64,000 nucleotides of DNA from Adlercreutzia faecimuris. GTDB lineage: Bacteria; Actinomycetota; Coriobacteriia; Coriobacteriales; Eggerthellaceae. The stretch covers positions 372,001-436,000 of the forward strand of contig NZ_JAJMLW010000002.1 of NCBI RefSeq assembly GCF_022669055.1, read 5' to 3'. Position 1 is the stretch's first letter. Each line of letters opens with the position of its first letter. Positions 1-64,000 of the stretch are shown in pieces. Both the position numbers and the translations under genes were made by a program. The notes beneath the pieces are model-generated. The model saw only the letters and a program-made list of their open reading frames with translations. It ran no database searches and had not been told where the DNA came from.

Positions 1-2282
<2,282 letters not shown>

Positions 2283-2308
2283 GTCCCTCTTCTCCTCTAT
2301 CTCTTCTC

Positions 2309-3688
2309 TCAGGCGGCCGCGCCCACGGGCACGATCTCCACCTTGGTCTCCCCCGTGATGTCGCTCGCGCGCACCGTCACCGTCGAGGGGCCGGCCTGCT
2401 CGGGCAGCTCGTACATCACGTCGGTCAGCACGCGCTCGCAGATCGAGCGCAGGCCGCGGGCGCCGGTGCCGTGCTCCACCGCCTCGTGCGCGATGGCCAC
2501 GAGCGCGTCGGGCTCGAAGGCGAGCGCGGCGTCCTCGAAGTCGAACATCTTCACGTACTGCTTGACGAGCGCGTTGCGCGGCTCGGTGAGGATGCGCACC
2601 AGGTCCTCCTCCGACAGCTCCTGGAGCGACGTGATGACCGGGATGCGGCCCACGAACTCCGGGATCATGCCGTACTTGTTGAGGTCCTCGGGCAGCACCT
2701 GGGCCAGAAGCTCCGCCTCGCGCAGCTTCTGCGACTCGGGAAGCTCCACGGCGAACCCTAAGCCGCTCGTGCCCTTGCGCTGGGCGATGATGTCGGCCAG
2801 GCCCACGAACGCCCCGCCCAGGATGAACAGGATGTTGGTGGTGTCGATGTGGATGAGCTCCTGCTGGGGGTGCTTGCGGCCGCCCTGGGGCGGCACGGAG
2901 GCCTCGCAGCCCTCCACGATCTTGAGCAGCGCCTGCTGGACGCCCTCGCCCGACACGTCGCGGGTGATCGAGAGGTTCTCGGCCTTGCGGGCGATCTTGT
3001 CGATCTCGTCGATGTAGATGATGCCGATCTCGGCGCGCGGGATGTCGAAGTCGGCCGCCGTGATGAGCTTGAGCAGGATGTTCTCGACGTCCTCGCCGAC
3101 GTAGCCCGCCTCGGTGAGCGTGGTGGCGTCGGCGATGGCGAAGGGCACCTTGAGGGTGCGCGCCAGCGTCTGCGCCAGAAGCGTCTTGCCCGAGCCGGTG
3201 GGGCCGAGGAGCATGATGTTGGACTTCGCCAGCTCGACGTCGCCCTCCTCGGCCTCCTGGCCCATGGATATGCGCTTGTAGTGGTTGTACACCGCCACCG
3301 ACAGCGCCTTCTTGGCGGCTTCCTGGCCCACCACGTGCTCGGAGAGGTTCTCGTAGAGCTCACGCGGGGTGGGCAGGTTGTCGAGCACCTCCTCGGGCGC
3401 CGGCTCGCCGGCGTCGTCCTCGCCCGCGGGCGCCTCCTCGGCGTGGCGGCCCCGGCGGTGGCGCGGCAGCTCGCGGTCCTCCTCGATCAGGTCGATCTCC
3501 TGGGACATCGAGAAGCCGAGGTCGCGCATCATGGCGTCGGCGCACACCGATATGCACTCGTCGCAGATGTAGATGCCGTTGGGCCCCGATATCATGGCGT
3601 TGACCTGCTGGGGCACCTTGCCGCAGAAGGCGCAGTAGATGTCGTCGTCCGCGCCGCCGTAGCCGGGCGTGTTTCTCTCTTGGGTCAT
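2309..3688 (-). CDS. clpX: ATP-dependent Clp protease ATP-binding subunit ClpX
   Basis: AAA+ unfoldase that feeds tagged substrates to ClpP. The 459-residue product has an N-terminal zinc-binding domain with C19, C22, C42 and C45, then an acidic, low-complexity linker (about residues 70-105, rich in E, P and A) longer than in most ClpX. The AAA+ core follows: Walker A GPTGSGKT, pore loop GYVG, Walker B IIYIDEID and the sensor regions. The ClpP-contacting loop reads LGF (in SGLGFA) where many homologues have IGF. It starts 19 bases after the clpP stop, so the two protease subunits are co-transcribed. The start is ATG at 3688 with a purine-rich GGAAGAG upstream. Confidence 0.97.
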
Positions 3689-3707
3689 GGGGTACCGCTC
3701 TTCCTCC

Positions 3708-4328
3708 CTACGACTCCGACTTGGCGCCGTGGTGGGTGATGATCTCGTCGACGAGGCCGTAGGCCTGGGCCTCCTCGGCCGTCATGTAGTTGTCGCGCTC
3801 GGTGTCGAGCTGGATCTTGTCGATGGGCTGACCCGTGTTCTCGGACAGGATCTTGTTCAGGCGCTTGCGGGTCTTCAGCATGAAGTCGGCCACGATGGCG
3901 ATCTCGGTCTGCTGGCCCTGGGCGCCGCCGAGGGGCTGGTGGATGAGCACCATGGAGTTGGGCAGGCAGAAGCGCTTGCCCTTGGCGCCCGACGACAGCA
4001 GGACCGCCGCCATGGAGGCGCACTCGCCGATGCAGATGGTGGACACGTCGCACTTGACGAAGTTCATGGTGTCCAGGATGCCCAGGCCCGCCGTCACCGA
4101 GCCGCCCGGGGAATTGATGTAGAGCTGGATGTCCTTCTCGGGGTCGGCGCTCTCCAGGTGCAGCATCTGGGCGACCACCGAGTTGGCCACGTGGTCGTCG
4201 ATCTGCTCGCCGAGGAAGATGATGCGGTCGTTGAGCAGGCGGCTGTAGATGTCGTAGCTGCGCTCGCCGCGGGGCGACTGCTCGATGACGTAGGGGATGA
4301 GGGCGTTGCTCACGCGTTCTATGCCCAT
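3708..4328 (-). CDS. clpP: ATP-dependent Clp protease proteolytic subunit ClpP
   Basis: Serine peptidase that forms the tetradecameric chamber used with ClpX. I start it at ATG 4328 ([14 protein letters not shown]), giving 206 residues, the normal family length; the frame is open further upstream, but that extension does not resemble ClpP. The catalytic triad is visible as S105 in GECASMAA, H130 in MVLIHQP and D179 in [12 protein letters not shown], the spacing expected for the family. A GAGAGAGAGG purine stretch lies ahead of the start. It heads the clpP-clpX-valS cluster. Upstream on the minus strand is the tig terminator, so clpP has its own promoter in 4329-4442, although I see no clean -35/-10 pair. 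Confidence 0.96.
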
Positions 4329-4442
4329 GGTGTGCCTCTCTCTCGCGGGGCGCCCGTCGATGGCGGACGCCGTCAATAGTTCGGGTACCATACTGATATA
4401 GGTTCGCCCCCGGCGCAAGGCTCGTGCGCCGAAAGTACACGG

Positions 4443-4487
4443 AAAAAGGCCGCCTGAGGGCTGTTTTACCACATCAGACGGCCTTTT
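4443..4487 (-). terminator. Rho-independent terminator of tig
   Basis: On the minus strand a stem GGCCGTCTGA pairs with TCAGGCGGCC (one G-U pair) around a loop of about 16 bases and is followed by a T-run (CTTTTT). It lies just past the tig stop codon, and separates tig from clpP. Confidence 0.85.
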
Positions 4488-4516
4488 CTGGTAAGCGGGA
4501 GGCTAAGGGTTCGCGC

Positions 4517-5923
4517 TTACTCCGCCTCGTCGGCGGCCGCATCGGCAGCCTCGTCCTTGGCGGCCTTCTTCTTGGAGGCCTTCTTGGGCTTGGCCTCCTC
4601 GGCGGGCGCGGCAGCCAGCTCAACCTCGGTGACGACGGCCTTGTCCAGCACGTCCTCCATGGCCTTGAAGCGCACGACGCCCTCGCGGATGAGGTAGAGG
4701 CGGCCGGACTCCAGCCACTCCTTCTCGACGGCGGCGGGATCGGGCACGCCGGCCTTCACGAACTCGGCGCTGACCTCCTCAGGGGTGGCCTCGATGCCGT
4801 AGTGGCGCGCCCAGGCCTCGAGCGCCAGCTCCTGCTTGGCGTTGTCGGCGGCCTGCATCTTCACGTCGGCCTTGAACTGGTCGGCGTCGATGCCGGCCTG
4901 CATCAGGTAGGTGTCGAAGCTCAGGCCCTGGCGCTGCAGCTGGGTGAAGAAGTCCTGGAGCAGGCTCGCCTCGGCCTCCTCGGCCAAAGACTCGGGCACC
5001 TCGCCCTCCAGGCGGGACGCCAGCACGTCGAGGGCGGCGTTCTCCTTCATGCGGGGCAGGATGTCGGCCTTCTGGGCGGCGATGGACTCGGCGATGCGCG
5101 CGCGCAGGTCGGCGGCGTCCTCGAAGCCCATGGTGTCCTTGGCCCACTCGTCGGTGACCTCGGGCAGCTCCTTCTTCTTCACGACGTTGCAGGTGACCTC
5201 GAAGGCGATCTTCTCGCCGGCGTGGGGCGCCAGCAGCACCGACGCCTCGTCGGCGGGCACGTCGAGGGTGAACTCGCGGACCTGGCCCTTCTTGATGCCC
5301 ATGATCTCCTCGTCGAAGGCCTCGGAGAACATGCCGGAGCCGGGGCCGTACAGGCGCGAGGCGCTGGTGAGGCCCTCGATCTCGGCGCCGTCGGCGTCCT
5401 TGGCCACCACGGCGATGTCGACGAAGTTCTCGGGCTTGAGCTTGGTGGCGGCGGAGGCGTCCTCGAAGGTGCTGTAGTGGGCGCGCAGGGCCTCGAGCTG
5501 CTCGGCCACCTCGGCGTCGGTCGCGCCCTCGGCGGGCAGCTCGACGGCGACGGGCTCGTAGCTGCTGAGCTCGAGGGCCGGCTTGACGTCCAGCTCGAAG
5601 GAGAACTCGTAGGGCTTGCCGTTCTCGACCAGGCCGGCGTCGCCGAACTCGGGACGACCCACCGGGCAGAGCGCCTCGGCCTCGACCACCTGCGGGAACA
5701 CGTCGTTCACCAGGTCCTCGGACACGGTGGCGAGCACCGCCTCGGCGCCGAGCGCGTTGTCGATGACCGGGCGCGGGGCCTTGCCCTTGCGGAAGCCCGG
5801 GAAGTTGTAGCGCTGTGCGAACTGCTTGTAGGTCTTCTTGATGCGGGCGTCGACGTCCTTCGCGTCGATGGTCACGACCACCTTGACGCGGTTGCCCTCG
5901 AGAGCCTCTACCTTAGTCTTCAC
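4517..5923 (-). CDS. tig: Trigger factor (ribosome-associated chaperone and prolyl isomerase)
   Basis: Binds ribosomal protein L23 at the exit tunnel and shields nascent chains. The 468-residue protein shows the ribosome-docking signature GFRKGKAP near residue 44, then a central FKBP-type peptidyl-prolyl isomerase domain (about 150-245), then the helical C-terminal chaperone arms. The tail is a lysine/alanine-rich stretch (KPKKASKKKAAK) ending in an acidic run, which is an addition compared with E. coli (432 residues). The start codon is GTG at 5923, nine bases after GGAGG. The gene lies just upstream of clpP and clpX, a common arrangement in bacteria, but a terminator separates them here. 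Confidence 0.96.
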   Translation of the reverse strand: MKTKVEALEGNRVKVVVTIDAKDVDARIKKTYKQFAQRYNFPGFRKGKAPRPVIDNALGAEAVLATVSEDLVNDVFPQVVEAEALCPVGRPEFGDAGLVENGKPYEFSFELDVKPALELSSYEPVAVELPAEGATDAEVAEQLEALRAHYSTFEDASAATKLKPENFVDIAVVAKDADGAEIEGLTSASRLYGPGSGMFSEAFDEEIMGIKKGQVREFTLDVPADEASVLLAPHAGEKIAFEVTCNVVKKKELPEVTDEWAKDTMGFEDAADLRARIAESIAAQKADILPRMKENAALDVLASRLEGEVPESLAEEAEASLLQDFFTQLQRQGLSFDTYLMQAGIDADQFKADVKMQAADNAKQELALEAWARHYGIEATPEEVSAEFVKAGVPDPAAVEKEWLESGRLYLIREGVVRFKAMEDVLDKAVVTEVELAAAPAEEAKPKKASKKKAAKDEAADAAADEAE

Positions 5924-6061
5924 GTTGTCTTTCCTCCATCGTTTTGCCTTGGGGCGCCGGGTGGTCCGGCGCGTATGCGTCTTGCGCTTCCGCGGCCGGC
6001 AGCGCCCCGCGCGGGGCTGACCTACGGGCGCAAGCGCACCAGCACGCGATTATCGCACAAC

Positions 6062-7351
6062 CTAGTCGATCTCGTCCAGTGAGAACGCGTCCTTACCCAG
6101 GTGGACCTCCTTGCCGGCCTTGATCTGGGCGCGGTACTCGGCGGTGGCGGTGAACACCACGTCAGACGAGGAGTTGAGCGCCGTCTCGCAGGAGTCCTGG
6201 ATCACGCCGATGATGAAGCCGATGGCCACCACCTGCATGGCGATGTCGTTGCCGATGCCGAACAGCGAGCAGCACAGCGGGATGAGCAGGAGCGACCCGC
6301 CGGCCACGCCCGACGCGCCGCAGGCCGACACGGCGGCCAGCACGCACAGGATGACGGCGGTGACGGGCTCCACCGCGATGCCGATGGTGTTGGCCGCGGC
6401 CATGGTCATGATGGCGATGGTGACGGCCGCGCCCGCCATGTTGATGGTGGCGCCGAGCGGGATGGACACCGAGTAGTTGTCCTTGTCGAGGCCCAGCTTG
6501 CGGCACAGCTCCATGTTGACCGGGATGTTGGCCGCCGAGCTGCGGGTGAAGAAGGCCGTGATGCCCGAGTCCTTGAGGCAGCGCAGGATCAGCGGGTAGG
6601 GGTTTCTCTTGGTGCAGGCGAACACGATGAGCGGGTTGGTCACCAGCGCGATGAAGAACATGCAGGCCACCAGGATGAGGATGATGCGGCCGTACTCGAC
6701 GAAGATCTCCATGCCGGAGGTGGCCACCGAGTTGTACACCAGGCCCATGATGCCGAAGGGCGCCAGCGCGATGACCCAGCGCACCACCATGGACACGGCG
6801 TCGGAGACGGCCGCGAAGACGTCCTTGACGGCCTGCTTGGCCGCGCGCAGGGCGATGCCGAGGACGACGGCCCAGGCCAGGATGCCGATGTAGTTGGCCT
6901 TGATGAGGGCGTCCACCGGGTTGCAGGCGATGTTCATCACGAGCGTGGTGAGCACGGCGCCCACGTGCTCGGGCGAGGACTGCTCGACCACCGAGGAGGT
7001 GTCGAGCGTGAGCACGGTCGGGAACAGGTAGCTGGCTATGACGGCCACGAGCGCCGCCACGAGCGTGCTCACGACGTACAGGACGACGACGGTCTTCATG
7101 GACCCGGCCGTCTTCGCGTTGCACAGCGCGTTGATGACCAGGAAGAACACGAGCACGGGCGCGACGCCCTTCAGCGCGCTCACGAACAGGTTGCCCAGGA
7201 GCACGATGAACTGGCTCAGGCCGTCGAGCACGTCGTTGCCCGAGTCGACCGGCACCAGAAACGACAGCGCGACGCCGATGACCAGGCCCACGAGGATGCG
7301 CTTGATGAGGCTCACCTCGTTGTACTTCCTCAACACGTCTCTTACGGCCAT
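6062..7351 (-). CDS. sstT: SstT-like sodium:serine/threonine symporter
   Basis: Dicarboxylate/amino acid:cation symporter (DAACS) family. By similarity to SstT it would import serine and threonine with Na+. Starting at ATG 7351 (MAVRDVLRKYNEVSLIKRI) it has 429 residues, close to the 414 of the E. coli protein, with about eight hydrophobic segments. Two re-entrant-loop signatures are visible: the serine-rich FFTRSSAANIPVN and the NMAGAAVTIAIM segment with its conserved N-M. A perfect AGGAGG lies 8 bases before the ATG. The tRNA-Leu gene ends only 24 bases upstream, so transcription may pass from the tRNA into this gene. Substrate assignment is by family and not proven. Confidence 0.85.
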   Translation of the reverse strand: MAVRDVLRKYNEVSLIKRILVGLVIGVALSFLVPVDSGNDVLDGLSQFIVLLGNLFVSALKGVAPVLVFFLVINALCNAKTAGSMKTVVVLYVVSTLVAALVAVIASYLFPTVLTLDTSSVVEQSSPEHVGAVLTTLVMNIACNPVDALIKANYIGILAWAVVLGIALRAAKQAVKDVFAAVSDAVSMVVRWVIALAPFGIMGLVYNSVATSGMEIFVEYGRIILILVACMFFIALVTNPLIVFACTKRNPYPLILRCLKDSGITAFFTRSSAANIPVNMELCRKLGLDKDNYSVSIPLGATINMAGAAVTIAIMTMAAANTIGIAVEPVTAVILCVLAAVSACGASGVAGGSLLLIPLCCSLFGIGNDIAMQVVAIGFIIGVIQDSCETALNSSSDVVFTATAEYRAQIKAGKEVHLGKDAFSLDEID

Positions 7352-7375
7352 GGAAAGCCCTCCTACTAATATAAA

Positions 7376-7460
7376 TGGTGCGGGCGAAAGGACTTGAACC
7401 TTCACGGGTCTCCCCACCAGAACCTAAATCTGGCGCGTCTGCCAATTCCGCCACGCCCGC
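7376..7460 (-). tRNA. tRNA-Leu (anticodon TAG)
   Basis: An 85-base class II tRNA on the minus strand. The acceptor stem begins GCGGGCG and closes with CGCCCGC followed by A and an encoded CCA. The anticodon loop sits in CCAGATTTAGGTTCTGG, giving anticodon TAG (codon CUA family). A variable arm (TGGGGAGACCCG) and the TTCAAGTCC T-loop are present. sstT begins 24 bases beyond its 3' end. Confidence 0.96.
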
Positions 7461-7572
7461 ACGGCTGACGAAGGGCGGCGCGGCGGCCGCCCGGGCGCGT
7501 CTGCGCGCCGTAATCGCCCATGATAGCAGAAGTGCCCGCCGGCGCGCGCGGACCGGGGCGGGCGGCGTCGGC

Positions 7573-7586
7573 TATACTGGGCGCCA
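7573..7586 (+). promoter_or_regulatory. Candidate -10 element giving a leaderless mRNA
   Basis: TATACT at 7573-7578 is followed by exactly seven bases and then the ATG at 7586. Start-site spacing from a -10 of this kind would place transcription initiation at the start codon. No good -35 is visible and there is no Shine-Dalgarno sequence. The same geometry occurs at priA. Inferred only. Confidence 0.4.
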
Positions 7587-8110
7587 TGGGATCGAACGGG
7601 ACAAGGCAGGCGGGAGGCTACGCCGCGCGGTGGGCGCGGTGGACGGCGCCCCTGCGCGCGCGGCCCGGCGGGGCCCGCGCGCTCGAGGCGGCCAACCGCG
7701 CGCTGGCGGCGCTCTTCTACGCCGCCTACCCTGTGCTGCTGGCGTGGGCGGCGCTCGCCGACCCGGCCCGGGCGGCGGCCCTCGCGGCCGTGCCCGCCGC
7801 CGGCTTCGCGGCCGTGACGCTGCTGCGCCGCGCCCTCGACGCGCCCCGGCCCTACGAGCGCTGGGAGATCACGCCGCTCATCGCCCGGGACGGCGCGGGC
7901 CGCTCGTTCCCGAGTCGCCACGCCTTCAGCGCCTTCGCCATCGCCTCGTGCTGGGCGGGCTGGTGGCCCCCGGCGGGCGCGGCGCTCCTGGCGCTCGCCT
8001 GCGCGCTGGGCGCCTGCCGCGTCCTCGGCGGCGTGCACTACCCGCGCGACGTCGTCGCCGGCGCGGCGCTCGGCGCGCTCGTCGGCGCCGCCGCCGCGCT
8101 CATCGGGTAG
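7586..8110 (+). CDS. PAP2 superfamily phosphatase
   Basis: Membrane-associated phosphatase of the phosphatidic acid phosphatase type 2 family, which acts on lipid phosphates or undecaprenyl pyrophosphate. The 174-residue product shows the three phosphatase motifs: RRALDAPRPYE near residue 85 (a variant of KX6RP), FPSRHAFS near 108-114 (PSRH replacing PSGH, with the catalytic His) and CRVLGGVHYPRD near 145-156 (SRX5HX3D type, again variant). Several hydrophobic helices surround them. I chose ATG 7586 because the upstream 22 codons are not family-like and because the -10 lies directly upstream. It converges with the GNAT gene. The exact lipid substrate cannot be told. Confidence 0.82.
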   Translation: MGSNGTRQAGGYAARWARWTAPLRARPGGARALEAANRALAALFYAAYPVLLAWAALADPARAAALAAVPAAGFAAVTLLRRALDAPRPYERWEITPLIARDGAGRSFPSRHAFSAFAIASCWAGWWPPAGAALLALACALGACRVLGGVHYPRDVVAGAALGALVGAAAALIG

Positions 8111-8147
8111 GAAGGGGCGCCGGCGCGCGACACGGGGGCGCGCGGCG

Positions 8148-8597
8148 CTAGAGCGCCTTGCGCATCCACTGGTGCTCGACGTGCTCGTCGAACTCGACGG
8201 GGCCGTAGGCGGCGTAGCCGGCCCGCTCGTAGAAGGGCTGGGCGCTGCACTGGGCGTGCAGGTGCATCTCGGCGGCGCCGGCCTCCCGCGCCAGGCGCTC
8301 GGCCTCGGCCAGCAGAAGCGAGCCCAGGCCGCCCCGGCGCGCCTCGGGCAGCACGGCGAGCCGGCCGAACACCCAGCGGCCGGGCGCGTCCTCGAGTGCC
8401 GGCTCGAGCGCAGCCGGGAATACCCGCGCGCAGCCGAGCGGCGCCCCGTCGCCGTAGAGCACGATGTGGAGCATATCCGGCGCCTCGTCCTCGGGGCCGA
8501 ACTCGTTTCGGAACCCCTGCTCCTCCATGAACACCCGCGTGCGCACCGCCGCCGCATCGGGAAACGCGCCCTGCCCGTGTCCGAACGTGATGTCCAC
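8148..8597 (-). CDS. GNAT family N-acetyltransferase
   Basis: Acetyl-CoA-dependent acetyltransferase of the ElaA/YjcF-like type. The 149-residue product has the N-terminal RTRVFMEEQGF segment, the VFGRLAVLPEARRGGLGSLLL block (motif A with the R/Q-x-x-G-x-G/A-type CoA-binding turn) and a C-terminal QPFYERAGY. The start is taken as GTG 8597 because AGGGGG stands just upstream; a TTG 30 bases further out lies inside the upstream terminator and is unlikely. The acceptor substrate is unknown. A terminator (8626-8650) separates it from tRNA-Asn, so its promoter must be very close or it relies on readthrough. Confidence 0.85.
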   Translation of the reverse strand: MDITFGHGQGAFPDAAAVRTRVFMEEQGFRNEFGPEDEAPDMLHIVLYGDGAPLGCARVFPAALEPALEDAPGRWVFGRLAVLPEARRGGLGSLLLAEAERLAREAGAAEMHLHAQCSAQPFYERAGYAAYGPVEFDEHVEHQWMRKAL

Positions 8598-8625
8598 CAG
8601 AACCCCCTGACCTCTTCCGGGTAGC

Positions 8626-8650
8626 AAAAAGGCCAGCTGGGAAGCTGGCC
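8626..8650 (-). terminator. Rho-independent terminator after tRNA-Asn
   Basis: On the minus strand GGCCAGCT pairs with AGCTGGCC across a four-base loop and is followed by TTTTTG. It lies about 12 bases beyond the tRNA-Asn 3' end. Confidence 0.9.
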
Positions 8651-8661
8651 TCTCTTGTTTA

Positions 8662-8736
8662 TGGCTCCCCGGGTAGGATTCGAACCTACAACCCTCCGGT
8701 TAACAGCCGGATGCTCTGCCGTTGAGCTACCGAGGA
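8662..8736 (-). tRNA. tRNA-Asn (anticodon GTT)
   Basis: A 75-base minus-strand tRNA with acceptor TCCTCGG/CCGGGGA, an encoded CCA, anticodon stem-loop CCGGCTGTTAACCGG (anticodon GTT) and T-arm GTAGGTTCGAATCCTAC. It has its own promoter upstream and a terminator downstream. Confidence 0.97.
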
Positions 8737-8773
8737 ATGTCGCGCGGCCTTCCGGCCCCATGCGCAAGATAGC

Positions 8774-8801
8774 ATTATACCCAAAGCGGCCCCGCGCGCA
8801 A
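8774..8801 (-). promoter_or_regulatory. Promoter of tRNA-Asn
   Basis: On the minus strand TTGCGC, a 16-base spacer and a perfect TATAAT. Initiation would fall near 8767, about 30 bases before the tRNA 5' end. Confidence 0.7.
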
Positions 8802-8879
8802 GACCCAATTTACGCGCGGGGCCGGACGGCGCACACAAAGCGTGAGGCGGATCGGCGCATGCGGAACGCAGCCGGGCCG

Positions 8880-10190
8880 CTACACGAAGATGAACATCGC
8901 CAGGAAGGCCAGGGCCGCCACCCACATGAGCGGCTTCACCTCGGCGACGCGCCCGCGGGCCACCATGAGGATGACGTAGGCGATGAAGCCCAGGCCGATG
9001 CCGTTGGTGATGGAGTAGGTGAACGGGATGCCCACGATGACGAGGAACGCCGGGAAGGCCAGCTCGGGCTCCTTCCAGGAGATGGCGCCCACGTCCGTCA
9101 TCATGAGGAAGCCCACCACCACGAGCGCGCCGCAGGTGGCCGGCCCCGACACCATGCCGAACAGGGGCGCGAGGAACGCGCACACCAGGAACAGCGCGCC
9201 CACCACCAGGTTGGACAGGCCCGTGCGCGCGCCCTCGGCCACGCCCGAGGCCGACTCCACGAAGCAGGTGATGGAGCTGGCGCCGAAGAAGCCGCCGACG
9301 ATGGCCGCCGAGGAGTCCACGGCGAGGATGGGCTGGATGTCCTTCACGTCGCCCTTGGCGTCGGCGAAGTCGCCCTGCTTGCCGATGGCCACCACCGTGC
9401 CCATGGTGTCGAAGAAGTCGCTCATGAGCAGGCTGAACACGAACAGCAGCAGCGCCGGCTGCAGGAACACCTGGACGATGGCCATCTGGCCGTCCACCAT
9501 CTGGAACGGGGCGGCGAAGGTAGTGAAGTCGAGCCCGAAGCTCCAGGAGGTGGGCAGCGCGGTCACGCCGAGCGGGATGCCCACGATGACGGCCACCACG
9601 ATGGAGATGAGCAGGCCGCCGCGCACGCCCATGATCTGGAAGATCACCGCGCAGACGAGCGACACGAGCGCCACGACGCAGCCGGGCTCCGACAGCTCAC
9701 CCAGGGCCACGAGCGTCGAGTCGTCGGCGATGACGAGCCCGGCGCCCTTGAGGCCGATGAAGGCGATGAACAGGCCGATGCCGATGCCGATGGCGTGGCG
9801 CAGGTCCACGGGGATGGCGTCCATGACCGCCTTGCGCAGGCCGCCGAGCACGAGCCCCAGGATGACGACGCCCTCCAGGAACACCACGGCCATGGCCACG
9901 CGCCAGTCGATGCCGAGCGAGCCGCACAGGCCGTAGGCGACGATGGCGTTGATGCCCATGCCCGAGGCCAGCGCGACGGGCCGGTTGGCGATGAGGCCCA
10001 TGGCCACGGTCATCACGGCCGCGCCGAGGCAGGTGGCGGTGAGCCCGGCCTCGAACGGCACGCCGGCGTCGGCCAGGATGGCGGGGTTCACGGCCACGAT
10101 GTAGGCCATCGCCAGAAACGTCGTGAGGCCGCCGAGCACCTCCGTCGACACCGTCGACCCGCGCTCGCGGATCTTGAAGAACTGCTCCAT
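8880..10190 (-). CDS. NCS2-family purine permease (AzgA/PbuG type)
   Basis: Proton-coupled nucleobase transporter of the guanine/hypoxanthine/adenine branch of NCS2. Starting at ATG 10190 (MEQFFKIRERGSTVSTEVLGGLTTF) it has 436 residues and 12 or more hydrophobic segments. Branch-specific signatures are visible: MAYIVAVNPAIL near residue 30, ASGMGINAIVAY in the substrate-binding half, DFFDTMGT in the middle and SSITCFVESASGVAEGARTG in the second half. The frame is open 23 codons further upstream, but GGGGAG sits 8 bases before the chosen ATG. It seems monocistronic. Whether it prefers guanine, hypoxanthine or adenine cannot be read from sequence alone. Confidence 0.9.
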   Translation of the reverse strand: MEQFFKIRERGSTVSTEVLGGLTTFLAMAYIVAVNPAILADAGVPFEAGLTATCLGAAVMTVAMGLIANRPVALASGMGINAIVAYGLCGSLGIDWRVAMAVVFLEGVVILGLVLGGLRKAVMDAIPVDLRHAIGIGIGLFIAFIGLKGAGLVIADDSTLVALGELSEPGCVVALVSLVCAVIFQIMGVRGGLLISIVVAVIVGIPLGVTALPTSWSFGLDFTTFAAPFQMVDGQMAIVQVFLQPALLLFVFSLLMSDFFDTMGTVVAIGKQGDFADAKGDVKDIQPILAVDSSAAIVGGFFGASSITCFVESASGVAEGARTGLSNLVVGALFLVCAFLAPLFGMVSGPATCGALVVVGFLMMTDVGAISWKEPELAFPAFLVIVGIPFTYSITNGIGLGFIAYVILMVARGRVAEVKPLMWVAALAFLAMFIFV

Positions 10191-10319
10191 TGGGCACTCC
10201 CCTTCCGTCTTCGGTTCCCTGAAAAAGCGCCTGCCCGCCACTGTACCACCTTCCGGCACCGACCGGACGAGAACGTCCCCTTTTCGTAGGTTACCAGGGA
10301 AAACGAAGGCCGGCGGCGC

Positions 10320-13109
10320 CTACCTTCCCGCCGGGGCGCGGCGGACGAGGTAGCAGCGGTGGATCTTGGGGTTGCGCTCGAAGTCGTGGGGGATGGTATC
10401 GGCCGTGACGTCCTCCAGCTCCACGCCCAGGCGCGCGAGCTCGGCCACGTCCGGCTTGAAGCCGCGCAGGTTGCAGGAGAACACAGCCACGCCGTCCTTG
10501 GCGAGCAGCCGGCTCACGCCCACGAGCAGCTCCACGTGGTCGCGCTGCACGTCCCAGGTGCGCCGGCCCATGGCCTTGGAGTTGCTGAAGGTGGGCGGGT
10601 CCACGAAGATGAGGTCGAACGTGCGCCGGGCGCGGCGGGCGTCGCGGATCCAGTCCATGACGTCGGCGCGCTCCAGGTGGTGGGCGGCGCGGGCGGGCGC
10701 CTTCCCCCCGGCCGGGCGGCCGCCGCGCGCGCCGCGGCCGGGGCGGGCGCCGCCGGCCGGCTGAGCGCCGGCGCCGTCGCAGGGAAAGCCGTTGGCCTCG
10801 AGGTTGCGGCGCGCCCAGTCGAGGTAGGTCTGCGACAGGTCAACCGTCGTGGTCTCGGCGGCGCCGCCGGCCGCCGCGTGCACCGTGGCCGTGCCCGTGT
10901 AGGCGAACAGGTTGAGGAACCGCTTGCCGCGGGCCATCCGGCCCACCATCGCGCGGGTGTCGCGGTGGTCGAGGAAGATGCCGGTGTCCAGGTAGCCGCC
11001 CAGGTCGACCTCGAAGGTGAGCCCCGCCTCGGACATGTGCGTGACGTAGCTGCGCCGGCCGGCGTCGCGGTACTGCGAGCCGCCCTTGGAGCGCGTGCGC
11101 ACCTTGGAGAACACGTGGTCGGGACGCACGCCCAGAACCACGGGGACGATGGCCAGGATGTCCTCGAAGCGCCGCCGCGCCGTGTCCGGGGCCACCGAGC
11201 GCGGGGCCTGGTACTCGGCCACGTGGACGAAGGTCTTGCCCTCCGCGTCGCCCGTGCCCTGGTACAGGTCGATGGCGGCGGCGTACTCGGGCAGGTCGGC
11301 GTCGTAGACGCGGTAGCTCGCCACGCCTGAGCGCCGCGCCCACCTGCGGCGCTCGCGGGCCACCTTGAACAGGCGGGCGGCGAACTGGGCCGCGCCCTCG
11401 TCGTGCACCTCGACGCGGTGGTCGGCACCGCCGGCCGGGTCGGGCACGGTGATGGCGGCCAGCGCCGCGGGCGGCGCGTCGAAGACCTCGACGACGGCGT
11501 CGGCGCGGCCGCGCACCTCGGCGCGCGAGGCCGGCGCGGCGCCGAAGCGGCCCGCCACGCCCGCGGGGCCCGCCCAGGCGAAGCGCGAGCCCGCCGGGGC
11601 GTCCGAGCAGGCGGCCATGAAGGCGGCCTCCTCGGCCACGGCGCGCGCGTCGCCCGGGTCGCGGCCCGCCGGCGCCGCGTGGGCGATGACGAGCGCGGGG
11701 GCGGCCGGCGCGGGGCGCTCGGTCGATTCCTGGGCGGGCGTCACGGACGTCGCGGGCGGTTCCTGGGCGGGCGCGGGACGCACGGGGCGCATGACCGATT
11801 CCCGGCCGCTTTCGCCATGAATTCCGCGGCCAAGGTGCTCCTCGGCCTCGGTTCTGGCCGCTTTCGCCGTGAATTCCGCGGCATCGGGGCCCTCGGCTGC
11901 GGAATTCGCGGTGTTTCCGGCCAGATTCCCGCCGGCCGCCACCACGCCGGCCAGTCGGGCGCCGACGGGCGCGGCGCCCCCGGCCGCGGCCGCCTCCACG
12001 GACGCGACGCGCCGCAGCCCCGCGGCGCGCAGGTGCCCGCGGGCGCGCGCGACGGCCGGTGACGACGCCGAGGTGCCCACGATGCGTACCCGCGCCAGGT
12101 CGGGGCCGTCCGCGGCCGCGCCGGCAGCGCCCGGCGAGCCCGCCCCATCCGCCGGCGCGCCGTCGCCCGCGAGCGCCGCCAGGCCGCGCTCGAGGCGCTC
12201 GTCGGCCTCAGCCAGGAGGTCGCCCCAGGCGTCCTCGTCGTGGAGCACCCAGCCGAAGAAGCCCCAGCGCTCGCGCAGGAGGCCCGGCGCCTGGCCGGCC
12301 GCCGCGGCCGCGGCCTCGCACACCACGTAGCCGTCGTCGCAGGCCGGGTCGTAGAGCCCCCAGCCCTCCGCGGCGGCCCGCTCCCAGCCCGCCGCCGCCA
12401 GAAGCGCCGCGGCGAGCGCGCAAGCCGCCGGCGCGTCGTCGCCGTCGCGCGCGTCGAGGTAGGCGCGGCGGTGGAGCGACTCGCCCGACAAGTCGAGCGA
12501 CAGCGTCGCCCTCCCCTCGCGCACCCGCGCCTCGATCACCGCGTCGGCGCCGTGCGGGGCGACCTCGGGGCGCTCCCCGCGGCGCGCGAGCAACCGGTCG
12601 CACACGGCGTCCTTCAGCTTGAGCTCGGTGAAGTGGCTGTTGCGCAGCGCGGCGTTGGTGCCGCGGGCGCGCACGGCCAGCGATGCGCCGGGCGCGAGCA
12701 CGTCCTCCCACGGCACCGCGTAGGCGCCGGCGTAGAGCAGCTCGGCGTCGCCCGCGTTCACGCGCGCCACCGTGAGCGTCACGCGGCCGGCCAGGCGCGA
12801 CCACAGGCACACGCGCTCGGCGTCGAGCGGCGCGCCGAAGAACGTCACGCCGCCCTTGAGCGGGCGCACCCGCCGCACGCCCAGGGCGCGCAGCTCGTCG
12901 GCCAGGAGCGCCTCGGCCCCCGGCAGGCACGTCGCGAAGAACTCGAGCGCCTCGCGCCCGCCCTCGCCGCGGGCCGCCCGCGCGCCGCCGTCCACGCTGG
13001 CGGCGCGCCCGCCATCCGCACCGGCGCGTCCGGCGCCGCCCTCACGGCCGCCATCGTCCACGCCGTCGCCGGCCCCGCCCGCCTCCGCGCGCCTCTCTTC
13101 CACAGCCAT
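10320..13109 (-). CDS. rlmKL: RlmKL-type 23S rRNA methyltransferase, N-terminal enzyme degenerate
   Basis: Two-headed SAM-dependent methyltransferase. In E. coli the N-terminal half (RlmL) makes m2G2445 and the C-terminal half (RlmK) makes m7G2069. The 929-residue product has a THUMP domain (about 40-200) and a well-preserved RlmK half: YQAPRSVAPDTARRRFEDI, the LFAYTGTATVHAA motif I and the FVDPPTFSNSK motif near residue 835. In the RlmL half motif I reads DPACDDGYVVCEAA near residue 254 where E. coli has a CGSGT P-loop, and no NPPYGER motif is present. An Ala/Pro-rich insert of about 180 residues follows. ATG 13109 has GGGAG six bases upstream; an ATG at 13124 has none. Confidence 0.85.
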   Translation of the reverse strand: MAVEERRAEAGGAGDGVDDGGREGGAGRAGADGGRAASVDGGARAARGEGGREALEFFATCLPGAEALLADELRALGVRRVRPLKGGVTFFGAPLDAERVCLWSRLAGRVTLTVARVNAGDAELLYAGAYAVPWEDVLAPGASLAVRARGTNAALRNSHFTELKLKDAVCDRLLARRGERPEVAPHGADAVIEARVREGRATLSLDLSGESLHRRAYLDARDGDDAPAACALAAALLAAAGWERAAAEGWGLYDPACDDGYVVCEAAAAAAGQAPGLLRERWGFFGWVLHDEDAWGDLLAEADERLERGLAALAGDGAPADGAGSPGAAGAAADGPDLARVRIVGTSASSPAVARARGHLRAAGLRRVASVEAAAAGGAAPVGARLAGVVAAGGNLAGNTANSAAEGPDAAEFTAKAARTEAEEHLGRGIHGESGRESVMRPVRPAPAQEPPATSVTPAQESTERPAPAAPALVIAHAAPAGRDPGDARAVAEEAAFMAACSDAPAGSRFAWAGPAGVAGRFGAAPASRAEVRGRADAVVEVFDAPPAALAAITVPDPAGGADHRVEVHDEGAAQFAARLFKVARERRRWARRSGVASYRVYDADLPEYAAAIDLYQGTGDAEGKTFVHVAEYQAPRSVAPDTARRRFEDILAIVPVVLGVRPDHVFSKVRTRSKGGSQYRDAGRRSYVTHMSEAGLTFEVDLGGYLDTGIFLDHRDTRAMVGRMARGKRFLNLFAYTGTATVHAAAGGAAETTTVDLSQTYLDWARRNLEANGFPCDGAGAQPAGGARPGRGARGGRPAGGKAPARAAHHLERADVMDWIRDARRARRTFDLIFVDPPTFSNSKAMGRRTWDVQRDHVELLVGVSRLLAKDGVAVFSCNLRGFKPDVAELARLGVELEDVTADTIPHDFERNPKIHRCYLVRRAPAGR

Positions 13110-13127
13110 CTTCGCTCCCAACATGAA

Positions 13128-13152
13128 GAGGGCCGGCTCGGCGCCGGCCCTC
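13128..13152 (-). terminator. GC-rich hairpin after rpoD
   Basis: Ten-base perfect arms, GAGGGCCGGC and GCCGGCCCTC, around a five-base loop, immediately downstream of the rpoD stop. On the minus strand only TTC follows, so a T-run is weak; termination is plausible but unproven. Confidence 0.6.
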
Positions 13153-13156
13153 ACGG

Positions 13157-14422
<1,266 letters not shown>

Positions 14423-14492
14423 GCGGTCTTCCTTCCTATAAGGCGTCACAAGGCATAGCTTCGCCATTATGGGCGCAAAGATACAGCGGGAT

Positions 14493-14521
14493 ATAGTACC
14501 ACAACCCCGGGAGGGGTACAA
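14493..14521 (-). promoter_or_regulatory. Promoter of rpoD
   Basis: On the minus strand TTGTAC, a 17-base spacer and TACTAT, ending about 70 bases before the rpoD GTG. This is the best -35/-10 pair seen in the core region. Confidence 0.65.
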
Positions 14522-14632
14522 GGGCGGGGTGGAGGTGGCCGCGACGCAGGCCGGCGGGCGGGCGACGGGCGACGGGCGGGGTCACGGCAAGCGCGCCGGC
14601 GGCGGGCGCCGGGCGCGGGCGCCCGCCGCCGG

Positions 14633-17467
14633 CTACAGCAGGTCGACCGGGTCGACGTCGACGGCCACGCTCACCTGGGGGTCGGCCTTGCGGGCGCGGA
14701 ACAGGCGCGTGAGCACGCCGGACACGTCGGCGCCGGGCGGGGCCTTCACCACCACGTGCCAGCGGAAGGCGCCGCGCAGCTTCCCCAGCACGCACGGCGT
14801 GGCCGGCAGCACGCACCAGCCCTCGCCGCCGTAGTCGCGCACGAGCACCTCCAGCTGGTCGTGGAGCTGCCCGGCCGCGCGGGCGACGGCCTCCTCGTCG
14901 GCGCCCCAGACGAGCACGTTGGCCATGCGCACGTAGGGCGGGTACCCCAGCGCCCGGCGCTTGGGCAGCTCGGCGCGCAGGAACAGCGCGCGGTCGTAGC
15001 GCGCCGCGGCACGGATGGCCACGGCGTCGGCCTCGTAGGTCTGCACGAGCACGCGCCCGGGCAGCTCGGCGCGGCCGGCGCGGCCCGCCACCTGCTCGAT
15101 GAGGTCGAAGGTGCGCTCGGCGGCGCGGTAGTCGGGCAGGTGCAGCTGGGTGTCGGCGTTGATGACGCCGACGAGCGTCACGTCGTCGAAGTCGAGGCCC
15201 TTCGCGATCATCTGCGTGCCGAGCAGGACCGCCGAGCCCGCGGCGGCGAACTCCTCGAGCAGCCGCTGGTGCGCCCCCTTGCCGCGCGTGGTGTCGGCGT
15301 CCATGCGGATGACGGGCACCGCCGGCCCCACGCCGGGCATCCCGTCCAGGAGCGCCCTGAGCTCGGCCTCGACCCGCTGGGTGCCGGCGCCGAACTTCTT
15401 GAGGTAGGGGCTGCCGCACTCGGGGCAGACGGGCGGCGCAGGCACTCGGTAGTCGCAGTGGTGGCAGCGCAGCGTGCGGTCGGTCTCGTGGTAGGACAGC
15501 GACGTCGAGCACGACGGGCACTCGGGCACGAAGCCGCAGTCGCGGCACAGCAGGAACTTCGCGAAGCCGCGCTGGTTGAGCAGGAGGACCGCCTTGCGCC
15601 CCTGGGCGAGCTCGTCGGCCAGCGCGCGCGTGAGCCGGCCCGAGAACATGGCGCGCGAGCCGCCCTTGAACTCGGCGGCCATGTCGATGACCTCCACCTG
15701 GGGCAGCGGCCGGCCGTTGGCGCGCTCGGGCAGCGCCACCTGGGTCCAGGCCGGGTCGGTGGCCGCGGCGTGGAGCGCCTCGACCGAGGGCGTGGCCGAC
15801 CCCAGCACGAGCACGCCGCCCGCGCGGCGCATCATCCACTCCGCCACGTCGCGCGCCTGGTAGCGCGGCGCCGAGTCCTGCTTGTAAGAGCCCTCGTGCT
15901 CCTCGTCGATGACGATGAGGCCCACGTCGGCCAGCGGCGTGAACAGCGCGCTGCGGGCGCCCACCACCACGCGCGCCGCGCCCGAGCGGATGAAGTCCCA
16001 CTGGTCGTAGCGCTCGCCCTGGCCCATGCGCGAGTGCATGACCGCCACGGCATCGCCGAAGCGGCCGCGGAAGCGCGCGACCGTCTGCGGGGTGAGCGAT
16101 ATCTCGGGGACGAGCACGATGGCGTTGCGGCCGGCGGCCAGCACGTCCTCGATGGCGCGCAGGTACACCTCGGTCTTGCCCGAGCCGGTGACGCCGTCGA
16201 CGAGCACGACCCGGCCGCCGCCCGCCGCGCGCGCCGCCGCGATGGCGGCCAGGGCGGCGTCCTGCCCGGGCGTGAGGACGGGCCGCGCGGCGGAGCCGGG
16301 CGCGGCGGCCGCGGCGGGCGGCGCGGCCCCAGGCGATGCGGCGACGGAGGGCCCGGCGGGCTCCCCGGCCGCCCCGCTCCGCGGCGGCTCGCCCGCCACG
16401 GCCGGAGAGGCTTCCGCATCCCGCGGCTCGGTGTCCGCCCCGACCGGGCCGGCCGGCAGTCCGACGACCGCCGGGCTCGCGGCGGCGCGGCCCTCGAAGC
16501 CGCGCATGCGGCGGCGGTGCTCGATGCGCACGACGCCCCGCTCCTCGAGCGCCTTGAGCGTGCCGCCCACCGAGGCGCCCAGCTCCAGCGCCAGCTCGGC
16601 CACGCGCAGATCTCCCCGGCGCAGCGCCTCGATGGCAGCGGCCTGCTTGACCGCGTTCTTACGCGGCACGTAGTCGGCCGCGGCGGGCAGGAGCGTCGCC
16701 CAGCGGTCGTCGACCTCGCCGACGGCGGGCTCCTCCAGCCGCCAGCCGCCGTGGGCGTTGCGCACGAGGCGCGGGACGCCGCCGGGCGGGGTGAACAGGC
16801 GCACGCAGGCCGACAGCGGCGCGACGTAGCGCTCGGCCAGGTAGCGGGCGCAGGCGGCGCCCTCCTCGTCGAAGTAGGGCTTGGAGAGCACGCGCTCGAC
16901 GGGCTTGAGCCGCGCCAGGTCGAGCCCCGCCGCGGCCTGGCGCTCGCGGCGCTCCTCGGCCGCCGTCGCCTCGTACTGCGCGCCGAACCCGAAGTGCAGC
17001 TGGCCCGCCCCGTCGCCTGCGGTGGAGGCCGACACGGCCCGCGCACCGTCCGGCGCGGCCGCGGCATCACCGCCCGCGCCGCCCGGCCAGGGCTCGCCCG
17101 CGCCCAGGGCGCCCGGGCGGCCCGCGGTCGAGGCGCTCGGCCAGCCCGCGGCCGCCCGGCCGTCCCGCGCGTCGCAGGCGTCGCCGGCGTCCTCGCGGGA
17201 TCCGAAGGCGCCCCGGGTCTCCCCCGAGGCGCCGGGCCCCGCAGCCGCCTGGCCCATGGCATCGGCGACCTCCGCCCCGGAAGCCTCCCCCACCTCCCCG
17301 AGCGCGACGATGAAGCCGACGGCCTTGCGATGGCCGAACGGCACGAGCACGGCGCAGCCCACCTCGGGCGCCAGGCCGCCGGCCCGCAGCTCGTCGGGCA
17401 CGAGGTAGGTGTAGGGCGCGTCGAGGGCCTGGGTGGGGATGTCGAGTATGACTGAGGCGATTTCCAT
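14633..17467 (-). CDS. priA: Primosomal protein N' (replication restart helicase PriA)
   Basis: 3'-to-5' SF2 helicase that reloads the replisome at stalled forks. From ATG 17467 (MEIASVILDIPTQALDAPYTYLVP) it has 944 residues against 732 in E. coli. Visible in order: the 3'-end-binding N-terminal domain, a winged helix, Walker A GVTGSGKT, Walker B VIDEEHEGSYKQ, and the zinc-binding insert with eight cysteines (CRDCGFVPECPSC, then RCHHCDY and VCPECGSPYLKK). The extra length is two Ala/Gly/Pro-rich inserts, about residues 62-170 and 330-400, outside the catalytic motifs. A -10 element lies seven bases from the ATG, as for a leaderless transcript. Confidence 0.93.
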   Translation of the reverse strand: MEIASVILDIPTQALDAPYTYLVPDELRAGGLAPEVGCAVLVPFGHRKAVGFIVALGEVGEASGAEVADAMGQAAAGPGASGETRGAFGSREDAGDACDARDGRAAAGWPSASTAGRPGALGAGEPWPGGAGGDAAAAPDGARAVSASTAGDGAGQLHFGFGAQYEATAAEERRERQAAAGLDLARLKPVERVLSKPYFDEEGAACARYLAERYVAPLSACVRLFTPPGGVPRLVRNAHGGWRLEEPAVGEVDDRWATLLPAAADYVPRKNAVKQAAAIEALRRGDLRVAELALELGASVGGTLKALEERGVVRIEHRRRMRGFEGRAAASPAVVGLPAGPVGADTEPRDAEASPAVAGEPPRSGAAGEPAGPSVAASPGAAPPAAAAAPGSAARPVLTPGQDAALAAIAAARAAGGGRVVLVDGVTGSGKTEVYLRAIEDVLAAGRNAIVLVPEISLTPQTVARFRGRFGDAVAVMHSRMGQGERYDQWDFIRSGAARVVVGARSALFTPLADVGLIVIDEEHEGSYKQDSAPRYQARDVAEWMMRRAGGVLVLGSATPSVEALHAAATDPAWTQVALPERANGRPLPQVEVIDMAAEFKGGSRAMFSGRLTRALADELAQGRKAVLLLNQRGFAKFLLCRDCGFVPECPSCSTSLSYHETDRTLRCHHCDYRVPAPPVCPECGSPYLKKFGAGTQRVEAELRALLDGMPGVGPAVPVIRMDADTTRGKGAHQRLLEEFAAAGSAVLLGTQMIAKGLDFDDVTLVGVINADTQLHLPDYRAAERTFDLIEQVAGRAGRAELPGRVLVQTYEADAVAIRAAARYDRALFLRAELPKRRALGYPPYVRMANVLVWGADEEAVARAAGQLHDQLEVLVRDYGGEGWCVLPATPCVLGKLRGAFRWHVVVKAPPGADVSGVLTRLFRARKADPQVSVAVDVDPVDLL

Positions 17468-17474
17468 GCCCGCC

Positions 17475-17480
17475 AGTATA
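17475..17480 (-). promoter_or_regulatory. Candidate -10 of priA, leaderless geometry
   Basis: TATACT on the minus strand with exactly seven bases before the priA ATG at 17467 and no Shine-Dalgarno sequence. The spacing matches that at 7573-7586. No convincing -35. Confidence 0.4.
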
Positions 17481-17766
17481 CCGCAGCCACCCCTGGCCGC
17501 CGCGGCCGCCCGCCGCACCATGCCCGCCACAGCCGACAGCCGTCGCGCCCCACCCGCCGTGCCGCGTCCGCCGCAGCCGGCAGCCGCGCGCCGGCCGCCA
17601 AGCCCTCGCACCACGCACGGCCCGACCACCGCACCGCAGGCAGCCGCCCCAGCCGGCCCGCCGCGGGCCGTCCCCATCCGCCGCATGCGGCCGGTCGGCC
17701 ATGCCGGACGCTCCAGCTTCCGAAGCCGACCACGCTGCTGCGCCGCCCCCCGTCCGCCCGCATGCC
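17481..17766. other. GC-rich intergenic stretch without a gene
   Basis: I see no credible coding frame, RNA gene or terminator here. Open frames are proline/arginine-rich shadows produced by the base composition. Confidence 0.5.
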
Positions 17767-17976
17767 GCCCGAAAACGCGACTTATCACACCGAATTCCGC
17801 GCCTTCTCCCCTCCTCCCCGCGAGCCTTCTCCCATTTCCCCAGATCAGAAATCGCCACTCCCCATCCGAACCACCCGACGGCCATAAATCAGGTGTGATA
17901 AGTCGCGTTTTCGGGCAGGCGAATGTGATAAGTCGTGAAAAATGGCAGATCCTGCCGCAAATGGCGACTTATCACA
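17767..17976. repeat. TGTGATAAGTC array, left copy
   Basis: Four copies of TGTGATAAGTC in the order minus (17779-17789), plus (17894-17904), plus (17924-17934), minus (17966-17976). The first two sit in 25-base perfect inverted arms (17767-17791 and 17892-17916). The last two form a hairpin with 12-base arms (17924-17935 and 17965-17976) and a nested GGCAG/CTGCC stem. TTTCCCCAGATCAGAA lies between the first arms at 17835-17850. A second array with the same order and spacing lies on the other side of the gene at 18097-19062. Confidence 0.85.
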
Positions 17977-18058
17977 TCGGAGAAGCGGCACAGGCTACGC
18001 GAATTATGGGCCCCTCGTAGTCTTTGGCGCGCGACGGCAACGCCGATCGCCGGCGGGC

Positions 18059-18091
18059 TTACACTCTCCGCCCGAGATGAGAGAAGTGTAA
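18059..18091. promoter_or_regulatory. Inverted repeat upstream of the nuclease-like gene
   Basis: TTACACTCTC at 18059-18068 is mirrored by GAGAGAAGTGTAA at 18079-18091 with one bulged base, five bases before the ATG at 18097. It could be an operator or a translation-blocking hairpin for that gene. No separate Shine-Dalgarno sequence is evident. Confidence 0.4.
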
Positions 18092-18096
18092 ACGCC

Positions 18097-19062
18097 ATGT
18101 TACTCGTGCTGCACGGCCTGTCCGCCTACCGACTCTGGTTCCGCTCCACCCGGCGCCCCGCACCGTCGGGCGCCACCGACGTCCGCGTCCTCGCCGCCGC
18201 GTCCCCGACGCGGACCTCCGTCGCCTACCTGCGAGAGGCGATGCCCTGGCTCGGCCCCACCCCGCATCTGCTCTGCGCGCAGAACTCGCGGCGCGTCGAC
18301 GGGGCGGCGGCGCACCGCTCCTCCTACCGCTATCCGCCGGGCTCGTTCCTGCCCGTGGGCGGCGGGGTCCACGCCGCATCGCCCGAGCTCACCGCCGTCC
18401 AGCTGGCCCTGCGCTGCCCGAGCCCGCTTCTGGAGAAGGCGCTCTGCATGCTCCTGGGCACCTGGGCCCCGGCGCCTGACGGGCTCTACGGGACCCTCAG
18501 CCGCCCGCCGCTGACGGACGCCCCCGCCCTGGGGGCCTACCTCGCGGCATGCCCGGGGCTCCCCGGCGCGAGCGCGCTCGCCCGCGCGCTGCCCCGTGCG
18601 ATCGAGCGCGTGGCATCCCCCGCCGAGGCCGACCTGGCGCTGGCGCTGTGCCTGCCCCCGCGGCTGGGCGGGCAGAGCCTCCCGAAGCCGGTCGCCAACC
18701 ACCGGATCGACCTCAGCCCGCGGGGACGCGCCCTCGCGCGGCAGCGCGTGGCCTACGTCGACCTCTGCTGGCCGGACCGCGGCCTCGTCCTCGAATACGA
18801 TGCCGACCTCACCCACCTCAACCCCGAGCAGCACGCCCGCGACGCCTCGCGCCGCGCCGCGCTGGAGTCCGACGGCTACAAGGTGATCACCGTGACGACC
18901 GAGCACCTCTACGGGCCGCGCTCCCTCGACCCCATCGCCGACGAGGCGGCCCGCGTGCTCGGCATCCGGAGACGGGCGCGCCCGGCGGGGTTCCGGGAGC
19001 GGCAGCGCGCCCTGCAAGGCCTCCCGCGCGGCTACGACCTCCCCGACGACCTGTTCGCCTGA
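18097..19062 (+). CDS. DUF559/AbiEi-like protein with predicted endonuclease-fold C-terminus
   Basis: A 321-residue protein I cannot assign to a characterised enzyme. The C-terminal third, about residues 215-290, reads VDLCWPDRGLVLEYDAD, followed by H, Q, D and R positions and a GYKVITVTTEHL strand. This resembles the Vsr/DUF559 branch of the PD-(D/E)XK fold, with D and E-Y-D as possible metal ligands. The N-terminal part, with KALCMLLGTW and LYGTLSRPPLT segments, looks like proteins annotated as AbiEi-like in actinobacteria. There is no signal peptide or membrane segment. It starts at ATG 18097; the open frame upstream belongs to the repeat array. It stands alone between two copies of that array. 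Confidence 0.5.
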   Translation: MLLVLHGLSAYRLWFRSTRRPAPSGATDVRVLAAASPTRTSVAYLREAMPWLGPTPHLLCAQNSRRVDGAAAHRSSYRYPPGSFLPVGGGVHAASPELTAVQLALRCPSPLLEKALCMLLGTWAPAPDGLYGTLSRPPLTDAPALGAYLAACPGLPGASALARALPRAIERVASPAEADLALALCLPPRLGGQSLPKPVANHRIDLSPRGRALARQRVAYVDLCWPDRGLVLEYDADLTHLNPEQHARDASRRAALESDGYKVITVTTEHLYGPRSLDPIADEAARVLGIRRRARPAGFRERQRALQGLPRGYDLPDDLFA

Positions 19063-19084
19063 GCCGGCCAGCGCGACGCTGCCG

Positions 19085-19300
19085 CAAAACGCGACTTATC
19101 ACACGGAAAACGGCGCTTTTGGCCGCTTGACACGGTGACTGGGAAATCTGCTAAACCGTTTTCCCAGGTCAGAAGCCTTCGCATTAGGCAGCAGAACGGA
19201 AACGGCGGCGCAGGCGGTGTGATAAGTCGCGTTTTGGGGCACCTGGATGTGATAAGTCCCCGTTTATGGCGCTTTCTGCCAAAAACGGGGACTTATCACA
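19085..19300. repeat. TGTGATAAGTC array, right copy
   Basis: Four copies of TGTGATAAGTC in the same minus, plus, plus, minus order: 19093-19103, 19218-19228, 19248-19258, 19290-19300. Outer arms of 20 bases are perfect (19085-19104 and 19217-19236). The last pair forms an 18-base perfect stem (19248-19265 with 19283-19300) enclosing a TGGC/GCCA stem. TTTTCCCAGGTCAGAA is at 19159-19174. Start-to-start spacing of sites 2-3 (30) and 3-4 (42) is identical to the left copy, while the sequence between has diverged. Confidence 0.85.
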
Positions 19301-19393
19301 CGCGATGGGCGGCGCGGCAGCACCCGCGCGGCGGGGGCGAGCGACGCCGCCGCCCGCGGCGCGGCGGCACCCCCACGCGGCGGACGCGGGCGG

Positions 19394-20659
<1,266 letters not shown>

Positions 20660-20671
20660 GAAGTTCCTCCT

Positions 20672-20758
20672 TCATCGGTGTCGGCCGGACCACCTTGGCG
20701 CAGGCGCCAGGTTGGTGTCGGGATCGTCGAGCCAACTCTCTCCCCCGACTCTGGATAA
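20672..20758 (-). ncRNA. SAM riboswitch (S-box clan) controlling metK translation
   Basis: Minus-strand leader with recognisable S-box elements in order: TTATCCAGAG opening P1; P2 arms GTCGGG/CCCGAC enclosing GGAGAGAGTTGGC; ACCAACC; P3 pairing CCTGGCG with the CGCCAAGG region; and a P4-like GGTG/CACC. P1 closes as TTATC with GATGA, and that GATGA directly abuts AAGGAGG, the metK ribosome-binding site. The aptamer is compact at about 87 bases. No terminator follows, so control should be translational. Assignment is by pattern; a covariance-model search would settle it. Confidence 0.75.
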
Positions 20759-20852
20759 CGGATCGCGCGCGGAAGGCGCGCAGCGGGAATGGTACCCCGA
20801 ACCGCGCCCCGGCGCAAGGCGGCGCGCGGAGGGGACGCCGGTGTGCGGAAGG

Positions 20853-20951
20853 CGCCCCGGGCGGGACGGCACGCGCCCATCGCCCCGGCGGGATGGCGCG
20901 TGCCCAGCGCCCCGGGCGGGACGGCTGCAGGCGAGCGCCCCGCCCGGGCGG
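20853..20951. repeat. Short tandem repeat, about 3.5 units of 27-28 bases
   Basis: Units begin CGCCCCGGGCGGGACGGC at 20853, CGCCCCGGCGGGATGGC at 20881, CGCCCCGGGCGGGACGGC at 20908 and a partial unit at 20936. It is non-coding and lies between metK and the radical SAM gene. Confidence 0.7.
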
Positions 20952-20993
20952 CCGCGAGCACCCGCCCCCGGCCCTCCTGCCCCCCAGACGCGA

Positions 20994-21022
20994 GGGCGCC
21001 CGCCCCACGCGGGCGGGCGCCC
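20994..21022 (-). terminator. GC-rich hairpin downstream of the radical SAM gene
   Basis: Twelve-base perfect arms GGGCGCCCGCCC and GGGCGGGCGCCC around a five-base loop, 26 bases past the stop codon. No T-run follows, so its role as terminator is likely but unproven. Confidence 0.5.
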
Positions 21023-21047
21023 CCATCGTCGCCAGGCGCGCCGGCGG

Positions 21048-22640
21048 CTAGCTCGCGCGGCGCAGCGGCTCGGCCGGCTCAGCGTCGGGCTCGGCGGCCG
21101 CCACGGCCTCGTCAGCCTGGGCGAGCGCGGCCCCCTCGTCCAGCGCGCGGCCCAGCTCGGCGTCGAGCTCGGGCTCCAGCGCGTACTCGTCCACCTCGCG
21201 GTCGGGGTCGAAGGCGCCGTGGAGAGTGCGGCCCAGGCGGTCGAACTTGTCCTGGTCAGTGTCGGCCATGCCGCTGTAGCGGCGCGCGCGGAAGGGAGCG
21301 CGCGGATCGTCGCGGTCAGTCCAGATGCGCTCGGCCACCGGCGCCCAGGCGCGCGCCTGCGGGCGGCACTTCTCGGCCAGCTCGTGGGCGCTCTCGGTGG
21401 CCTGCAAATCGGTGCAGTGGGCGCCCGAGCGCTCCACCATCTCCTCCAGGCAGTCCGGGTTCTCGAGCATGGGGCAGGGGCGCAGCAGGTTGTCGTTGAA
21501 GGGCTGGCCCTCGTAGTAGGCCATGAAGATGGGCGAGCGCAGGCAGTCGAGCAGCGACATCTCGCGGATGTTGGCGTTGGAGTAGTGGATGAACACGCAC
21601 GGCTCCACGTCGCCCGCGGCGTTGATGTGCAGGTAGCGCCGCCCGCCGGCGATGCAGCCGCCGACGAACTCGCCGTCGTGCTGGAAGTCGAGGGTGAGGA
21701 TGGGCTTGGTCTCGCGCACGCGGCGGTTGAAGCGGTAGAGGCGCTCGCGGTCGGCCGGGTCGGGCATGAGCGCGGTGGGCGCGCCGGCGCCGACCGGCAT
21801 GTAGGAGAAGATCCACGCGAACAGGGCGCCCTTGGCGATGAGCCAGTCGAAGTACTCGTCGCTGGCCACCGACGGCGCGTTGTCGTGGGTGTAGCAGATG
21901 GACACGCCGAAGGGCAGGCCGTGGCTGCGCAGCAGGTCCATGGCCGCGTCCACCTTCTGGTAGACGCCCGCGCCGCGGCGCCCGTCGGTGGCGGCCTCGT
22001 CTCCCTCGGCCGAGATGGCGGGCACGAAGTTCTTGACGCGGATCATGTCCTGGCAGAACTCCTCGTCGATGAGCGTGGAGTTGGTGAAGCAGAGGAACGC
22101 GCAGTCCGGGTGCGCCTCGCACAGGCGGATGAGGTCGTGCTTGCGCACGAGCGGCTCGCCCCCCGTATATATGTAGACGTGGACGCCGAGCTCCTTGCCC
22201 TGGCGGATGATGGAGTCGATCTCGTCGTAGGTCAGGTTGAGCTTGTGGCCGTACTCGGCGGCCCAGCAGCCGGTGCAGCGCAGGTTGCAGGCGCTCGTCG
22301 GGTCGAGCAGGATGGCCCAGGGGATGTTGCACTGGTACTTGTCGCGCATCTTCTCCTGCACGCCCCAGGCGATGAGGTTGGCGTCGACCAGGAACGTCTT
22401 GATGAGGTCGTTGCGCACCGCGGGATTGAGGCCCATCACCCGCATGAGCAGCTGGTACATGTTGTTGGCAGGGTCGGCCATCACGTGCGTGAAGGCCTCG
22501 CGCTGCGCGGGGAACAGCGAGTCAGGGCAGATCGCGTTGATCTTGTCCATCACCTTCCCCATGTTTTGCTCGGGATCGGCGCAGAGGTAGTCCACCAGCT
22601 TGTTGGCCGCCGTGCGCTTCGCGAAGTCCATCGGTTTCAT
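21048..22640 (-). CDS. Radical SAM protein with SPASM-like C-terminal region
   Basis: A 530-residue radical SAM enzyme of unknown substrate. The 4Fe-4S/SAM site is the CNLRCTGC motif at C118, C122 and C125, followed by the YTGGEPL SAM-contact segment. After the barrel, GDVEPCVFIHYSNANIREMSL and CPMLENPDC resemble the cysteine arrangement of SPASM/auxiliary-cluster domains, which bind extra Fe-S clusters. About 110 residues precede the radical SAM core (with VMGLNPAVRNDL) and the C-terminus is an acidic, Ala/Glu-rich tail. ATG 22640 has GGAGG at proper distance; longer frames upstream have no such signal. It is divergent from a TetR regulator, which may control it. No precursor peptide is visible nearby. 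Confidence 0.8.
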   Translation of the reverse strand: MKPMDFAKRTAANKLVDYLCADPEQNMGKVMDKINAICPDSLFPAQREAFTHVMADPANNMYQLLMRVMGLNPAVRNDLIKTFLVDANLIAWGVQEKMRDKYQCNIPWAILLDPTSACNLRCTGCWAAEYGHKLNLTYDEIDSIIRQGKELGVHVYIYTGGEPLVRKHDLIRLCEAHPDCAFLCFTNSTLIDEEFCQDMIRVKNFVPAISAEGDEAATDGRRGAGVYQKVDAAMDLLRSHGLPFGVSICYTHDNAPSVASDEYFDWLIAKGALFAWIFSYMPVGAGAPTALMPDPADRERLYRFNRRVRETKPILTLDFQHDGEFVGGCIAGGRRYLHINAAGDVEPCVFIHYSNANIREMSLLDCLRSPIFMAYYEGQPFNDNLLRPCPMLENPDCLEEMVERSGAHCTDLQATESAHELAEKCRPQARAWAPVAERIWTDRDDPRAPFRARRYSGMADTDQDKFDRLGRTLHGAFDPDREVDEYALEPELDAELGRALDEGAALAQADEAVAAAEPDAEPAEPLRRAS

Positions 22641-22996
22641 ACGCGTTCGCCTCCATAGGTAGTCGGTGCGTGAGCAACACCTGTCTCTCTCGAGTTCTCG
22701 CGATTCTGCCATGACGGGAAAGCTCCGCTTATGCTGCCGCATGGTTCGTTGAGCGCCTGGCCGCCGGCCGTTACAAAGCTGAAATCTGCGTGCTGCGAAC
22801 CTCTGTGATTAAGGCGTGACCTGCCCAAACGCTTCCTCTACCACGAAAGCGCCCTGATTATCACTTAATTCACGGGTGTTGCATAAGCTATATTCGGGTA
22901 GTATAGGAACCGCCTGTTGCGGAAACAATGGGCAATGGAGTCAGCATTGTGGACTATCCCCTCCCCGCCGGGCGGAATGGGGTGAAAGGAGAAGCC
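22641..22996. promoter_or_regulatory. Divergent intergenic region of radical SAM gene and TetR gene
   Basis: This 356-base stretch has no gene. Relatively AT-rich sequence at 22850-22925 contains a candidate plus-strand promoter TTGCAT, 17 bases, TATAGG. The region is the natural place for TetR operators, but I find no convincing palindrome. Confidence 0.35.
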
Positions 22997-23593
22997 GTGG
23001 CACCCAGCGACGAGGCCGCGCCCAAGCTCGACCGGCGTGTGGTGAGGACGCGCCGGGCCATCCAGGCCGCCTTCCGCGACCTGGTGGTGCACGAGGGGGC
23101 CGGGAAGATCACCGTGAGCGCGATCGCACGCAAGGCCGACATCGACCGCAAGACCTTCTACCTGCACTACGCCTCGCTCGACGAGCTGGCCGAGGAGCAG
23201 GGGCGGCTCGTGGTCGACCGCATCACGCAGGTGCTCGTGGTGGGACGCGAGCCCGACGGCATCACGGTGAACCTGCGCACCGTCGTGACCGAGCTGGCCG
23301 CACTGTTCCAGGAGGACCCGGCGTTCTACCGCCGCGTCGCCCGCGAGCTGTCCGTCGACTCGATGGTGGACACGCTCTGCGAGCCGGTGCGCCAGGCCAT
23401 CGTGGCCTCCAACCCGCCGGCCGCCGAGCTGGACCAGCCCGGGCTCGACTACCTCATCCGGTTCTTCCTGGCCGGGACGCTCTCCGGGTTCGTGCACTGG
23501 TTCCTCACCGAGCCGGACACCCCCATCGACGAGGTGGTCGACCACATCCAGCGCGCCACGGGCGACTCCCACCTGTTCCACCTGACGGGATAG
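22997..23593 (+). CDS. TetR family transcriptional regulator
   Basis: A 198-residue repressor-type protein. The N-terminal helix-turn-helix is clear: RTRRAIQAAFRDLVVHEGAGKITVSAIARKADIDRKTFYLHYASLDEL, quoted here only in part: ITVSAIARKADIDRKTFYLH. The C-terminal ligand/dimerisation half is helical and belongs to the type with FYRRVARELS and FLAGTLSGFVHWFL segments. I start at GTG 22997, six bases after AAAGGAG, in preference to ATG 22928, which has no ribosome-binding site. It is divergent from the radical SAM gene and precedes an ATP-grasp gene by about 100 bases; either could be its target. Confidence 0.85.
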   Translation: MAPSDEAAPKLDRRVVRTRRAIQAAFRDLVVHEGAGKITVSAIARKADIDRKTFYLHYASLDELAEEQGRLVVDRITQVLVVGREPDGITVNLRTVVTELAALFQEDPAFYRRVARELSVDSMVDTLCEPVRQAIVASNPPAAELDQPGLDYLIRFFLAGTLSGFVHWFLTEPDTPIDEVVDHIQRATGDSHLFHLTG

Positions 23594-23697
23594 GCCCGCG
23601 CCCCTCGCCGACAACGGCCCGGTGGCGGATGGGCGCCCGGGACGCGGGGCGTGCTAAGATGCTCGGGTCACGACTCCTTCGCCCAGGAAGAGGCCCC

Positions 23698-25074
23698 ATG
23701 AACACCAACGCCGACTACACCAGCGCCTACCTGCAGATCATCGACGACCTCGACGGCGACATCCCCAGCCGCCGCGCCGCCTACGACTACATGCGCGCCT
23801 CCACCGCCATCGTCCACCACCGCGTGGTGGATTGCTCCTTCGTGCCGCGCCTGTTCAACCGCCGCACCTACGAGGTGATGCGCGACACGGCCGAGACGGC
23901 CCACCGCATCCTCTGCAAGGTCATCCAGCGCTACCTGGACGACCCGGCCTACCGCCGCTGCTTCGACTTCGACCCGCGCCTGGAGGAGCTCATCCTGCTG
24001 CCGCGAGGCTACGACTCGCTGCTGCCCTTCGCCCGCGTGGACACCTTCCTCGACGAGGACGACTACCGCATCCGGTTCTGCGAGTTCAACGGCGACGGAT
24101 CGTCGGGCATGAACGAGAACCGCGAGATCACCAACTCCCTCCTGCCTTCCGAGAGCCTCCGCGTGTTCTCCGAGAACCACGCCGTGCGCGGCTGCGACTT
24201 GTTCGAGCCGTGGGTAGACGCCTTCCTGCGCATCTACGGCACCTACGAGCACAAGGCGGAGCACCCGCGCATCGCCATCTGCGACTACCTGGAGAACGGC
24301 GTGGTGGACGAGTTCCACCTGTTCGCCGGCTTGTTCCGCGAGCGGGGCCATGACTGCGTCGTGGCCGATGTGCGCGAGCTCGCCTTCGACGGCGAAACGC
24401 TGCGCGACAAGGACGGCGGGCGCGTGGACGCCATCTGGCGACGCTGCGTGACCAACGACGTGATCGACCACTGGGACGAGTCCCAGGACCTCATCGAGGC
24501 GGTGCGCGCCGAGAAGGTGGCGCTCATCGGCAGCTTCGCCGGGCACATCGTCCACGACAAGCAGATCTTCGAGGTGCTGTTCAAGCCCGAGACCTGCGCC
24601 TTCCTCACCGCTGACGAGATCAGCTTCATCGAGGAGACGGTGCCCCTGACCGCCTTCCTCGACGAGGGCGCAGTCAACCTGGACCAGATCCGCGCCAACA
24701 AGGACGAGTGGATCATCAAGCCGTCGGACCACTACGGGGCCGACGACGTCTACGCCGGCTGCGCCCAGAGCGAGGAGCGCTGGAACGAGCTCATCGACGC
24801 CTTCGCCAACGGGGCGGCGGGGCACCCCTTCATCGTGCAGCGCTACATCAAGCCGTTCAAGACCGAGACGCTGCCGCCCGACACCGGCATCGACGAGCTG
24901 CCCGACGGCGCCGTGGCCACCGAGCCCGCCTGGTACAACAACCTCAACGGGCTCTACCTCTACGACGGCCGCTTCCAGGGCGTCTTCAGCCGCCTGGGGC
25001 CGCTGCCCACCATCTCCAAGGACATGCGCGGCATCACGGCGGCCACCCTCTGGGTGGACTGCGATGGCGAGTAG
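23698..25074 (+). CDS. ATP-grasp-like ligase, glutathionylspermidine synthase-type fold (tentative)
   Basis: A 458-residue soluble protein. Segments RIRFCEFNGDGSSGMNENREI near residue 120-145, DAIWRRCVT near 245, LIGSFAGHIVHDKQIFEVL near 280, and DEWIIKPSDHYGADDVYAG near 340 follow the layout of circularly permuted ATP-grasp/glutathionylspermidine synthase-like enzymes: a nucleotide-binding lysine in IKPSDHYG and acidic metal ligands in CEFNGDGS. Such enzymes join an acid to an amine with ATP; the substrates here are unknown. ATG 23698 follows AGGAAGAGG. Its 3' end overlaps the next gene by 11 bases, so the two are translationally coupled. The family call is from pattern, not search. Confidence 0.6.
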   Translation: MNTNADYTSAYLQIIDDLDGDIPSRRAAYDYMRASTAIVHHRVVDCSFVPRLFNRRTYEVMRDTAETAHRILCKVIQRYLDDPAYRRCFDFDPRLEELILLPRGYDSLLPFARVDTFLDEDDYRIRFCEFNGDGSSGMNENREITNSLLPSESLRVFSENHAVRGCDLFEPWVDAFLRIYGTYEHKAEHPRIAICDYLENGVVDEFHLFAGLFRERGHDCVVADVRELAFDGETLRDKDGGRVDAIWRRCVTNDVIDHWDESQDLIEAVRAEKVALIGSFAGHIVHDKQIFEVLFKPETCAFLTADEISFIEETVPLTAFLDEGAVNLDQIRANKDEWIIKPSDHYGADDVYAGCAQSEERWNELIDAFANGAAGHPFIVQRYIKPFKTETLPPDTGIDELPDGAVATEPAWYNNLNGLYLYDGRFQGVFSRLGPLPTISKDMRGITAATLWVDCDGE

Positions 25075-26002
25075 CGCGCCGGCGGACGGGCGCGAGGCGC
25101 CCCGCCCCGCGGGGCCGTCGGCGGACGGGCGCGAGACAGGCGCGAGCACGCCCGCGCCCGAGGCGCCCAAGTCCGAGACGCCCGCGGCTCCGCGGGCAAG
25201 GGCGCTCGACCGGGTGCTGGCGGCCGTGGCGGCCGCGGGGCTGGCCGTGCTGCTGGTGGCCGTGGGGTTCGCCGCCTGCGCGGCGCCTCCCACGACCGCG
25301 GCCCTGGCCGCCTGGGCGGACACGGGCGCGGGCTCGGCCTACCCCGCCGACGAGCTGCCGGCCCTGGCCCAGGCCACCCGCGCCTACACGGTGGACGCCC
25401 GGCCCGCCGGGTACGAGGCGGCGCGCGCGGCCCTGGCCGAGGCGGTGGCCCGCGCCGCCGCCCGCGCCGCCGCCGACGGCTCGCCCACGGCCGGCGAGTG
25501 GTCGGCCCGCGCCCGCCAGGCCCTCGCCGGCGGCGACGCCCTGGCCGCCACCGAGGCGCTCGGGCGGCTGAGCGACCGCTACGCCCTCGACGCCGACGCG
25601 CTCTCGCACCTGGACGACTGCAACCGCCTCATCGGCGCCGCCGTTCCCGCCGCGGCCGGCGCGGCCGCGCTGGGCCTGGCCGCCCTGGGCGCGCTCATCG
25701 CCCGGGACCGGCGCGCGGCGGCCGGGAAGGCGCTCATGGCCGCGCCGGCCTTGGTCATCGCCGCCTTCGCCGTCCTGGGGCTGTGGGGCGCGCTCGACTT
25801 CAACGGCCTGTTCGGCGCCTTCCACGCCGTGCTCTTCCCCCAGGGGAACTGGACGTTCTCGTGGGACTCGCTGCTCATCAGCATGTATCCCCTCGCATTT
25901 TGGATGGGGATGGCCGGGACGTGGCTTATCGCGACCGGCTGTGTGGCTATACTGTCCCTCGTGGCCGGCCGCCGCCTCGCGCGGCGCGGCTCAAGCCGAT
26001 AG
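25064..26002 (+). CDS. DUF1461 (TIGR01906-like) integral membrane protein
   Basis: A 312-residue membrane protein of unknown function. A 45-residue Ala/Pro-rich cytoplasmic leader is followed by a membrane segment (VLAAVAAAGLAVLLVAVGFAA), an extracytoplasmic region with ALSHLDDCNRLI, then two more segments and the diagnostic FNGLFGAFHAVLFPQGNWTF with W and H positions shared across DUF1461. The C-terminal segment ends in a basic RRLARRGSSR tail. It overlaps the ATP-grasp gene by 11 bases, and the likely gltX promoter lies inside its last 20 codons. Confidence 0.7.
   Translation: MASSAPADGREAPRPAGPSADGRETGASTPAPEAPKSETPAAPRARALDRVLAAVAAAGLAVLLVAVGFAACAAPPTTAALAAWADTGAGSAYPADELPALAQATRAYTVDARPAGYEAARAALAEAVARAAARAAADGSPTAGEWSARARQALAGGDALAATEALGRLSDRYALDADALSHLDDCNRLIGAAVPAAAGAAALGLAALGALIARDRRAAAGKALMAAPALVIAAFAVLGLWGALDFNGLFGAFHAVLFPQGNWTFSWDSLLISMYPLAFWMGMAGTWLIATGCVAILSLVAGRRLARRGSSR
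25948..25953 (+). promoter_or_regulatory. Candidate -10 for gltX inside the DUF1461 gene
   Basis: TATACT about 65 bases before the gltX ATG, within the preceding coding sequence. A weak CTTATC lies 17 bases upstream. Inferred. Confidence 0.35.
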
Positions 26003-26018
26003 AAGAAGAAGGAACGAC

Positions 26019-27632
26019 ATGACTGACACTCCCAACGCCCCCGTCCGCGTGCGCTTCGCGCCCTCCCCCACCGGCAAGCTCCACGTGGGAGGCGCCCGCA
26101 CCGCCATCTACAACTGGGCCTTCGCCCGCGCCATGGGCGGCACCTTCGTGCTGCGCATCGAGGACACCGACCCCGAGCGCTCCACCCAGGAGAACACCGA
26201 CATCATCCTGCGCGCCATGGAGTGGCTCGGGCTCGACTGGGACGAGGGCCCCGGCGTGGGCGGCGCGTGCGGCCCCTACTTCCAGACCCAGCGCACCGAC
26301 ACCTACCAGGAGGCGCTCGACCGGCTCGTCGCCGCGGGAGCCGCCTACCCCTGCTTCTGCACGAAGGAGGAGCTCGACGCCAAGCGCAAGAGGGCCGAGG
26401 CCGAGGAGGGCGGTTACGCCGGCTACGACCGCACCTGCCGCGGCATGGACGCCGATGAGGCCGCCGCGCGCATCGCCGCCGGCGAGCCCCACGTCTGGCG
26501 CCTGGCGGTGCCCGACGGCCACGGCCCGGTGGAGTTCGACGACGCCGTCTACGGCCACATGTCGTTCCCCCTCGACGTGATGGACGACATGATCCTCAAG
26601 CGCACCGACGGCACCTTCACCTACAACTTCGCCGTGGTGTGCGACGACATCAACATGGCCATGACCCATGTCATCCGCGGCGACGACCACCTGTCCAACA
26701 CGCCGCGCCAGGTGCTCGTCTACGAAGCCCTGGGCGCGAAGGTGCCGCTGTTCGCCCACCTGCCCATGATCCTGGGCCCCGACGGCCACAAGCTGTCCAA
26801 GCGCCACGGCGCCACGTCGGTGGAGCAGTTCCGCGACGAGGGTTACCTGCCCGACGCCCTGGTGAACTTCCTGGCGCTCATCGGCTGGTCGCTTGACGGC
26901 GAGACCACCGTCGTGCCGCCCGAGGAGCTGTGCCGCGTGTTCTCGCTCGACCGCATCAGCAAGAAGCACGGCGTGATGGATCCGCAGAAGCTCGACTGGA
27001 TGAACGGCGTGTACCTGCGCGAGATGGACCAGGCCGCCTGGCTGGCCGCCGCGGCGCCGTGGATCGCCCAGGCCGCCGTGCTCGGCGCGTCGGCGGACGA
27101 CGGCGTGACCGTGGTGCCCACGCCCGTCCCCGGCGAGGAGCCGCCCGCACGCGACTTCGGGCCCGGTCACGAGGGCTGGGATGAGGCCGTGGCGGCCGCG
27201 CTGGCCGACATCGAGGCCGACCCCGCCTCCTACGCGCGGGTGTACCCGCTGGTCATCGAGCGCCTGAGCCGCCTGGACGAGATCCCGGCGAAGCTGGAGT
27301 TCCTGTTCTGGGGCCCGAACGTGCGCCTTGACGAGAAGAGCATGAGGAAGGTGCTGCTCAAGGAGGGCGCGCGGGCCCAGGAGGCCCTGGCCGCCTGCCG
27401 CGAGGCGCTCGCCCGCGAGGACGTGCCCTGGGAGGCCGCCGCGCTGGAGGAGGCGTGCCGGGCGCTGGCCGAGCCGCTGGACCTGAAGGTGAAGAACCTG
27501 CTCCAGCCGCTGCGCGTGGCCGTCTGCGGCAACATGGTCTCGCCGCCGCTGTTCGAGTCCATCGAGCTCATGGACCCCGCCGACGTGCTGGCGCGCATCG
27601 ACGCCGTGGCCGCCGAGGCGTTCGGGGCCTAG
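26019..27632 (+). CDS. gltX: Glutamate--tRNA ligase
   Basis: Class Ib synthetase that charges tRNA-Glu. The 537-residue protein has the HIGH-equivalent APSPTGKLHVGGART at residues 13-27 and the KMSKS-equivalent KLSKRHG near residue 260. A CFCTKEEL cysteine pair followed by the Y-x-Y-x-x-x-C part (YAGYDRTC) suggests the zinc site. The anticodon-binding domain shows an insert of about 40 residues (ADDGVTVVPTPVPGEEPPAR region) compared with the usual 470-490 residue length. ATG 26019 is preceded by GAAGAAGAAGGAA. The next gene starts at the base after its stop codon. Confidence 0.96.
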   Translation: MTDTPNAPVRVRFAPSPTGKLHVGGARTAIYNWAFARAMGGTFVLRIEDTDPERSTQENTDIILRAMEWLGLDWDEGPGVGGACGPYFQTQRTDTYQEALDRLVAAGAAYPCFCTKEELDAKRKRAEAEEGGYAGYDRTCRGMDADEAAARIAAGEPHVWRLAVPDGHGPVEFDDAVYGHMSFPLDVMDDMILKRTDGTFTYNFAVVCDDINMAMTHVIRGDDHLSNTPRQVLVYEALGAKVPLFAHLPMILGPDGHKLSKRHGATSVEQFRDEGYLPDALVNFLALIGWSLDGETTVVPPEELCRVFSLDRISKKHGVMDPQKLDWMNGVYLREMDQAAWLAAAAPWIAQAAVLGASADDGVTVVPTPVPGEEPPARDFGPGHEGWDEAVAAALADIEADPASYARVYPLVIERLSRLDEIPAKLEFLFWGPNVRLDEKSMRKVLLKEGARAQEALAACREALAREDVPWEAAALEEACRALAEPLDLKVKNLLQPLRVAVCGNMVSPPLFESIELMDPADVLARIDAVAAEAFGA

Positions 27633-28712
27633 GTGGCGCGACCCCGCGTCATAACCGCCGACGAGCTGTGCCTGAACCCCCGCGGCGGCCGCTGCCGGCG
27701 CTGCGTCGAGGTGTGCCCCACCGGCGCCGTGAGCCTGGACGCCGAGGGCGCGCCGTCGGTGGATGACGACGCCTGCACCGGCTGCGGGCTGTGCGTGGGG
27801 GCGTGCGACGCCTTCTCGCCCGTGCGCGTGACCCTGGCCGACCTGCGCGAGCGCCTGGCGCGCACGGCCCGGGGCGGCGAGGAGCCGGTGGTGGCCTGCG
27901 AGCCGCTGGTCGAGGCGCTGGACGGCGAGCCCGCGCCCAACGTGGCGGTGGTGCCGTGCTTGGCAGCACTGCCGGCGGAGCTCTGGGCCCAGGTGCTGGC
28001 CGAGGACCTGGGGCCCTGCGCGGTGTGCGACTTCGAGCGCTGCGATGCCTGCCCGCGGGCGGGCGAGGCCGCGGTGGCGCTCTACGCCGAGGCCATCGAG
28101 CAGGCCCAGGAGTGGACGGGGCGCGAGGTGCGGGTGCGCTCGACGGTGCCGGCCGACACGTCGCTCGTGGAGCGCATCATGTCGCCGGGAGAGGCCGACC
28201 GGCGCGGGTATCTGGCCGGCGCCGTGCGCGGCGTGGCCGACATCGCCTCGGGCGACTACCGGCGCCGCCGCTCCGACGCGCTGCAGGACTTCTACGCCCG
28301 CCGCGAGCGCCTGCGCGCCACCGCGCGGGTGCTGCGACCCCCCGACGTGCCCCGGCCCAACCGGTTCTGCGCCGGGGGCCTCGAGCGGCGCGTGATGATG
28401 CCCCGGCGCCAGATGCTCCTGGCCGCGGTGGAGGCCGACCCCGAGGCCGCGCCCCGCGTGGCCCTGCGCCTGTCCGCCACCGACCCCGCGCTCTGCGACG
28501 ACTGCCTGGCCTGCGCCGACGCCTGCCCCACCGGCGCGCGCCTGCCCGGGCCCGACGACGGATCGCTCGCCTGCGACGCGCTCTACTGCGTGGGCTGCGG
28601 GCTGTGCGCGGACGCATGCCCCGCAGGCGCCGTGACGCTGGTCGACGCGACGGCGGCCGCGCTGCTCGCGGACGCTGATCCGGCGGGAGCGGGGACGCGC
28701 CGGACGATGTGA
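27633..28712 (+). CDS. 4Fe-4S dicluster-type ferredoxin domain protein
   Basis: A 359-residue predicted electron-transfer or cluster-carrier protein. N-terminal cysteines CLNPRGGRCRRCVEVCP and CTGCGLCVGAC would hold two 4Fe-4S clusters; a central CAVCDFERCDAC group may hold another; and the C-terminus repeats the ferredoxin pattern with CDDCLACADACPTGARL and CVGCGLCADACPAGAV. There is no signal peptide or membrane segment. It begins with GTG immediately after the gltX TAG, so translation is probably coupled; other starts are possible. The partner enzyme is not in the window. Confidence 0.8.
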   Translation: MARPRVITADELCLNPRGGRCRRCVEVCPTGAVSLDAEGAPSVDDDACTGCGLCVGACDAFSPVRVTLADLRERLARTARGGEEPVVACEPLVEALDGEPAPNVAVVPCLAALPAELWAQVLAEDLGPCAVCDFERCDACPRAGEAAVALYAEAIEQAQEWTGREVRVRSTVPADTSLVERIMSPGEADRRGYLAGAVRGVADIASGDYRRRRSDALQDFYARRERLRATARVLRPPDVPRPNRFCAGGLERRVMMPRRQMLLAAVEADPEAAPRVALRLSATDPALCDDCLACADACPTGARLPGPDDGSLACDALYCVGCGLCADACPAGAVTLVDATAAALLADADPAGAGTRRTM

Positions 28713-28750
28713 CCCACTGATGCAGACCCCCCTTGCGAGAAAGGCCCGCC

Positions 28751-29173
28751 ATGCTGCCTGACAACCCCACCCTGAGCGAGATCGAGGACTTCTTCAGCGC
28801 TGACCGCTTTGCCACCCAGGCCGCCGGCTGCCGCATCGTCGAGGGCTGGCGCGGCCACGGCGTGGCCGAGATGGAGCTGGGCGACATCCACCGCAACGCC
28901 ATGGGCGGCGTCATGGGCGGGGCCATCTTCACCCTGGCCGACTTCGCGCTCGCCCTGGCCTGCAACATCGGCGAGGTGCCCACGGTGAACGCGGTCACGT
29001 CCATCGAGTACCTCTGCGCCACCCGCGGCGCCAAGCTCATCGCCACCGCCGACTGCGAGAAGGACGGACGCCACCTGGCCTTCTACACGGTGAAGGTGAC
29101 CGATGACACCGGGCGCCTCATCGCCCGGGCCTCCGTCACCGCCTACCGCCACCAGCCCTCCCCCGAGGCCTAG
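28751..29173 (+). CDS. PaaI family hotdog-fold thioesterase
   Basis: A 140-residue acyl-CoA thioesterase of the PaaI/YbgC group. The signature HRNAMGGVMGGAIFTLADFA near residues 48-67 contains the conserved N and the G-G-x-x-x-x-L-A-D helix start where the catalytic acid (D) resides. TVNAVTSIEYLCATRG forms the next strands. ATG 28751 has GAGAAAGG upstream; a TTG 18 bases further out has none. It stands between the ferredoxin gene and guaA. Acyl substrate unknown. Confidence 0.85.
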   Translation: MLPDNPTLSEIEDFFSADRFATQAAGCRIVEGWRGHGVAEMELGDIHRNAMGGVMGGAIFTLADFALALACNIGEVPTVNAVTSIEYLCATRGAKLIATADCEKDGRHLAFYTVKVTDDTGRLIARASVTAYRHQPSPEA

Positions 29174-29374
29174 GCCGCCCGGCCGCACCGCGGGGGCCGG
29201 CCCGCCGGCGGCGGCGCCGCGGCCGCACGGGGCCCGCAGGCGTCGGGCGCGCCTCCCCCCTTCTTGGCGCCCTCAGGCGGGTCGCGTCCTGGGGCGGCGC
29301 GCCCTCCCCGCCCCCTCCCCCCTCTTCTTTTCCGCCGCGCAACCCTCCCCTCCCTCGGGCGCCGGCCCGTTCGC

Positions 29375-29380
29375 TATAAT
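29375..29380 (+). promoter_or_regulatory. -10 element of guaA
   Basis: A perfect TATAAT 43 bases before the guaA ATG. No recognisable -35 in the GC-rich sequence upstream. Confidence 0.5.
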
Positions 29381-29423
29381 CAACGGAGCACGAAAAGCCG
29401 TCCGCAACCCCGAGGAGGTCTTG

Positions 29424-30404
29424 ATGGATCCCAACGTCCGTCCCGATTCCATGGAACGTATCACCACGCCCGAGCTGGCGAGCGCGTTCATCGACGAGCA
29501 GGTGACCGCGCTGCGCGAGCAGATCGGCGACAAGAAGGTGCTGCTGGCGCTGTCCGGAGGCGTCGACAGCTCGGTGGTGGCCGCGCTGCTCATCAAGGCC
29601 ATCGGCAAGAACCTCGTGTGTGTGCACGTCAACCACGGGCTCATGCGCAAGGGCGAGTCCGAGCAGGTCATCGACGTGTTCCAGAACCAGATGGACGCCA
29701 ACCTGGTCTACGTGGACGCCACCGACCGGTTCCTCGACCTGCTGGCCGGCGTGGACGAGCCCGAGACCAAGCGCAAGATCATCGGCGCCGAGTTCATCCG
29801 CGTGTTCGAGGAGGAGGCCCGCAAGGTGGGCGACGAGGTGGACTTCCTCGGCCAGGGCACCATCTACCCCGACATCCTGGAGTCCAAGGACGGCGTGAAG
29901 GCCCACCATAACGTGGGCGGCCTGCCCGAGGACCTGCAGTTCGAGCTGGTCGAGCCGGTGAAGCTGCTGTACAAGGACGAGGTGCGCGTGGTCGGCCGCG
30001 AGCTCGGCCTGCCCGAGAACATGGTCGAGCGCCAGCCGTTCCCCGGCCCCGGCCTGGGCGTGCGCTGCCTGGGCGCCATCACCCGCGACCGCCTGGAGGC
30101 CCTGCGCGAGGCCGACGCCATCGTCCGCGAGGAGATGGAGGCAGCAGGCGTCGGCGCCTGGCAGTACTTCGCCGTGGTGCCCGACATGCGCGCCACCGGC
30201 GTGCGCGACGGCGTGCGCGCCTACGAGTGGCCGGCCATCATCCGCGCCATCAACACCGTGGACGTGATGACCGCCGAGGTGCCCGAGCTCGACTGGGCCC
30301 TGCTCAAGCGCATGACCGACCGCATCACCCACGAGGTTCCCGGCATCTGCCGCGTCTGCTACGACCTGACCCCCAAGCCCGTGGGCACGGTGGAGTGGGA
30401 ATAG
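29424..30404 (+). CDS. guaA: GMP synthase ATP-pyrophosphatase subunit, no amidotransferase domain
   Basis: Converts XMP to GMP by adenylation and amination. The 326-residue product contains only the ATP-pyrophosphatase and C-terminal dimerisation domains: the PP-loop LALSGGVDSSVVAAL near residue 43, HVNHGLMRKGES, the QGTIYPDILES substrate segment, QPFPGPGLGVRCLG, and the terminal KPVGTVEWE. Bacterial GuaA is normally about 515 residues with an N-terminal glutamine amidotransferase; that domain is absent and the start is firm (GAGGAGG seven bases before ATG 29424). Ammonia must come from a separate subunit or from solution. The element begins directly after its stop codon. Confidence 0.92.
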   Translation: MDPNVRPDSMERITTPELASAFIDEQVTALREQIGDKKVLLALSGGVDSSVVAALLIKAIGKNLVCVHVNHGLMRKGESEQVIDVFQNQMDANLVYVDATDRFLDLLAGVDEPETKRKIIGAEFIRVFEEEARKVGDEVDFLGQGTIYPDILESKDGVKAHHNVGGLPEDLQFELVEPVKLLYKDEVRVVGRELGLPENMVERQPFPGPGLGVRCLGAITRDRLEALREADAIVREEMEAAGVGAWQYFAVVPDMRATGVRDGVRAYEWPAIIRAINTVDVMTAEVPELDWALLKRMTDRITHEVPGICRVCYDLTPKPVGTVEWE

Positions 30405-30530
30405 GTTTGTGGCTTTGAACTGGGGTTTCTTGATTCTTTATTCCTGTTGATTCGAGAGTAATTTAGTTGAACCCAGTTGACCGAAAGTTGCAAACCACTT
30501 GGAAAAGATGGACTTTGCAGAATTGAGAGC

Positions 30531-30557
30531 GAGCCGCCGGATAGAAACCGGCGGCTC
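30531..30557 (+). terminator. Rho-independent terminator downstream of guaA
   Basis: GAGCCGCCGG and CCGGCGGCTC arms around a seven-base loop, followed by TTCTT. It is 126 bases past the guaA stop. Confidence 0.8.
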
Positions 30558-30777
30558 TTCTTATCTGGCCAAACTTCATTCCCGACCCGGCGTTCTGCCG
30601 TTTTTTGCTGCTCTCGCTTCGACTGTATTCCACTGCATTCAACTCCGCTCATCTGGACGGGAAGGCGCCGAAGCTGCAAGCCACGTGGAACCGTCGGCTA
30701 GGAATAGAGAAACATCCCCTCATCCCCATTTGTTACCACTTTCCGATTTGTCGCGTTTTCGCCCCTCGAAAAGCAAG

Positions 30778-30960
30778 TTTCCCCAGCTCAGAAACGAGGA
30801 GTAAATTTTCGGCAGAATCGGCGTTTTCGGAGAGAATCCCTGCCTCTCAGAGACCGTCCGGGGCTCCCGATTCGAGGGCCGGAAGCCGGTGAATGCTGCG
30901 CGGTTTGCAATTTCCCGGGCCCGGCTTACTCCCCGCGCAAAGGAGGAGTATTTTTCCGGC
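30778..30960. repeat. Structured intergenic repeat related to the TGTGATAAGTC arrays
   Basis: TTTCCCCAGCTCAGAA at 30778-30793 matches the motif inside both arrays near the nuclease-like gene at 14 or more of 16 bases. Around it are GGAGTAAATTTTC (30798-30810), its inverted form GGCTTACTCC (30923-30932) and GGAGTATTTTTCC (30945-30957), in place of the TGTGATAAGTC units. It looks like a different subtype of the same element. Confidence 0.45.
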
Positions 30961-31012
30961 CCGGTAACACGGGGCCCGGCAGCCGGCGCGCCTCCGCATC
31001 AGGGCAAAGAAA

Positions 31013-31034
31013 ATGGCGGCACGAATGCCGCCAT
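31013..31034 (-). terminator. Rho-independent terminator of the XRE gene
   Basis: ATGGCGGC and GCCGCCAT arms with a six-base loop; on the minus strand it is followed by TTTCTTT. It lies 32 bases past the XRE stop codon. Confidence 0.8.
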
Positions 31035-31066
31035 CTGCGATCTATCGGGAAGGGTTCTCTGCCGCG

Positions 31067-31480
31067 CTATTCGAAGGTCGCCCTCCAGCGCTCGTACTCG
31101 TCCTGGGTCATCTCCCCGGCCTCCAGCTCGTCGAGCGCGCCCCTCCATGCCGCGAGGGCGGCACTCAGCTTCTGGGCGCCCTCCGCCTTGGGGTCGAGAG
31201 CGAGCGTCTCGCCGTCCACGGGCTTGAGGCCGAAGGCGTCCTCAAGCCTGAAGAGTGCCTCCAGCGCCTCGCGCGCCGAGGAGAGCTCGTAGTCGTCAAG
31301 GGCGGACATCGGCACCCCCAGGGCTTCAGACAGCGCTGCCAGGGTCTCCTGCGAGGGGTCCCGCAAACCCAGCTCGTAATTGCGGACGGCGGATTCCGCG
31401 AGGCCGATCTTCTCCGCGAGGCTCTTCTGCGTCAGCCCCTTCATCTTCCGATAGCGCCTTATGCGCTCGCCCCTGCTCAA
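31067..31480 (-). CDS. XRE family helix-turn-helix repressor of the element
   Basis: A 137-residue lambda-repressor-type regulator. The N-terminal HTH is typical: RIRRYRKMKGLTQKSLAEKI, then GLAESAVRNYELGLRDPS. A helical C-terminal half (ALEALFRLEDAFGLKP and an E-rich tail) may serve dimerisation. The start is TTG 31480, with GGAAGGA about 12 bases upstream; no ATG or GTG is closer. It is divergent from the Xis-like gene, and three GCAC-N6-GTGC dyads lie between them, so it is the natural candidate to bind these and the identical dyad at the parA promoter. Confidence 0.85.
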   Translation of the reverse strand: MSRGERIRRYRKMKGLTQKSLAEKIGLAESAVRNYELGLRDPSQETLAALSEALGVPMSALDDYELSSAREALEALFRLEDAFGLKPVDGETLALDPKAEGAQKLSAALAAWRGALDELEAGEMTQDEYERWRATFE

Positions 31481-31529
31481 TTCGACCCGCTTTCCTTCCG
31501 GTTCTTAACTTGTGCCTCGAATTCTATAA

Positions 31530-31614
31530 CAGCACGTTTCTGTGCGCAATCGCTTGACAGCACGATATTGTGCTGATAAGGTCTGGAATCATCCAACCGC
31601 ACGGATATGTGCTG
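31530..31614 (+). promoter_or_regulatory. Xis promoter with three operator dyads
   Basis: TTGACA at 31554-31559 with a -10 of the TAAGGT/GATAAG type at about 31576-31582. Three dyads of form GCAC-N6-GTGC are centred at 31538.5, 31566.5 and 31605.5. The middle one, CAGCACGATATTGTGCTG, overlaps the -35 and spacer, so binding there should block transcription. The same dyad recurs in the parA promoter. Confidence 0.75.
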
Positions 31615-31630
31615 TTTAGAAAGGACGGAC

Positions 31631-31834
31631 ATGGCAGGACGGGAAAGAATGATGAAGGTGGACGAGGTGATGGAGCGCCTGGGCGTGTCTAAGGCGACGG
31701 CGTACCTGGTCATCAAACGCCTGAACGCAGAGCTTGAGGCCAAGGGGCTGCGCACCATACCCGGGAGGGTGAGCGAGAGGTACTTCGACGAGACTTACTT
31801 CTCACTGAAGGGGGCTGGCGAAGATGACATCTAG
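31631..31834 (+). CDS. Excisionase-like small HTH protein
   Basis: A 67-residue protein with a single winged-helix/MerR-like HTH: MMKVDEVMERLGVSKATAYL followed by VIKRLNAELEAKG, the layout of recombination directionality factors. ATG 31631 follows AAAGGA; an upstream frame (MCCLERTD) begins inside an operator and is less likely. It overlaps the first integrase gene by 11 bases, so excision factor and recombinase are coupled under the repressible promoter. The role is inferred from size and position. Confidence 0.7.
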   Translation: MAGRERMMKVDEVMERLGVSKATAYLVIKRLNAELEAKGLRTIPGRVSERYFDETYFSLKGAGEDDI

Positions 31835-32912
31835 GCAGGAGGCGAACGGCACATGGACGAGCCAGTTCCGCTACGAGGACGCCTACGGCCGCTCCCGCAG
31901 CAAGTGCAAGCGCGGGTTCGCGACCGAGGCCGATGCGGACCGGTTCGAGAGGCACTTCAAGGCCAGGGAGAGCAAGTCGCTCGACATCAGCTTCCTCGAC
32001 TTCATTGAGCTGTACGAGGACGACGTCGCCCCGCAGCTGAAGGAGAACACCTGGCGGACCAAGGAGTACATCATCAACGACAAGCTCGTCCCCTTCTTCG
32101 GGCCGATGATAATGACCGAGGTCACGACGCTCGACGCGGTCAGGTGGCAGAACGCCCTCCTGAAGGGCAACCCCAGGACGGGGCGGCCGTACACGGACAC
32201 CTACCTGCGCACGGTCAACAACCAGGCGGTCTCCATCTTCAACCACGCCGAGCGGTTCTACAAGCTCAAGCCGAACCCCTTCAAGAGGGCGCCGAGGATA
32301 GGATCCAAGATCGCGACCGATATGAGCATATGGACCAAGGAGGACTTCCTCCGCTTCTCCAGCACGCTCACGGGCCGACCCATCTACTTCATGGCGTTCG
32401 AGCTCCTCTACTGGGCCGGCATCCGCGTGGGCGAACTCCTGGCGCTCGTCCCCGACGACTTCGACCTCCGGAGATCGGAGCTGCGCATCACGAAGTCATA
32501 CCAGCGCATCAACCGCCGGGACGTGATAACGGACCCGAAGACGGAGAACTCGGTGCGGACCATATCTCTGCCGGAGTTCCTCCGGGACGAGGTGAGGGAC
32601 TTCGCCTTCGACCCGCCGGGCTTCGACCACGACGAGAGGATGTTCGCGGGCTTGACGAAGGCCTCGCTCTCCGCAGCACTGCGCGAGGGGGCGCAGGCGT
32701 GCGGCCTTGAGGTGATCCGCGTGCACGACCTGCGCCACAGCCACGTCTCTCTCCTCGTAGAAATGGGCTTCTCGGTGATCGCCATCGCGGAGCGGCTGGG
32801 GCACGACTCGACGGACATCACGCTCAAGTACGCGCACCTCCTCCCGAGCACGCAGCAGAAGATGGGCGAGGCCCTGAACGGCTACCAGGAGGCCGACGAT
32901 GAGCTGCTATGA
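31824..32912 (+). CDS. Tyrosine recombinase (integrase 1)
   Basis: A 362-residue site-specific recombinase of the phage integrase family. An N-terminal AP2-like arm-binding part (WTSQFRYEDAYGRSRSKCKRGF) and a core-binding SAM-like domain (about 60-150) precede the catalytic domain. Catalytic residues are visible: R201 in AGIRVGELL, K in DPKTENSVRTI, H301 and R304 in HDLRHSH, H in GHDSTDIT and nucleophile Y336 in KYAHL. It overlaps the xis-like gene by 11 bases and the following gene by 14. A close paralogue lies 360 bases further on. Confidence 0.93.
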   Translation: MTSRQEANGTWTSQFRYEDAYGRSRSKCKRGFATEADADRFERHFKARESKSLDISFLDFIELYEDDVAPQLKENTWRTKEYIINDKLVPFFGPMIMTEVTTLDAVRWQNALLKGNPRTGRPYTDTYLRTVNNQAVSIFNHAERFYKLKPNPFKRAPRIGSKIATDMSIWTKEDFLRFSSTLTGRPIYFMAFELLYWAGIRVGELLALVPDDFDLRRSELRITKSYQRINRRDVITDPKTENSVRTISLPEFLRDEVRDFAFDPPGFDHDERMFAGLTKASLSAALREGAQACGLEVIRVHDLRHSHVSLLVEMGFSVIAIAERLGHDSTDITLKYAHLLPSTQQKMGEALNGYQEADDELL

Positions 32913-33267
32913 CCACAACAGGGTCCGGTCTAAGACGATCGCGTTCCGGATCACGCCCGAGCTCAACGAGCAGATCAACCTGATCGTGGCCGCCAGCGGG
33001 ATGACGAAGCAGGACTACATCACGAGCAAGCTCCTAGACCTGGAGGTGACCATAGTCCCATCCACATACACTTACGCCGCCCTGCGCGACGAGATGCGGG
33101 AGGTCTGCCGGCAGCTGAACAGGATCAGGAACGGCTGCGAGCCGAGCGAGAGGCTCCTCGGGCTCTGCGAGAGGCTTTCCGACCTCTTCCTCGGCCTCAG
33201 ATGCGACGATGCGGGCTCCCAGATCGAGGACGAGGACGACATGGTGCGCAAGATGGAGAGGTGCTGA
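32899..33267 (+). CDS. Ribbon-helix-helix protein, MobC-like
   Basis: A 122-residue protein. Residues 10-50 (RSKTIAFRITPELNEQINLI, then a helix ending in MTKQDYITSKLL) fit a ribbon-helix-helix DNA-binding domain as seen in relaxosome accessory proteins and small recombination cofactors. The C-terminal half is helical and charged. It overlaps the stop of integrase 1 by 14 bases and ends two bases before integrase 2. Its position between two recombinases suggests a role in choosing or shaping the recombination complex rather than in transfer. That is inference. Confidence 0.6.
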   Translation: MSCYDHNRVRSKTIAFRITPELNEQINLIVAASGMTKQDYITSKLLDLEVTIVPSTYTYAALRDEMREVCRQLNRIRNGCEPSERLLGLCERLSDLFLGLRCDDAGSQIEDEDDMVRKMERC

Positions 33268-33269
33268 CC

Positions 33270-34343
33270 ATGGCCGCGCGCAGAGAGGAGAACGGGACGT
33301 GGAGCAGCTCGTTCCGCTACAGCGACTGGGAGGGCAAATCCAGGCTCAAGCATGCCAGGGGGTTCAAGGAAGAGGCCGAAGCCGACGCGTTCGAGCGGGA
33401 CTTCAAGCGCATGGCGTCGGGCAAGTCCGGGATGCCCTTCGAGGTGTTCGCGGAGAAGTACCTGGAGGACATCGAGCCGAGGGTTCGGCCCACCACGTAC
33501 GAGACGCGGGAGCGGATGATCCGCGTGAAGATCGTCCCCCTGTTCAAGGGAAGCCTGGTGTGCGAGATCACGTCGCTCGACGTGCTCCACGCCCAGAACG
33601 TCCTGCTCGCGCAGCGCAAGCCCGACGGAAGCGAGTACTCGCCGGTCTACATACGGCGCATAAGCGAGCAGGTATGGGGCATGTTCAACCACGCCGTGGA
33701 CAACTACGAGCTCGAAGAGAACCCCTGCAGGTCGCTGAGGCAGGCAGGGTCGAAGAAGAACGGCGAGATGAAGATCTGGAGCAAGGCCGAGCTCAACCTC
33801 TTCCTGGACGCGGTGTCCGACAAGCCGCTGATCTACTACGCGTTCGAGACGCTCTACTGGACCGGCATCCGTGAGGGAGAGCTCCTCGCCCTCACGCCCA
33901 CGGATCTCGACTTCCGGGCATGCACACTGACGGTGAGCAAGACCTATCACAGGCGCGGAGGGAAGGACGTCATAGGGCCGCCGAAGACCGCTTGCTCGTA
34001 CCGAACGATCTCGATGCCGCAGTTCCTCTGCGACGACCTTCAGAGGTTCATCCGCGACGTCGCCAAGACCCAGCCGGACGAGCGCATCTTCGCCGGGCTC
34101 AACAAGAAGAAGCTCCTCAGGGCGATGAGCAGGGGCTGCGCCGCATCCGGGGTGAAGGCCATCCGCGTCCATGACCTCAGGCACAGCCACGTGTCCACGC
34201 TCATCAAGATGGGCTTCTCCGTTGTGGCCATCGCCGAGCGGATGGGGCACGAGTCCTCGGATATCACGCTGCGTTACGCGCACCTCTTCCCGAGCGCTCA
34301 GGCCGAGATGGCGGACGCGCTGCAGGCGGCTAGGGGGAAATAG
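33270..34343 (+). CDS. Tyrosine recombinase (integrase 2, paralogue)
   Basis: A 357-residue integrase clearly homologous to the preceding one along its length, with the catalytic residues at the same numbers: R201 in TGIREGELL, K in PPKTACSYRTI, H301 and R304 in HDLRHSH, H in GHESSDIT and Y336 in RYAHL. All catalytic positions are intact, so it is not a decayed copy. It starts at ATG 33270, two bases after the ribbon-helix-helix gene. The N-terminus (MAARREENGTWSSSFRYSDW) parallels that of integrase 1. Both could be required together, as in some multi-recombinase elements. Confidence 0.92.
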   Translation: MAARREENGTWSSSFRYSDWEGKSRLKHARGFKEEAEADAFERDFKRMASGKSGMPFEVFAEKYLEDIEPRVRPTTYETRERMIRVKIVPLFKGSLVCEITSLDVLHAQNVLLAQRKPDGSEYSPVYIRRISEQVWGMFNHAVDNYELEENPCRSLRQAGSKKNGEMKIWSKAELNLFLDAVSDKPLIYYAFETLYWTGIREGELLALTPTDLDFRACTLTVSKTYHRRGGKDVIGPPKTACSYRTISMPQFLCDDLQRFIRDVAKTQPDERIFAGLNKKKLLRAMSRGCAASGVKAIRVHDLRHSHVSTLIKMGFSVVAIAERMGHESSDITLRYAHLFPSAQAEMADALQAARGK

Positions 34344-34351
34344 ATTTGCAT

Positions 34352-34362
34352 GGGTGTCCCAT
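34352..34362 (+). repeat. GGGTGTCCCAT, copy 1
   Basis: An 11-base motif eight bases past the integrase 2 stop. The same word recurs in direct orientation at 44093-44103 and inverted at 51375-51385, so copies 1 and 2 bracket the defence genes. Confidence 0.45.
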
Positions 34363-34427
34363 TTGCGGGCACCCTCCCTGCACCTCGGGCTATAGACTCG
34401 ATTAAAACGAGAGATTGCAAGGTGAAG

Positions 34428-34793
34428 ATGTTTCATGCAATGACAGAGCAGGAGATCGACGGCTTCGAGGACTACCTCGCGGATGTTCTATGCGTCTGGG
34501 ACTGCTATGAGCAGGAGTGGGTTGAGAAGGCTCCGGTAATCCTGCGATTCGAGAAGATGGATGTGCTTATCCAGCGACCTAGCGTTGGCGGTGATGCCAA
34601 GCTGTCTGTCCCTACTGCTGGTTCAGAAATCGGCTACCCGGAAAGCGGGAAGACCTGCAATGCGAGCGCCGATTCTTGCGTTTGCTGGCGGAGGGCCGAT
34701 CACTACTCGTTCCTAATTGGCCGCAAATTCAAGGGAAGGGAAATGCTTAGATTGGCCGTCTTCCAGAGGAGCAGGCAGGCCGCCGAACAATGA
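34428..34793 (+). CDS. Hypothetical protein
   Basis: A 121-residue protein I do not recognise. It starts at ATG 34428 after AAGGTGA. The N-terminal half is acidic and tryptophan/tyrosine-containing (EDYLADVLCVWDCYEQEW), the middle holds ILRFEKMDVLIQRPSVGG, and the end HYSFLIGRKFKGREMLRLAV looks like a beta-rich module. No signal peptide or membrane segment. It converges with the HEPN gene, 24 bases apart, and could be an immunity or regulator protein of that module, but nothing in the sequence shows this. Confidence 0.45.
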   Translation: MFHAMTEQEIDGFEDYLADVLCVWDCYEQEWVEKAPVILRFEKMDVLIQRPSVGGDAKLSVPTAGSEIGYPESGKTCNASADSCVCWRRADHYSFLIGRKFKGREMLRLAVFQRSRQAAEQ

Positions 34794-34817
34794 AACGCTA
34801 CGCATATGCGCTCAGCG

Positions 34818-35465
34818 TCATTCCGGGCTCGTTCTTTTCCACCACTTCCTTGGCACAATTTGGTCGTAGCCCTTATCCAATACGTCGAAGAGCAGATCGA
34901 CCTCTTTCGATTCTTCATGGCTCGGGAAGTGCTTCCGCGTGATTCCGAACTGCGTCTCGGCTTCCACCACAAAAGCCTCGCATTGCTCTAGGGCGTTGGT
35001 CACTAGGGTCATTTCCGCATAGCTGTATTTGCTGTCATCGCGCAGGTTGTCGAGTTGGAGATGGGCTAAACGCTGGTTTCTTATGTCCCTGAACGCCGAA
35101 GCGATACCGACTTTCGCGGCCTCCAGCTTCTCAGCGTAGAGACCCGGATCAGCAGCTCCCTCCTTGAACGAATCGAAGCGATTGAGCGTGAATGTGTCGT
35201 TGCCGAAAATGCTCTCTCTGTCAACAAGCCGCGCCAATCGAATCGTCATCTCATCGAGCAAAGAATCCTGTATTGTTGCCGACAAAACGCCGGCAACTCG
35301 GTTAAGCGCATCTACGCGTGCTTCGTCTTTGCAGAACATCTCTACGTAGTAGTTCTTAATCAGCTCGATTAGGAACAGCTCGTCCAGTAGACATGCCACG
35401 AGAAAGCCGATTTCGCTTCCATCGCCATATCTTTCTTCGCACTCTTTGAATAGACTCGATTGCAA
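34818..35465 (-). CDS. HEPN-like protein (AbiU2-type), putative RNase of the defence block
   Basis: A 215-residue all-helical protein. The motif RNQRLAH near residue 129 (R-x5-H) is the HEPN ribonuclease signature, preceded by long helices with ELIKNYYVEMF and a DEMTIRLARLVDRES segment as in AbiU2-like HEPN proteins. HEPN toxins cut RNA during phage infection in several defence systems. The start appears to be TTG 35465, because an in-frame stop closes the frame upstream and no better codon exists; GGGAG is about 13 bases away. It is the last gene of the minus-strand defence operon, 47 bases after the GmrSD gene. Confidence 0.65.
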   Translation of the reverse strand: MQSSLFKECEERYGDGSEIGFLVACLLDELFLIELIKNYYVEMFCKDEARVDALNRVAGVLSATIQDSLLDEMTIRLARLVDRESIFGNDTFTLNRFDSFKEGAADPGLYAEKLEAAKVGIASAFRDIRNQRLAHLQLDNLRDDSKYSYAEMTLVTNALEQCEAFVVEAETQFGITRKHFPSHEESKEVDLLFDVLDKGYDQIVPRKWWKRTSPE

Positions 35466-35512
35466 AGGTTCGCCAACTCCCTCCGTTCTCTAGCGCCACA
35501 GAAGACAGGGAG

Positions 35513-37363
35513 CTAGAACTCGACGTTGTCGAAGGTGAACGCCTTCAGCGCCAAATCGATGAGCTTTGTCGTGCGAGCTTCGATTTGGTCTCGCGTCCAC
35601 ATTTCCTCCGAAACCAGATCGTCGTTCAGGTTCAAGCCGTTTCGATAGCCCACATTGATGCCGTTTGAGTCTTGCCTGTCCCTCTTCTCGATGAAAGACA
35701 TGTTGCTTAGCTTGGAGTTGTATCCGGAGATAGTTAGATTGCCCAAGGTATGCACGAGCTCTGCCTGTATGCTCTCAGCCATCGCCTTGTCGCCATCTCC
35801 TACCATCTCGATCCAGTCCTTGGGGATGTTCTCGCCCTGAGGGAAGACGTGCTCGATCGTCCATACGTAGTTACCGGATGGATAGCGCTCCCAAAGGCCT
35901 TTCATCTCCTTGGTCACACTGGGCTCTGCCAGTGTGGTGAGAATGTACCGGGTCATGTCTGGATTAACGTCGTAGATAGGCCCCGCAAGCCTATCCTCGA
36001 ACGTCGCGTCGCTCGCGGATATGTCGACGAGCCTCTCCTTTACGTATCGCGCGACGCCCACGCCCGACAAGCCCTTGTCCTCGATGCTCTCACAGATGTT
36101 GATGAAGAGGCGCTCCAAGTCGCGCGTCGGCGGCGTGTCGGTGACATTGCGTCGCACGAAGAACAGCGTCAGCAACTCGACAGTCTTCGCAAGAGTGGCT
36201 TTATCGATTTCGAGCTCTCCCTGGCGCTTTATCAGGAACAGCAGGAGCAGATATGAGGGCACTCCTTGGGCTCTCGCCAATTCCGTGAGCTTAGCCTCGA
36301 CCCTCGCATCCATGCCCTCGCGGTTGACCCCGACTATCTGGGAGTAGATTGCGGAGTTCACGATGAGCTCGTCGAGCACGCTCAAAGCGCCCGACTCCTG
36401 CCCGATCCTCTTCTCGTAGATCTTCAGAAGGTTCGAGCGCGTGGCCACCGAGCCGAGGGGCAGCTGCGCCCCGCCCTCCTGAATGAACGGCTTATTCACG
36501 TCTCTGCGAAAAGCGTCGTAATTCTGGCGGAAGAATCGCTCTTGCGTAGTGTAGTCGTCTCCGAGATTTCGCAGCATCTCCTGCCACTGGTCGAAATAGT
36601 AGTCGAGCTCGTTCTCATCTGCATCTGCCACTCTCGCGAGAAGGGTGTTCTTGATCAGGTCGACGGCCGATAGAGGAACCCCGCGATTGTTCAGGGACGC
36701 GAATAGCGTATACGCGTCGGCATGGCTGTCGACGCTGATCTGGACGAGCACGGCCGAGCAAAGAAGCTGGCTCATCTCCAGAAGCTTCCTCACCGCCCGC
36801 TCATCGTCCATACCCTCGATTTCTTCCCCGATCCGGTCGTAGAAGTAGTCGAAGGCCTTTGACATCTTTCTCACGCCATAGTACTTAGGCTTCTGCACCA
36901 CAGCTTCAAGCCCAGCGTTCTCCTTGAGCGTCCATCTGTAGTCATCGAGGTTGTGGTTCTGAACCTGCGGCACAACACGGCTTTTACCTTTGTCGGCCTT
37001 TAGGATGAGCCTGTTTCTCAGCGGTCTGATGTCGTCTGAGTTCATGTCCTCGTCGATGGCACCCGGATGCTCGTTGAGCCTGGCGTAGAGGGCGGCTAGC
37101 AGGAGGCTGATGGTCGTCAGGCGTTGCTGGCCGTCAATGACCTCAAAGTTGATGATGTTGGTTTTGGGATCGATCTCGCTCTGTATGACGATGATGGAGC
37201 CGAGAAAGTAGCCAGGGTCGTTGTCGAAGACATCATCGTAGAGGTTGCACCAATCTCGCTGCCCCCACGTGTACTCGCGTTGATACCGCGGGATATTGTA
37301 AACCTTCAGCGCGTCTGTAGAGAGGATGTCGGCTATAGAAGGGTCGCTGACGTTCTTGATCAT
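35513..37363 (-). CDS. GmrSD-type DUF262/DUF1524 defence protein
   Basis: A 616-residue protein of the GmrSD/type IV-like restriction group. The DUF262 (ParB-like nucleotidase) domain shows IPRYQREYTWGQRDW near residue 25, GYFLGSIIVI, and VIDGQQRLTTISLLLAAL near residue 75. The C-terminal DUF1524 domain has the HNH-type TIEHVFPQGENIPKDW near residue 505 and LGNLTISGYNSKLSNMSF after it. GmrSD enzymes use NTPs to cut modified phage DNA; SspE and BrxU are relatives. It starts 28 bases after the ISP gene stop and is followed by the HEPN gene, so it is part of a defence operon. Confidence 0.85.
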   Translation of the reverse strand: MIKNVSDPSIADILSTDALKVYNIPRYQREYTWGQRDWCNLYDDVFDNDPGYFLGSIIVIQSEIDPKTNIINFEVIDGQQRLTTISLLLAALYARLNEHPGAIDEDMNSDDIRPLRNRLILKADKGKSRVVPQVQNHNLDDYRWTLKENAGLEAVVQKPKYYGVRKMSKAFDYFYDRIGEEIEGMDDERAVRKLLEMSQLLCSAVLVQISVDSHADAYTLFASLNNRGVPLSAVDLIKNTLLARVADADENELDYYFDQWQEMLRNLGDDYTTQERFFRQNYDAFRRDVNKPFIQEGGAQLPLGSVATRSNLLKIYEKRIGQESGALSVLDELIVNSAIYSQIVGVNREGMDARVEAKLTELARAQGVPSYLLLLFLIKRQGELEIDKATLAKTVELLTLFFVRRNVTDTPPTRDLERLFINICESIEDKGLSGVGVARYVKERLVDISASDATFEDRLAGPIYDVNPDMTRYILTTLAEPSVTKEMKGLWERYPSGNYVWTIEHVFPQGENIPKDWIEMVGDGDKAMAESIQAELVHTLGNLTISGYNSKLSNMSFIEKRDRQDSNGINVGYRNGLNLNDDLVSEEMWTRDQIEARTTKLIDLALKAFTFDNVEF

Positions 37364-37391
37364 ATATTTTTCCTAATCGCATGTATTCGAA

Positions 37392-40300
37392 TTACTGTTT
37401 AAGGACTTCAAGCTCTTTGATGGCAGGCAGGCTATCTACTATCTCCATCGTGTTCAGAGAAATCGTCACTACTTTTTTAATCAAATCGACGATGTACCTT
37501 TCGTCTTGGCTATACAAATTGGGGTCATTCACAATTCCAGATTTCCCCTTAGTGTCCTCCTGAATGGCATATTCCTTGATGATCCATTCGACTGCACTCC
37601 TGCCTTTGATGGTATAGCGATAAGCGCTTAGCGGGATCTCCGAGAGTGTCAGATACTCATTGATAACGATTTTTGACAGATCCTGTTCACCAGAGCGCTT
37701 CGGGTGTTTCATTTTCTTGACCGTAAAGTTGCGTTCCTCGCTCTTCCACTCTTCCTGGAGTGGGTAAGGATCAACAGATTCGTAATTAACATGCATACCC
37801 AACAGTGCCTTCCCTGCCGTTGCGAATGCTTTGAAATCTTTTGCGAGAGGCACTCTCGGAATCTGCTTCTTGAGATCACTAGCAAATCTCGTTCGATACT
37901 CAGGAGAGTGCAAAATCCCGTAAACGTAATTGAAGACATCTTCCTTAGATATTGAGGGAGTACCGTAGGCAGATCTGAATAGGCTCAAGGCATAGTCAGT
38001 AATTCCGTCAACCTCTTTGATGGTCTGTTTAGCATGAGTATCCGAAAACAAGCCGCCGATAGGCTCTTCTTTTTCGTACCAATGTTGTGCAACCCACTGG
38101 CTGCCCTCAGACCCCCCAAAAGACGAATTGGCGATATTGTTTACTGCGAAGATGAAACTTTCCGTTGAGCCTGGCGAATTAAAACCTATAGATATATTTC
38201 GACTGTTTTTGCGAGGATAGTAGGAACCTTGAAGCCCAGGGACTTCGTTAAGTTCGCGACTATAATAGAGGAACCTCCGCGAAAAGGGCCTATATGCTGC
38301 CGAATAGATGGCATTGGCATCAAATCTAACCTTTTCACCTCTTTTGGCCCTATTAAGTAAAGCACGTGTCCATTTAATCTGCCCTGGATCGCTATCGACG
38401 AAATCGCGTATCCCTGTTTCTGGGTTCGAAGAGATGTATCTCTCGGTCTCTTGATTGTATTTATCGATTAAGCGCTTCATGTTCTCTTCGACAGACGCTC
38501 TTGAGTAGTTGAATGCCCATGCGTCACGATTTGTAACTACGCCGTTCGTAATCCTCGAAAAGACACCTCTTCCATCTTCGGAATAAATTGGGACAAACGT
38601 TTCAAACGACTCGTCGCGTTGATTTATCCAATCGTGGTGTGCATTTGGATGGATGCTTTTCCAATCTTTAGACTTCGGATCAAAGGGATTAGTGCGCAAC
38701 AGTGCCAGCTTATCTGCCGCAGAGAGTCCATCGGGCACAGCAAAATAATGGATGTTTGCCTCTCCGACTTTGGAGGGCTTCTTTACTAAGAACGTGATTG
38801 CGATGCCAGCCTGAGACCCGCTATCGAATACCTTACCGCCCTCTGCGCGCCAATTCACGCTCTTTTGATTACCCCTTAAATCATAGACGTAGATATCGGA
38901 GTATTCCCTTTCGAGACTCTTCCTGAACCCATCGGTGCTGGCTGCGTCCAGCCACCCGGAATTCGTGACAAAACTGACGACTCCCTTATCTTGGATCCGA
39001 TCTGTCGCCCATCTGAATGCACGTATATAGGGATCGTAAAGACTTTTAACGAGTCCTGCGGCGGAATGCCTTGCGTAAGTGTCCGCAATTCTCTTATCAA
39101 GAGTTTCATATTTCATATTCTGGTTGTTATCGTTTGCATTGCTCTGGCCGATCGAATAGGGAGGATTCCCGATTATCACGGTAATAGGAGACTCCATCTC
39201 CCGAAGGATTCGCTCCGTATTATCAACAAAGGTCTCAAGATCAAGAGGATCTCCCTCTTCATACATCTGGAATGTGTCGGTTAGAACGGCCCCTTCAAAA
39301 GGCGAATAGTCACCCGAAACGCGAGAATGGTATGCGTGTTCGATATTAATTGTTGCGATGTAGTAGGCGAGCAGCAGTATCTCATTGCACCACATCTCAC
39401 CGTGATATTTCCTTGGGAGCTTATCGCCCGGCATCAGCTCCTTATCCTGGATGAGATTCACCATAAACGTGCCAGTTCCCGTAAATGGGTCAAGTATGTT
39501 GATCTCGGGATCGAATAGTCTCTGCCCAAACTCTTCTTGCAGCAATCGATCAGTAGCTTGGAGTATATAGTCGACTATTTCATTCGGGGTGTACACGATG
39601 CCCATCTTCTCGGACGTTGCCTTGAACGCCTGGCTGAAGAACTTCTCGTAGAGCTCTTTGATAATCTTCTGCCGGCCTCCGTCGGTTCGCACGCCCTCGG
39701 CGCGCAGGCGCACGCTTGAGTAGAGCTCGGCGAGCTCGCGCCTCTCCGAGTCGGTCTCGATGCCGTGGCCTCGGAGGGTCTCGACCATCCCCTCCATGGC
39801 GATGGAGACGGGGTTGGAGCTCGCGAACTCGGCTCCTGCGAACAGCGCCTCGAACACCGGCAGCGTGATCATGTGCTGCGCGAGCATCTCCACCGCCTCG
39901 TCCTCGGTGATGCCCTGGTTCAGCGAGTCCCTGAGTCCCTTGAGGAACGATGCGAACTCTGCAGAGGCCGGGCCTCCGTCGAGGACGAGCTCGCCTACGC
40001 GCTCGATATGCCTCTTGGCGATCTTTCCGATGTCCTTCGCCCAGTCCTCCCAGTAGACCTTAGTTCCGCACTTGCGGACGAGCACGGCGTTCACGGCCTC
40101 CTGCAGCTCCTTGTCGGAGAAGTCGAGCTTCATCTGCTGGCCCTCGCCGTCGAGCTCGGGCGGCAACGCGCCCTTGCCCTCGCCGGTTGCATTCGGGGGC
40201 TTCTGGCCGTCCTTCGACACGTTGATGACGTCGACGACTGCCGTCGTGGCAGGGTCGTATTCGAGCCCGTTGATGGATCCGTCGAGACGCTCGTCGTGGC

Positions 40301-42986
40301 TGCGGAGAGCCTGCACGATCTCCCAGACGACCTTGAAGGCGTCCGTGTTGTCAAGGGCCTCCTCGGGCGTCATGCCCGCAGGTATGACGACGGGAAGGAT
40401 GATGTAGCCGTACTCCTTGCCCTCAAAGCGACGCATCACGCGGCCCACTGCCTGCACCACCTCGATTCGCGACTTCTTGGGCTGGAGGAACATGATGGCG
40501 TCGAGGTTGGGGACATCAACGCCCTCGGAGAGGCAGTGGACGTTGGAGAGCACGTGGCACTCGCCTCCGTCCTCGTCCGGGTCGTCGACGTCGGCGAGCC
40601 AGCGCAGCTTCTCCTTGCGAAGGCCCATGTCCATGGTGCCGTCCACGTGATCGACGACGCACTCCAGCAGCGGCACGTCGTTGCCCTGCTCGTTCTCGTA
40701 GTCGATGTAGGCGTTGACCGTCCTCTGGAAGTAGTCGGTCATGCGCTTGGACTCGGGGATGGTGGAGCAGAAGGCCACGGCGTTCTTCAGGCTCACTCCC
40801 TCGTCGCCCTTGCCCTGGTCGGCGAGGCCCTTCCAGCACCCGATGACCTTTGCGGCGTCGGTGATCTCGAAGCCCTCCTCGCTCGCCATCGCCATCTGGT
40901 AGACGTCGCTCACGACGTCCTCGGAGACCGTCAGCGCGATGACTCGGTAGTCGGTGAGCAGCCCCTCGTCCACGGCGCGGCCGAACGTGAGGCGGTAGAA
41001 GACCGGGCCGAACTTCGCCTCGTCGTCCATGGAGGAGATCTCGTAGTTCTCGGTCTTGGCCTGACGGCGCGCGTTGTCGCCGTAGAGCTTGGGGGTCGCC
41101 GTCATGTAGATGCGGCGGTGCGCCGACACGAGCCTGTTGTCGTGGACCTTCGTGAACTCGCTCTGCTTCTTCAAGTCGTCCGCCGCCTCGGAAGCTCCGG
41201 TCGTTCGATGTGCTTCGTCCGAGACTATCAGGTCGAAGGGGTCGAGTCCCATGCGCTGGGCGTCGGACACGACCTGTATGGACTGGTAGGTCGAGAAGAC
41301 CACGTTGATCCCGCTGCCCTTGTCGAATCGCCTCACCTGCGCGCAGAGGTTCTCGGGGTCGGTGGTGGCGGGATACGGGATGTCGGATAAAGAGGTCTCC
41401 CAGGTGTCGCCATCGGTGCTCGAAGCCTTCGCATCCGAGCACACGACGGCGCAGCGCATGGCGCGCTTGGACTGGTTCGCCCACTCGCGCATCGTCTGCG
41501 CGACGAGCGCGATTGAGGGCGCGAGGAAGAGGACCGTGGATCCTTCGGGCAGGAGCTCCTCCGTGAGCCGGAGGGACGTGAGCGTCTTGCCCGTGCCGCA
41601 TGCCATGATCAGCTGTCCGCGCTCGCTCTCCCCGAAGCCCTCAAGGCAAGCGTCGATGGCCTCGCGCTGGTGAGGCAGCGGCTCCTTGAACTTGCGTTCG
41701 GCGGTCTCGCGGCCCTCCATGAAAGCATCCCAGTCGACCTCGGAGTCGGCCATGCCGTCGGCGAAGAGCCTCACCGTGTCCCATTGCCTCGCGATCTTGT
41801 TCAGGTTCGGGCCGAAGTCGGCGCAGGTTGTGACGATCATGTTGTGCTTGTACTGGTCGGTCGCGCCGGTCTTCCCGTAGAAGGTGGCCACGTCGTTGTA
41901 GTCGAGTGCCGCCTTCTGGTAGCACTTGCACTGGATCGCCCAGTAGCTGCCGTCCTCCGCATCGAGGGCGACTAGGTCGATTCCCATGTCGATGCCGTCG
42001 TTTGTGGGGGCGTCCTTCCACATCCACACCTTGCTGAAGCGCTGGCTGTACACCGGGTCGTGCTCCAGGAAGAAGCGCGTCGCGCGCTCGAACTTGTCGC
42101 CCTTGTCGCGCTCGCTCTCCGAGGTCTCCCGGATCCAGTCGATGACGTGGTAGATGGTGCGGCTCGATGACTGGTCGTAGCGGAGCTGCGCGGCGTCGGG
42201 GTAATGCCGGCCCTGCAAGCCCAGCACCTCCGCCTCGACCTCCCTGAGCATGGACTCGTCCAAATCGAGCACTGAGACCTTCCAGGCGCATTGGAGGTAG
42301 GGGTTGTAGATGCCGACCTTCGTGATGCCCTTGAACTCGGGCTGGTCGGAGTGCAGGCTCAAAAGGTAGTAGAGGAGGACCTGCAGAGTGGAGTTCTTGT
42401 TCGGCTGTGCCTTCCTCACCTTGAGGTCCCAGATAGTGTCCGATGTCAGATAGTCGGAGTCGCCCGACTCGATGCTGTCGCTGTAGCCGCCGCTGAAGGT
42501 GAAGCCGCTGTCGATCACTGGGCCGTTCTCCTCGAAGAATTCTACGGTCCTCTCGATGAGCGTCCGGATGTCCGCCACGGTCTGATCATCTGGCTCGATC
42601 TCGCTCACCGGCTTGTAGGCCCTCGCTCCCGCCCTGAAGGCGGAATCGAACCCGGATAGCTTGCATATGCGCACGATGGAGCCCGAAGACAGTACCCCGT
42701 CTTCGCCCGCGATATCGTCAAGCTCGCCCAGGAGCTCTTCCGCCTCGCTCAAGGCACCCACCAATGATGCGCCTGCCAGGGCCACCGAGAACACTTCTCG
42801 CGATGGCGCGCCTTGCGCGAGCCTGGTGCCGTAGTCGACGGCCAGCCCGACGATGGCCGGGTGGATGTTGTACTCTCCGCTGACGGACCTCCCGTCGCTA
42901 TACTCCGTCATATCGAACTTGGATAGAGGCAGGTAGCCCTTACGGGGCTGGTGCGCCGTTCCGACGATCTGGGTTACTGAGGGCAT
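37392..42986 (-). CDS. Type ISP restriction-modification enzyme with extra N-terminal domain
   Basis: A 1864-residue single-chain restriction-modification enzyme with the LlaGI/LlaBIII order. An Mrr-like nuclease has GIDLVALDAEDGSYWAIQCK near residue 335. The SF2 translocase has MACGTGKT near 462 and SDEAHRTTG near 590. The N6-adenine methyltransferase has DPFTGTGTF near 1165 and GNPPYSIG near 1275, followed by a target-recognition region. Known ISP enzymes are about 1570-1620 residues; the excess is an N-terminal 280-residue domain with DTIWDLKVRK near 185 and LQVLLYYLL after it, which resembles RecB/Cas4-type nuclease motifs. The last third is much AT-richer than the rest. ATG 42986 follows GGAGGGG; the ATG four codons upstream has no such signal. 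Confidence 0.88.
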   Translation of the reverse strand: MPSVTQIVGTAHQPRKGYLPLSKFDMTEYSDGRSVSGEYNIHPAIVGLAVDYGTRLAQGAPSREVFSVALAGASLVGALSEAEELLGELDDIAGEDGVLSSGSIVRICKLSGFDSAFRAGARAYKPVSEIEPDDQTVADIRTLIERTVEFFEENGPVIDSGFTFSGGYSDSIESGDSDYLTSDTIWDLKVRKAQPNKNSTLQVLLYYLLSLHSDQPEFKGITKVGIYNPYLQCAWKVSVLDLDESMLREVEAEVLGLQGRHYPDAAQLRYDQSSSRTIYHVIDWIRETSESERDKGDKFERATRFFLEHDPVYSQRFSKVWMWKDAPTNDGIDMGIDLVALDAEDGSYWAIQCKCYQKAALDYNDVATFYGKTGATDQYKHNMIVTTCADFGPNLNKIARQWDTVRLFADGMADSEVDWDAFMEGRETAERKFKEPLPHQREAIDACLEGFGESERGQLIMACGTGKTLTSLRLTEELLPEGSTVLFLAPSIALVAQTMREWANQSKRAMRCAVVCSDAKASSTDGDTWETSLSDIPYPATTDPENLCAQVRRFDKGSGINVVFSTYQSIQVVSDAQRMGLDPFDLIVSDEAHRTTGASEAADDLKKQSEFTKVHDNRLVSAHRRIYMTATPKLYGDNARRQAKTENYEISSMDDEAKFGPVFYRLTFGRAVDEGLLTDYRVIALTVSEDVVSDVYQMAMASEEGFEITDAAKVIGCWKGLADQGKGDEGVSLKNAVAFCSTIPESKRMTDYFQRTVNAYIDYENEQGNDVPLLECVVDHVDGTMDMGLRKEKLRWLADVDDPDEDGGECHVLSNVHCLSEGVDVPNLDAIMFLQPKKSRIEVVQAVGRVMRRFEGKEYGYIILPVVIPAGMTPEEALDNTDAFKVVWEIVQALRSHDERLDGSINGLEYDPATTAVVDVINVSKDGQKPPNATGEGKGALPPELDGEGQQMKLDFSDKELQEAVNAVLVRKCGTKVYWEDWAKDIGKIAKRHIERVGELVLDGGPASAEFASFLKGLRDSLNQGITEDEAVEMLAQHMITLPVFEALFAGAEFASSNPVSIAMEGMVETLRGHGIETDSERRELAELYSSVRLRAEGVRTDGGRQKIIKELYEKFFSQAFKATSEKMGIVYTPNEIVDYILQATDRLLQEEFGQRLFDPEINILDPFTGTGTFMVNLIQDKELMPGDKLPRKYHGEMWCNEILLLAYYIATINIEHAYHSRVSGDYSPFEGAVLTDTFQMYEEGDPLDLETFVDNTERILREMESPITVIIGNPPYSIGQSNANDNNQNMKYETLDKRIADTYARHSAAGLVKSLYDPYIRAFRWATDRIQDKGVVSFVTNSGWLDAASTDGFRKSLEREYSDIYVYDLRGNQKSVNWRAEGGKVFDSGSQAGIAITFLVKKPSKVGEANIHYFAVPDGLSAADKLALLRTNPFDPKSKDWKSIHPNAHHDWINQRDESFETFVPIYSEDGRGVFSRITNGVVTNRDAWAFNYSRASVEENMKRLIDKYNQETERYISSNPETGIRDFVDSDPGQIKWTRALLNRAKRGEKVRFDANAIYSAAYRPFSRRFLYYSRELNEVPGLQGSYYPRKNSRNISIGFNSPGSTESFIFAVNNIANSSFGGSEGSQWVAQHWYEKEEPIGGLFSDTHAKQTIKEVDGITDYALSLFRSAYGTPSISKEDVFNYVYGILHSPEYRTRFASDLKKQIPRVPLAKDFKAFATAGKALLGMHVNYESVDPYPLQEEWKSEERNFTVKKMKHPKRSGEQDLSKIVINEYLTLSEIPLSAYRYTIKGRSAVEWIIKEYAIQEDTKGKSGIVNDPNLYSQDERYIVDLIKKVVTISLNTMEIVDSLPAIKELEVLKQ

Positions 42987-43025
42987 AGGCCCCTCCATTC
43001 GGTAATTCTGCTAACCAATCTATAT

Positions 43026-44009
43026 CTAGAGAGCGTCCGCCATCTTAAGTAGATACTCCCTGTACTCCTTCTTCAGGCTCTTCGGTGCATGCAGCCTCAC
43101 CGTTCCGCCGAGGCCTGCGAGCCAGCCGAAGAACTGCTCGGACTTGTGCACCTTGACTATCGCCTTGGCGGTGCCGCCGTCGTGCCGGTACATCTCGGCT
43201 GAATCGCCGAAGCGGTCCATGATGATCTCGACCTTGTCGGCGTTGACGAGCAGTGTTGCCGTGACGGGGTCTCCCCCGAAGCGACCGAACAGCTCGTGCC
43301 CATCGCCCTCGAAGGTATGATGCGTTATCTCGTCATTCTTGGTTGCCCGTTCATCGGACACCCTGACGCTTTCCATGCGGTCGATACGGAACTCGGTCAT
43401 GTTCCCGTGGTCGTCGTTCCAGGCGGTGAGGTAGTAGTAGCCGTCCGAGAAGGCGATGCCGACCGGCGTCACAACGTGCTTCTTGCCGTCATGGGTTGCG
43501 TAGCGCGTGCCATCGAGCGCGTATTTGTAGTACTTGAACTCGACCTTCTTCTGGAGCCTCATGGCGTCATGGAGCGTGTCGATGTCCTGAAACACGCTGT
43601 CGCGCTTGGAGGTAATCCTCCCGGGGACGTGGATGCGGCGGTCAAGCAGCGCGCGCTCGTGGTCGCTCGCGAGAAGCTTCAGGTTCGTCGTCAACGACCG
43701 GGACTGCCTCTTGGTGAGGAACTTGCACGACTCCACGGCGTCCACCAATAGCATAAGCTCCGACAGCGTGAAGTCCCGCGTGGCGATGGCGTACTGCACG
43801 GGGTTCCTCTGGTAGGTCTGTATGTCGATGCCGAACTCCCTGAGCGCCTCGATGTCGCGGTAGAGCCCCTTGCGCTCCGCCTGGATGCCGTAGTCGGCGA
43901 GCCTCTCGATAATCTGGCGAAGCGACAGGCCGTGCTCGGCATCCGTCTCGTCCTGGAGGATGCGCATCACGTAAAGCGTCTTGAGCTTCGCCTTCGGGTT
44001 GTTCGACAT
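43026..44009 (-). CDS. WYL-domain transcriptional regulator
   Basis: A 327-residue regulator with an N-terminal winged helix (LKTLYVMRILQDETDAEHGL, then SLRQIIERLADYGIQAERKGLYRDI in part), a central WYL/Sm-like domain (VTPVGIAFSDGYYYLTAWND, FRIDRMESVRV) and the C-terminal WCX extension. Proteins of this layout (BrxR, CapW, PafBC relatives) repress phage-defence operons and respond to nucleic acid or nucleotide ligands. It lies 39 bases upstream of the ISP gene in the same direction, so it most likely controls the four-gene block. ATG 44009 follows GAGGGA. A GGCG-N6-CGCC dyad at 44068-44081 is a possible operator. Confidence 0.85.
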   Translation of the reverse strand: MSNNPKAKLKTLYVMRILQDETDAEHGLSLRQIIERLADYGIQAERKGLYRDIEALREFGIDIQTYQRNPVQYAIATRDFTLSELMLLVDAVESCKFLTKRQSRSLTTNLKLLASDHERALLDRRIHVPGRITSKRDSVFQDIDTLHDAMRLQKKVEFKYYKYALDGTRYATHDGKKHVVTPVGIAFSDGYYYLTAWNDDHGNMTEFRIDRMESVRVSDERATKNDEITHHTFEGDGHELFGRFGGDPVTATLLVNADKVEIIMDRFGDSAEMYRHDGGTAKAIVKVHKSEQFFGWLAGLGGTVRLHAPKSLKKEYREYLLKMADAL

Positions 44010-44092
44010 GGGATTCCCTCAATTCCTCGCGCCTTGACGTATTACGAAAGCGCCATTGTCCATTCTAGGCGATAATCCGCCCCAAGGTCCCT

Positions 44093-44103
44093 GGGTGTCC
44101 CAT
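44093..44103 (+). repeat. GGGTGTCCCAT, copy 2
   Basis: Direct repeat of the word at 34352-34362. It lies 84 bases upstream of the WYL gene start, at the other edge of the defence block. Confidence 0.45.
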
Positions 44104-44451
44104 GGGCGCACAAACTCTCCCTCCATGCGGTGGTCGCCCGCTTGCCTTCATGCCCGCACGAACTCTTATTCGCCGATCCTCCGAGCGGGCCCGCCCTTGG
44201 CCTTTCCTTATTCGACGCACGTTCGCACGGAACCGCTTGGCCTTCGCAAGGGCCGCGATACTTTTCCGATTTCTTCTCGCGGGGAATGCACCGCCGTATG
44301 CGCGAGAACAAATCCGAAAACTACCACGGCGGGGACGTTCTTCCCACGTGCCGCTTCGCTTTGACCCCTTGCGCAGGACGCGAACCCGCGCGCCCGCGAT
44401 CTCACAAGGCAAGCCAAAGGGGCGAGCCGAAAGCAACAGGAGGTCACCGAA
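44104..44451. other. Intergenic stretch without a recognisable gene
   Basis: Several frames are open here on both strands, but none has a credible start, codon pattern or family. It holds the promoter region for the YraN-like gene; I see no clear -35/-10. Confidence 0.4.
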
Positions 44452-44835
44452 ATGAAGAACTTCACCAGCAAGGCACTTGAGGCAGCAGAGATGTTCCTCA
44501 TCCGCAGGGGCTTCGAGATCATCGAGCGCACCTGGGAGACCGAGGGCGACGGAGGGCTCGTGGACATCGTCGCCGAGGATGGCGGCGCAGTCGTCTTCGT
44601 CTCCGTCAAGAGCCGCGAGGCAAGCGACAAGGGCTTCCCCGAGAGCACCGCGAGCCGCGAGGAGCTCGAACGATTCGCAATCGACTGGTTCTCCCAGAGC
44701 CCGGAGCAATGCGAGGAGTGCATATTCCGATTCGACACGATCGCCCTCATCCTCGTCAGCCCCGACCGCGCGATCATCCGCCACCACATCAACGCAATGG
44801 CGCCAGGCTGCGACATCGACTCCGAGGAGGAGTAA
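44452..44835 (+). CDS. YraN/UPF0102-like predicted nuclease
   Basis: A 127-residue protein resembling the YraN (UPF0102) family, a small Holliday-junction-resolvase-like PD-(D/E)XK group. The pattern ALEAAEMFLIRRGFEIIERT followed by GGLVDIVAEDGGAVVFVSVK matches the family's A-E-x-x-L-x-x-x-G-(F/Y)-x-I and (E/V)-x-D-(I/L)-(I/V)-(A)-x8-12-(F)-V-x-V-K core, with D and K as possible catalytic residues; the usual E in EID is V here. AGGAGGT lies eight bases before ATG 44452. On a conjugative element it may process DNA during transfer or replication; that is speculation. Confidence 0.65.
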   Translation: MKNFTSKALEAAEMFLIRRGFEIIERTWETEGDGGLVDIVAEDGGAVVFVSVKSREASDKGFPESTASREELERFAIDWFSQSPEQCEECIFRFDTIALILVSPDRAIIRHHINAMAPGCDIDSEEE

Positions 44836-44934
44836 CGACCTCCTGACATCCTCCTCCGGAGGAAACCCGGCCCCCGCTCGGGCAGGCGCCCGGGCGGGGA
44901 CGCGGGACGACCGGCCAAGAGAAAGGACACCACC

Positions 44935-45306
44935 ATGGGACTTGACATGTACCTCACCAAGAACCGCCCCGGAACCGACGGATGCGAGCTTCTCGCCTAC
45001 TGGAGGAAAGCCAACCACGTGCACGGGTGGTTCGAGCGCAACACCTCCGACGGATACATCGAGAACTGCGAGCTCTACCCGGTGTGCCGAGGCGACCTGG
45101 TCTGCCTCATGAGCGACTGCCGCAAGGTCCTCGACGATCCCGGATGCGCCGCGAGGGTCATGCCCCGCGAGGACGGCTTCTTCTTCGGCGCCCAGGCCTT
45201 CGACGCCGACTACTTCGACAGCCTCGACGAGACGGTGGAGATGGTGCGGCACATACTTGAGGAGGTCGACGAGCGGGACGAGCTCTTCTACCACGCATGG
45301 TGGTAG
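44935..45306 (+). CDS. Phage/plasmid-type conserved hypothetical protein
   Basis: A 123-residue protein beginning MGLDMYLTKN and carrying LLAYWRKANHVHGWFERNTS, an ENCELYPV segment, a DCRKVLDDP segment and EDGFFFGAQAFDADYFDSLD. This arrangement is familiar from a widespread family of phage and plasmid proteins with no known function. ATG 44935 follows AGAAAGGA. The stop codon is 13 bases before the operator palindrome of the parA promoter. The family resemblance is from memory of the pattern, and no activity can be assigned. Confidence 0.55.
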   Translation: MGLDMYLTKNRPGTDGCELLAYWRKANHVHGWFERNTSDGYIENCELYPVCRGDLVCLMSDCRKVLDDPGCAARVMPREDGFFFGAQAFDADYFDSLDETVEMVRHILEEVDERDELFYHAWW

Positions 45307-45319
45307 ATCGGCTGAATCT

Positions 45320-45358
45320 CACAGAACAGCACAATATTGTGCTGTTCTGTGCTATACT
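45320..45358 (+). promoter_or_regulatory. parA promoter with a 32-base perfect palindrome
   Basis: The palindrome spans 45320-45351; its left half is CACAGAACAGCACAAT. Its core CAGCACAATATTGTGCTG differs by one base from the middle operator at 31558-31575. It runs to the edge of an extended -10 (TGCTATACT, hexamer 45353-45358), so a bound repressor would cover the promoter. No -35 hexamer is recognisable. Confidence 0.8.
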
Positions 45359-45439
45359 GGCAGTGTAATACAAATCGCGGGCGCCCCATTCCACCTCCGG
45401 GGGCGCCCCCGGTCAAGACGCAAGCAGGAAGGAGCCTTC

Positions 45440-46207
45440 ATGCGCACTATCGCCATATCCAACTACAAGGGAGGCGTGGGAAAGACCACCACGGCGGTGA
45501 ACCTCGCCGCGATCTACGCCTCCCGGGGCAAGCGGGTCCTGCTCATCGACCTCGACCCGCAGGCATCCGCCACCGACTACTACGGGCTCTACGACAAGGC
45601 GAGGTCTGAGGGCCGCACGTCGGTCGAGCTCCTGTACGAGGGGGCGTCCGTGGCCGACATCGCCTACCCGTGCGGGGACGCGGGCCTGTCGGTCATCCCC
45701 TCGGTGATCGAGCTCGTCGACCAGAACGAGCTCCTGCTTCGCGAGCAGAGGCTGAAGTTCGCCCTCGACGACGCGGCGGAGGACTTCGACATCGCGATCA
45801 TCGACTGCTCTCCCGTGCTGAAGCGCCTCGCGTTCAACGCATACCTGGCGGCAGCAGAGGATGGCATCATCGTTATCCCGGTGAAGCTCGACTCAACTGT
45901 CATGCGGGGTACGGCTCTCACTGTGGAGGCGACGAGGGCGATCACGGAGGCGCTCCGCCTCCCGCGCCCCAAGTTCCGAATCCTTCGCACCTGCGTCCCG
46001 GGGCGCATGACGAACGCGGAGCGCACGGGAGCCGAGGTTCTCGACAGGTACTTCCCGGACGTCATGTTCGACACTGTCATCCACGCATCCTCCAAGGTCT
46101 GCGAGGGCAGCTGGCAATGGAAGCCGGTCGCGTCCTTCGAGCCCGGCAGCCGCCCGGCGAGGGATTACGCCGCGCTCGCGGAGGAGGTTTTCCATGAGCT
46201 CGCCTAG
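45440..46207 (+). CDS. parA: ParA family partition ATPase
   Basis: A 255-residue ATPase of the ParA/Soj type. The deviant Walker A KGGVGKTTTAVNLA is at residues 10-23, Walker A' LLIDLDPQASATD near 34, and Walker B DIAIIDCSPVLKRLAFNA near 116. The protein lacks an N-terminal HTH, so it belongs to the short class that does not autoregulate by itself. ATG 45440 follows GGAAGGAG. It overlaps parB by 14 bases. On integrative elements ParAB helps keep the excised circle from being lost. Confidence 0.9.
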   Translation: MRTIAISNYKGGVGKTTTAVNLAAIYASRGKRVLLIDLDPQASATDYYGLYDKARSEGRTSVELLYEGASVADIAYPCGDAGLSVIPSVIELVDQNELLLREQRLKFALDDAAEDFDIAIIDCSPVLKRLAFNAYLAAAEDGIIVIPVKLDSTVMRGTALTVEATRAITEALRLPRPKFRILRTCVPGRMTNAERTGAEVLDRYFPDVMFDTVIHASSKVCEGSWQWKPVASFEPGSRPARDYAALAEEVFHELA

Positions 46208-47099
46208 TGACGTCGCATCCGGCTTCTCCATCTCGGGCCTTCTCGACGAGTCCTCCCTCACCCGGGAGAGGTTCCCCATCGTGGAGATCGACGTCGGCGC
46301 CATCGAGGGGCACCCCGCCAACATCGCCTACTCCATGGACGAGAGGTCCATTGCCAACCTCGCCCGCTCGATAGAGAAGGACGGCCTCACCGACATCCCC
46401 CTCGTGCGCAAGCTCGACGACGGGCGCTGGCAGATGATCTCGGGGCACCGCCGGCTCGAAGCGTACCGCCTCCTCGCCTCCGGGGACGACTCCTTCGCGA
46501 GGATCCCGTGCCGCGTCGTGGAGGGGCTCACCGACTCCCAGGCGGTGACGCTCCTCCACACCGCGAACTACTTCGTCCGGGCCCTCACCGTCACCGAGCG
46601 CGCCCGGGCGACGGAGGCGCTCGGGCTTGAGGCGGAGCGCCTGCGTGCGGAGAACCCGGATCTCAAGGGCATGCGCACGGCCGACATCAAGGCCTCGATG
46701 GTCTACGAGCAGACCGGCCGCACCGTGTCGCCCAAGACCATCAGGCGCGAGGAGAAGCTCGCGAAGGTCATCAACGAGAGCCTCTCGCGCCACTGGGCGC
46801 AGGAGGCCGACGAAGGGAGGCTCTCGGCGTCGAGCGTCGACATGCTGAAGGACCTCCCGAAGGAGAAGCAGGCGCGTCTGTTCGCGGGACGCCCTGCCGG
46901 GCTCAACAAGAAGGAGACCACCGACTACCTCAAGGAGGAGCTCGGCGTCGAGGAGGAGGCGGACAGGAGGCTCGTGCGGATCCTCGACGACCTCAGGTCG
47001 TACGCCTCCTCGCACCTCGGCGAGGCGAGCAGCGCCGACCGGAAGGCCGTCGCCGAGATCAAGCGTCTGAGCGCCCGAATCGCCAAGTTGGTGGGATAA
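46194..47099 (+). CDS. parB: ParB-like partition protein
   Basis: A 301-residue centromere-binding protein. The ParB/sulfiredoxin-fold N-terminal domain has NLARSIEKDGLTDIPLVRKL and the nucleotide-binding MISGHRRLEAYRLL near residue 82. It is followed by a helical HTH domain (SMVYEQTGRTVSPKTIRREE) and a C-terminal dimerisation helix. It overlaps parA and shares its operator-controlled promoter. No clear array of parS sites was recognised nearby. A small TCCCC/GGGGA hairpin follows the stop codon. Confidence 0.85.
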   Translation: MSSPSDVASGFSISGLLDESSLTRERFPIVEIDVGAIEGHPANIAYSMDERSIANLARSIEKDGLTDIPLVRKLDDGRWQMISGHRRLEAYRLLASGDDSFARIPCRVVEGLTDSQAVTLLHTANYFVRALTVTERARATEALGLEAERLRAENPDLKGMRTADIKASMVYEQTGRTVSPKTIRREEKLAKVINESLSRHWAQEADEGRLSASSVDMLKDLPKEKQARLFAGRPAGLNKKETTDYLKEELGVEEEADRRLVRILDDLRSYASSHLGEASSADRKAVAEIKRLSARIAKLVG

Positions 47100-47376
47100 G
47101 TCCCCACCTCGGGGATTATCGGCGCTCAGACGCGAAATCCAGCAAGTAGCCCATGGCGTATTACATTTCCATTCCATCGCCATGGCACTTGCCCCCGGAG
47201 GCGTTCGATCAGCTTTGTCGCCGAGCAATTGAGGGGCTCGGCTCCGGCGACTCCGGGGGATGAACCAGGCGGGCTGCCTCGATGCTCGCGAAGCGTCGCT
47301 TCGAGGCTCATCGCCCGGCGGGGGATCCCCCGCGCCCCTGAAGACCTAGAGACTTCCGATGGTTAGGAGAAACATC
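47100..47376. other. Candidate origin of transfer (oriT) region
   Basis: Non-coding region directly ahead of the MobC-like and relaxase genes. It contains an inverted repeat at 47279-47313 (CGAAGCG/GCTTCG core with flanking GATG/CATC), a perfect 16-base palindrome GCGGGGGATCCCCCGC at 47318-47333, and the parB hairpin at its left end. Position and inverted repeats are typical of oriT next to a mobilisation operon. A nick site cannot be assigned. Confidence 0.45.
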
Positions 47377-47796
47377 ATGACCGATACCAACAAGACCCAC
47401 ACCCTGAGCTTCCGCCTCGCCGAGGACGACTACCAGAAGCTCGTGGAGCGCTGCCGCGAGGCGGAGCTCTCGAAATCGAAGTACCTGCGTTACCTGATCC
47501 GCATCCCCGTGGTCACCGAGGGCGAGCATGCGGAGGACGTGCCGTGCCTCGTCCTCGACCGCAAGTCGCTCGCGAGGATCTCCAAGGAGCTCACCCGCTG
47601 GGGCTACCACTACAACCAGGCCGTCCACGCCATGAACTCCATCAACTACTACGTGGCGCACGGCAAGGCGACCTCCGACATCCTCGACGGGAAGGCCGAG
47701 AGCATCGAGTGCGCGCTCATCGACGTCAACGACAACGCCCAGCGCATCGTCTACGAGATCGCAGAGCTGCAGAGCAAGCAGCTCGTACAGGAGTGA
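47377..47796 (+). CDS. MobC-like relaxosome accessory protein
   Basis: A 139-residue protein with an N-terminal ribbon-helix-helix (THTLSFRLAEDDYQKLVERC, then a helix with ELSKSKYLRYLIR) and a C-terminal bundle including the LARISKELTRWGYHYNQAVH segment, which matches the (L)-x-x-(I/L)-(G/S)-x-(N/E)-(L)-N/T-Q-(A/I) pattern of MobC proteins. MobC helps the relaxase melt and nick oriT. ATG 47377 follows TAGGAG. It is two bases ahead of the relaxase gene, and the presumed oriT lies directly upstream. Confidence 0.8.
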   Translation: MTDTNKTHTLSFRLAEDDYQKLVERCREAELSKSKYLRYLIRIPVVTEGEHAEDVPCLVLDRKSLARISKELTRWGYHYNQAVHAMNSINYYVAHGKATSDILDGKAESIECALIDVNDNAQRIVYEIAELQSKQLVQE

Positions 47797-47798
47797 CC

Positions 47799-49031
47799 AT
47801 GCCGATCCTGAAGGTCATATCCGGGCATGGCGGCACCGGGGGCATCCGCAACTACCTGGAGAAGGACGGTCGCGCGCTCGGCCGGGACTTCCTGAACCTG
47901 CCCGTAGAGGAGTGGATCACGGAGGACCGGGGCGGCGCGCCCCTCCGTGTCGAGTGGGACGCCGAGATGGATTCAACTCGCAGGGCCTACGGCACCGACG
48001 CCCCCTGGAAGGGCATGCGGGCGAGAACGTTCAAGCACTTCGTGATCTCGCCTGATCCCGAAGACGCTATAGGCATGGCCCAGCTCCGCGAGCTATCGCA
48101 GACATGGGCGGCCAAGCACTTCGGGTCGCATGAGGTGGCCATCGTCTACCACAACGACAACGAGGGGAACATCCCGCACGCCCATGTCGTGGTCAACAAC
48201 GTCGACCTCAAGACGGGATACCGGCTCCACACCGACCATCCCGAGGATCTGAACCGGGACTTGCAGGACATGGCACGGGAGCGGGGGTTCACGGGGCTCT
48301 CCAACGTGATGCCGGGTCGCGGGGAGAGGAGCCGTGACGAGGGCAGGCCGCGAAGCCGCCAGGGAGTCTACTTCGGGCGCGCCGAGCGTGAGCTCATGCG
48401 CGAGGGCAGCTACTCCTGGGTGGGAGACATACGCGCGCGGGTGGCGCTCGCGAAGAACACCTCCCGAACCGAGGCGGAGTTTCTGGAGGCCCTCGACCGC
48501 CTCGGCTTAGAGGTGTCCGACAACTCCGCCAGCGCCAGGCGGGACGACTGGATATTCGCGTTTGCCGACCAGCCCACGCGGAGGGTGTCCGGCGAGAGGC
48601 TCGGCTACACGTTCGGCAAGCAGATGCTCCGCAGCCGCTTCGAGCGCCAGTCCTCGTATCGTCCGGAAGCAAGGTCGGGACGAGAGATCAAGCATCGTGC
48701 GGCCGAGGCGTTCGAGCTGAACGACCTTCAGGACCTGAGCCGACTCTCGGCCGTGCTTGAGACGTGCGCCAAGTTCGACGTTCGCTACATGGAGGACTTC
48801 GACAGGAGGATCGCGACGCTCGCGAGGCGCGGTCATGAGGACTCCGAGGGCTTCAGGCGGCTGGCAGAGGCGAGGGCGTACGTGGCCGATAACCGGCTCA
48901 TGAACTGGCGCGAGGGAAGCAACGAACCGGCCCCGATGGCTACCCGCAGGCGGGGCGGTCAGGGAGAGGCCAAAAGGCAGAGGGCACAGGAGGCGGAGCG
49001 CATGCGCTACCGAGAGAGGGGCGAGCGATGA
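47799..49031 (+). CDS. MobP-type relaxase
   Basis: A 410-residue DNA-nicking relaxase. FKHFVISPDPED near residue 78 and the HUH-type metal site NIPHAHVVVNNVD near residue 130 are clear, with HEVAIVYHNDNEG in front. The nucleophile is probably a tyrosine in the N-terminal part (Y20 region, NYLEKDGR), as in MOBP proteins. The C-terminal half is basic and ends in an R/E-rich helix (EAKRQRAQEAERMRYRERG). ATG 47799 follows CAGGAG. It is the central enzyme of conjugation for this element, with the T4SS genes at the right end. Confidence 0.88.
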   Translation: MPILKVISGHGGTGGIRNYLEKDGRALGRDFLNLPVEEWITEDRGGAPLRVEWDAEMDSTRRAYGTDAPWKGMRARTFKHFVISPDPEDAIGMAQLRELSQTWAAKHFGSHEVAIVYHNDNEGNIPHAHVVVNNVDLKTGYRLHTDHPEDLNRDLQDMARERGFTGLSNVMPGRGERSRDEGRPRSRQGVYFGRAERELMREGSYSWVGDIRARVALAKNTSRTEAEFLEALDRLGLEVSDNSASARRDDWIFAFADQPTRRVSGERLGYTFGKQMLRSRFERQSSYRPEARSGREIKHRAAEAFELNDLQDLSRLSAVLETCAKFDVRYMEDFDRRIATLARRGHEDSEGFRRLAEARAYVADNRLMNWREGSNEPAPMATRRRGGQGEAKRQRAQEAERMRYRERGER

Positions 49032-49594
49032 TAGTCAAGATCACATACGACGACAAGCGGCTCGACGTGTTCGACACGTCCACGTTCACCCAGGCGATGC
49101 CCCTCGGCAAGCAGAACATGCTCACCAATTTTGAGGTGAGGTTCGACGACATGGCATTCGACGGCCTTTGGCTGACAGCGCACAGCTACCTCGCAGACGA
49201 GGCGTTCAAGAAGGAGGCCACCGAAGGAGAAGTGCCGGTTGCGCGGCGCACCAAAGGGTGGCGCTTCCTGCTCGCATCGTCCGAGGAGCTCAACCACGTG
49301 GAGCTCGTCGTGGTGGACGGAGAGGCGATCGTCAAACGGGTGCTCGGGGAGCTCGTGGACCTCCAGAGCTTCGACGAGAAGGCATACGAGTGCATCGGCT
49401 CATCGTCCAAGGGGCTTCACGAGCGCATCCGCGAGCTCTACCTCTATCTGCAGAAGACGACTGGTGAGATGGAGCCGTGCGTTCCAGGGATCCCGAGGCA
49501 GGTTGCAACGAAGGTGATGTCGCTCGGGGCCGAGGAGGTCGCAGAAGACGAGATGGACGAGGAATGGGGTGATCTCGATGAGGCTGGTTGGTAG
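49028..49594 (+). CDS. Hypothetical protein of the mobilisation operon
   Basis: A 188-residue soluble acidic protein that I do not recognise. It overlaps the relaxase stop by four bases (ATGA), indicating translational coupling. The N-terminus is beta-rich (MIVKITYDDKRLDVFDTSTF), the middle holds VARRTKGWRFLLASSEELNH, and the C-terminus is Glu/Asp-rich. No membrane segment or cysteine cluster. Its position suggests an accessory role in transfer. Confidence 0.6.
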   Translation: MIVKITYDDKRLDVFDTSTFTQAMPLGKQNMLTNFEVRFDDMAFDGLWLTAHSYLADEAFKKEATEGEVPVARRTKGWRFLLASSEELNHVELVVVDGEAIVKRVLGELVDLQSFDEKAYECIGSSSKGLHERIRELYLYLQKTTGEMEPCVPGIPRQVATKVMSLGAEEVAEDEMDEEWGDLDEAGW

Positions 49595-49637
49595 CTTCGT
49601 GCGTTTCTTGATCAAGGCAGTATTCCGATTCATGTAG
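49578..49637 (+). CDS. Possible 19-residue hydrophobic, basic peptide
   Basis: Overlaps the end of the preceding gene and has GGGGTGA seven bases before its ATG. The peptide MRLVGSFVRFLIKAVFRFM is an amphipathic, cationic stretch. It could simply be a chance frame or a coupling ORF for the lipoprotein gene that starts 12 bases later. Confidence 0.25.
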   Translation: MRLVGSFVRFLIKAVFRFM

Positions 49638-49649
49638 GGAGTGGTTGAT

Positions 49650-50345
49650 ATGAACAAGATCCTCGATAAGCTCAAAGGTGTAAGCACGTGCAGGGTTGCC
49701 GCTATTGTCGCAACGCTCCTGCTTGCCGTCCTGGTCGCAGGCTTGGCGGCTTGCTCGGCAGCCACGTTCTCAAGTGAGGCCGGCGCCGTGAAAGCCGTCG
49801 GGGACGCGGCTGCAGGCATCATCGACGAGGCGCGAGGGATCGAGTTCCCGGAGCAGGGAGACGAGGACAATGAGGCGTCTGAGTCGAGTCCTCAAGATGC
49901 CGAGGACGCAGAACCCGATAGCGGGGACGCGCCTTCGAGGCCTTCGCCGGAGCCAGGAATCGCAGATCGAGCACAGGCATCAGGCGGCACCGGCGACCCC
50001 GGTGGCTCCTCACAGAACACGGGAAGCGCCTACTCTGCGGGTTCCGCCCAAGCGCCCGCACAGCAGAAGAAGTGGGTTGAGGACACCGAGCAGGTCTGGG
50101 TTGAGGACAAGGCCGCATGGTCTGAGCAGGTGCCCGTCTACGGCACGAAGGAGGTGTCCATCTGCAACATCTGCGGACAGGACATCACGGGCAACACGTC
50201 GGCGCACGGCAAGGCCCATATGATCGCAGGAGAAGGCTCGGGGCACCACAGCGAGGTGCGTCGAGAGGTCACCGGCTACAACACGGTGAGCCACCCCGCA
50301 GAGGGCCACTGGGAGACCCGCGTCGTCGGTGGCCATTGGGAATGA
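49650..50345 (+). CDS. Predicted lipoprotein with C-terminal Cys/His domain
   Basis: A 231-residue exported protein. The N-terminus has a basic part, a long hydrophobic segment (VAAIVATLLLAVLVAGLAAC) and a lipobox LAAC, so Cys is the likely lipidation site. A long acidic/Pro/Ser linker (about 60-140) follows. The C-terminal domain has two tandem motifs KKWVEDTEQVWVEDKAAW and SICNICGQDITGNTSAHGKA with further His (HMIAGEGSGHHSE), a possible zinc site, and ends in a repeated EGHWETRVVGGHWE. ATG 49650 follows GGGAG. Transfer-associated role is likely from location; function unknown. Confidence 0.55.
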   Translation: MNKILDKLKGVSTCRVAAIVATLLLAVLVAGLAACSAATFSSEAGAVKAVGDAAAGIIDEARGIEFPEQGDEDNEASESSPQDAEDAEPDSGDAPSRPSPEPGIADRAQASGGTGDPGGSSQNTGSAYSAGSAQAPAQQKKWVEDTEQVWVEDKAAWSEQVPVYGTKEVSICNICGQDITGNTSAHGKAHMIAGEGSGHHSEVRREVTGYNTVSHPAEGHWETRVVGGHWE

Positions 50346-50419
50346 TGCATATAAGCTGCAGCAATTTCAGGCCATAGCCGGACAATGGCCAGACGCCTCG
50401 AAGAGAAAGGGAAAGAACT

Positions 50420-50629
50420 ATGACAGATGCAGAGGCATTGAAGCTGCAGGATACGATAGGGTCGGCGCTGAGGGTTTTCGCCGGAGTGGAGCAGTCTCTC
50501 GGATACGTCGATGAGTCATCGAGCGATTACCACATGAGCCATATGCTCGCAGATGTTATGAGGGAAGAGATAATGAAGGTCATGAAAGCGTTCCCCGAGA
50601 GCTGGAAGGAGGAGATCATCGTCTTCTAG
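50420..50629 (+). CDS. Small hypothetical protein
   Basis: A 69-residue acidic helical protein (MTDAEALKLQDTIGSALRVF, ending ESWKEEIIVF). AAAGGGAAAG precedes the ATG. No family recognised. It is followed by a strong terminator. Confidence 0.5.
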   Translation: MTDAEALKLQDTIGSALRVFAGVEQSLGYVDESSSDYHMSHMLADVMREEIMKVMKAFPESWKEEIIVF

Positions 50630-50667
50630 CCTAGGTCTATGCTGCAAGCCGTACATGGCCTCCATTG

Positions 50668-50698
50668 CGGGCGGGGACGCACCATGCGTCCCCGCCCG
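50668..50698. terminator. Bidirectional hairpin terminator
   Basis: Thirteen-base perfect arms CGGGCGGGGACGC and GCGTCCCCGCCCG around ACCAT, between two convergent genes. T-runs are weak on both sides. Confidence 0.7.
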
Positions 50699-50712
50699 TA
50701 TTCGTAGCCCCG

Positions 50713-51213
50713 CTATCTCCGCTCAGCGCTTCGGTTCCTTCCGGCAGCCATGTTGAGGGCCCAATAGAGACATCCTCCTAGCATGTAGGCAATGAGATCA
50801 AAGGGATCGCCGACGCTGTCAGTCAGGAAAGCAGGGGCAACGAGCTCCCAGAAGAGGCCGCACAGAAAAATGAAAACGAGTATCGTAGGCAAGCGCTTGA
50901 ACCTGACGTCCGGCTTGACGAGGTCTATCAAGAGATTGGTATAAGCGAGGAAGGCGGTTCCGCCCAGGAAGTCGTTCGCATGGCATTGGAGCAAGTAGCC
51001 CACCAGATCGCCATCTGGGGATGAATACCATGGCTTTATTAGGAACTCGTTCGCCTCGAAAAGGACAAAGCAGATAGCGAGAGCGGAAGAGTCCAGAGCA
51101 AGGTATCGTCCCGACAGCTTGGCGTTGTGCTGGAGCTGAGAGCAGGTGGCCACGACAAACTTCCTTAGGCCGTTGCGGCGAGAATCCTCCTGCCCCATAT
51201 CAGAAGGCTGCAT
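50713..51213 (-). CDS. Predicted membrane protein, VanZ-like architecture
   Basis: A 166-residue protein with four hydrophobic segments (LALDSSALAICFVLFEANEF, GGTAFLAYTNLLIDLV, LPTILVFIFLCGLFWELV, DLIAYMLGGCLYWALNMA). The order CHANDFLGG, FWELVAPAF and DPFDLIAYMLG resembles small membrane proteins near the VanZ group, where D and W-E positions recur. No enzymatic function can be given. ATG 51213 lies three bases after the stop of a 29-residue membrane peptide gene. Confidence 0.5.
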   Translation of the reverse strand: MQPSDMGQEDSRRNGLRKFVVATCSQLQHNAKLSGRYLALDSSALAICFVLFEANEFLIKPWYSSPDGDLVGYLLQCHANDFLGGTAFLAYTNLLIDLVKPDVRFKRLPTILVFIFLCGLFWELVAPAFLTDSVGDPFDLIAYMLGGCLYWALNMAAGRNRSAERR

Positions 51214-51216
51214 GCG

Positions 51217-51306
51217 CTATCCGCAGAATGCGAACAGGGCAAGCCCGAAGGCGATGCCCAGAGCGATCACGAAGACCCACCAACAGCATCCATGGTTGTT
51301 GTTCAT
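51217..51306 (-). CDS. 29-residue single-span membrane peptide
   Basis: A short gene on the minus strand with AGGGAAAGG five to six bases before the ATG at 51306. The product starts MNNNHGCCWWVFVIALGIAF and ends in a hydrophobic GLALFAFCG, i.e. one membrane span with a Cys-Cys-Trp-Trp edge. It is three bases upstream of the 166-residue membrane protein gene, so the two are probably translated together. Confidence 0.55.
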   Translation of the reverse strand: MNNNHGCCWWVFVIALGIAFGLALFAFCG

Positions 51307-51374
51307 GCTAGCCTTTCCCTAGAGATTCGATCGAAACGATTATATCCGCTGAAGCTTCCCGATCTTGCGCATTC

Positions 51375-51385
51375 ATGGGACACCC
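51375..51385 (-). repeat. GGGTGTCCCAT, copy 3 (inverted)
   Basis: The reverse complement of the words at 34352 and 44093, located 63 bases ahead of the gene at 51448. Confidence 0.4.
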
Positions 51386-51447
51386 CCGCACGTGGTAGAA
51401 GGCTAACATGGCAGCATGATTCCTTATCCGACAAAGAGGAGCTGCGA

Positions 51448-52017
51448 ATGGCGAGAATAGGCTGCCCTTGCGGCGGGTGTATCTCGAACACCTCCGACGG
51501 CGACGAGGTCGAATACTATTTCATGGCGGACGCGATGCTGAAGGAAAACTGGGAATCTAAGGCCTTCTTCGACATCCAGTACAGCGACCTGGCCACCGAG
51601 ATCTGGAAATGCGACATATGCGACAGGATGCTGTTCTTCGAGGACGGAGCATCCGTGACGAGGTACATGAAGCGCATCGATGTTGACACTCTCACACCCT
51701 CCGACCTCGAAGCCGAGCATGTGGAGGGAATCTGCTACAACAACCTTTTGTTCAACGAGGTAGACCGTCACTTCACTTGGAGGAACGAAAGAGACGAATG
51801 CCCCGAGTACGCCTTCTTCGAAGACATGCCGGACGGCCACGACCTCCTGACCCCGGAAATCATGTTCAGAGAGGTGTTCAGTCACGAGAACGGCAGGTTC
51901 CGCAACTGGTGGTACGCGCGGCTGTATGATGACCTGCTCGTTTTCTATTCTCCCTACAAGGAAGATGGCGGCAAGCCTGTCAAGGCGTGGAGGCGCTACG
52001 AGCAGGTGTGGAATTGA
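51448..52017 (+). CDS. Hypothetical protein with paired CxxC motifs
   Basis: A 189-residue protein of unknown family. It begins MARIGCPCGGCISNTSDGDE and carries a second pair in IWKCDICDRMLFF, a plausible zinc-ribbon. The rest is acidic and aromatic (RNWWYARLYDDLLVFYSPYK). ATG 51448 follows AGAGGAG. It is followed after 83 bases by the two-gene cassette and may belong with it. Confidence 0.5.
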   Translation: MARIGCPCGGCISNTSDGDEVEYYFMADAMLKENWESKAFFDIQYSDLATEIWKCDICDRMLFFEDGASVTRYMKRIDVDTLTPSDLEAEHVEGICYNNLLFNEVDRHFTWRNERDECPEYAFFEDMPDGHDLLTPEIMFREVFSHENGRFRNWWYARLYDDLLVFYSPYKEDGGKPVKAWRRYEQVWN

Positions 52018-52100
52018 TGCTTGAAGCCCGGTTAGCTTCCAACTCGGGCGGTTTAAGCAAATCGAGGCCTTAAAATAGTATCCAAGTTTTAGGAGGATCT

Positions 52101-52775
52101 ATGAGGAAGTCTCTGATAATCGTTTGCGGCGATTCCGACAGGAAGTACGCAACTTACATCCAGCAGCTGATAAGCGCCTTCGACGACGAGGGCGACGAAA
52201 TCGTGGGAACGAGGGACGGCAGCGTCGATGCCGTCGTCTGGGACGAGAAGCACTACCTCGACAACATGAAGAAGTTGAACTCCTCGAACCACATCCTGTT
52301 CATCGGGGACACCAATGCCGCCAAGGAAGCGCGTTGCAACATGGACGTGAGATTCGACGAATTAGGCATGAGCTATGGATGGCTCGGCACGCAGGCTTTC
52401 ATGCGAGTAGCCGACAACTCGCTTAACAAGGACAATTACGAGCACTTCAAAGAGCTGTGCGCGAAGTATGGCAAGAGCTTCGAGAAGGAGCTGGATCTGC
52501 ATTTCAGCCCCAAGGAAGCTTCGAATGTTGGCAAGACGGCAGAAGAGGTCAAGCCGATTGATTTCCTGCCTGTGCCGCTAGGCTTTCTTTCTCCGGTTCT
52601 TGGCGTAGCTTCCGCAGTGGCAATGCACGGGAAGACCGTTGTAGACGCAGCTGGCCAGGCTCTGAACTTCGGAGGTGATCTGCTTCAAGCGGGCCAGGCG
52701 AAGGATCAGCAATACTCCCTTCTCTCGCTCATCGTTTACATGGATGCTCTTCCGGAGTTCTTGGGCGAGAGATGA
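52101..52775 (+). CDS. Rossmann/TIR-like protein, first gene of a two-gene cassette
   Basis: A 224-residue protein I do not recognise by name. The first 105 residues alternate strands and helices: SLIIVCGDSDRKYATYIQQL, DAVVWDEKHYLDNMKKLNSS, NHILFIGDTN, then DELGMSYGWLGTQAFMRV. The order resembles flavodoxin/TIR-like sensor domains, with E in VWDEKHY or in FDELG as candidate active residues. The C-terminus (DFLPVPLGFLSPVLGVASAV) is a possible membrane-inserting segment. AGGAGG stands seven bases before ATG 52101 and TAGTAT upstream could be a -10. It overlaps the next gene by four bases. A TIR assignment is tentative. Confidence 0.45.
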   Translation: MRKSLIIVCGDSDRKYATYIQQLISAFDDEGDEIVGTRDGSVDAVVWDEKHYLDNMKKLNSSNHILFIGDTNAAKEARCNMDVRFDELGMSYGWLGTQAFMRVADNSLNKDNYEHFKELCAKYGKSFEKELDLHFSPKEASNVGKTAEEVKPIDFLPVPLGFLSPVLGVASAVAMHGKTVVDAAGQALNFGGDLLQAGQAKDQQYSLLSLIVYMDALPEFLGER

Positions 52776-54259
52776 GCGACGGGTTCAAAGACGGCTATGA
52801 GTTCTATGTAAGAACTGCTGGCGCACAGCTTGCCGCACTGACCGAGTCAGCGCGCATAGAAGCAATAGACCGTGAGATAGAAAAACTCTATCGCGAGATC
52901 GCAGAACTTGGCACGAACAAAACCGTTGAGACGCTGAGCGGCGACATCGCCGAGTTCTACCATGCCGACACCTTCAACATCGACGCGATACTCAACGACT
53001 CGTCCAATCGTGCGTACGTGCCACGCATCAACACCTTCGCTTCTCCCGATGTCGTATTGGATACCGGCGAGGCATTTCAGATCAAGTACTACGCAGATGG
53101 CGCAAAAAGCGCCAGGGCGCAAGCCGTTTCCCTAGAAGAGGCATCTCGCAATCCCCATACAAGCTCCGGGGCGATTAAGACTCTTGCATCCGATGGAGCA
53201 ACGGGGTCGGATCCCATCTACGATGGAATGGGGAGGCTCATCCCCGATGGTCAACTGGACGAAGCAGACGTGTTCCTCGACCAGAAGATCGTCAAGGAAT
53301 CCGTTGTGCGGCCAGATGAAGTAAGGCGCTACTCCGAAACGAAGGAAAAGCTCACCAGCACCGTCTCCGATAGGGACGGGATCTCCTCCAAAGGGCTCTC
53401 ACGCGAGGAATCGAAGCAGCTCGCGAGGGAGTCGAAAGAGGGCTCGCTCGATCTTGCAAATCACGGCATTTCAGCCGATCAGCTGATGGAGGCGAAGCAC
53501 ATCGCCAAGGCGTCCCTCAAGGCGGGCCTCTCTGCAGCCGCGATCGCGGCATTGTTGCAGGCGGCCCCTAGCATCATTGAGTCTATCCAAGAGCTTGCAC
53601 AAGAAGGGTCTATCGACCTCGGTCGCTTGCAGGAAGACGGCGCAGACACGGTGGCTGCAGGTGGTTCAGCATTCGTGACGGGTGCACTTACCGCTGCTCT
53701 GACCGACATGGCTCAATCGGGAAAGCTCGGCGAGTCCCTTGTAGGGCTTCCCTCTGCAGTGATCGCAAGCGCCACCGTGATCGCATTCAACGCTTTGAAG
53801 AACGGCATCAGGATGGCTCATGGCGATATGGATCAACGATCTTACGCCGATGCCATTTTGAACGATACATTCATCGCTTCCTGCGCCCTTGCATCGGGAA
53901 TGTTGGGGCAGGCAGCATGCCCCATTCCCGCACTTGGTTACATGCTTGGGAGCTTTGTTGGCTCGGCTGTTGGTGGCCTCACGTACCAAGCCGGAAAGCA
54001 AGCGTTCATATCGTTCTCCGTGGAGCACGGTGCCACGTTCTTTGGGCTTGTAGACCAAGACTACGAGCTTCCAGACCCGGTCTTGAGCGAGATAGGGCTG
54101 GACGTCTTCGAGTATGACCGGTTCGCGTTCGAGCAACCCGCCCTGGATGGCTTCGCCCCAAGCTATGCAGAGATTGAGATGTCCGAAGGGCCGAAGCCCG
54201 CCATAACGCTTCCTCGCCGTGGGGTCATCGCTGTTGGGAAAGTCGGCTATGTTCTATAG
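52772..54259 (+). CDS. Large protein with glycine-rich membrane segments, second gene of cassette
   Basis: A 495-residue protein, unassigned. The N-terminal third is soluble with LSGDIAEFYHADTFNIDAIL near residue 55 and DTGEAFQIKYYADGAKSARA near 108, a motif pair that looks conserved. After a charged linker come several Gly/Ala-rich hydrophobic stretches (ASLKAGLSAAAIAALLQAAP, GGSAFVTGALTAALTDMA, SAVIASATVIAFNAL, and YMLGSFVGSAVGGLTYQAGK), the pattern of glycine-zipper pore-forming proteins. It overlaps the upstream gene by four bases (ATGA) and its 3' end overlaps the convergent sortase gene by 35 bases. A membrane-attacking effector is possible but only inferred. Confidence 0.5.
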   Translation: MSDGFKDGYEFYVRTAGAQLAALTESARIEAIDREIEKLYREIAELGTNKTVETLSGDIAEFYHADTFNIDAILNDSSNRAYVPRINTFASPDVVLDTGEAFQIKYYADGAKSARAQAVSLEEASRNPHTSSGAIKTLASDGATGSDPIYDGMGRLIPDGQLDEADVFLDQKIVKESVVRPDEVRRYSETKEKLTSTVSDRDGISSKGLSREESKQLARESKEGSLDLANHGISADQLMEAKHIAKASLKAGLSAAAIAALLQAAPSIIESIQELAQEGSIDLGRLQEDGADTVAAGGSAFVTGALTAALTDMAQSGKLGESLVGLPSAVIASATVIAFNALKNGIRMAHGDMDQRSYADAILNDTFIASCALASGMLGQAACPIPALGYMLGSFVGSAVGGLTYQAGKQAFISFSVEHGATFFGLVDQDYELPDPVLSEIGLDVFEYDRFAFEQPALDGFAPSYAEIEMSEGPKPAITLPRRGVIAVGKVGYVL

Positions 54260-54917
54260 CATAGACCGTCGTTCTTGAGTTCCAGGTCTGATATGAGCAG
54301 GTCGTGAATGCGAAGAGCTGCTCTGCTTCGCCCGGGTCGCACAAAATCAAATCTGACTCAGCGATGCGCTCTGCGGGGGCTACGCCTTGATCGATCCTCA
54401 GCGATTCGCGGCTGGCATTCACAACATCAATGGCGATGGGCGCAAGATGAAGGGTCTCGCCGCCGCGTTGGTAGATGATTATCTCATCGTGCTCTTGCGC
54501 ATAAGCCTCGTCGATGAAGCTTGCGAAGTCGGCGAAGGCAGAGCCGTCCGACATGTGGTGGCCGTAGACCATGACGAAAGACGAGTCCAGCGAGCACTCG
54601 CTGTCTATGTAGGGCGTGCCGTAAGCGCCCTGCCCTAGCGCATCCCGATACAGGTATTCGTTGGGCTCGTCGGGGCTTGCCTGAACGACGGGTTCGTCGA
54701 TTGACGTCCCTGGAACCTCGACCCAAGCGACGACCTCGGGCGGAAGGGACTCCCAGTCGATCTGGCGCACCTGGTCCGCATCCTCGGAACTCGCGATCAT
54801 CTCAGCTAGTTCGGCGCGCTCGTCCTCCGGTGCCGTGACGTAGGTAACAAGCGCCGCGAAGGCGACGCTCAGGAGGATTACGCTGAGCACGCCCGTTAAC
54901 TTCTCCAGCTTCTTCAT
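54225..54917 (-). CDS. Class B sortase
   Basis: A 230-residue membrane-anchored transpeptidase that joins a sorted surface protein to peptidoglycan. One N-terminal membrane anchor (VLSVILLSVAFAALVTYVTA) is followed by the sortase domain: WVEVPGTSIDEPVVQ, the catalytic His in MVYGHHMSDGSAF, the catalytic Cys in FAFTTCSYQTWNSRTTVYA and the Arg seven residues later. Class B features are the long linker and TxTCxY pattern. It is downstream of the adhesin gene on the same strand, so the adhesin is its likely substrate. The 3' end overlaps the opposing gene by 35 bases. Confidence 0.88.
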   Translation of the reverse strand: MKKLEKLTGVLSVILLSVAFAALVTYVTAPEDERAELAEMIASSEDADQVRQIDWESLPPEVVAWVEVPGTSIDEPVVQASPDEPNEYLYRDALGQGAYGTPYIDSECSLDSSFVMVYGHHMSDGSAFADFASFIDEAYAQEHDEIIIYQRGGETLHLAPIAIDVVNASRESLRIDQGVAPAERIAESDLILCDPGEAEQLFAFTTCSYQTWNSRTTVYAIEHSRLSQQR

Positions 54918-54936
54918 ATCCTTCTCCTATGCAACA

Positions 54937-54964
54937 GGAGCGGGCCGATCGGAAGGCCCGCTCC
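54937..54964 (-). terminator. Hairpin between adhesin and sortase genes
   Basis: GGAGCGGGCC and GGCCCGCTCC arms around an eight-base loop. Located between the adhesin stop and the sortase start on the minus strand, it may reduce sortase expression. Two short palindromes TTAGCTGCCAGCTAAG and TTAGCTGCGAGCTAAG lie beside it (54973-55024). Confidence 0.5.
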
Positions 54965-55020
54965 TTTGGGGATTAGCTGCCAGCTAAGGTTCGCCGACAG
55001 CGATGTTCCTTAGCTGCGAG

Positions 55021-58000
55021 CTAAGATTCGTCCGCGCTCTCGATGGCCTCCTTTTCGAGCGCGTCTATGGCCTTTGCCGTGTTGCGGGAGCGGCGAATAT
55101 AGGCATATCCCGCTCCGGCGCAGCCGCAGATGGCGATGACGAGGAGGCTTGCGGCCACAGGGTCGACTTCAGCGAAGCCGCCTGTCTTGGGGTAGCCCTT
55201 GCCGGGCGATTCGGGCTCGGGCACCTCCTCGGGGAAGGTCACGGTCTGTCCCTCGTCGTCTATGTCCTCGTGGACAGCGATGATGGCTTCGCTCTCATCG
55301 GTCAGCTTCTCGAAGAAGACGATCGATTTGCCTGCTAGCTCGCGCGTGTCGAGGCTGACGGTGATGTCGATGGTGCCGTTGGGCGTCTCGGGGGTGAACG
55401 TGGTCATGCCGACCCTCGGCAAACCGTCGTCCCCTGTCAGCGCGGCTCCCGACGCCTTCTCCATGAGGGTGGTGAAGATGCGATACTCCTTGCCTGGAGT
55501 GAGACCCGTGTAGGCCACGGTGTCGATGAGGACGCCGTTCTCGGTGCAAGTGCCCTCGCTCGTGTTCGTTATGCCGTCGCGCGCCTGCGTGGCGATGTCC
55601 ACCACGGCGACGGTCTGGTCCACATCGTCGATGTCTGCGTGGACCATGTACTCGATGCCCTTGAACTCCATGGTCTCGAACGCGACGAGCGACTTGCCTG
55701 CGAGGCTCGCGCTCTTGAATGTGAAGGTAACGTCCACCGTGCCGCAAGAATCCTCGGCTACGAAGGTGGAAGACGCCGTGATCCCGTTGCCCTCGTCGTC
55801 CGTTGCGGGCTCGCCTGTCGCCTTGTCCATGAGGAGTCCAGTCGCGGTGTATTCGTTTCCGGGGACGAGCCCGGTGTATTCGATCGTGTCGACGATGGTG
55901 AGGTCATCCCGCGCCTGGGTCTCATGGGCTCCCGTCTCGGGGTCGGCGGCCGTGGTCTTCATGGTCTTCGGCATGTTCTCAAGCTCGAAGGTGTAGGCCT
56001 GCGCCATCGATCCGGTGTCGTCCCATTCGATCATGCCCTGGTCGTTCACCTTGAAGTCGACGACGGTCGGGTTTCCCTCCTCGTCGACGTCGGTGATGGC
56101 GTAGCCCTCGGGTGCCTCGACCTCCTGCACGTGGTAGTTCCCGTGCTTGGCGTGGGCGAGCGAGATCTTGCCCTCCTCGTCGGTCACCAGCTCCTCGTCG
56201 AAGGTGCCCTCGTCGTTCCAGACGTGGAACTTAGCGCCTGCGAGCACCGTATCGTGGTCGAGCGCGTCGACCTTCAAAAGCTCGGGGTCGGTGGGAAGGT
56301 CGGTGACGGCTTCCTCGTGGTCGTAGACCGCGACCTCCTGGCCCGCGTAGTCGAGGGCCACCGTCTTCTCGGCCACGTCGAGCGCGTAGCCGTCGGTTGC
56401 CTTCGCCTCGTAGACGGTGTAGGTGCCCAGGTACAGCTCGGGGCTCGTGGCGCGACCGTCCTCGCCTGTGGTGAGCGTGGCCACGATCTCACCCTCGGTG
56501 GCACGCACGGTGCCGTCGGGCGTGACGATGGCCTCGGCCGCCTTCACGATGTAGACGGAGCCCTCCACGGGTTCGCCCGTCCAGCCGTCGGCCTTGGCGA
56601 CGGTGATCGTCGCCTTCTGCGCCGTGTTGGGGAACTCTACCACGAGCGGGTCGTCCCAGCTGTTGTACTCTGCTCCCACTGTGAAGGCCTTGCCCTCAAG
56701 CTCCTTCACGTAGCCGCAAGGGGCCTCGACCTCGACGAGCGTGTAGTCGCCCTCCTCCAGCAGCATCGGCAGCGTGAGCTCGCCGCGCTCGTTGGCGATC
56801 CAGGTGTCGAGCACCTGGGTCTCTGGGTAATGGGCGGTGTAGGTGACAAGGTTGCCCTCCGAGTCGAGCAGCTGGAAGCTGCAGGGCAGCGGGATGCGCT
56901 TGCCGGTCTCTGCGTCGACCTTCTCGATCTTCAGCGGCGTCTGCGGGATGCGGTCGTTGACGAGCTGGGGCGGGTCGTACTGTCCCTCCTCGGTGATGGT
57001 GGTCTTCCAGTCGTCCACGGGAAGGAGCTCCTTGCCCCACTCTGCCTTGAAGGCGGACGCCACGTCCGCCGGGATCACCTCGTGCACCCGGTAGGTGCCG
57101 TAGGCGAGCGCCCCCGTCCAGGCGCTCGGCTTGCTCCAGCCGTTCACCTCGGCGTTGTCGTCCTTGGTGGTCGCGAGCCCGTTCTCGTCGACGGTGATGG
57201 TGCACACGCGGTCACCGGGCGCCACGGGCTTGCCCGACTCAGGGGAGAGCACGGGGTTCTCGCTGTCGTTGTAGAGCTCGAACTTCACTCCCGGCACGAG
57301 CACGCGCTTGGTCTCCTGGGGCATGTCCCCGGCGGGCTCGTCGTACACGGTGACGGCCACCTCCTTCACGAGGCGGAAGTCCCCGCGCTTCACGGTATCC
57401 GGCACCTGGGGCGAGTTGTACGTGTAGACGCTCTCGCCGACGGCGCCGTCGGGCGTGATGCGGATGCAGAACACCTTGGGATCCCCGCCGTGGCCGTCGT
57501 CGAGGTTGTAGCCTTGCGGCGCGCGCGTCTCCTGGATCAGGATCGTCCCGAGCGGGATGGAGGCGTCGCCGTTGGTCTGGTAGAAGAGGGGGTCTCCCGA
57601 GTGCTTGTAGTCGTCGGCCAGGTAGGCGAAGCCGTCGGCGTCGGTCTCGAAGACCCAGGTGCGAGCGGGCGCGCCCGACGCCTCCGCAGCCTCGGCCGTG
57701 GTGAAGTCCCCGGCGTAGTAGCGGACGGTGAACAGGCCTCCTGCGAGCGTCGCGTCGCCCTGCGGCGCAGGCTCTCCGGTGTCCGCGTCGATCTTGCCCA
57801 GAAGCATGCCGACCGGGTCGGATTGCGCGATGTCGGAGACCTCCCTGCCGTTCACGCGGGTCGTCTCGTCGGAGACGACGGTCACGGGATAGGTCTCGGG
57901 GTCGATGGCGTGCCCGGGCGCCGGCTTCGTCTCCTTGACGTAGTACTTGCCCGGTTCCAGGTCCTCAAGCTTCCCGTACCCCTCGTCGTCGGTCGTGATG

Positions 58001-58785
58001 GTTCCCACGGCCTCCGTCAGGCCGGAGTTGCGGTAGACGGTGTACACCGCGCCCTTCAGCGAGTAGATCGGGTTGCCCTCGCACATCTCGGGGTTTGCCG
58101 AGACCTTCTTCAGGTCGATGTGTCCGTAGGGTACGTACTTGAACGAGAGGATGATCTGCGTTCCCTCCCCGGTGTAGAGCTGGAATGCCTGGAAGCTGCT
58201 CGGCACCTCGCCCTGTCGTGCCGCGATCAGGCGGCCGGTGGCACTTGGGTTTGAGAGGTTGCCGGAGGCGTCGAAGCCGAGGATGTTGCTTCGCGCCCAG
58301 CTCTTGAACTCGGGGTTGCAGCCGAACAGCGCGTAGGACCCGTCGGATGTGTAGGTGTCCGACACGAGGATGTGTGCGCACGCTGCGTAGCGGGACGCCG
58401 TCATCTCGGTGCCGTCGTACCAGGTGCTCGGCCAGAGGCTCTTGTCGAAGCCGGGGCTGCCGTAAGCGAACCAGAGGTCGGCGACCGTTTCGGCCGTCCG
58501 CCCCGAGGGCGCGGAGAGGGCGCTCTTCGCGTACGTCCCGGGGCTCGGCGTGGCCGATTGCGGGTCGGCGCAGTAGGCCATCTCGCCGTCTGCGTACATC
58601 CATGTGGTGGAGTAGCCCCCGTAGGGGATCTTTCCGCCTGTGGTGAGATTTGCCGACTCGGCGCCGTAGGCGATGCCCGCAGGCAGGGCGGTCCCCACCG
58701 AGAGCAGCGACGTCACGGCGAGCAGGACGGCGAGCGCGAGGCGCACGGCTTTGGAGGCGAGGGCCTTGTCGATGCTGGATTCCAT
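55021..58785 (-). CDS. VaFE/SpaA-type cell-wall-anchored adhesin
   Basis: A 1254-residue surface protein. In order: signal peptide (LALAVLLAVTSLLSVGTALPAGIAYGA), an N-terminal region with YCADPQSATPSPGTY and an aromatic/Cys pattern like thioester (TED) domains of Gram-positive adhesins (about 50-200), a string of SpaA/Cna-B-like isopeptide domains (about 220-1000, with repeated KVDAETG-like starts and YYVKETKAP-type ends), then two VaFE repeats (SLAGKSLVAFETMEF, ELAGKSIVFFEKLTD) and a sorting signal YPKTGG near residue 1197, a hydrophobic span and a charged tail. AAGGAGG precedes ATG 58785. Together with the sortase it probably mediates contact of donor and recipient or host. Confidence 0.85.
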   Translation of the reverse strand: MESSIDKALASKAVRLALAVLLAVTSLLSVGTALPAGIAYGAESANLTTGGKIPYGGYSTTWMYADGEMAYCADPQSATPSPGTYAKSALSAPSGRTAETVADLWFAYGSPGFDKSLWPSTWYDGTEMTASRYAACAHILVSDTYTSDGSYALFGCNPEFKSWARSNILGFDASGNLSNPSATGRLIAARQGEVPSSFQAFQLYTGEGTQIILSFKYVPYGHIDLKKVSANPEMCEGNPIYSLKGAVYTVYRNSGLTEAVGTITTDDEGYGKLEDLEPGKYYVKETKPAPGHAIDPETYPVTVVSDETTRVNGREVSDIAQSDPVGMLLGKIDADTGEPAPQGDATLAGGLFTVRYYAGDFTTAEAAEASGAPARTWVFETDADGFAYLADDYKHSGDPLFYQTNGDASIPLGTILIQETRAPQGYNLDDGHGGDPKVFCIRITPDGAVGESVYTYNSPQVPDTVKRGDFRLVKEVAVTVYDEPAGDMPQETKRVLVPGVKFELYNDSENPVLSPESGKPVAPGDRVCTITVDENGLATTKDDNAEVNGWSKPSAWTGALAYGTYRVHEVIPADVASAFKAEWGKELLPVDDWKTTITEEGQYDPPQLVNDRIPQTPLKIEKVDAETGKRIPLPCSFQLLDSEGNLVTYTAHYPETQVLDTWIANERGELTLPMLLEEGDYTLVEVEAPCGYVKELEGKAFTVGAEYNSWDDPLVVEFPNTAQKATITVAKADGWTGEPVEGSVYIVKAAEAIVTPDGTVRATEGEIVATLTTGEDGRATSPELYLGTYTVYEAKATDGYALDVAEKTVALDYAGQEVAVYDHEEAVTDLPTDPELLKVDALDHDTVLAGAKFHVWNDEGTFDEELVTDEEGKISLAHAKHGNYHVQEVEAPEGYAITDVDEEGNPTVVDFKVNDQGMIEWDDTGSMAQAYTFELENMPKTMKTTAADPETGAHETQARDDLTIVDTIEYTGLVPGNEYTATGLLMDKATGEPATDDEGNGITASSTFVAEDSCGTVDVTFTFKSASLAGKSLVAFETMEFKGIEYMVHADIDDVDQTVAVVDIATQARDGITNTSEGTCTENGVLIDTVAYTGLTPGKEYRIFTTLMEKASGAALTGDDGLPRVGMTTFTPETPNGTIDITVSLDTRELAGKSIVFFEKLTDESEAIIAVHEDIDDEGQTVTFPEEVPEPESPGKGYPKTGGFAEVDPVAASLLVIAICGCAGAGYAYIRRSRNTAKAIDALEKEAIESADES

Positions 58786-58795
58786 GGCGGCCTCC

Positions 58796-59260
58796 TTAGC
58801 GGACGGCGGGCTCGGCGTGCCGAGCCTCGCGGTCCTGGTTCTGCGAGGCCTCTCGCGCCTCCTTGGCCTTCTCGTCGAGGGAGGCGAGGAACTCCTTGCG
58901 GCCCTTGTCGACGGCCTCCTTGAGGGCGGCGGGCATGACCTTGACGGTGTCCTTCACGCCCTTCCCGCCCTCGTCCTTGACGGGGTCTCCGTTCTCGTCG
59001 AGCTGGGTGCGGGTGAGCCACACCTCCCGCTCCGCGAGGAGGGGGATGTCGCGGAAGTGCTCTCCCTTGAATCGGGAGGGGTTCACGAACAAGGGGCTGA
59101 ACTGGTAGTAGCCGACATCCACTCCGTCGATGACGGTGTTCTTCGGCAGGGTCACCGAGTTGAAGGTCTTCTCCTCGCCGGTCCTCTGGTCGATGTAGGA
59201 GATGTCCTCCCGCACGAACTTCTCGTGCATTGTCAGGTACACGTGCTTCTTGTCTTCCAT
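58796..59260 (-). CDS. Small soluble hypothetical protein of the transfer operon
   Basis: A 154-residue charged protein with no membrane segment or signal peptide. It starts MEDKKHVYLTMHEKFVREDI and contains GVDVGYYQFSPLFVNPSRFK and HFRDIPLLAEREVWLTRTQL; the C-terminus is a Lys/Glu-rich helix. AAAGGAG precedes its ATG. It ends ten bases before the adhesin start. I cannot assign a function; location implies co-expression with the conjugation genes. Confidence 0.6.
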   Translation of the reverse strand: MEDKKHVYLTMHEKFVREDISYIDQRTGEEKTFNSVTLPKNTVIDGVDVGYYQFSPLFVNPSRFKGEHFRDIPLLAEREVWLTRTQLDENGDPVKDEGGKGVKDTVKVMPAALKEAVDKGRKEFLASLDEKAKEAREASQNQDREARHAEPAVR

Positions 59261-59374
59261 TTGTGAAGCTCCTTTGCGTCTTGATTGGTCTCTTCGGGCC
59301 TTTAGTGGAATGGCCCGTGGTACTGCTGATGCGCCTAGCCCATAGGCACCACCTCCTTTCGGTCGGGCATGTCG

Positions 59375-60385
59375 CTAGAACCCGCTCACGATGTCGCGCG
59401 CCCAGCTTCCGCTCTTCACGAGCGAGAGCACGAGAAGGATGCACATGGCGAGGTACTGCAGCGCGTAGGTGAGGCCGTTCGCGATGGCGTCGATGGGCGT
59501 GCCGGTACCGGGGTTCACGGCTACGATGCCGCCGAGGATCGCGGGGAAGCTGATGAGGAGCACGAGGATGATGAGGCCCGCTATGCAGACCGCCCCGAAG
59601 CTCTTGAGGTAGCCGATGCCGATCTGGCGCGTCTGGTCGAAGCCGAGGAACGCGAGCGGTATCGGGGAGAAGGCAGCCATGATGTAGAGCTGGATGGCGC
59701 GCGCCCAGCAGACGACGAGCGCGACGATGTAGGCGATCAGCACCACCAGCCAGCTGATGACCGCCACGACCAGCAGCGCGAGGAGCGCCGAGAGGTCGTC
59801 GTCTGTTGTCACGACGGACACCGTCGCCATGTCGAGAGCGCCTCCCGTGCCGAAGAGCGCCTCGACGCGGTCGATGGCGAGCCCTACCACCTCGTAGATC
59901 GCGGCCATGAGGTCGAAGCTGTGCTGGATGAGGAAGAGGAACACGGCGAAGAACACGAGCAGGAACACGACCTCCTTCACGCCCGGCATTGCCTGGTTGC
60001 CGTCCATGCGCTGCGATATCTCGATGAGCTTCAAGGTGAAGACGAGCCCGAGCACGCCGCAGCCGATGGGCACGATGGCGACCTGCCAGACTCCGCGCGC
60101 GATGTCGTACATGGACACGTCGCCTGCGGTCGTGAGCATGGTCGCGAAGGGCGCGGAGAGCACGCCCTCGGCACCGAGGGACCTCATTACGTCGGTCTGC
60201 GCGCCGAAGATCCAGTTGCACCAGTCGCGGAGCACGCCGCAGAGCCACGAGTTGATGTCGTCTGCGATGGACGCCCAGGCGGACTGGGCGGGAACGAGCA
60301 GCGCAGCGAGAACGGCGAGCGTGATCGCGAACGCGTACATGAATGCCCTGTTGTGGGCCAGCATCTTGATCCTCTGCATGCCCAT
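59375..60385 (-). CDS. VirB6/TrbL-like conjugal transfer membrane protein
   Basis: A 336-residue polytopic protein with seven or more hydrophobic segments. After a short signal-like span (FAITLAVLAALLVPAQSAWA) comes ASIADDINSWLCGVLRDWCN, then long hydrophobic helices and the IYIMAAFSPIPLAFLG-type segment (IQLYIMAAFSPIPLAFLGFD) that is characteristic of VirB6/TrbL and Tn916 Orf15-like channel proteins. The start overlaps the stop of the preceding gene by one base. It would form part of the inner-membrane channel of the type IV secretion system. Confidence 0.75.
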   Translation of the reverse strand: MGMQRIKMLAHNRAFMYAFAITLAVLAALLVPAQSAWASIADDINSWLCGVLRDWCNWIFGAQTDVMRSLGAEGVLSAPFATMLTTAGDVSMYDIARGVWQVAIVPIGCGVLGLVFTLKLIEISQRMDGNQAMPGVKEVVFLLVFFAVFLFLIQHSFDLMAAIYEVVGLAIDRVEALFGTGGALDMATVSVVTTDDDLSALLALLVVAVISWLVVLIAYIVALVVCWARAIQLYIMAAFSPIPLAFLGFDQTRQIGIGYLKSFGAVCIAGLIILVLLISFPAILGGIVAVNPGTGTPIDAIANGLTYALQYLAMCILLVLSLVKSGSWARDIVSGF

Positions 60386-61143
60386 CAGAGCGCCTCGATG
60401 GAGCCGTCGGCGTTCCTCGTCACCGACACGATGGTGGATGCCCCGTCGTCGAGCGTGAAGCTCGTGGTGGCGGTGTCGTTAGCGAAGTCGATCCACACCT
60501 CGGCGTCCCATATCGCGCGGGCGGTATCAGGCGATACCGCTGCGGCACGGGACGCGACGGCGGCCTCGACCTTCGCGGCGTCGACGCCGAGCGCCTCTTC
60601 GAGCTTACTGGTCACGCCTGTGAAGGATAGTGACTTGGTCTCGGTCTGGACGGAGGCATAGGTCGTTGCCAAGGCATCGCTTTCGATGAGGGTGCGCCCC
60701 GCCTCCTCGTGTACCGTGACGAGCACGGGGCTCGCCGCCTCTGTCATGGACTTGGAGGCGAGGACGGTGGCCGTGATGTCCCCGTTGGACTCCTCTTCCG
60801 AGTCGACGGTGAAGTACGTGACGGTGTTGCTGCCCTCCTTGCCCTCGACGAATGCTCCGTCGACGATGGTGAGCGTGAGCGTCGGGTCGTCCGCCCCCAC
60901 CCATGAGGTGCCGACGAGGCCCGCGAGGCCGGAGACCTCGTCGATGTCGGCGGCCTCGTCGATGTCGGCAGACTCGGCCTCCGGGTCTGCCTCGCTGACG
61001 GCCTCCTCCCGCAGCACCGCCTCGGCGCTCTCGGTCTCCTGGATGTCCTCGGTCGCGAGCGAGCAACGCGCGACGCCCGATCCTACCAGCAGGAGCAGCG
61101 CTATTGCCGCTGCGGCTGCCATGATCTTGTTCTTCCTAGTCAT
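60385..61143 (-). CDS. Membrane-anchored hypothetical protein of the transfer operon
   Basis: A 252-residue protein with an N-terminal hydrophobic segment (IMAAAAAIALLLLVGSGVARC), a Glu/Asp-rich linker (about 30-75), and a soluble domain starting LAGLVGTSWVGADDPTLTLT, beta-rich, with a helix KLEEALGVDAAKVEAAVASR. The Cys at the end of the hydrophobic stretch is in GVARC, which is not a good lipobox. It lies 15 bases after the NlpC/P60 gene and overlaps the VirB6-like gene by one base. It holds the position of VirB8-like proteins in related elements, but no VirB8 signature is visible. Confidence 0.6.
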   Translation of the reverse strand: MTRKNKIMAAAAAIALLLLVGSGVARCSLATEDIQETESAEAVLREEAVSEADPEAESADIDEAADIDEVSGLAGLVGTSWVGADDPTLTLTIVDGAFVEGKEGSNTVTYFTVDSEEESNGDITATVLASKSMTEAASPVLVTVHEEAGRTLIESDALATTYASVQTETKSLSFTGVTSKLEEALGVDAAKVEAAVASRAAAVSPDTARAIWDAEVWIDFANDTATTSFTLDDGASTIVSVTRNADGSIEAL

Positions 61144-61158
61144 GTCCGGATCCTTTCC

Positions 61159-62796
61159 CTATCTGATCTTGATGGCGCTCGTGAAGTACGACGCGCCGCT
61201 TGCGATGGTGCAGACCGCCCCTGTGTGCGGCTCGTGTATGTACTGGTCTCCTCCGATGTATATGGCCACGTGGCCCGGCCTCCAGAGGATGTCGCCCGGG
61301 CTCGCTTGCGAGACGGGGACCTTCTTTCCGAAGGCGGCCTGGGCCTCCGACTGCCTCGGTATCTGGATGCCTGCCTTCGCGTAGCAGTACTGCGTGAGGC
61401 CCGAGCAGTCGAGGCCTACCCCGGGCGTCGAGCCGCCCCACACGTAGGGAACACCCAGCTGGCTGTATGCGGCTTGCACGATGACATCGCCCGAGAGCGC
61501 CCCGCGATCAAGGTCCTCGACGCTCATCGAGTCGAACCTTCGCAGGTTGTAGGTGTCCATGATGGATTTCAGGCTCTCCACGTAGCTTGAGCTCGTGGCC
61601 CAGCCCGCGTCCTTCAGGCCCTCGGCCATCTTGTCGGACGACTTCTCCGATATCGCCTCGCGGATGAGTGCGTTGTTGCGGTAGTGGGACGCCTGCAGGA
61701 ACACGCGGCTGCGGAAGCGTATGCACTCGACGTCGCCCTTGAACACCGTGAAGTACGCGGTGATGGTGGTGATCTCGCCGGGCGTGTACTCCTCCTTGGT
61801 GGACCATCCGGCCTTTCCCGCGACCTCGGGGGCGGAGGCGAAGCTCGCCGTCCATTTCATGCCGAAGAGGTTGTGGTCGCGCGTCGCAAGTTGGCTCATG
61901 GACTCTCCCTGGCCGGACTCGGCGATGATCTGGGCGATGGTGCAGCCTGCGGGATGCCCGTACTCCTCCTGGCAGCGGATGGCCTCCTCGACCATCTCGT
62001 AGGTGATGTAGGGCGGAAGGCCCTCCATGGATCGCTTCTTGTCCTCGGCATCCCAGAACCCGAAGAGCGCCGATACCATCTGGCCCACGAGGAGGGCTAT
62101 GAGCACGAAGGCGATGACTCCGCAGAGGACCCCGCCCGCTGCGGCGAGACCGCTTCCCCCGAGCGTGCCCGCGACCGCCGTGCTCCCAGACGTCGATGCG
62201 GAAGCCTTGGCGGCCGTTCCCGCAGCTTGCGCTGCGGCGTGCTGCGTCGCCTGCGCCTGTGCGCCGCTCGCCCCTGACGCCCTGGCAGCCCCTGACTTCT
62301 TGGCACCCAGGGCGCTTGCGCGCTTGGCGGATCCTTCGACTTTGCCAGCAGCGCTTGCAGCATCGCTCTTGCGTGCGTTTCGTGCATAGCTCGCTGCGCG
62401 CTTGGTCGTCCTCCCGGCATCGTATGCGCCTTGGGCACCCTCGAACTCGTCGGTGTCGTCGAGCTCGGACACTGCTTCCCGCATTGCGATCTGGCGGGCG
62501 CGCAGCGCTTTGTCCTTCGCATCGGTCGGCTCGGCGTATTCGTTGGACGATTCGAGGTCTTTGGGTTCAGCGCCCGAACTCGATGCAGACACAGCCTGCT
62601 TTGCGCGCGCTGTCCTGTTGGCTTTGTCGCGCTTTCTCGACGCGCGCACGCCGAGCGCGTCTTCCCGCTTTGTGAGCACGGAGAGCTTCTGGGACTCGTC
62701 GTCCTTGACGATCCCTGCGCTCACGGCATCGACCTTGCGTGCGGTGACGATGTCCGAGATGGCGCTGCTATCCTGTACGAGCTCCTTTGCATCCAT
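61159..62796 (-). CDS. Conjugation-associated peptidoglycan hydrolase (glucosaminidase + NlpC/P60)
   Basis: A 545-residue VirB1-like protein. A long basic, Ala/Ser-rich cytoplasmic N-terminus (1-210) precedes one membrane span (GGVLCGVIAFVLIALLVGQM). Outside, a glucosaminidase/lysozyme-like domain shows CTIAQIIAESGQGESMSQLA and DHNLFGMKWT. A C-terminal NlpC/P60 domain has the catalytic Cys in GLDCSGLTQYCYAKAG, His in PGHVAIYIGG and the third polar residue in YIHEPHTGAV. The same domain pairing is found in Tn916 Orf14/CwlT-type proteins that open the wall for the T4SS. It begins four bases after the VirB4-like gene. Confidence 0.88.
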   Translation of the reverse strand: MDAKELVQDSSAISDIVTARKVDAVSAGIVKDDESQKLSVLTKREDALGVRASRKRDKANRTARAKQAVSASSSGAEPKDLESSNEYAEPTDAKDKALRARQIAMREAVSELDDTDEFEGAQGAYDAGRTTKRAASYARNARKSDAASAAGKVEGSAKRASALGAKKSGAARASGASGAQAQATQHAAAQAAGTAAKASASTSGSTAVAGTLGGSGLAAAGGVLCGVIAFVLIALLVGQMVSALFGFWDAEDKKRSMEGLPPYITYEMVEEAIRCQEEYGHPAGCTIAQIIAESGQGESMSQLATRDHNLFGMKWTASFASAPEVAGKAGWSTKEEYTPGEITTITAYFTVFKGDVECIRFRSRVFLQASHYRNNALIREAISEKSSDKMAEGLKDAGWATSSSYVESLKSIMDTYNLRRFDSMSVEDLDRGALSGDVIVQAAYSQLGVPYVWGGSTPGVGLDCSGLTQYCYAKAGIQIPRQSEAQAAFGKKVPVSQASPGDILWRPGHVAIYIGGDQYIHEPHTGAVCTIASGASYFTSAIKIR

Positions 62797-62800
62797 ACGA

Positions 62801-64000
62801 TCAAGCGCCCTTCCTGGCGTTGTCGTTGAAGGCCTTGGCGCGCTTTAGCTGCGCGATCTCCTCCGGCTTGGTGTTGAAGAGGTCGTAGAGCAGGCCCTTG
62901 GGGAAGTCGTCCCGGATGGGCACGCGCGCTCCTCCCGCCACGAGAAGGCCTTCTCCTGCCTTGATCGACTCGTCGATGTACTCCTTCTCGGCAGCGGAGA
63001 GCGAGAGCATCTCCGCCCACGACGCGAGGTCCTGGGCCGCCTGCTTGTGCAGCAGGCAGAAGTCCGAGTTGAGAACCATCGTCCGCGCGCGCTCATGGGT
63101 GAGCATGTGGGAGGTGTTCTGGGAGATGCCCGTGCAGATGAGGTTGAACTTGCGCCCCTCCGCCCAGAACTTCGCGAAGTAGTCGATGATGGTGGGATGG
63201 CCGAAGAGCGATTGCACCTCGTCGATGTAGAGCCAGGTGGTGACCCCTCGCTCGAAGTTCGCGTACATGCGGTTCCTCACGGTCTCTAGAGCTGTGAGCA
63301 TTCCGAAGACGCGCATGTTGGTGGAGAGGTCGTGCAGGTCTATGTTGGTGATGCGGTTCGCGAATCCGATGTTGGACTGCCGGTTGAAGAAGGAGAGCGC
63401 GCCCGTGACGTAGCGCTCGTATCTGAGCGCGATGTCGCGCGCCTCGCCTTCGGGCTGCTGCAGCAGTATCCCGTGGAAGTCGGTGAGCGTCGGTGTCGCG
63501 CCGTCCTCGGCATGCCTTGCGTACGCCGCCTCGACGCAGCGCGTGATGATGGACTTGTCCGCCTCGGGCAGGCCCTCGGACGACTCCGCCATCATGGCTG
63601 AGGACAAGGCCAAGAAGGCATCGATTTTGAACGCGAGCTGCGCGGCGTCGGCGCGGCCCTCGACGTCGGTGAGGTCGAAGGGGTTCAAGGCAGTGTCGGC
63701 ATCGGGCGCTAGCCGCACGTTCACGCCTCCCAGGGCCTCGATGAGGTTCCCGTACTCTCCGGCCGGGTCGAAGATGATGATCTCGTCGTCGGGGTATGCG
63801 AGCACTGTGTTGGTGATCTCGCGTTTCACTGAGAACGACTTGCCGGAGCCCGGCTTGCCGCAGACGAATCCCATGGGGCTCGCAAGCTTCTTGCGGTTGC
63901 AGATGACGAGGTTGCCGGACTGCTTGGACTGCCCGTAGTAGCCGCCTCCCTCCTGGTTGAGCTCTAACGAGGCGAAGGGCATCTGCATGGCGATCTGGCC
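62801..64000 (-). CDS. VirB4-like conjugation ATPase (5' part outside window)
   Basis: AAA+ motor of the type IV secretion system, TraC/VirB4/Tn916 Orf16 type. The frame is open to base 64000 (QIAMQMPFASLELN at the edge), so only the C-terminal 399 residues are seen. The Walker A reads GKPGSGKSFSVKREI, followed by IIIFDPAGEYGNL, and the Walker B/DE box is WLYIDEVQSLF, with FNLICTGISQNTSHML as sensor region. It is the first visible gene of the minus-strand transfer operon, four bases before the hydrolase gene. VirB4 proteins total about 600-850 residues. Confidence 0.9.
   Translation of the reverse strand, partial: GQIAMQMPFASLELNQEGGGYYGQSKQSGNLVICNRKKLASPMGFVCGKPGSGKSFSVKREITNTVLAYPDDEIIIFDPAGEYGNLIEALGGVNVRLAPDADTALNPFDLTDVEGRADAAQLAFKIDAFLALSSAMMAESSEGLPEADKSIITRCVEAAYARHAEDGATPTLTDFHGILLQQPEGEARDIALRYERYVTGALSFFNRQSNIGFANRITNIDLHDLSTNMRVFGMLTALETVRNRMYANFERGVTTWLYIDEVQSLFGHPTIIDYFAKFWAEGRKFNLICTGISQNTSHMLTHERARTMVLNSDFCLLHKQAAQDLASWAEMLSLSAAEKEYIDESIKAGEGLLVAGGARVPIRDDFPKGLLYDLFNTKPEEIAQLKRAKAFNDNARKGA

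Follow-up and report, generated by a model that had tools for sequence, protein, structure and literature searches.

Dispersed palindromes served by a dedicated enzyme are known in bacteria, so far mainly from the HUH-type RAYT-REPIN systems. In these systems palindromic repeats flank the gene of the enzyme (PMC3116915, PMC3733652), the same repeat is dispersed as inverted pairs that are mostly extragenic, and the repeat type is specific to the lineage and to the enzyme. The nuclease genes and arrays described here resemble REPIN-RAYT systems in these respects: palindromes flank the enzyme gene and recur, mostly outside genes, as dispersed inverted pairs. They differ in the enzyme, which is AbiEi-like with an EDxHD nuclease and in which no HUH/Y1 domain was found, and in the DNA, with units of 130-230 bp built around a TTTNCCCAGGTC core and no shared GTAG end in place of GTAG-tagged palindromes of 20-40 bp. 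Arms of 20-30 bp, a conserved directional core and the helical phasing of duplex sites are further differences; in addition, the enzyme genes within a genome are numerous and divergent, and every one has arms of its own. Because the defining HUH transposase and the GTAG-tagged palindromes are missing, the system is not a member of the REPIN-RAYT group.

Two other groups of proteins resemble parts of the enzyme. With the EDxHD homing endonucleases (I-Bth0305I) and Vsr it shares a predicted nuclease fold and the catalytic residue set; in contrast to them, it shows no sign of an intron or intein, is joined to an AbiEi-like domain and is encoded by a gene flanked by dispersed matched arrays. Inverted repeats are bound by both AbiEi and Rv2827c, and in AbiEi each of the two domains has positively charged side chains that are important for binding (PMC7319586). 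The N-terminal half of the protein resembles the C-terminal domain of these antitoxins, but no winged-helix domain was matched in the model, and a nuclease domain is present instead. No AbiEii nucleotidyltransferase toxin gene adjoins the gene studied here, whose neighbours are priA and metK. The open-access papers searched yielded no earlier description of such a system, although one is possible in subscription papers, and searches for DUF559, AbiEi/Vsr, Eggerthella repeats and miniature repeats with an endonuclease returned no relevant open-access work; against that literature we rate the system as new in its enzyme and in its DNA architecture.

The window, that is, the whole 64-kb stretch of DNA analysed, holds the nuclease gene and its two flanking arrays (Table 1). 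The eight exact TGTGATAAGTC sites reported in the preliminary description were recovered, together with their order (-,+,+,-) and the spacings of 30 and 42 bp in both arrays. The inverted arms are likewise real, pairing at 25/25 positions upstream and 24/25 downstream, as are the cores (TTTCCCCAGATCAGAA at 17835 and TTTTCCCAGGTCAGAA at 19159). Allowing one mismatch adds only two more sites in the 64-kb window, where the chance expectation for exact and one-mismatch sites together, ten in all, is 0.28. The spacing of sites 1 and 2 is 115 bp in the upstream array versus 125 bp in the downstream one, a difference of 10 bp or about one helical turn, and a scan of the whole window for inverted-repeat-plus-core elements returned these two arrays only. 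The reverse-strand reading frame of priA is open into the upstream array (17468-17788); a start near 17468 would leave this array intergenic. In another Eggerthellaceae genome an ortholog of the window gene (L119:1203-2177; 53% identity) occupies the same priA-metK interval, with diverged arms and an array on the downstream side only.

Table 1. Nuclease gene and flanking arrays in the window (window coordinates)
Feature	Position	Strand	Remarks
Nuclease gene	18097..19062	+	321 aa; AbiEi-antitoxin-like fold predicted for residues 1-169; predicted EDxHD/Vsr-type nuclease domain, residues ~172-290
Upstream array, left arm	17767..17791	-	contains site 1, 17779-17789
Upstream array, core CCATTTCCCCAGATCA	17832..17847	+	left site 42 bp away, right site 46 bp away
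Upstream array, right arm	17892..17916	+	contains site 2, 17894-17904
Upstream array, site 3 unit	17924..17946	+	site 3 at 17924, 30 bp past site 2
Upstream array, site 4 unit	17954..17976	-	11-mer at 17966, starting 42 bp beyond the site 3 11-mer start
Downstream array, left arm	19080..19104	-	contains site 1, 19093-19103
Downstream array, core CCGTTTTCCCAGGTCA	19156..19171	+	left site 52 bp away, right site 46 bp away; left distance one turn more than in the upstream array
Downstream array, right arm	19217..19241	+	contains site 2, 19218-19228
Downstream array, site 3 unit	19248..19270	+	site 3 start 19248
Downstream array, site 4 unit	19278..19300	-	site 4 11-mer at 19290

The resemblance of the encoded protein to Vsr/DUF559-like nucleases, noticed at the outset, was borne out by profile search and by structure modelling. 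The top profile match was I-Bth0305I (E = 0.0021). The AlphaFold model of the 321-aa protein is confident (pLDDT 94.7, pTM 0.92), and its residues 172-290 align with I-Bth0305I (3r3p) at Z 10.4 over 95 residues (rmsd 2.9) and with Vsr (1cw0) at Z 8.6; S174, E177, D222, E233, H240 and D249 are near-invariant across the nuclease family. As modelled, the C-terminal half has a Vsr-like fold with conserved acidic and histidine catalytic residues, and endonuclease activity is predicted. The N-terminal 171 residues, modelled alone, align with AbiEi (6y8q) at Z 8.3 over 118 residues (rmsd 3.4) and with Rv2827c (1zel) at Z 5.5, the next match scoring 3.1. This likeness, which has a moderate Z and drew no support from sequence searches, is a fold-level lead suggesting that the N-terminal half may have the fold of the AbiEi C-terminal domain.

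The family comprises eight genes in the genome of the window (G000) and has matches in 40 of 60 genomes of the order, with up to 14 genes per genome; most paralogs and homologs share 30-58% identity with the window protein. The nuclease domain is weakly matched by Pfam DUF559 and MTES_1575 in 29 and 37 of 45 members, respectively, at E <= 0.1, the window protein being under the curated cut-offs of both, and the Y1 transposase family is absent from the Pfam matches of family members. No NCBIfam model matched any of the 45 members, and with the PADLOC defence models the window protein had no match and two homologs had weak partial ones only. A phage origin was rejected, no relative having been found in viral contigs.

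The association between this gene family and the arrays was assessed at 90 distinct genes with 175 flanks, together with 377 control windows from the same loci, counting bracketing inverted repeats with a score of at least 14. Such repeats were found in 83/175 flanks versus 7/377 control windows (Fisher p = 2.6e-40). About three quarters of the genes having both flanks testable (63/85) carry at least one bracketing palindrome and 22 of the 85 have no array by the strict test; in G000 all eight family genes have a flanking array. Across ~50 homolog loci many flanks share k-mers set in minus/plus orientation per side, and the motif differs at nearly every gene. Where both flanks hold an array, upstream and downstream arms match in 14 of 18 genes versus 5 of 306 mispaired comparisons (p = 3e-17). 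The link between the nuclease family and the arrays is real, family-wide and specific. In addition, arm similarity follows protein identity (Mantel r = 0.37, reached in 0 of 5000 permutations; 65 genes) and tracks the AbiEi-like half (partial r 0.29) more than the nuclease half (0.09). This co-variation owes part to the common descent of linked flanks; it is the dispersed copies that reveal a genome-wide match.

The initial statement that TGTGATAAGTC occurs nowhere else in the window stands for exact copies, but the site is not unique, and the idea that it belongs to the window gene alone was rejected: G000 has 36 exact copies in ~11 arrays. A reversed control of the pattern gave no array in G000, and the paired pattern had no copy in 59 relatives. 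The arms around the cores of G000 sort into families. Family A consists of the 36 sites, with TGTGATAAGTC-N3-TTTTCTGGCAG as the full unit; family B has 32 arm matches, which are similar to the arms of the nearest gene, L049, without being identical; the 41 arms of family C make up ~20 elements, and gene L051 lies between two of these; and the arms of family D are closely like those of gene L054. The family B arms at L190-L203 of G000 (TGCGAGATCGCCGTTTTTTGTCCAC) consistently differ from those of L049 (TGTGAGATCGGCGTTTTCTGACCA); the enzyme gene that goes with them may have been lost or may have escaped recognition. The arm type found next to gene L136 is dispersed in 48 copies in Enterorhabdus sp. 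P55 (G001) and in 24 in another genome (G002), with none in G000, G003, G006, G007 or G014. Two Atopobiaceae genomes contain dispersed copies (9-11 arms) and two have copies only at the gene; similarly, the arms of L057 (Adlercreutzia caecimuris) were found only at the gene. Of 31 elements tested, 26 have a non-coding appearance, against a background in which 83% of random windows resemble coding sequence. Matched elements without a gene are scattered through the same genome and missing from most relatives; the arrays are scattered, but they are linked to the gene family by their arm sequences. Set against the two objections foreseen in the preliminary description, scattered arrays and genes without arrays, the outcome is mixed but not fatal.

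One directional core, GYRTTTNCCCAGGTCR, is common to the elements, and the gene-specific arms surround it. The TTTYCCCAGGTCA core occurs 24 times in G000 and 18, 16 and 7 times in three congeners, the reversed control giving one match in 60 genomes, and in 36 genomes of the family the core tends to be found where the gene is (18/26 genomes, versus 1/10 without the gene; p = 0.002). Since about half of the exact core matches tested outside G000 have no recognisable arms, and since in many Atopobiaceae arrays the core was not seen with the simple pattern used, the core is best established in the Eggerthellaceae. Arm-less exact TTTYCCCAGGTCA matches in distant genomes outside the genus (L083, L093 and others) may be degraded elements or chance. 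A Dcm-like CCWGG in the core, considered as a Vsr-type target, was rejected as a rule because many cores lack it, among them those of the window (CCAGATC), L020 (CCCTGATC) and L031 (CCCAGCTC).

Taken as a whole, these arrays and genes almost certainly form a matched enzyme-element system, in which a nuclease has its own dispersed family of DNA elements. The fuller reading, an AbiEi-like/EDxHD nuclease with dispersed gene-matched elements and a logic like that of REPIN-RAYT carried by an unrelated enzyme, is the best explanation and a reasonably probable one. Points against it are the 22 genes without an array by the strict test, the restriction of the L057 arms to their gene, the imperfect match between family B arms and L049, and the moderate Z of the AbiEi likeness. 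Among the readings first offered for the locus, a multi-site regulated gene cannot be a full account, since the majority of arrays are distant from the gene. That of a mobile or domesticated element tied to the nuclease kept its link to the arrays, which is family-wide and specific, and lies in the direction to which the evidence points; that the nuclease acts on its own arrays is plausible. Selection on a folded structure, also suggested at the outset, found no support. Whether the nuclease cuts the core and drives a copying step is an evenly balanced question. We infer that the arms are bound by the AbiEi-like half, that the core is cleaved by the nuclease half and that copying or conversion proceeds through repair. 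Several copies of the protein would bind the arms as duplex DNA and form one phased complex that brings the nuclease half to the core, which would be nicked or cut; repair or replication from the break would then copy the element, or convert other elements to the same arms. The set of elements would in this way spread while staying matched to its own enzyme, and the gene lying between two elements would be the source copy.

Under the broadest version of this proposal the system would be a second, independently evolved partnership of enzyme and palindrome, in which a nuclease reading double-stranded DNA breaks the common core and so copies its own phased arm-core-arm elements or converts them, and in which many lineages, each specific with respect to the others (up to 14 enzyme genes), run in parallel in one genome; we regard it as no better and no worse than an even proposition. 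A system that follows this logic without homology, through another enzyme and a helically phased duplex site, would offer an independent test of how element populations originate, stay matched to their enzyme and persist. Moreover, the family is a ready-made set of enzymes that differ in dozens of recognition arms while sharing one core; it is useful for learning how DNA recognition changes and may help in making site-specific nucleases. It also accounts for many repeats that lack annotation in the Coriobacteriia, a common group among gut bacteria.

Two family C elements of G000, L172:2150-2360 (C1:663173) and L001:2570-2780 (C1:670593), lie 7.4 kb apart and have in common a unit of 168 bp, in opposite orientation and 95.8% identical. 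For ~20 bp beyond the arms on either side the two loci match in direct orientation, after which similarity stops; the interior is inverted relative to the shared outer ends, and the flanking DNA is unrelated. The pair is a recent copy with a flipped interior, with no target-site duplication recognisable by eye. G001 and G002 are ~92-95% identical where their neighbouring DNA aligns. An element whose arms read GACGACTTTGCGAC occurs in the former (L278:371-643, an interval 155 bp longer) and missing at the orthologous interval of the latter (L264:265-382), a difference that could be a deletion, as gain and loss look the same here. The flipped recent copy and this presence/absence difference, one instance of each, suggest mobility.

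The main rival to an element that moves holds that these are resident chromosomal sites of a host-serving, site-specific DNA-binding or nicking protein with a role in architecture, repair, transcription ends or regulation, the elements being kept by selection and movement being rare or a relic. Three orthologous elements of G001 and G002 keep 91% of the arms and 91% of the core at a spacing of 132-133 bp while their spacers have diverged to 70-74%, so that they are constrained in place, and such retention of arms, core and spacer length would be expected if the elements served the host and did not merely spread. The elements are also mostly intergenic, and orthologous nuclease genes stay at one locus, as seen for the window gene and L119 between priA and metK and for L051 and L059, which adjoin the same downstream gene. 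On the other hand, each genome and each gene has arm sequences of its own, and these change from one related species to another, which is odd for sites chosen by the host, and a recent copy and a presence/absence difference do exist. On this evidence the host-serving account is unlikely to be the principal one, and it may be that the mobile-element and the host-serving views are both true at different times.

A homing-type gene drive, in which the nuclease would cut related arrays and repair would copy in the gene or array, would make the arrays homing targets and not a mobile payload. The best match of the nuclease domain is the homing endonuclease I-Bth0305I, whose family reportedly forms dimers on a target almost 60 bp long (PMC3943268), and the flipped L001/L172 interior fits conversion through inverted arms. 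This account is nonetheless improbable: the window gene sits between two complete arrays and splits neither, most arrays have no gene, and orthologous genes remain at one locus.

For the enzyme matched to dispersed elements, the form in which the DNA is recognised can be approached through the spacing of the sites. Measured between fixed anchors in families A, B and T, the left arm lies nearly always 31/32, 42 or 52/53 bp from the core and the right arm 35/36, 45/46 or 56 bp from it, with a second site 30 bp beyond; families A and B have these extra sites 3' of the core. Pooling these distances gives a periodicity of R = 0.98 close to 10 bp, a value reached by 0 of 2000 jittered sets; relatedness of the copies inflates these counts, but it does not predict one-turn steps. 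Within a single family, arm-to-arm spacings run 99, 110, 121 and 131 bp in one case and 133, 144 and 155 bp in another, the best periods for arm spacing being 10.55-10.75 and the step ~10.5 bp. The conserved feature is the sites with their helically phased spacing. Folded RNA or single-stranded hairpins as the functional form (a structured RNA, a cruciform or REPIN-like single-strand transposition) would agree with the long inverted-repeat arms and with core-pair arms agreeing somewhat better (11.8/15) than those taken from different loci (9.5/15). The selection on base-paired structure proposed in the preliminary description nevertheless finds no counterpart in the 42-bp 'hairpin' partners, which do not co-vary and agree at 9.0/15 variable positions versus 9.5/15 between different loci; left and right arms of family C often differ, no Rfam family reaches its gathering score for the arrays, and RNA or single strands have no need of helically quantised spacing. 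Because the distance between arm and core varies by whole helical turns, binding of proteins to duplex DNA is likelier than a hairpin, a form that we hold to be very improbable, and the geometry together with the non-conserved 42-bp pairing favours protein protomers placed on one face of duplex DNA.

That the arrays are only autoregulatory operators, as in AbiEi or Rv2827c antitoxins, which bind promoter inverted repeats (PMC7319586), would suit an upstream array ending ~120 bp 5' of the nuclease start codon but is hardly credible, given that arrays also follow the gene and occupy tens of loci far from it, and that the nuclease residues are conserved. More complex flanking repeats, with tandem or nested sites, are found beside the homologs at L043, L047, L068 and L041.
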